Positions 1 to 10,890 of a DNA stretch of 10,890 nucleotides are shown here, one piece after another. This DNA is from Holophagae bacterium (GTDB lineage Bacteria; Acidobacteriota; Thermoanaerobaculia; Thermoanaerobaculales; Sulfomarinibacteraceae). The notes under the pieces are model-generated. The model saw only the letters and a list, made by a program, of their open reading frames with translations, was not told the DNA's origin and did not search any database. The position numbers and the translations under genes were made by a program. Location of the stretch: NCBI GenBank assembly GCA_030609785.1, contig JAUWTC010000042.1, forward strand, positions 1 to 10,890. The letters are read 5' to 3'. Numbering within the stretch: the first letter of the stretch is position 1; every line of letters begins with the position of its first letter.

Positions 1-638
1 GTGGCCTGTGCGGCAGGTGCCGATCCTCCCTGGTGCCGATGGCCGGCCTCAGGTGCCGCACCTGCGGCGGTCCGATCGACGATCCGGCCGAACCCTGTGT
101 CACCTGTGTCGCCGATCCAACCCCTCAGCGGGGAACCGTCGTGTGGGGCGAGTATGACGGCACGCTTCGGGACGCCGTGTTGACCCTCAAACACCGGGGC
201 CATGACCAGGTCGGTGCGGTGTTGGCTTCTCGGCTGGCAGCGAGAATCTCTTTGGAACCGTGGGTTGAGGGGGTTACCGTCGTCACGGCCGTCCCCTCAC
301 ACCCTCTTCACAGGCTTCGGCGCGGTTTCAACGCGGCTGAGATTCTTGCGCGTTCCTTGGCCCGCGCGATCGACCGGCCTTTCCGGGTGACCCTCCGCCG
401 TCATGGTCTCAGCCGCCAGGCCTCACGATCGCGGTCCGAACGAACGAGACTGCAACCCCGCCGCTTTTCCGCTCGCAAACCGGCGGCGATTCAGGAACAG
501 ACAATACTGTTGATCGATGACGTGATCACCACCGGAACCACCCTGAGACGGGCCGTGCAGGCACTGTTAAAAGGAGGGGCTTTCGAGGTTTACGCAGGGG
601 CTGCGGCCTTCACGCCCGACCCGAGGAGGATGGGATGA
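1..638 (+). CDS. ComF family phosphoribosyltransferase-like protein, 5' end outside the window
   Basis: The reading frame (first full codon at 3) is open to the left edge, so the gene starts before the window; GTG at 33 is not the likely start. The 211 visible residues begin with three CxxC pairs (CGRC at residues 3-6, CRTC at 18-21, CVTC at 32-35). These match the last three pairs of the N-terminal zinc-ribbon region of ComF/GntX-type proteins, so the first pair probably lies upstream. Next come the family motif VPSHPLHRLRRGFNAAEILARS and a PRPP-binding loop ILLIDDVITTGTTLRRA near nt 504-560. ComF-family members in naturally transformable bacteria aid uptake of single-stranded DNA at the cytoplasmic side, but many homologues sit in non-competent species with unknown substrates. 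The stop TGA overlaps the next gene's ATG (ATGA), which indicates translational coupling. The family is clear; the role here is not. Confidence 0.9.
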   Translation, partial: GLCGRCRSSLVPMAGLRCRTCGGPIDDPAEPCVTCVADPTPQRGTVVWGEYDGTLRDAVLTLKHRGHDQVGAVLASRLAARISLEPWVEGVTVVTAVPSHPLHRLRRGFNAAEILARSLARAIDRPFRVTLRRHGLSRQASRSRSERTRLQPRRFSARKPAAIQEQTILLIDDVITTGTTLRRAVQALLKGGAFEVYAGAAAFTPDPRRMG

Positions 639-1546
639 GCATTTTTGACAAACTGGTGGTGCACGGGCTCCCCCTGGTCCCGAAATTCATTGTTGAACGC
701 TTTGCAAGGCCGTACGTTGCCGGCTCAACGCTCGATGACGCGGTCAAGGCAATCCGCTCGATCATGGATGAGGGGGCCATGGCCACGGTCGATATCCTCG
801 GCGAGGAGGTCTCGGACCGGTCGGTGGCAACGAGCTACACCAACGAGTATCTCGAGGTCTTTGACGCCATCGCCTCCGAACGCCTGGACTCCAACGTCTC
901 GATCAAGCCGACGATGCTGGGCATGAAGATCGACGAAGCATTCTGCGCCGAAAACATCGACACGATTGCCGCCAAGGCCGCATCGACGGACAATTTCCTC
1001 CGGATCGACATGGAGGACCATACGACGACCGACCCGACGCTGCGCATCTACCGCACGATGGTCGAGAAGTTCGGCGGCCAACATGTCGGCGTCGTGCTCC
1101 AGGCCTACATGAGGCGAAACGTCGACGACATCAACAGCCTCATGGACCTCAGGCCGAACATTAGGATGTGCAAAGGCATCTACCGTGAACCCAGGGCCGT
1201 GGCGTGGGGCGGGTTTGAAACGATCAGGGAGAATTTCACTTACTCCGTCGAAAAACTCCTCAGGGCAGGCTCGTACGTCGGCATCGCAACGCACGACGCC
1301 CACCTGGTGTGGGCTTCGATGAGCCTGGTCGATCGGCTCGGTCTGTCCCGGGACCGGTATGAATTTCAGATGCTGTACGGTGTCGACCCGGAACTTCGGC
1401 GGATCATTCTCGACGGCGGCCACCGACTACGGGTCTATGTGCCGTTCGGCAAGGATTGGTACCCCTACTCGATGAGACGCCTTCGAGAAAACCCAACGAT
1501 CGCCAGGAACGTCTTGTTGGCGATGCTGGGCAAAAAAACACTGTGA
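635..1546 (+). CDS. Proline dehydrogenase, monofunctional
   Basis: This 303-residue protein matches the stand-alone FAD-dependent proline dehydrogenases (PutB and Thermus types, about 300 residues), which oxidise L-proline to pyrroline-5-carboxylate and pass electrons to the respiratory chain. Visible family motifs: SIKPTMLG (88-95, with the active-site lysine), IDMEDH (124-129), LQAYMRR (155-161), RMCKGIYREP (177-186), ATHD (218-221), QMLYGV (245-250) and the C-terminal YVPFGKDWYPYSMRRLRENP (268-287). The paired arginines R281-R282 hold the proline carboxylate in the family. ATG 635 is preceded by GAGGAGGA at 623-630 and overlaps the comF stop. No pyrroline-5-carboxylate dehydrogenase is in the window, so the second step of proline breakdown must be encoded elsewhere. 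An antisense open frame of 232 codons (725-1423) is a compositional shadow. Confidence 0.95.
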   Translation: MSIFDKLVVHGLPLVPKFIVERFARPYVAGSTLDDAVKAIRSIMDEGAMATVDILGEEVSDRSVATSYTNEYLEVFDAIASERLDSNVSIKPTMLGMKIDEAFCAENIDTIAAKAASTDNFLRIDMEDHTTTDPTLRIYRTMVEKFGGQHVGVVLQAYMRRNVDDINSLMDLRPNIRMCKGIYREPRAVAWGGFETIRENFTYSVEKLLRAGSYVGIATHDAHLVWASMSLVDRLGLSRDRYEFQMLYGVDPELRRIILDGGHRLRVYVPFGKDWYPYSMRRLRENPTIARNVLLAMLGKKTL

Positions 1547-1584
1547 ACACGGTGTCGTGCTCAACCAGAAGAACGGAGGAAACA

Positions 1585-2517
1585 ATGAATAAACTCAAAC
1601 ATGCGGCCGTTCTGGCATTGGCCCTCTTTATGACCCTCCCGGCATGGGCGGGGCCGCAGGCCCGAATTGCCGGCGTCGTCATCGACACCGCCGGCAACCC
1701 AATTCCGACAGCGGCCATCACCTACACCACGAACGAGCTGACCAATTTCGAAAAGACCATCAACGTCAAAGACGACGGCACCTTCAAGACGCTGATCCTG
1801 GATGCAACGCGAGTTTACATTTTCCACGTCTCGGCTTCCGGGTACATCGGCCATGACGAGGAGTTCAAGGTCTCCGTCGGAACCACGGATAACCACTTCG
1901 AATTTGTGCTGAAGACCACCGCCGAGGTCAGCGCTCAGCAAGTTCAGGAACTTTCGGAGCAACCTGGATACAAGGAGTTCGAAGAGGGCCGAAAACTGCT
2001 CAAGGCCGGCCAGCAGGAACAGGCCAAGGCCCTGTTCGAACAGGCGCTGGCCGCTGTTCCCGACCTCCTGCCGGCCATGGAATACCTGGCCCAGGTTCAG
2101 TACGAAACCGGGGACCTCGAAAGTGCCCTGGTTACGGCCAAGCGCTGCCTCGAAGAGGACGAGGAGTCCTTGGGCTGCCTGGCGATCGCGGCCAACGCAT
2201 CGGAGACGCTCGGAGACAAAGAAGGTCACGACCACTACATGGCCCTTTACCAGCAATTCAACCCCGAAGATCCCGCCTCCCTTTTCAATCAGGCTGTCGT
2301 GTTCCTCAATGCGATGGATGATGAGAAGGCCAAGCCCCTCCTGGAGCAATGCCTGGATGCTGATCCCGAATTCCCGAAATGCCTTTTCGAATATGGAATG
2401 GTCCTGCTCCGCGGGGGCGATCTCGACGGCGCCAAGGCTCAATTCGAGAAATACCTCGAGGTTGCACCCGATGGGGAGGATGCCTCCACCGCTGCCGAAA
2501 CGGTGAAGTATCTCTAG
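1585..2517 (+). CDS. Secreted protein with carboxypeptidase-regulatory-like domain and TPR repeats
   Basis: The start is ATG 1585, preceded by GGAGGA at 1575-1580. It gives 310 residues with a clean signal peptide (MNKLKHAAVLALALFMTLPAWA, likely cut after residue 22). The same frame opens at 1456 inside the proline dehydrogenase gene, but that start would bury the signal peptide. Residues about 24-112 look like a beta-sandwich of the carboxypeptidase-regulatory/transthyretin-like type (ARIAGVVIDTAGNPIPTAAITY, DGTFKTLIL, YIFHVSASGY). Residues about 128-310 are helical tetratricopeptide units with typical G/A/Y spacing (AGQQEQAKALFEQALAAVPD, TGDLESALVTAKRCLEED, GGDLDGAKAQFEKYLEVAPD). It probably acts outside the inner membrane as a protein-interaction scaffold; no catalytic motif is visible. 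It lies 38 nt after proline dehydrogenase and 3 nt before uridine kinase, so it is likely cotranscribed with both, though no shared function is obvious. Confidence 0.85.
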   Translation: MNKLKHAAVLALALFMTLPAWAGPQARIAGVVIDTAGNPIPTAAITYTTNELTNFEKTINVKDDGTFKTLILDATRVYIFHVSASGYIGHDEEFKVSVGTTDNHFEFVLKTTAEVSAQQVQELSEQPGYKEFEEGRKLLKAGQQEQAKALFEQALAAVPDLLPAMEYLAQVQYETGDLESALVTAKRCLEEDEESLGCLAIAANASETLGDKEGHDHYMALYQQFNPEDPASLFNQAVVFLNAMDDEKAKPLLEQCLDADPEFPKCLFEYGMVLLRGGDLDGAKAQFEKYLEVAPDGEDASTAAETVKYL

Positions 2518-2520
2518 ACA

Positions 2521-3144
2521 ATGACGAGACCTCTGATCATCGGCGTCGCCGGTGGCACGGGTTCCGGGAAGACGACCGTCGCCCGGGCCATCGTTGAGCG
2601 AGTCGGCGCCGACCGAATCCTGGAGATAACTCAGGACCGCTACTACGCAGACCTGAAACACCTGCCCTTGACGGCCAGAAATAACCGCAACTACGACCAC
2701 CCAGACTCGATCGAAGGTTCACTGTTGGTATGGCACCTCCGCCGACTCAAGGAGGACCTGCCGGCGGATCTGCCCCTCTATGATTTCAACCGCCATGAGC
2801 GGCGGCCCGAAACCGAGACGGTTTCGGCCAAGCCTGTCATTCTTGTTGAAGGCATCTTGATCTTCGCCTTGACCGAGATCCGGGAGTTGCTGGACATCAA
2901 GGTCTTCGTCGACACCGACTCGGACGTGCGGTTTATCAGGCGCTTGACTCGAGACATGGGAGAGCGAGGGAGGACGCTGGAGAGCGTCGTCGACCAGTGG
3001 CTCGAAACCGTTCGGCCGATGCACCTGGAATTCGTCGAACCCTCCAAACGGTGGGCCGACGTGATCATCCCGGAGGGGGGCTTCAACACGGTCGCCCTGG
3101 ATTTTTTGATCAGTCGCATCGAAACACACGGTAACCCAGGATAG
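2521..3144 (+). CDS. udk: Uridine kinase
   Basis: This 207-residue P-loop kinase phosphorylates uridine (and usually cytidine) to UMP or CMP in pyrimidine salvage. Seen in the sequence: Walker A in GVAGGTGSGKTT (8-19), the catalytic-region aspartate in QDRYY (38-42), NYDHPDSI (57-64), YDFNRHERR (87-95), the Walker B-like strand VILVEGIL (106-113), KVFVDTDSDVRFIRRLTRD (127-145) and the lid segment RGRTLESVVDQW (149-160). All are normal for Udk, and the length is typical. The start lies three nt after the upstream stop with no clear Shine-Dalgarno, so translation is probably coupled to the upstream TPR gene. A related phosphoribulokinase/uridine kinase family member is the only realistic alternative. 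Confidence 0.93.
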   Translation: MTRPLIIGVAGGTGSGKTTVARAIVERVGADRILEITQDRYYADLKHLPLTARNNRNYDHPDSIEGSLLVWHLRRLKEDLPADLPLYDFNRHERRPETETVSAKPVILVEGILIFALTEIRELLDIKVFVDTDSDVRFIRRLTRDMGERGRTLESVVDQWLETVRPMHLEFVEPSKRWADVIIPEGGFNTVALDFLISRIETHGNPG

Positions 3145-3216
3145 AGTAGGATAGACGACCTCTGGCGGTTACGGTGTTGAGATGCGTTTCTACATCGTGT
3201 CCGGCAGCATGACATC

Positions 3217-4479
3217 ATGCCTCGAATTATTACCGTTTCCTCCGGCAAGGGCGGGGTGGGTAAGACCACCTTTGCGGTGAACTTTGCCCTGACACTGTCC
3301 CGAGTCGCCCCGACCGTTCTTGTTGATTTGGACACCGGCACATCGTCCATCCGGAACACCCTCGAAACGCCCGTCCGTAAGGATCTCTACCATTTTTTCA
3401 GAAAGGGGCAGAGGCTCGCCGACTGCGTGACTCAACTCGACCCCAAGCTGGATCCTCAGGGGCTTTTCAGCAACTTCTCCTTCGTCGCGGCACCGATGCA
3501 CTCGATCGACGAGATCACCAACTGGAGTGATACCTCTCGTTGGAAGCTGGTGCACGCGATCAACGAACTTCCGGCAGAATTCGTCATCCTCGACCTCCGC
3601 GCCGGCCTTGATACCAATGTCATCGACTTCCTTCCCCTCTCCAATTCGGGCATCCTGGTATTCACACCCCATCATCCTGCGGCAACTTTGGCGGCCGGGG
3701 ACATCGTCAAGAGCCTTCTGTTTCGGAAGCTGAGGTTCATCTTTTCGACCGATTCTCCCTTCTTCAGGCAGCATGGCGCCCTTGCCAACCAGCACCGTAT
3801 GGTCAACGAACTTCTCAATCAGGTGGAGGACGTCTATGAGGACGGACTCCCCAACCTCGACGCCTTCCTCCAGGACCTCTTGATGTCCCTGGGCAACAAC
3901 CCCTACCTCGAAACGATCGCCAATGTCGTGCACTCCTTCGGAGTCTACTTCGTACTCAACATGTTTGACGGCGTCGAGGAGAGCTATGACACCGCCGTCC
4001 GGCCATTCGTTGATTACCTGAAGAACGGCCTTTCGGCCCACCTCAAACTGACCAACCTCGGCTGGGTTATCAAGGACGATGCCATCCATTCGGCCAACTG
4101 CAGCCGGCGACCGATCCTGCTTCAGCCGTCCGAACAAAAAAAGGCGCCGGCCCCCCTGGACCCCGTAATGCGGGAATTGGCGAACATCGAAAGCTCGGTC
4201 TTCGGTCTACCGGAACCCAAAGACGTCACACCACGAATCAGCCCCACTCGGGATGAACTCCTCAACATCAGTGACCGGTCACCTCTGGATCGGCAGTTGG
4301 AGATCCTCAACACGATGTACCACACCGAGGGGTCAATGCAGGTCCGCAACAACTTCGCCTACATCACGCACCGGGTCCTTCACGTCGTCCGGAGTCTCCC
4401 GGCCGACAGTTTCGGACAGAGCCAGCTCTTGACACCTCTGGAGATTTTTCACAAGGTCTTCCCGGACCTGCCCGGCTAG
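3217..4479 (+). CDS. MinD/FlhG-like P-loop ATPase with long C-terminal extension
   Basis: This 420-residue protein has the deviant Walker A of the ParA/MinD group (SSGKGGVGKTTFAVNFA, 8-24, signature lysine K11), DLDTGT (37-42) where MinD/FlhG proteins carry their first nucleotide-sensing loop, and VILDLRAG (123-130) at the second. LNMFDG (247-252) and RRPILLQPSEQK (297-308) also recur in orphan FlhG-like ATPases. Residues about 165-240 form a charged helical insert (FRKLRFIF...LLNQVEDVYEDGLPNLDAFLQDLL) larger than in plain MinD. Residues about 310-420 extend past the ATPase fold and show no membrane-targeting amphipathic helix that I can recognise. ATG 3217 is the first possible start after an in-frame TGA at 3178, and no ribosome-binding site is visible. 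No MinC, MinE, ParB or flagellar gene lies nearby, so the cargo is unknown. Confidence 0.85.
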   Translation: MPRIITVSSGKGGVGKTTFAVNFALTLSRVAPTVLVDLDTGTSSIRNTLETPVRKDLYHFFRKGQRLADCVTQLDPKLDPQGLFSNFSFVAAPMHSIDEITNWSDTSRWKLVHAINELPAEFVILDLRAGLDTNVIDFLPLSNSGILVFTPHHPAATLAAGDIVKSLLFRKLRFIFSTDSPFFRQHGALANQHRMVNELLNQVEDVYEDGLPNLDAFLQDLLMSLGNNPYLETIANVVHSFGVYFVLNMFDGVEESYDTAVRPFVDYLKNGLSAHLKLTNLGWVIKDDAIHSANCSRRPILLQPSEQKKAPAPLDPVMRELANIESSVFGLPEPKDVTPRISPTRDELLNISDRSPLDRQLEILNTMYHTEGSMQVRNNFAYITHRVLHVVRSLPADSFGQSQLLTPLEIFHKVFPDLPG

Positions 4480-4500
4480 AGGCCCGGTTGGGCCTCTAGC
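4475..4500. terminator. Perfect 11-bp dyad between convergent genes, possible bidirectional terminator
   Basis: GCTAGAGGCCC (4475-4485) and GGGCCTCTAGC (4490-4500) are exact reverse complements around the 4-nt loop GGTT. The left arm contains the TAG stop of the ATPase gene. The right arm ends one base before the hfq stop (complement of TCA at 4501-4503). Neither strand has a U-run after the stem, so it is not a textbook intrinsic terminator. It could still stop transcription with help or protect both 3' ends from exonucleases. Confidence 0.6.
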
Positions 4501-4836
4501 TCACCTGGCAACAGCAGCCCGCTTCCGCCGCCTGGTCCGCAATTCCTCTTCCTTGAACATGAACTTGATGCTGTGCTTGAACAGCAGCAAATTGGGCGCA
4601 TCATTGCGGTTGAGCTTGATGCAGTTCTTGTCGTACCACTCGATCCAGCCGACCAATTCGGTACCGTCCGTCAGAACGACGACCATCGAAGTGCGACCCT
4701 GCATCTGCTTGAGGTAGTAATAACTTTCCGCGTTGGTTTGTTCAGCCGGCACCTGTTTCCGCCGACCCGAGGTACGGGCCGGAAACCGTTCCATGGTCTC
4801 GGTCATTGACGGCCGGATCAATTTTCGATCAGACAT
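4501..4836 (-). CDS. hfq: Hfq-like RNA chaperone, divergent long form
   Basis: This 111-residue protein has an Sm/Hfq core at about 38-96: YYYLKQMQGRTSMVVVLTDG, then ELVGWIEWYDKNCIKLNRN, then LLLFKHSIKFMFK. FKH at 86-88 aligns with the YKH motif of Hfq, whose lysine and histidine line the proximal RNA-binding pore; IEWYD aligns with IESFD. By eye, the usual proximal-face glutamine (Gln8 in E. coli) is replaced, and the rim cluster RRER reduces to a single arginine (QGR). A 37-residue N-terminal extension (KLIRPS...) and a basic tail (RTRRRKRAAVAR) flank the core; the tail could supply extra RNA contacts. Hfq hexamers pair small RNAs with mRNAs. ATG 4834-4836 follows GGGAGG at a good distance. 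It is last in the pta-purD-purE-PSP1 group, 166 nt after the PSP1 gene. Confidence 0.85.
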   Translation of the reverse strand: MSDRKLIRPSMTETMERFPARTSGRRKQVPAEQTNAESYYYLKQMQGRTSMVVVLTDGTELVGWIEWYDKNCIKLNRNDAPNLLLFKHSIKFMFKEEELRTRRRKRAAVAR

Positions 4837-4928
4837 GATCGCCTCCCGACGGCCCTGCCGGGCGTCACCAGTCGTCGCACCCCCGTGAAACTACTTGAAA
4901 GAACCTGCCACAAGGCTTGACAGACTGG

Positions 4929-4951
4929 CCTGGTGAGTTGGTTGCACCAGG
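4929..4951 (-). promoter_or_regulatory. Inverted repeat in the hfq leader
   Basis: CCTGGTG (4929-4935) and CACCAGG (4945-4951) are perfect complements with a 9-nt loop. The repeat overlaps the proposed hfq -10 element. It could be an operator, a 5' hairpin of the hfq mRNA or a weak 3' hairpin for the upstream gene. No U-run follows on the minus strand. Confidence 0.35.
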
Positions 4952-4977
4952 ATACCAGAACCCGGCGTTGATGAACA
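4949..4977 (-). promoter_or_regulatory. Possible sigma70-type promoter for hfq
   Basis: On the minus strand, TATCCT (4954 to 4949) is preceded by TGG, giving an extended -10, and lies 17 nt after TGTTCA (4977 to 4972), a weak -35. It sits in the only sizeable gap of the minus-strand group (4837-5002), which would let hfq be expressed apart from the upstream genes. The match is modest. Confidence 0.3.
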
Positions 4978-5002
4978 CTACGCCGATTCCTGTGCTGCGG
5001 TT

Positions 5003-5716
5003 TCACTCCTGAGGTGGTTTCCGCTTCCGCTTCTGGAGTTCAGGATACTGCTCGACCTCGTGTGCCAGGCAGCACATCAGGCGGCCGCACATTCCGGAGA
5101 TTTTTGCGGGATTCAGGCTGAGGTTCTGACGCTTGGCCATCCGAACCGTCACGGAGTGAAACCGGTTCATGAAGGTTGCACAACACAGGCCGCGCCCGCA
5201 CGGACCCAGCCCCCCGGTCAGCCGCGAGCCGTCCCGAACTCCCATGGCACGCATGTCGACCCTCTTCTGGTATCGGCGTCCGAGGTCTCGCAGGAGAGGT
5301 CGAAAATCCACCCTCTGTTCCGCGGTGAAAAATACCAGAATCGAGTCGCCCGCCAATGGAATCTGGACGCGAATGGGCCGAATTTCCAAGTTGAGTTCTG
5401 TCGCTCGGCGACGAATGTACCGCTCGATCTCACCCGCCTGCTCCTGGTTCTCCTGGTCGATACGACCTTCTTCGGCCATCGCAAACCGGAGAATTCGACC
5501 CGGTCTCTTTCGCGGCGGCTTCACGACCGGGGCGGTGAACCGGGTCACCCGACCCAGGAACTCGCCGTCGGCGGTTTCAATGATGACCTCATCATCATGT
5601 CGAACGATCAACGAACCCGTCCGACAGACCACCGGCTGCAGTTCCGGAATAACGACCACACGAACCAGATCTTCACACAGGATGGGGATCGGGGTTTCTT
5701 TCATCGGACACGTCAC
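5003..5716 (-). CDS. PSP1 domain protein, RicT (YaaT) family
   Basis: This 237-residue protein carries the PSP1/RicT signature: VRDGSRLTGGLGPCGRGLCCATF (160-182), MAKRQNLSLNPAKISGMCGRLMCCL (193-217), with cysteines 173, 178, 179, 210, 215 and 216. In Bacillus subtilis RicT joins RicA and RicF in an iron-sulfur complex that influences RNase Y-dependent mRNA processing, sporulation and competence. The cysteine pattern is intact here, so metal binding is plausible. The basic C-terminus (QKRKRKPPQE) is unremarkable. The start is taken as GTG 5714-5716: GAGGGAGG (5730 to 5723) is 6 nt upstream and the GTG overlaps the purE stop (GTGA). ATG at 5702-5704 would place that site too far away. RicA and RicF are not in the window. 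Its neighbour hfq suggests an RNA-related context. Confidence 0.88.
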   Translation of the reverse strand: MTCPMKETPIPILCEDLVRVVVIPELQPVVCRTGSLIVRHDDEVIIETADGEFLGRVTRFTAPVVKPPRKRPGRILRFAMAEEGRIDQENQEQAGEIERYIRRRATELNLEIRPIRVQIPLAGDSILVFFTAEQRVDFRPLLRDLGRRYQKRVDMRAMGVRDGSRLTGGLGPCGRGLCCATFMNRFHSVTVRMAKRQNLSLNPAKISGMCGRLMCCLAHEVEQYPELQKRKRKPPQE

Positions 5717-6228
5717 TGATGGCCTCCCTCGATGGCGGCAACGACCTCACGTTCCGCGGCTTCGATCCGCTCAGCATCCGCTCGCCGTCGCGCGACGAGC
5801 CCTTCGGCAACATCCGGCCGCCGGCTCGCGATCAACTGGGCGGCGAAGAAGGCTGCGTTTCGTGCTCCGGCAGGCCCGACGGCAAAGGTCGCAACGGGAA
5901 TTCCGGCCGGCATCTGAACGGTCGCCAGTAAAGCATCCATCCCATCCATCACCCCCCCCGGAAGGGGTACCCCCAAGACCGGTCGTATCGTATGGGCCGC
6001 GACGACTCCTGCGAGGTGCGCCGCCATTCCCGCTGCACAGATAAAGGCGCAGCACCCCTGGGCCTCGGACCGACGAACCAGCTCGACCGTCCTCTCCGGA
6101 GTTCGATGGGCGGAACTGACGTGCACACGAAATCTGATGCCCAGATCCTCCAAAAGACCGACAGCTCCCTTGAGGTGCTTCCAGTCCGAAGATGAACCCA
6201 TCAGGATGACAACTTCAACGTCACTCAC
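5713..6228 (-). CDS. purE: N5-carboxyaminoimidazole ribonucleotide mutase
   Basis: This is class I PurE, which converts N5-CAIR to CAIR in purine synthesis. Motifs: LMGSSSDW (9-16), HVSSAHRTPERTVELV with the conserved SAHR, AAGMAAHLAGVVAAHTIRPVLGVPL, and the long segment MPAGIPVATFAVGPAGARNAAFFAAQLIA. All are characteristic of the octameric mutase. I choose GTG 6226-6228 (171 residues) rather than GTG 6232-6234: the Shine-Dalgarno GAGGAG (6239 to 6234) lies 5 nt before the former but overlaps the latter. Either way the gene is translationally coupled to purD, whose TGA is at 6231-6233. Its own stop overlaps the start of the PSP1 gene. Class I PurE normally needs PurK, which is not in the window. 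Confidence 0.93.
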   Translation of the reverse strand: MSDVEVVILMGSSSDWKHLKGAVGLLEDLGIRFRVHVSSAHRTPERTVELVRRSEAQGCCAFICAAGMAAHLAGVVAAHTIRPVLGVPLPGGVMDGMDALLATVQMPAGIPVATFAVGPAGARNAAFFAAQLIASRRPDVAEGLVARRRADAERIEAAEREVVAAIEGGHQ

Positions 6229-6230
6229 GC

Positions 6231-7508
6231 TCACTCCTCTTGTGCCAGCGTGTCGGCTCCGATGTCCCGCCGAAACGTCTTGCCGTCAAAATTGATCGTG
6301 CCCAGCCCCCTGTAGGCCGTCTCCAAGGCCGCTTCGAGATTCGGGCCCCTCCCGCACACCGAAAGCACCCTGCCGCCCGATGTCAACAGTCGGTCGCCCT
6401 CCATCCGGGTTCCGGCATGGTAGACCGTCACCGCCGGCTGTGCCATCGCCTCTTCAATTCCGGTAATGTCATCACCCTTACGAGGCAGGCCCGGATACCC
6501 GTAAGCCGCCGCCACGACGCACGCCACGACCTCCCGCCGCCACGACAACCCGCCGGGCGCCAACTGGCCGTCTGCCGCACTCTTCACCAGGGCGGCAAAG
6601 GACCCTTCGAGCCTCAACAGCACCACCTGCGTTTCCGGGTCACCGAAACGGCAGTTGAACTCCAAGACCTTGGGGCCGTCTTCAGTCAACATCAGGCCGG
6701 CGTAGAGTACGCCGCGATATTCTCGGCCTTCGGCCGCCATCCCCTGAATCACCGGCGTGATCACCGTATCCATGATCGTCCGGCCCAATCCCTTGGGCAG
6801 TCCCATCGCAGGGGAGTGGGCGCCCATCCCTCCGGTGTTGGGCCCGGAATCACCTTCGCCGATCCTCTTGTAATCCCTCGAAGTGGCCAACGGAAGGGCA
6901 TTCACCCCGTCGGAAATCGCCATGAAGGACACTTCGGTCCCAACGACGAACTCCTCGACCAGGACCTTCGTCCCGGCTTCACCGAAGGATCGCCGACCGA
7001 AAAAAGTCTCGAGTGCCTCGTCAAGTTCCTCTTGGTCGCTCGGAATCAAAACGCCCTTGCCCGCAGCCAGGCCGTCGGCCTTTAACACGACTGGGAAACC
7101 AAATTTCTTGGCGGCCTCCCGTGCCTGCTCCTCAGTATCGACGCACATCGCCTGAGGCGTCGCGATCTCGTGTCGATGACAGAAATCCTTGGCGAAGACC
7201 TTGGAACTTTCCAATTGTGCGGCGACGCTGGTGGGCCCGAACAGGCACAGTCCCCTTTTTGAAAATTCATCGCCAATACCCAAGGCCAGAGGCAACTCCG
7301 GTCCCACAACGGTCAGGTCGATTCTCAGATCGGCCGCCGCCTCGGCCAAGGCCGGAATATTATCGACCGCCACGGGTAGGAGATCTGCGGCCTGTGCGAT
7401 CCCTGGATTACCGGGAGCGGCGAATACCTCCGACACCTCCGGCGACCGTCTCAAAGCATGGACGATGGCATGTTCGCGTGCTCCCGAGCCGACAACCAGT
7501 ACCCTCAC
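6231..7508 (-). CDS. purD: Phosphoribosylamine-glycine ligase (GAR synthetase)
   Basis: This 425-residue ATP-grasp enzyme joins glycine to phosphoribosylamine using ATP, the second step of de novo purine synthesis. Visible: VVGSGAREHAI (5-15), VVGPELPLALGIGDEF (67-82), GPTSVAAQLESSKVFAK (91-107), the ATP-grasp strand VVLKADGLAAGKGV (140-153), VLVEEFVVGTEVSF (182-195), SRDYKRIGEGDSGPNTGGMGAHSP (210-233) and the metal-binding LEFNCRFGDPETQ (282-294). Length and motif order are standard. It starts with GTG 7506-7508, helped by an AGGGG stretch in the last codons of pta; the gap to the pta stop is 4 nt. PurE follows immediately. Confidence 0.95.
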   Translation of the reverse strand: MRVLVVGSGAREHAIVHALRRSPEVSEVFAAPGNPGIAQAADLLPVAVDNIPALAEAAADLRIDLTVVGPELPLALGIGDEFSKRGLCLFGPTSVAAQLESSKVFAKDFCHRHEIATPQAMCVDTEEQAREAAKKFGFPVVLKADGLAAGKGVLIPSDQEELDEALETFFGRRSFGEAGTKVLVEEFVVGTEVSFMAISDGVNALPLATSRDYKRIGEGDSGPNTGGMGAHSPAMGLPKGLGRTIMDTVITPVIQGMAAEGREYRGVLYAGLMLTEDGPKVLEFNCRFGDPETQVVLLRLEGSFAALVKSAADGQLAPGGLSWRREVVACVVAAAYGYPGLPRKGDDITGIEEAMAQPAVTVYHAGTRMEGDRLLTSGGRVLSVCGRGPNLEAALETAYRGLGTINFDGKTFRRDIGADTLAQEE

Positions 7509-7512
7509 GAGA

Positions 7513-8502
7513 CTACCCCTTTGCTTGGAGCACCGTCAGGCACGCAGCCTGCACGATGTCTGCGGCCGAACAACCGCGGCTGAGGTCGTTGGCGGGTTTG
7601 GCCAAACCCTGCATCAGCGGGCCCAGGGCCCGAGCTCCACCGAGTCGTTCCACCGCCTTGTAGCAGATGTTACCGGCATTGAGATCGGGGAAGACCAGGA
7701 CATTAGCGGCTCCGGCAACCGGTGACCCCGGCGCCTTCTTGGCGCCGATCGACTGAATCAGGGCAGCATCGAGCTGCAATTCACCGTCGAAGGCAAACCC
7801 TACCCCCCGTCGGCCCAGTTCCGCCGCCGCAGCCTGCACCTTGTCAACCAACGAATGGTCGGCGCTGCCTTTGGTAGAAAACGACAGCAGCGCGACCTTG
7901 GGTTCACCACCGACAATCGATGAGAAGGTCGCCGCAGCACTGATCGCTATTTCCGCCATCTGGGCCGCATCCGGCTCGGGCATGACGGCACAATCCGCGA
8001 AGACCATGATGCCGTCGTCTCCCCAGGATGTGTCCGGATGCACCATGACAAAGGCCGACGACACCGTTTTGAGGCCGGGCGCCGCACCAATGGCATGAAG
8101 GGCTGCCCGTACCGTGTCGGCCGTCGTTCGCACGGCGCCACCCAAAGACCCGTCGGCCTCCCCGGCGGCAACCAGCAACGACACGAAAAACAAGGGATCA
8201 TCCAGGGCCTTGAGCGCCTGGTCAAACTCCAACCCCTTGTGCTTGCGTCGTTCGAACAGAATCTCGGCCAACGCTTGGCGACGATCGTCTGTCGCCGGGT
8301 CGACGACATGAACGCCTTCGGCTTCAAGCTTGTTGTGATCGCCCGTTCGCAGGCCGTCCGGACAGACGATGGTCACACGGCATAGTTTCTTGCGAACCAG
8401 GCTGAACGAAGCCTCGACCACTCTGGGGTCATCACCCTCCGCAAGCGCGAGGTGCCCGTCCAGCGCTCTGGCCCTCATTTCCAATGTGTCGAAGAAGGTC
8501 AT
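7513..8502 (-). CDS. pta: Phosphate acetyltransferase
   Basis: This 329-residue protein matches the short, single-domain Pta, which interconverts acetyl-CoA plus phosphate and acetyl phosphate plus CoA. Family segments: [14 protein letters not shown] (18-31), [22 protein letters not shown] (114-135), AFVMV (150-154), [21 protein letters not shown] (167-187), [14 protein letters not shown] (201-214), [12 protein letters not shown] (238-249) and [52 protein letters not shown] (260-311). The frame is open upstream to 9126, but that stretch is compositional. ATG 8500-8502 is preceded by GAGGAGG (8516 to 8510) at 7 nt and gives normal family length. TACAAT on the minus strand (8527 to 8522) resembles a -10 box, without a good -35. 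The 5' flank holds a repeat array and structured element A. No acetate kinase gene is nearby; phosphate butyryltransferase is a less likely alternative. Confidence 0.92.
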
Positions 8503-8574
8503 TCCTCCGCCTCCTCGCTGCATTGTAGCGTAAACCGGCTGTTGTTCGAGACTTGAGGAGAGCTCGTCTTTCTG

Positions 8575-8694
8575 GGCTCGGGCTTGGTTGACGGACGCGG
8601 TCGCGGTTTGCGGACGGCGTCGCGGATTACTGACGCGGTCCCGGTCAACTGACGCTGTTTCCTGACGCGGCCCCGGTCCCGGACCCTGTATCCA
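8575..8694 (+). repeat. Modular 6/13-nt degenerate array, block 1
   Basis: Read on the plus strand, 120 nt divide without remainder into modules of lengths 6,13,6,13,6,13,6,13,13,6,6,6,13. The 6-mers (GACGCG, GACGGC, GCCCCG, GTCCCG) fit GNCSCK loosely. Each 13-mer is a 6-mer plus a 7-mer: GTCGCG+GTTTGCG, GTCGCG+GATTACT, GTCCCG+GTCAACT, GACGCT+GTTTCCT, GACCCT+GTATCCA. The first modules (GGCTCG, GGCTTGGTTGACG) are weaker. It lies in the pta 5' flank and touches the 3' end of element A. It codes for nothing recognisable. Confidence 0.7.
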
Positions 8695-8695
8695 T

Positions 8696-8953
8696 TCCCG
8701 GCCTTCGGAGTCGCGCAGGGCGCGCCCCCGCTCGGCCCTTTCCCGGAGGGGCAGCAGTTCTCGGACCGGATGGGGGACCGCCCCTCCGGGAAAAGACCTC
8801 GGCGGCCTACTGCCGTCAGCCGAGGCTCTGTCGCTAAGGCGACCGCCGTGGGTTGCCAAGCTCGCATTTCTCCTTCCCAGCACATCAATCGGGAGGTCGA
8901 CCCGCGAAAAATGCGAAGCATGGCAGGCCCCGTTTGAGGGAATTAGGCGCTCT
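8696..8953 (-). ncRNA. Candidate structured RNA element, copy A
   Basis: Read on the minus strand from 8953 to 8696. In order: AGAGCGCC; a long imperfect stem of TGCCATGCTTCGCATTT (8925-8909) with AAATGCGAGCTTGGCA (8869-8854) around a 39-nt loop containing CTCCCGATTGAT; GGCAACCCACGGCGGT (8857-8842); a 5-bp hairpin GTCGC-CTTA-GCGAC (8843-8830); a 7-bp stem CCTCGGC/GCCGAGG (8825-8797); a perfect 14-bp hairpin TTTCCCGGAGGGGC/GCCCCTCCGGGAAA (8793-8780 and 8752-8739); then CCGAAGGCCGGGA (8708-8696). Copy B repeats this order with different stem sequences. It does not match any RNA class I recall. It could be a leader of pta, a free RNA or a foldable DNA element. The strand is inferred from the arrangement only. 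Confidence 0.5.
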
Positions 8954-8959
8954 CTGAAT

Positions 8960-8990
8960 TGAGCGTCGGCAGCGACCGCGTCGGCAAACA
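8960..8990. repeat. Short run of array-type modules between elements A and B
   Basis: The minus strand reads GACGCG, GTCGCT, GCC, GACGCT across 8982-8962. These are the same 6-mers as in the arrays, with one 3-nt interruption. They lie in the spacer from which the two structured elements diverge. Confidence 0.35.
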
Positions 8991-9243
8991 AGAGCGCCCC
9001 TCTCGGACGGGGCGTGCCGGGTGCGGCTTTCTTCACCGGGCAGAACTCCCGACTGATCCGCCGTCGCGATGAAAGCCGACACCGGGCAACCCTCGGCGGT
9101 GCTGCCGGCAATCGAGTCTCGGCCAACGCCGTAGGCCGCCGAGGTCATTGCCTCAAGAGGCGAGAATCACCCGAAACCCGCCCCGCCGCCTCTTGAGGCA
9201 ATGCACCGAGCGGGAGGGCGGAAGGCGCTCCCGAAGGCCGGGA
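8991..9243 (+). ncRNA. Candidate structured RNA element, copy B
   Basis: Plus-strand homologue of copy A. In order: AGAGCGCC (8991-8998); hairpin CGCCCC/GGGGCG (8995-9014); a long stem TGCCGGGTGCGGCTTTC (9015-9031) with GAAAGCCG (9071-9078) and CACCGGGCA (9080-9088) around a 39-nt loop containing CTCCCGACTGAT; GGCAACCCTCGGCGGT (9085-9100); GTAGGCCGCCGAGGTC (9131-9146), identical to copy A; a perfect 17-bp hairpin (9146-9162 and 9187-9203, arms CATTGCCTCAAGAGGCG and its complement); then CCGAAGGCCGGGA (9231-9243), also identical. It lies upstream of the secreted TPR gene at 9499 and could be its distant leader, a separate RNA or a mobile repeat. Confidence 0.5.
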
Positions 9244-9498
9244 CCGGAAGAAAGGCGGAAAGGCACGCCTGGCACCTTGATTTCTGAACCTGTTGCTGGT
9301 CTCGAACTCTGCCCGCAAGCCTTAACCTGGCCTGGTTTTGTCACCTGCTGTAGGCTTGGGATATGGAGAAGACAGGCACTGAGCAAAATCAAAACCCACC
9401 GATGATTATGCGGTACTTTTGCGGGCGGGTTGCTGGTCAGGTTGGCCGAGGAAGCCCCGTCAGATAAGGGCAGTTGCCTAATTCACAAAGGAGATCAG
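9244..9498. other. Non-coding leader region upstream of the second TPR gene
   Basis: No convincing gene. A weak promoter-like pair on the plus strand (TTGTCA then ATATGG, 17 nt apart, near 9336-9364) is the only regulatory hint before the strong ribosome-binding site at 9487-9493. GC falls steadily from here into the following gene. Confidence 0.3.
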
Positions 9499-10422
9499 AT
9501 GCACCATAGGTTTTCAATTGTGGCCTTCCTTCTAGCTGTTGGATTAACTCTGGTCGGCTATTCGGTCGCGAGCACACCTGCAAACGACGGCCCCCCGATT
9601 CGCAAGATCGCAACAGACATCGTTCAGATTCAGCACGGTGACTCACTGGCCGGATTCATCCTGATCGAGCTGTTTTGCGAATCCTGGGGCCGGTTGAGCT
9701 CCGATTCTGACCTCCGGCCCTACATTGAATTTGCAGGAGGAATAGAAATCGAGGCCATTGCGCTCTTCATCCCTAACGATCCGAATCAAGAATCCCCAAC
9801 CTACTGCGTCTTCTTCGATGGGCTCATACCTTCCGGTCTGACGGCGGTTGGCCCCGACTTTTCCGGCCCTCCAACTGCGCAGAACCTCTCCGATCTATTC
9901 CAGACGATTGGTGCGATTGAGATTCCTGATGGAAAGGAACAGCTGGTGTTCGAAAAGGGTGAAATCACCGCGGACGATGGCACCCCAGTCCCGGCGATAA
10001 TGATTCGTGGCGCCGGAATCATGGGAACGGGCGCTGCCGAGTATGACTCGCTGTTCGAAGAGGCTTTGGCACTTTACGAATTAGGGCCTTCAAATGCACC
10101 CACAATCATCGCTCTGCTAGAGAAAGTGATTCAAGAAGACCCTGGAGATCTTAAGGCAACAAAATTATTGGCAATTACCTGTCTCGGTGCGGGCCAACTG
10201 GAACGCGCTCTCGAAGCCTTCAATTTGGCAATCAGGATTGAACAGGATAAAGAAGTCATCAATCCTCACATGCATTTCTATAAAGCAAAGACCCTTCATC
10301 TCCTTGGGAGAAACCGAGAGGCACAGAGTATTCTCGATTCGTACTGGGCTTTCTTCCAAGACGATCAGAGCTTGAAAGAACAATACGAAATACTCAATGG
10401 TGAGATCGCAAATCGGCCTTAA
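9499..10422 (+). CDS. Secreted TPR-containing protein of unknown function
   Basis: ATG 9499 follows AAAGGAG (9487-9493) at 5 nt, better supported than the in-frame upstream start at 9430. It gives 307 residues. Residues 1-24 (MHHRFSIVAFLLAVGLTLVGYSVA) form a signal peptide, likely cut after VA. Residues about 35-180 are a domain I do not recognise: predicted beta-rich, with cysteines 60 and 103 and segments such as IEFAGGIEIEAIALFIPND and PVPAIMIRGAGIMGTG. Residues about 181-300 look like three helical TPR-type pairs (YDSLFEEALALYELG, APTIIALLEKVIQEDPGDLKATKLLAITCLGAGQLERALEAFNLAIRIEQD, HMHFYKAKTLHLLGRNREAQSILDSYWAF). Base composition is clearly lower in GC than the other genes here, with many A/T-ending codons, and repeat blocks lie on both sides; recent acquisition is possible. 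It probably acts in the periplasm or at the cell surface. Confidence 0.75.
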   Translation: MHHRFSIVAFLLAVGLTLVGYSVASTPANDGPPIRKIATDIVQIQHGDSLAGFILIELFCESWGRLSSDSDLRPYIEFAGGIEIEAIALFIPNDPNQESPTYCVFFDGLIPSGLTAVGPDFSGPPTAQNLSDLFQTIGAIEIPDGKEQLVFEKGEITADDGTPVPAIMIRGAGIMGTGAAEYDSLFEEALALYELGPSNAPTIIALLEKVIQEDPGDLKATKLLAITCLGAGQLERALEAFNLAIRIEQDKEVINPHMHFYKAKTLHLLGRNREAQSILDSYWAFFQDDQSLKEQYEILNGEIANRP

Positions 10423-10436
10423 ACCCCATCTGTCCA

Positions 10437-10500
10437 TGATGCCGGGGACATAGCTTAATTTTGGATACTGACAGATTTATTGGGGACACTGCCTTTCTCA
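10437..10500. repeat. Pair of GGGGACA motifs, possible remnant of a transposase-associated repeat
   Basis: GGGGACATAGCTTAATTTTGG (first G-run 10444-10447) and ATTGGGGACACTGCC (second G-run 10482-10485) lie 38 nt apart in AT-rich sequence unlike its surroundings. From memory, similar TGTCCCC/GGGGACA repeats flank REP-associated (Y1) transposase genes in many bacteria. No transposase gene is present here. Confidence 0.35.
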
Positions 10501-10508
10501 TCAGGTTC

Positions 10509-10616
10509 AGCGACAGCCGGCCGCGACAGGGGCCGTGATCCGCGTCAGCGTCAGCGAACCGCGTCCGATGGCAGCGTCCGGATCAGCGAGCCGCGACCGT
10601 GAACCGCGACGGCGAC
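10509..10616 (-). repeat. Modular 6/13-nt degenerate array, block 2 left arm
   Basis: On the minus strand the 108 nt tile exactly as 6,13,13,6,13,13,6,13,6,13,6 (from 10616 down to 10509). The 13-mers are GTCGCGGTTCACG, GTCGCGGCTCGCT, GACGCTGCCATCG, GACGCGGTTCGCT, GACGCGGATCACG and GTCGCGGCCGGCT. The 6-mers are GTCGCC, GATCCG, GACGCT, GCCCCT and GTCGCT. It is the same module grammar as block 1, in opposite orientation. Confidence 0.75.
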
Positions 10617-10655
10617 AGGGGCCGCCGCTGATCCCGGCAACTGAACGCTGATCCT

Positions 10656-10762
10656 GTCGCTGTTTGCGGTCGCCGCCGCGGTTGACGGACCCGGACGCGG
10701 TTTACGGTCCCGGCCCCGGTCGCGGCCGCTGGTATCTAACGCTGTCGCGGTCGCTGTTCTCC
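10656..10762 (+). repeat. Modular 6/13-nt degenerate array, block 2 right arm
   Basis: On the plus strand the 107 nt tile exactly as 13,6,13,6,13,6,6,6,13,6,6,13. The 13-mers are GTCGCTGTTTGCG, GCCGCGGTTGACG, GACGCGGTTTACG, GCCGCTGGTATCT and GTCGCTGTTCTCC. The 6-mers include GTCGCC, GACCCG, GTCCCG, GCCCCG and GTCGCG. It diverges from the left arm across a 39-nt centre (10617-10655). The lack of stop codons creates long spurious reading frames on the minus strand. Confidence 0.75.
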
Positions 10763-10890
10763 AGTCCCGGGGGGGGGGGGCGCGGGGGGCCCCCCCCCCC
10801 GGCCGATCCCCACAGGGGCGCGGGGCAGTCAGCGCGGGCGAGGCACCCCCCGCTCGTGACGGCCCACGGGCGCGACACCCAGACCCCACA
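10763..10890. other. Homopolymer-rich right edge, doubtful sequence
   Basis: A 12-G run (10769-10780), a 6-G run (10784-10789) and an 11-C run (10790-10800) follow the array, then about 90 nt of very GC-rich sequence without module structure or a believable gene. I read this as low-quality sequence or an assembly edge rather than biology. Confidence 0.5.

Follow-up and report, generated by a model that had tools for sequence, protein, structure and literature searches.

The window, by which we mean the whole stretch of 10,890 nt that was analyzed, contains two related non-coding segments, copy A and copy B, arranged head-to-head in the intergenic space that separates a phosphate acetyltransferase gene (minus strand, Pfam PTA_PTB) from a gene for a TPR protein (plus strand). 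As shown in Table 1, each copy is divided into two structural domains, and a degenerate array lies next to copy A. Copies A (minus) and B (plus) align end to end and carry the sequence islands named in the preliminary description in a common order. The outer stems (TGCCATGCTTCGCATTT in A and TGCCGGGTGCGGCTTTC in B) enclose 39 nt in both copies, as had been described, but the claim that each has a matching partner was slightly overstated, since every stem contains one mismatch and one bulged base. The two unrelated hairpins were found as described. In copy A, 14 perfect pairs lie within a 19-nt arm (89% complementary) and 27 nt separate the arms, while in copy B the arms form 17 perfect pairs and are 24 nt apart. 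Comparison of folding with dinucleotide shuffles gave z values of -2.64 for A and -3.39 for B, with 1 of 200 shuffles equal or better for each copy. Chance palindromes were ruled out by the shuffle controls, and a degraded protein gene was ruled out by the alignment, read by eye, in which indels do not come in threes and the pairing is preserved.

Table 1. Features of the A/B region of the window. R1 and A2 are the covariance model and the alignment described in the text.
Feature	Position	Strand	Evidence
Element copy A	8696..8953, read 8953 down to 8696	minus	R1 hit in the host genome at 8697-8952 minus (205.5 bits, E 1.0e-50)
Element copy B	8991..9243	plus	R1 hit at 8992-9242 plus (227.4 bits, E 2.1e-56)
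Copy A domain I, long hairpin: CGGGG..CC / GG..CCCnCG base, variable-but-paired distal stem, 39-nt loop region	8847..8932	minus	helix 1 mapped via alignment A2 and fold
Copy A domain II, GGCC/GGCC-closed junction with hairpins P5 (8798-8780 with 8752-8734) and P6	8700..8807	minus	helices 5-7; inverted repeat I4
Copy B domain I hairpin	9008..9095	plus	helix 1 mapped via A2 and fold
Copy B domain II: GGCC 9134-9137 / GGCC 9236-9239, P5 9146-9162 with 9187-9203, P6 9211-9233	9134..9239	plus	helices 5-7; inverted repeat I5
Asymmetric 39-nt center of head-to-head A/B pair	8953..8991	no strand	letter identity across six pairs from three genomes
Degenerate CMG-N3-4 array immediately 3′ of copy A	8586..8690	minus	array scan, strict hit 8638-8688; repeats D1/D2

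Elsewhere in the window, positions 4501-4836 (minus) encode a 111-aa Hfq-related protein with extended N- and C-termini (Pfam Hfq 30.3 and Hfq_1 31.7 bits, both above cut-off). Homopolymer runs of G12 and C11 at 10769-10800, near the contig end, are probably an assembly artefact.

The covariance model R1 was built from alignment A2, which comprises 54 of 66 full copies, the 12 copies longer than 262 nt having been excluded. A search of the 2.8-Mb MAG (G000) with R1 gave 126 matches at E ≤ 1e-3, the weakest of which include antisense echoes of the hairpins, and 103 matches at E ≤ 6.2e-35. The expectation that the segment is present at least twice was thus a large understatement. With blastn at E ≤ 10, the same genome yielded 67 places for copy B as query and 83 for copy A. 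This one uncultured bacterium carries about a hundred dispersed copies of a ~250-nt non-coding element, among them A and B. Identity to the nearest neighbor within a genome, determined for 89 genus copies, had a median of 76% and a maximum of 94%, and hence a recent burst is not indicated.

The covariance-model search also found homologues in relatives belonging to the host's family. A scan of the class detected the element in 16 of 147 genomes, namely in 16 of the 20 genomes of this family and in none of the 127 others. In a scan of the phylum, 2 of 247 genomes matched, both from the host's family; both scans scored far fewer candidates, and with stricter filters, than the deeper per-genome scoring. 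The latter, applied to 16 family genomes with at most 130 candidates scored in each, gave 129 matches in G075, 109 in G080, 95 in G067, 68 in G039, 62 in G047, 54 in G078, 37 in G088, 35 in G098, 25 in G059, 22 in G055, 12 in G090, 10 in G019, 1 in G011, and none in G003, G007, and G043. Divergent forms of the element occur in nine genera of the family. When 100 of the 114 loci L100-L213 were searched with R1, strong matches were obtained in 19, and 15 of these loci belong to the MAGs Thermoanaerobaculales GMC4.metabat2.271, Holophagae CSMAG_1988, and Holophagae CSMAG_2841. Among the genomes searched, the element is confined to one family of Thermoanaerobaculales-type bacteria. Carriage by a phage or plasmid was considered and rejected, as plasmid and phage searches with window positions 8580-9300 gave no matches and 40 viral loci sharing a 16-mer gave none with the covariance model.

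The 54 aligned copies adopt a predicted fold of two domains, in which 89.4% of cells are paired compared with 41-50% in slid structures. Double changes were seen in 35 of its 67 pairs. The number of double-changed cells, a type of count that is inflated by kinship among copies, was 339, against 107.9 ± 9.5 for shuffles, and none of 500 shuffles reached this number, the covariation score, or the paired percentage. The number of double-changed pairs was reached in 3 of 500 shuffles, and that of further pair types, whose excess is weak, in 41 of 500. Covariation thus survives both the shuffle and the slide controls when more copies are aligned. Domain I (alignment columns 22-49 with 83-110) contains 24 pairs, 14 of them changed on both sides, with 92.4% of cells paired. 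Its base is conserved (CGGGGCGUGCC / GGCAACCCnCGG, with a small internal loop), and the sequence of the distal stem is free while its pairing is kept. Domain II is a GGCC/GGCC-closed junction bearing the hairpins P5 (21 pairs, 14 double-changed, 86.7% of cells paired) and P6 (10 pairs, 6 double-changed, 90.1% of cells paired) and terminating in GAAGGCCGGG. For domain I, P5, and P6, RNAalifold and the pair counts agree. The GGCC/GGCC helix is almost invariant and hence uninformative by covariation; an alternative core pairing of CCnCGGC with GCCGGG, also nearly invariant, may form.

Two separate sets of 15 G067 copies and 11 G039/G088 copies, which were found with R1, aligned by MAFFT and folded alone, repeat this layout with other sequences (double-changed pairs 35 of 59 and 22 of 74, respectively). 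In the G039/G088 set the distal stem, the GGCC helix, P5, and P6 are kept, and the base of domain I is paired differently. The fold is conserved between genera, with this one local difference. More distant genera mostly retain the bases CGGxxCGUGCC / GGCAxxCC.CGG, their distal stems being unrelated yet largely paired, and some matches there retain domain I only. Comparisons of orthologous or near-identical copies showed 2 to 14 broken pairs of 78 per comparison and 0 to 8 kept double changes. Sorted by simple patterns, the stem modules comprise six P2 types and three P5 types that occur in many combinations (24 of 89 copies have an untyped P2), and P5-c was coupled to P6-2 in 4 of 6 copies.

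Some copies of G067 (L321, L323, and L326) have an apparent second domain-II-like module (GACGC..hairpin..GAAGG/GAAGT) just 3′ of the matches. In the same genome, a conserved-looking region with possible small hairpins (GTGATCGAGG..CCTCGA..CACG) was observed 60 nt 5′ of the matches at L317, L318, L319, and L323, which suggests that the element extends further 5′ in G067's genus.

For pairs common to the sense and antisense folds, we counted G-U vs. A-C cells and obtained 289 vs. 117 in the 89 genus copies; counted by columns, the excess was 33 vs. 12 (sign p 0.0025). The two smaller sets showed the same lean without significance (16:9, p 0.23, and 9:5, p 0.42). The consensus energy was better on the strand given here for the element in the genus set (-172.4 vs. 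-160.7) and in the G067 set (-97.4 vs. -93.1), and slightly better on the other strand in the G039/G088 set (-187.3 vs. -185.3 for the given strand). Single-sequence folding energy was neutral, the sense strand being lower in 32 of 66 copies. The excess of G-U over A-C leans toward RNA of the given strand, and judging from these sequence comparisons the active folded form is more likely RNA than ssDNA.

Counts of positions, sites, and arrays were made on contigs chosen for carrying copies, and the densities there are not genome averages. By crude ORF calls, 65 of 70 classifiable copies were intergenic and 5 overlapped calls; two of the latter are A and B themselves, through one over-long call. 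The 93 copies on the chosen genus contigs included 20 in convergent, 16 in tandem sense, 20 in tandem antisense, and 9 in divergent settings, 23 at a contig edge and 5 overlapping ORF calls. The orientation of copies relative to genes is inconsistent. On the first 60 genus contigs, the genes up to 3 kb away from copies included no shared ORF family that formed a within-genome cluster of more than two.

BLAST comparison of congeneric contigs revealed orthologous sites that are filled in one species and empty in another: G078 L305 vs. G075 L336 (289 vs. 9 nt), G075 L345 vs. G000 L349 (342 vs. 107 nt), and G000 L349 vs. G075 L345 (380 vs. 205 nt). The L305/L336 alignment was misplaced by MAFFT and was read by eye from the BLAST coordinates. 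Other sites in this comparison were filled in both species or involved larger rearrangements. By crude calls, one of the three polymorphic copies is flanked by tandem genes and the other two by convergent ones. Neither terminal inverted repeats nor a target duplication was seen by eye in the three site comparisons, where flanks are 82-90% identical and boundaries blurred. With only two species per site, insertion is indistinguishable from loss; the filled and empty sites between congeners indicate that the element is mobile, now or once. The A/B pair itself is absent from the pta locus of three congeners, but this locus is not a clean presence/absence test because its right flank is not syntenic. 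Homology to the window ends beside arrays there (window 8503-8690; L379, L380, L381), with different sequence after pta in the three congeners, which places the A/B pair at a rearrangement point.

The head-to-head arrangement recurs. A first analysis of neighbors, based on 115 of the 126 R1 matches (E ≤ 4.4e-11), found 9 of 13 neighbors less than 150 nt apart to be head-to-head, with one head-to-head and one tail-to-tail pair representing overlapping echoes. Another method counted 11 head-to-head, 2 tail-to-tail, and 4 tandem pairs in G000, and 3 and 1 head-to-head pairs in G067 and G075, respectively. Six pairs (four in G000, one at a GMC4 locus, and one at a CSMAG_1988 locus) have in common the asymmetric 39-nt center, which is identical among them in 27-37 of 39 letters in one orientation and in 8-16 in the other. 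Outside the pairs, similarity of the flanks is limited to stretches of 39 to 124 nt within the sequence compared, which covered 11 of the 12 flanks (all but the one right of L126). The copies of G067 pairs are separated by 59-66 nt. Four other head-to-head pairs, 1.7-2.0 kb apart, were rejected as ends of an autonomous copy, since the DNA that they enclose shares only stretches of 50 to 99 nt (blastn, nucleotide level).

Strict arrays, defined as seven or more units of C[AC]G N3-4, numbered 45 in 749 kb of genus contigs, and a Markov control had none. Of the 45, 26 lay on the same strand as an element and at most 300 nt from its 3′ side (random mean 0.84), and the remaining ones were located 3′ on the other strand (4), 5′ (3 and 1), or far away (11). 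In 232 kb from other genera we found 19 arrays, 5 of them at the 3′ side and 3 at the 5′ side on the same strand. A strict array at most 80 nt from the 3′ end was seen for only 20 of 93 copies, leaving 73 without one, and G075 and G078 have arrays with the same orientation, read by eye, at their pta locus, where the element is absent. Given the few strict arrays, the 5′ arrays elsewhere and those without the element at pta, the arrays are more likely a preferred neighborhood than a tail. Two further arrays were noted. At the G080 pta locus (L381, about 2560-2610), a GGGCTC hexamer array occupies the place of the degenerate array and is perhaps a younger stage of the same array kind. At window positions 10502-10731, behind the TPR gene and with no element copy near, there is a forward CMG-N3-4 array and then an inverted one; the two might pair into a long, imperfect hairpin.

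Mobilizer-type domains were searched for with RVT_1, Y1_Tnp, RRXRR, and TnpB. No mobilizer was found among RVT_1, Y1_Tnp, and TnpB in G000, an absence that is provisional as the genus MAGs are 80-90% complete. RVT_1 was absent from G000, G075, G078, G080, G067, and G039, six genomes with 54 to 129 matches, and present in three element-bearing genomes (G088, G047, G090). Y1_Tnp was not found in G000 and G075 (MAGs 80% and 88% complete); it was detected in 29 of 37 genomes, including G078, G080, and G067 and some without the element, e.g., G043. None of 12 fetched Y1 loci, six of which came from element-bearing genomes, had an element within flanks of ~1.5 kb, R1 being weaker in distant genera. 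The TnpB domain PF07282 was found in 0 of 20 family genomes with a control that responded, and IscB PF14239 (RRXRR search) in 0 of 37 genomes with a control that stayed silent. A search of 4227 Rfam families gave no match at gathering score for the window or at E ≤ 1 for 18 loci, and the four matches at E ≤ 10, all far below their own cut-offs, are chance hits. Among the entries listed in searches of the open-licence literature, no publication dealt with the element family, only with other systems.

We read the element as a non-autonomous mobile intergenic repeat that is selected for its fold and is BOX/bcr1/REP-like in kind. The early suggestion of an undescribed structured RNA or ssDNA-folding mobile element is upheld by the homologues, the covariation beyond shuffle and slide controls, and the filled and empty orthologous sites. 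We consider it likely that A and B are copies of a high-copy, non-coding, non-autonomous mobile element of ~250 nt that is restricted, in the genomes searched, to one family and has a two-domain fold. A factor supplied in trans would recognize the conserved bases of the fold, and since it would read only these, the distal stems could vary freely while remaining paired. The element would be active as a folded single strand, RNA of the given strand being the likelier form. Insertion would be tolerated between genes, often beside arrays, and the A-center-B pair may sometimes be copied as one ~550-bp unit. We also entertain, as a doubtful extension, a new class of RNA-driven bacterial mobile element. 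Here a transcribed, folded ~250-nt RNA, often present as a divergent pair around a fixed center, would spread without a reverse transcriptase, Y1 transposase, or RNA-guided nuclease and would be recognized solely at the invariant bases of its two domains; its stems would diverge and recombine as paired modules, and it would land beside degenerate 6-7-nt arrays in a fixed orientation.

Strong covariation, the G-U excess on one strand and the location of 65 of the 70 classifiable copies between crude ORF calls are also what a dispersed family of functional ncRNAs could present, i.e., paralogous RNA genes or 3′-UTR modules that serve the host in regulation or RNA stability and are not parasitic. 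Copies are also mildly enriched in convergent gaps (20 of 65 vs. 56 of 310 other gaps, rough test p 0.027), which points the same way. However, gaps between tandem genes hold sense and antisense copies about equally (16 vs. 20), the sites vary between congeneric species, and matches per genome range from 0 or 1 to more than 100 inside one family, so we regard this explanation as unlikely. Rather improbable, in our estimate, is a REP/RAYT-type system in which domain II is an oversized REP (GTAG by a GGCC-closed hairpin) moved by Y1 and the A/B pairs are BIME-like dimers. Of 54 genus copies, 47 have GTAGGCC at the GGCC helix, head-to-head and tail-to-tail dimers do occur, and Y1 genes are present in G078, G080, G067, and most of the 37 genomes. 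Yet Y1_Tnp was not detected in G000 or in G075, despite the 129 matches of the latter, none of the fetched Y1 loci is flanked by the element, GTAGGCC is found in only 6 of 15 G067 and 1 of 11 G039/G088 copies, and the unit measures ~250 nt as against 20-40 nt.

The side and strand preference of the arrays (26 of 45), together with RVT_1 genes in the element-bearing G088, G047, and G090, would fit a retro-mobile SINE-like element with the 3′ CMG-N3-4 array as its tail. We hold this to be very improbable: RVT_1 is missing from six element-rich genomes, including G039 (99% complete, 68 matches), same-orientation arrays without the element are present at the pta locus of G075 and G078, 73 of 93 copies have no strict array, and the G067/G039/G088 set also has 5′ arrays (3 on the same strand). 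HEARO is characterized by numerous copies and a long structured RNA. The element is likewise high-copy with a long predicted structured RNA, and it could be viewed as the scaffold of an RNA-guided nuclease (HEARO/omega-RNA of IscB or TnpB), mostly without ORF. With no Rfam match, no TnpB in the family genomes under a responding control, no IscB in 37 genomes under a silent one, and no ORF family near more than two copies per genome in the contigs examined, this explanation appears extremely improbable.

Our preferred reading, a non-autonomous mobile repeat, was compared with known repeats as they appear in the available parts of the cited sources. BOX, RUP, and SPRITE of Streptococcus pneumoniae are high-copy interspersed repeats with predicted RNA folds, BOX being modular, and are non-autonomous and currently dormant; for BOX and RUP, IS elements with similar ends have been proposed (PMC3049150). 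The element resembles them in high copy, interspersion, and predicted fold, a likeness by description. Unlike BOX and RUP, it has no linked IS among the RVT_1, Y1_Tnp, RRXRR, and TnpB domains searched, and its two-domain fold, mosaic covarying stems, and fixed-center divergent pairs are unmentioned for BOX, RUP, and SPRITE in the available part of that source (PMC3049150). The general features of the BOX/MITE kind, i.e., dispersed intergenic copies without ORF and presence/absence polymorphism, are found in the element. The bcr1 repeats of the Bacillus cereus group are group-restricted, 147-167 nt long, and folded, occur in 11-130 copies per genome and have mobile features, the BCR mechanism being tied to a TTTAT motif (PMC6542083, PMC2267715). 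The element is like bcr1 in group restriction, copy number, mobile features, and fold, but has ~250 nt and is coupled to arrays. REPs are GTAG-tagged hairpins that form inverted dimers (BIME) and are associated with RAYT transposases (PMC3733652). Hairpins, inverted dimers, and, in the host genus, GTAG beside the GGCC-closed helix are common to both; the element is larger, its fold has multiple helices, and with no Y1 match in two genus genomes and no element at the 12 fetched Y1 loci, the features tested for REP/RAYT membership are not those of the element. Bacterial stem-loop sequence families, surveyed in 40 genomes, are repeated, mostly intergenic, and of shared fold, and the element is of the same general kind; the available survey text contains no word beginning with Acidobacter (PMC2267715). 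Taking these parallels together, the element works like BOX, bcr1, and REP-type repeats in being intergenic, high-copy, folded, and probably moved in trans (PMC3049150, PMC6542083, PMC3733652, PMC2267715, PMC2229807).

A single fold makes up about 1% of the genome (103 × ~250 nt of 2.8 Mb). As each of three genus genomes contributes around a hundred natural variants or more and nine genera of the family contribute divergent forms, the element provides a ready-made covariation data set. This data set lends itself to asking what maintains the fold of a mobile repeat by selection, be it as RNA or as ssDNA, and by which factor the element is moved; the coupling to arrays and the fixed-center pairs offer testable handles on the mechanism.
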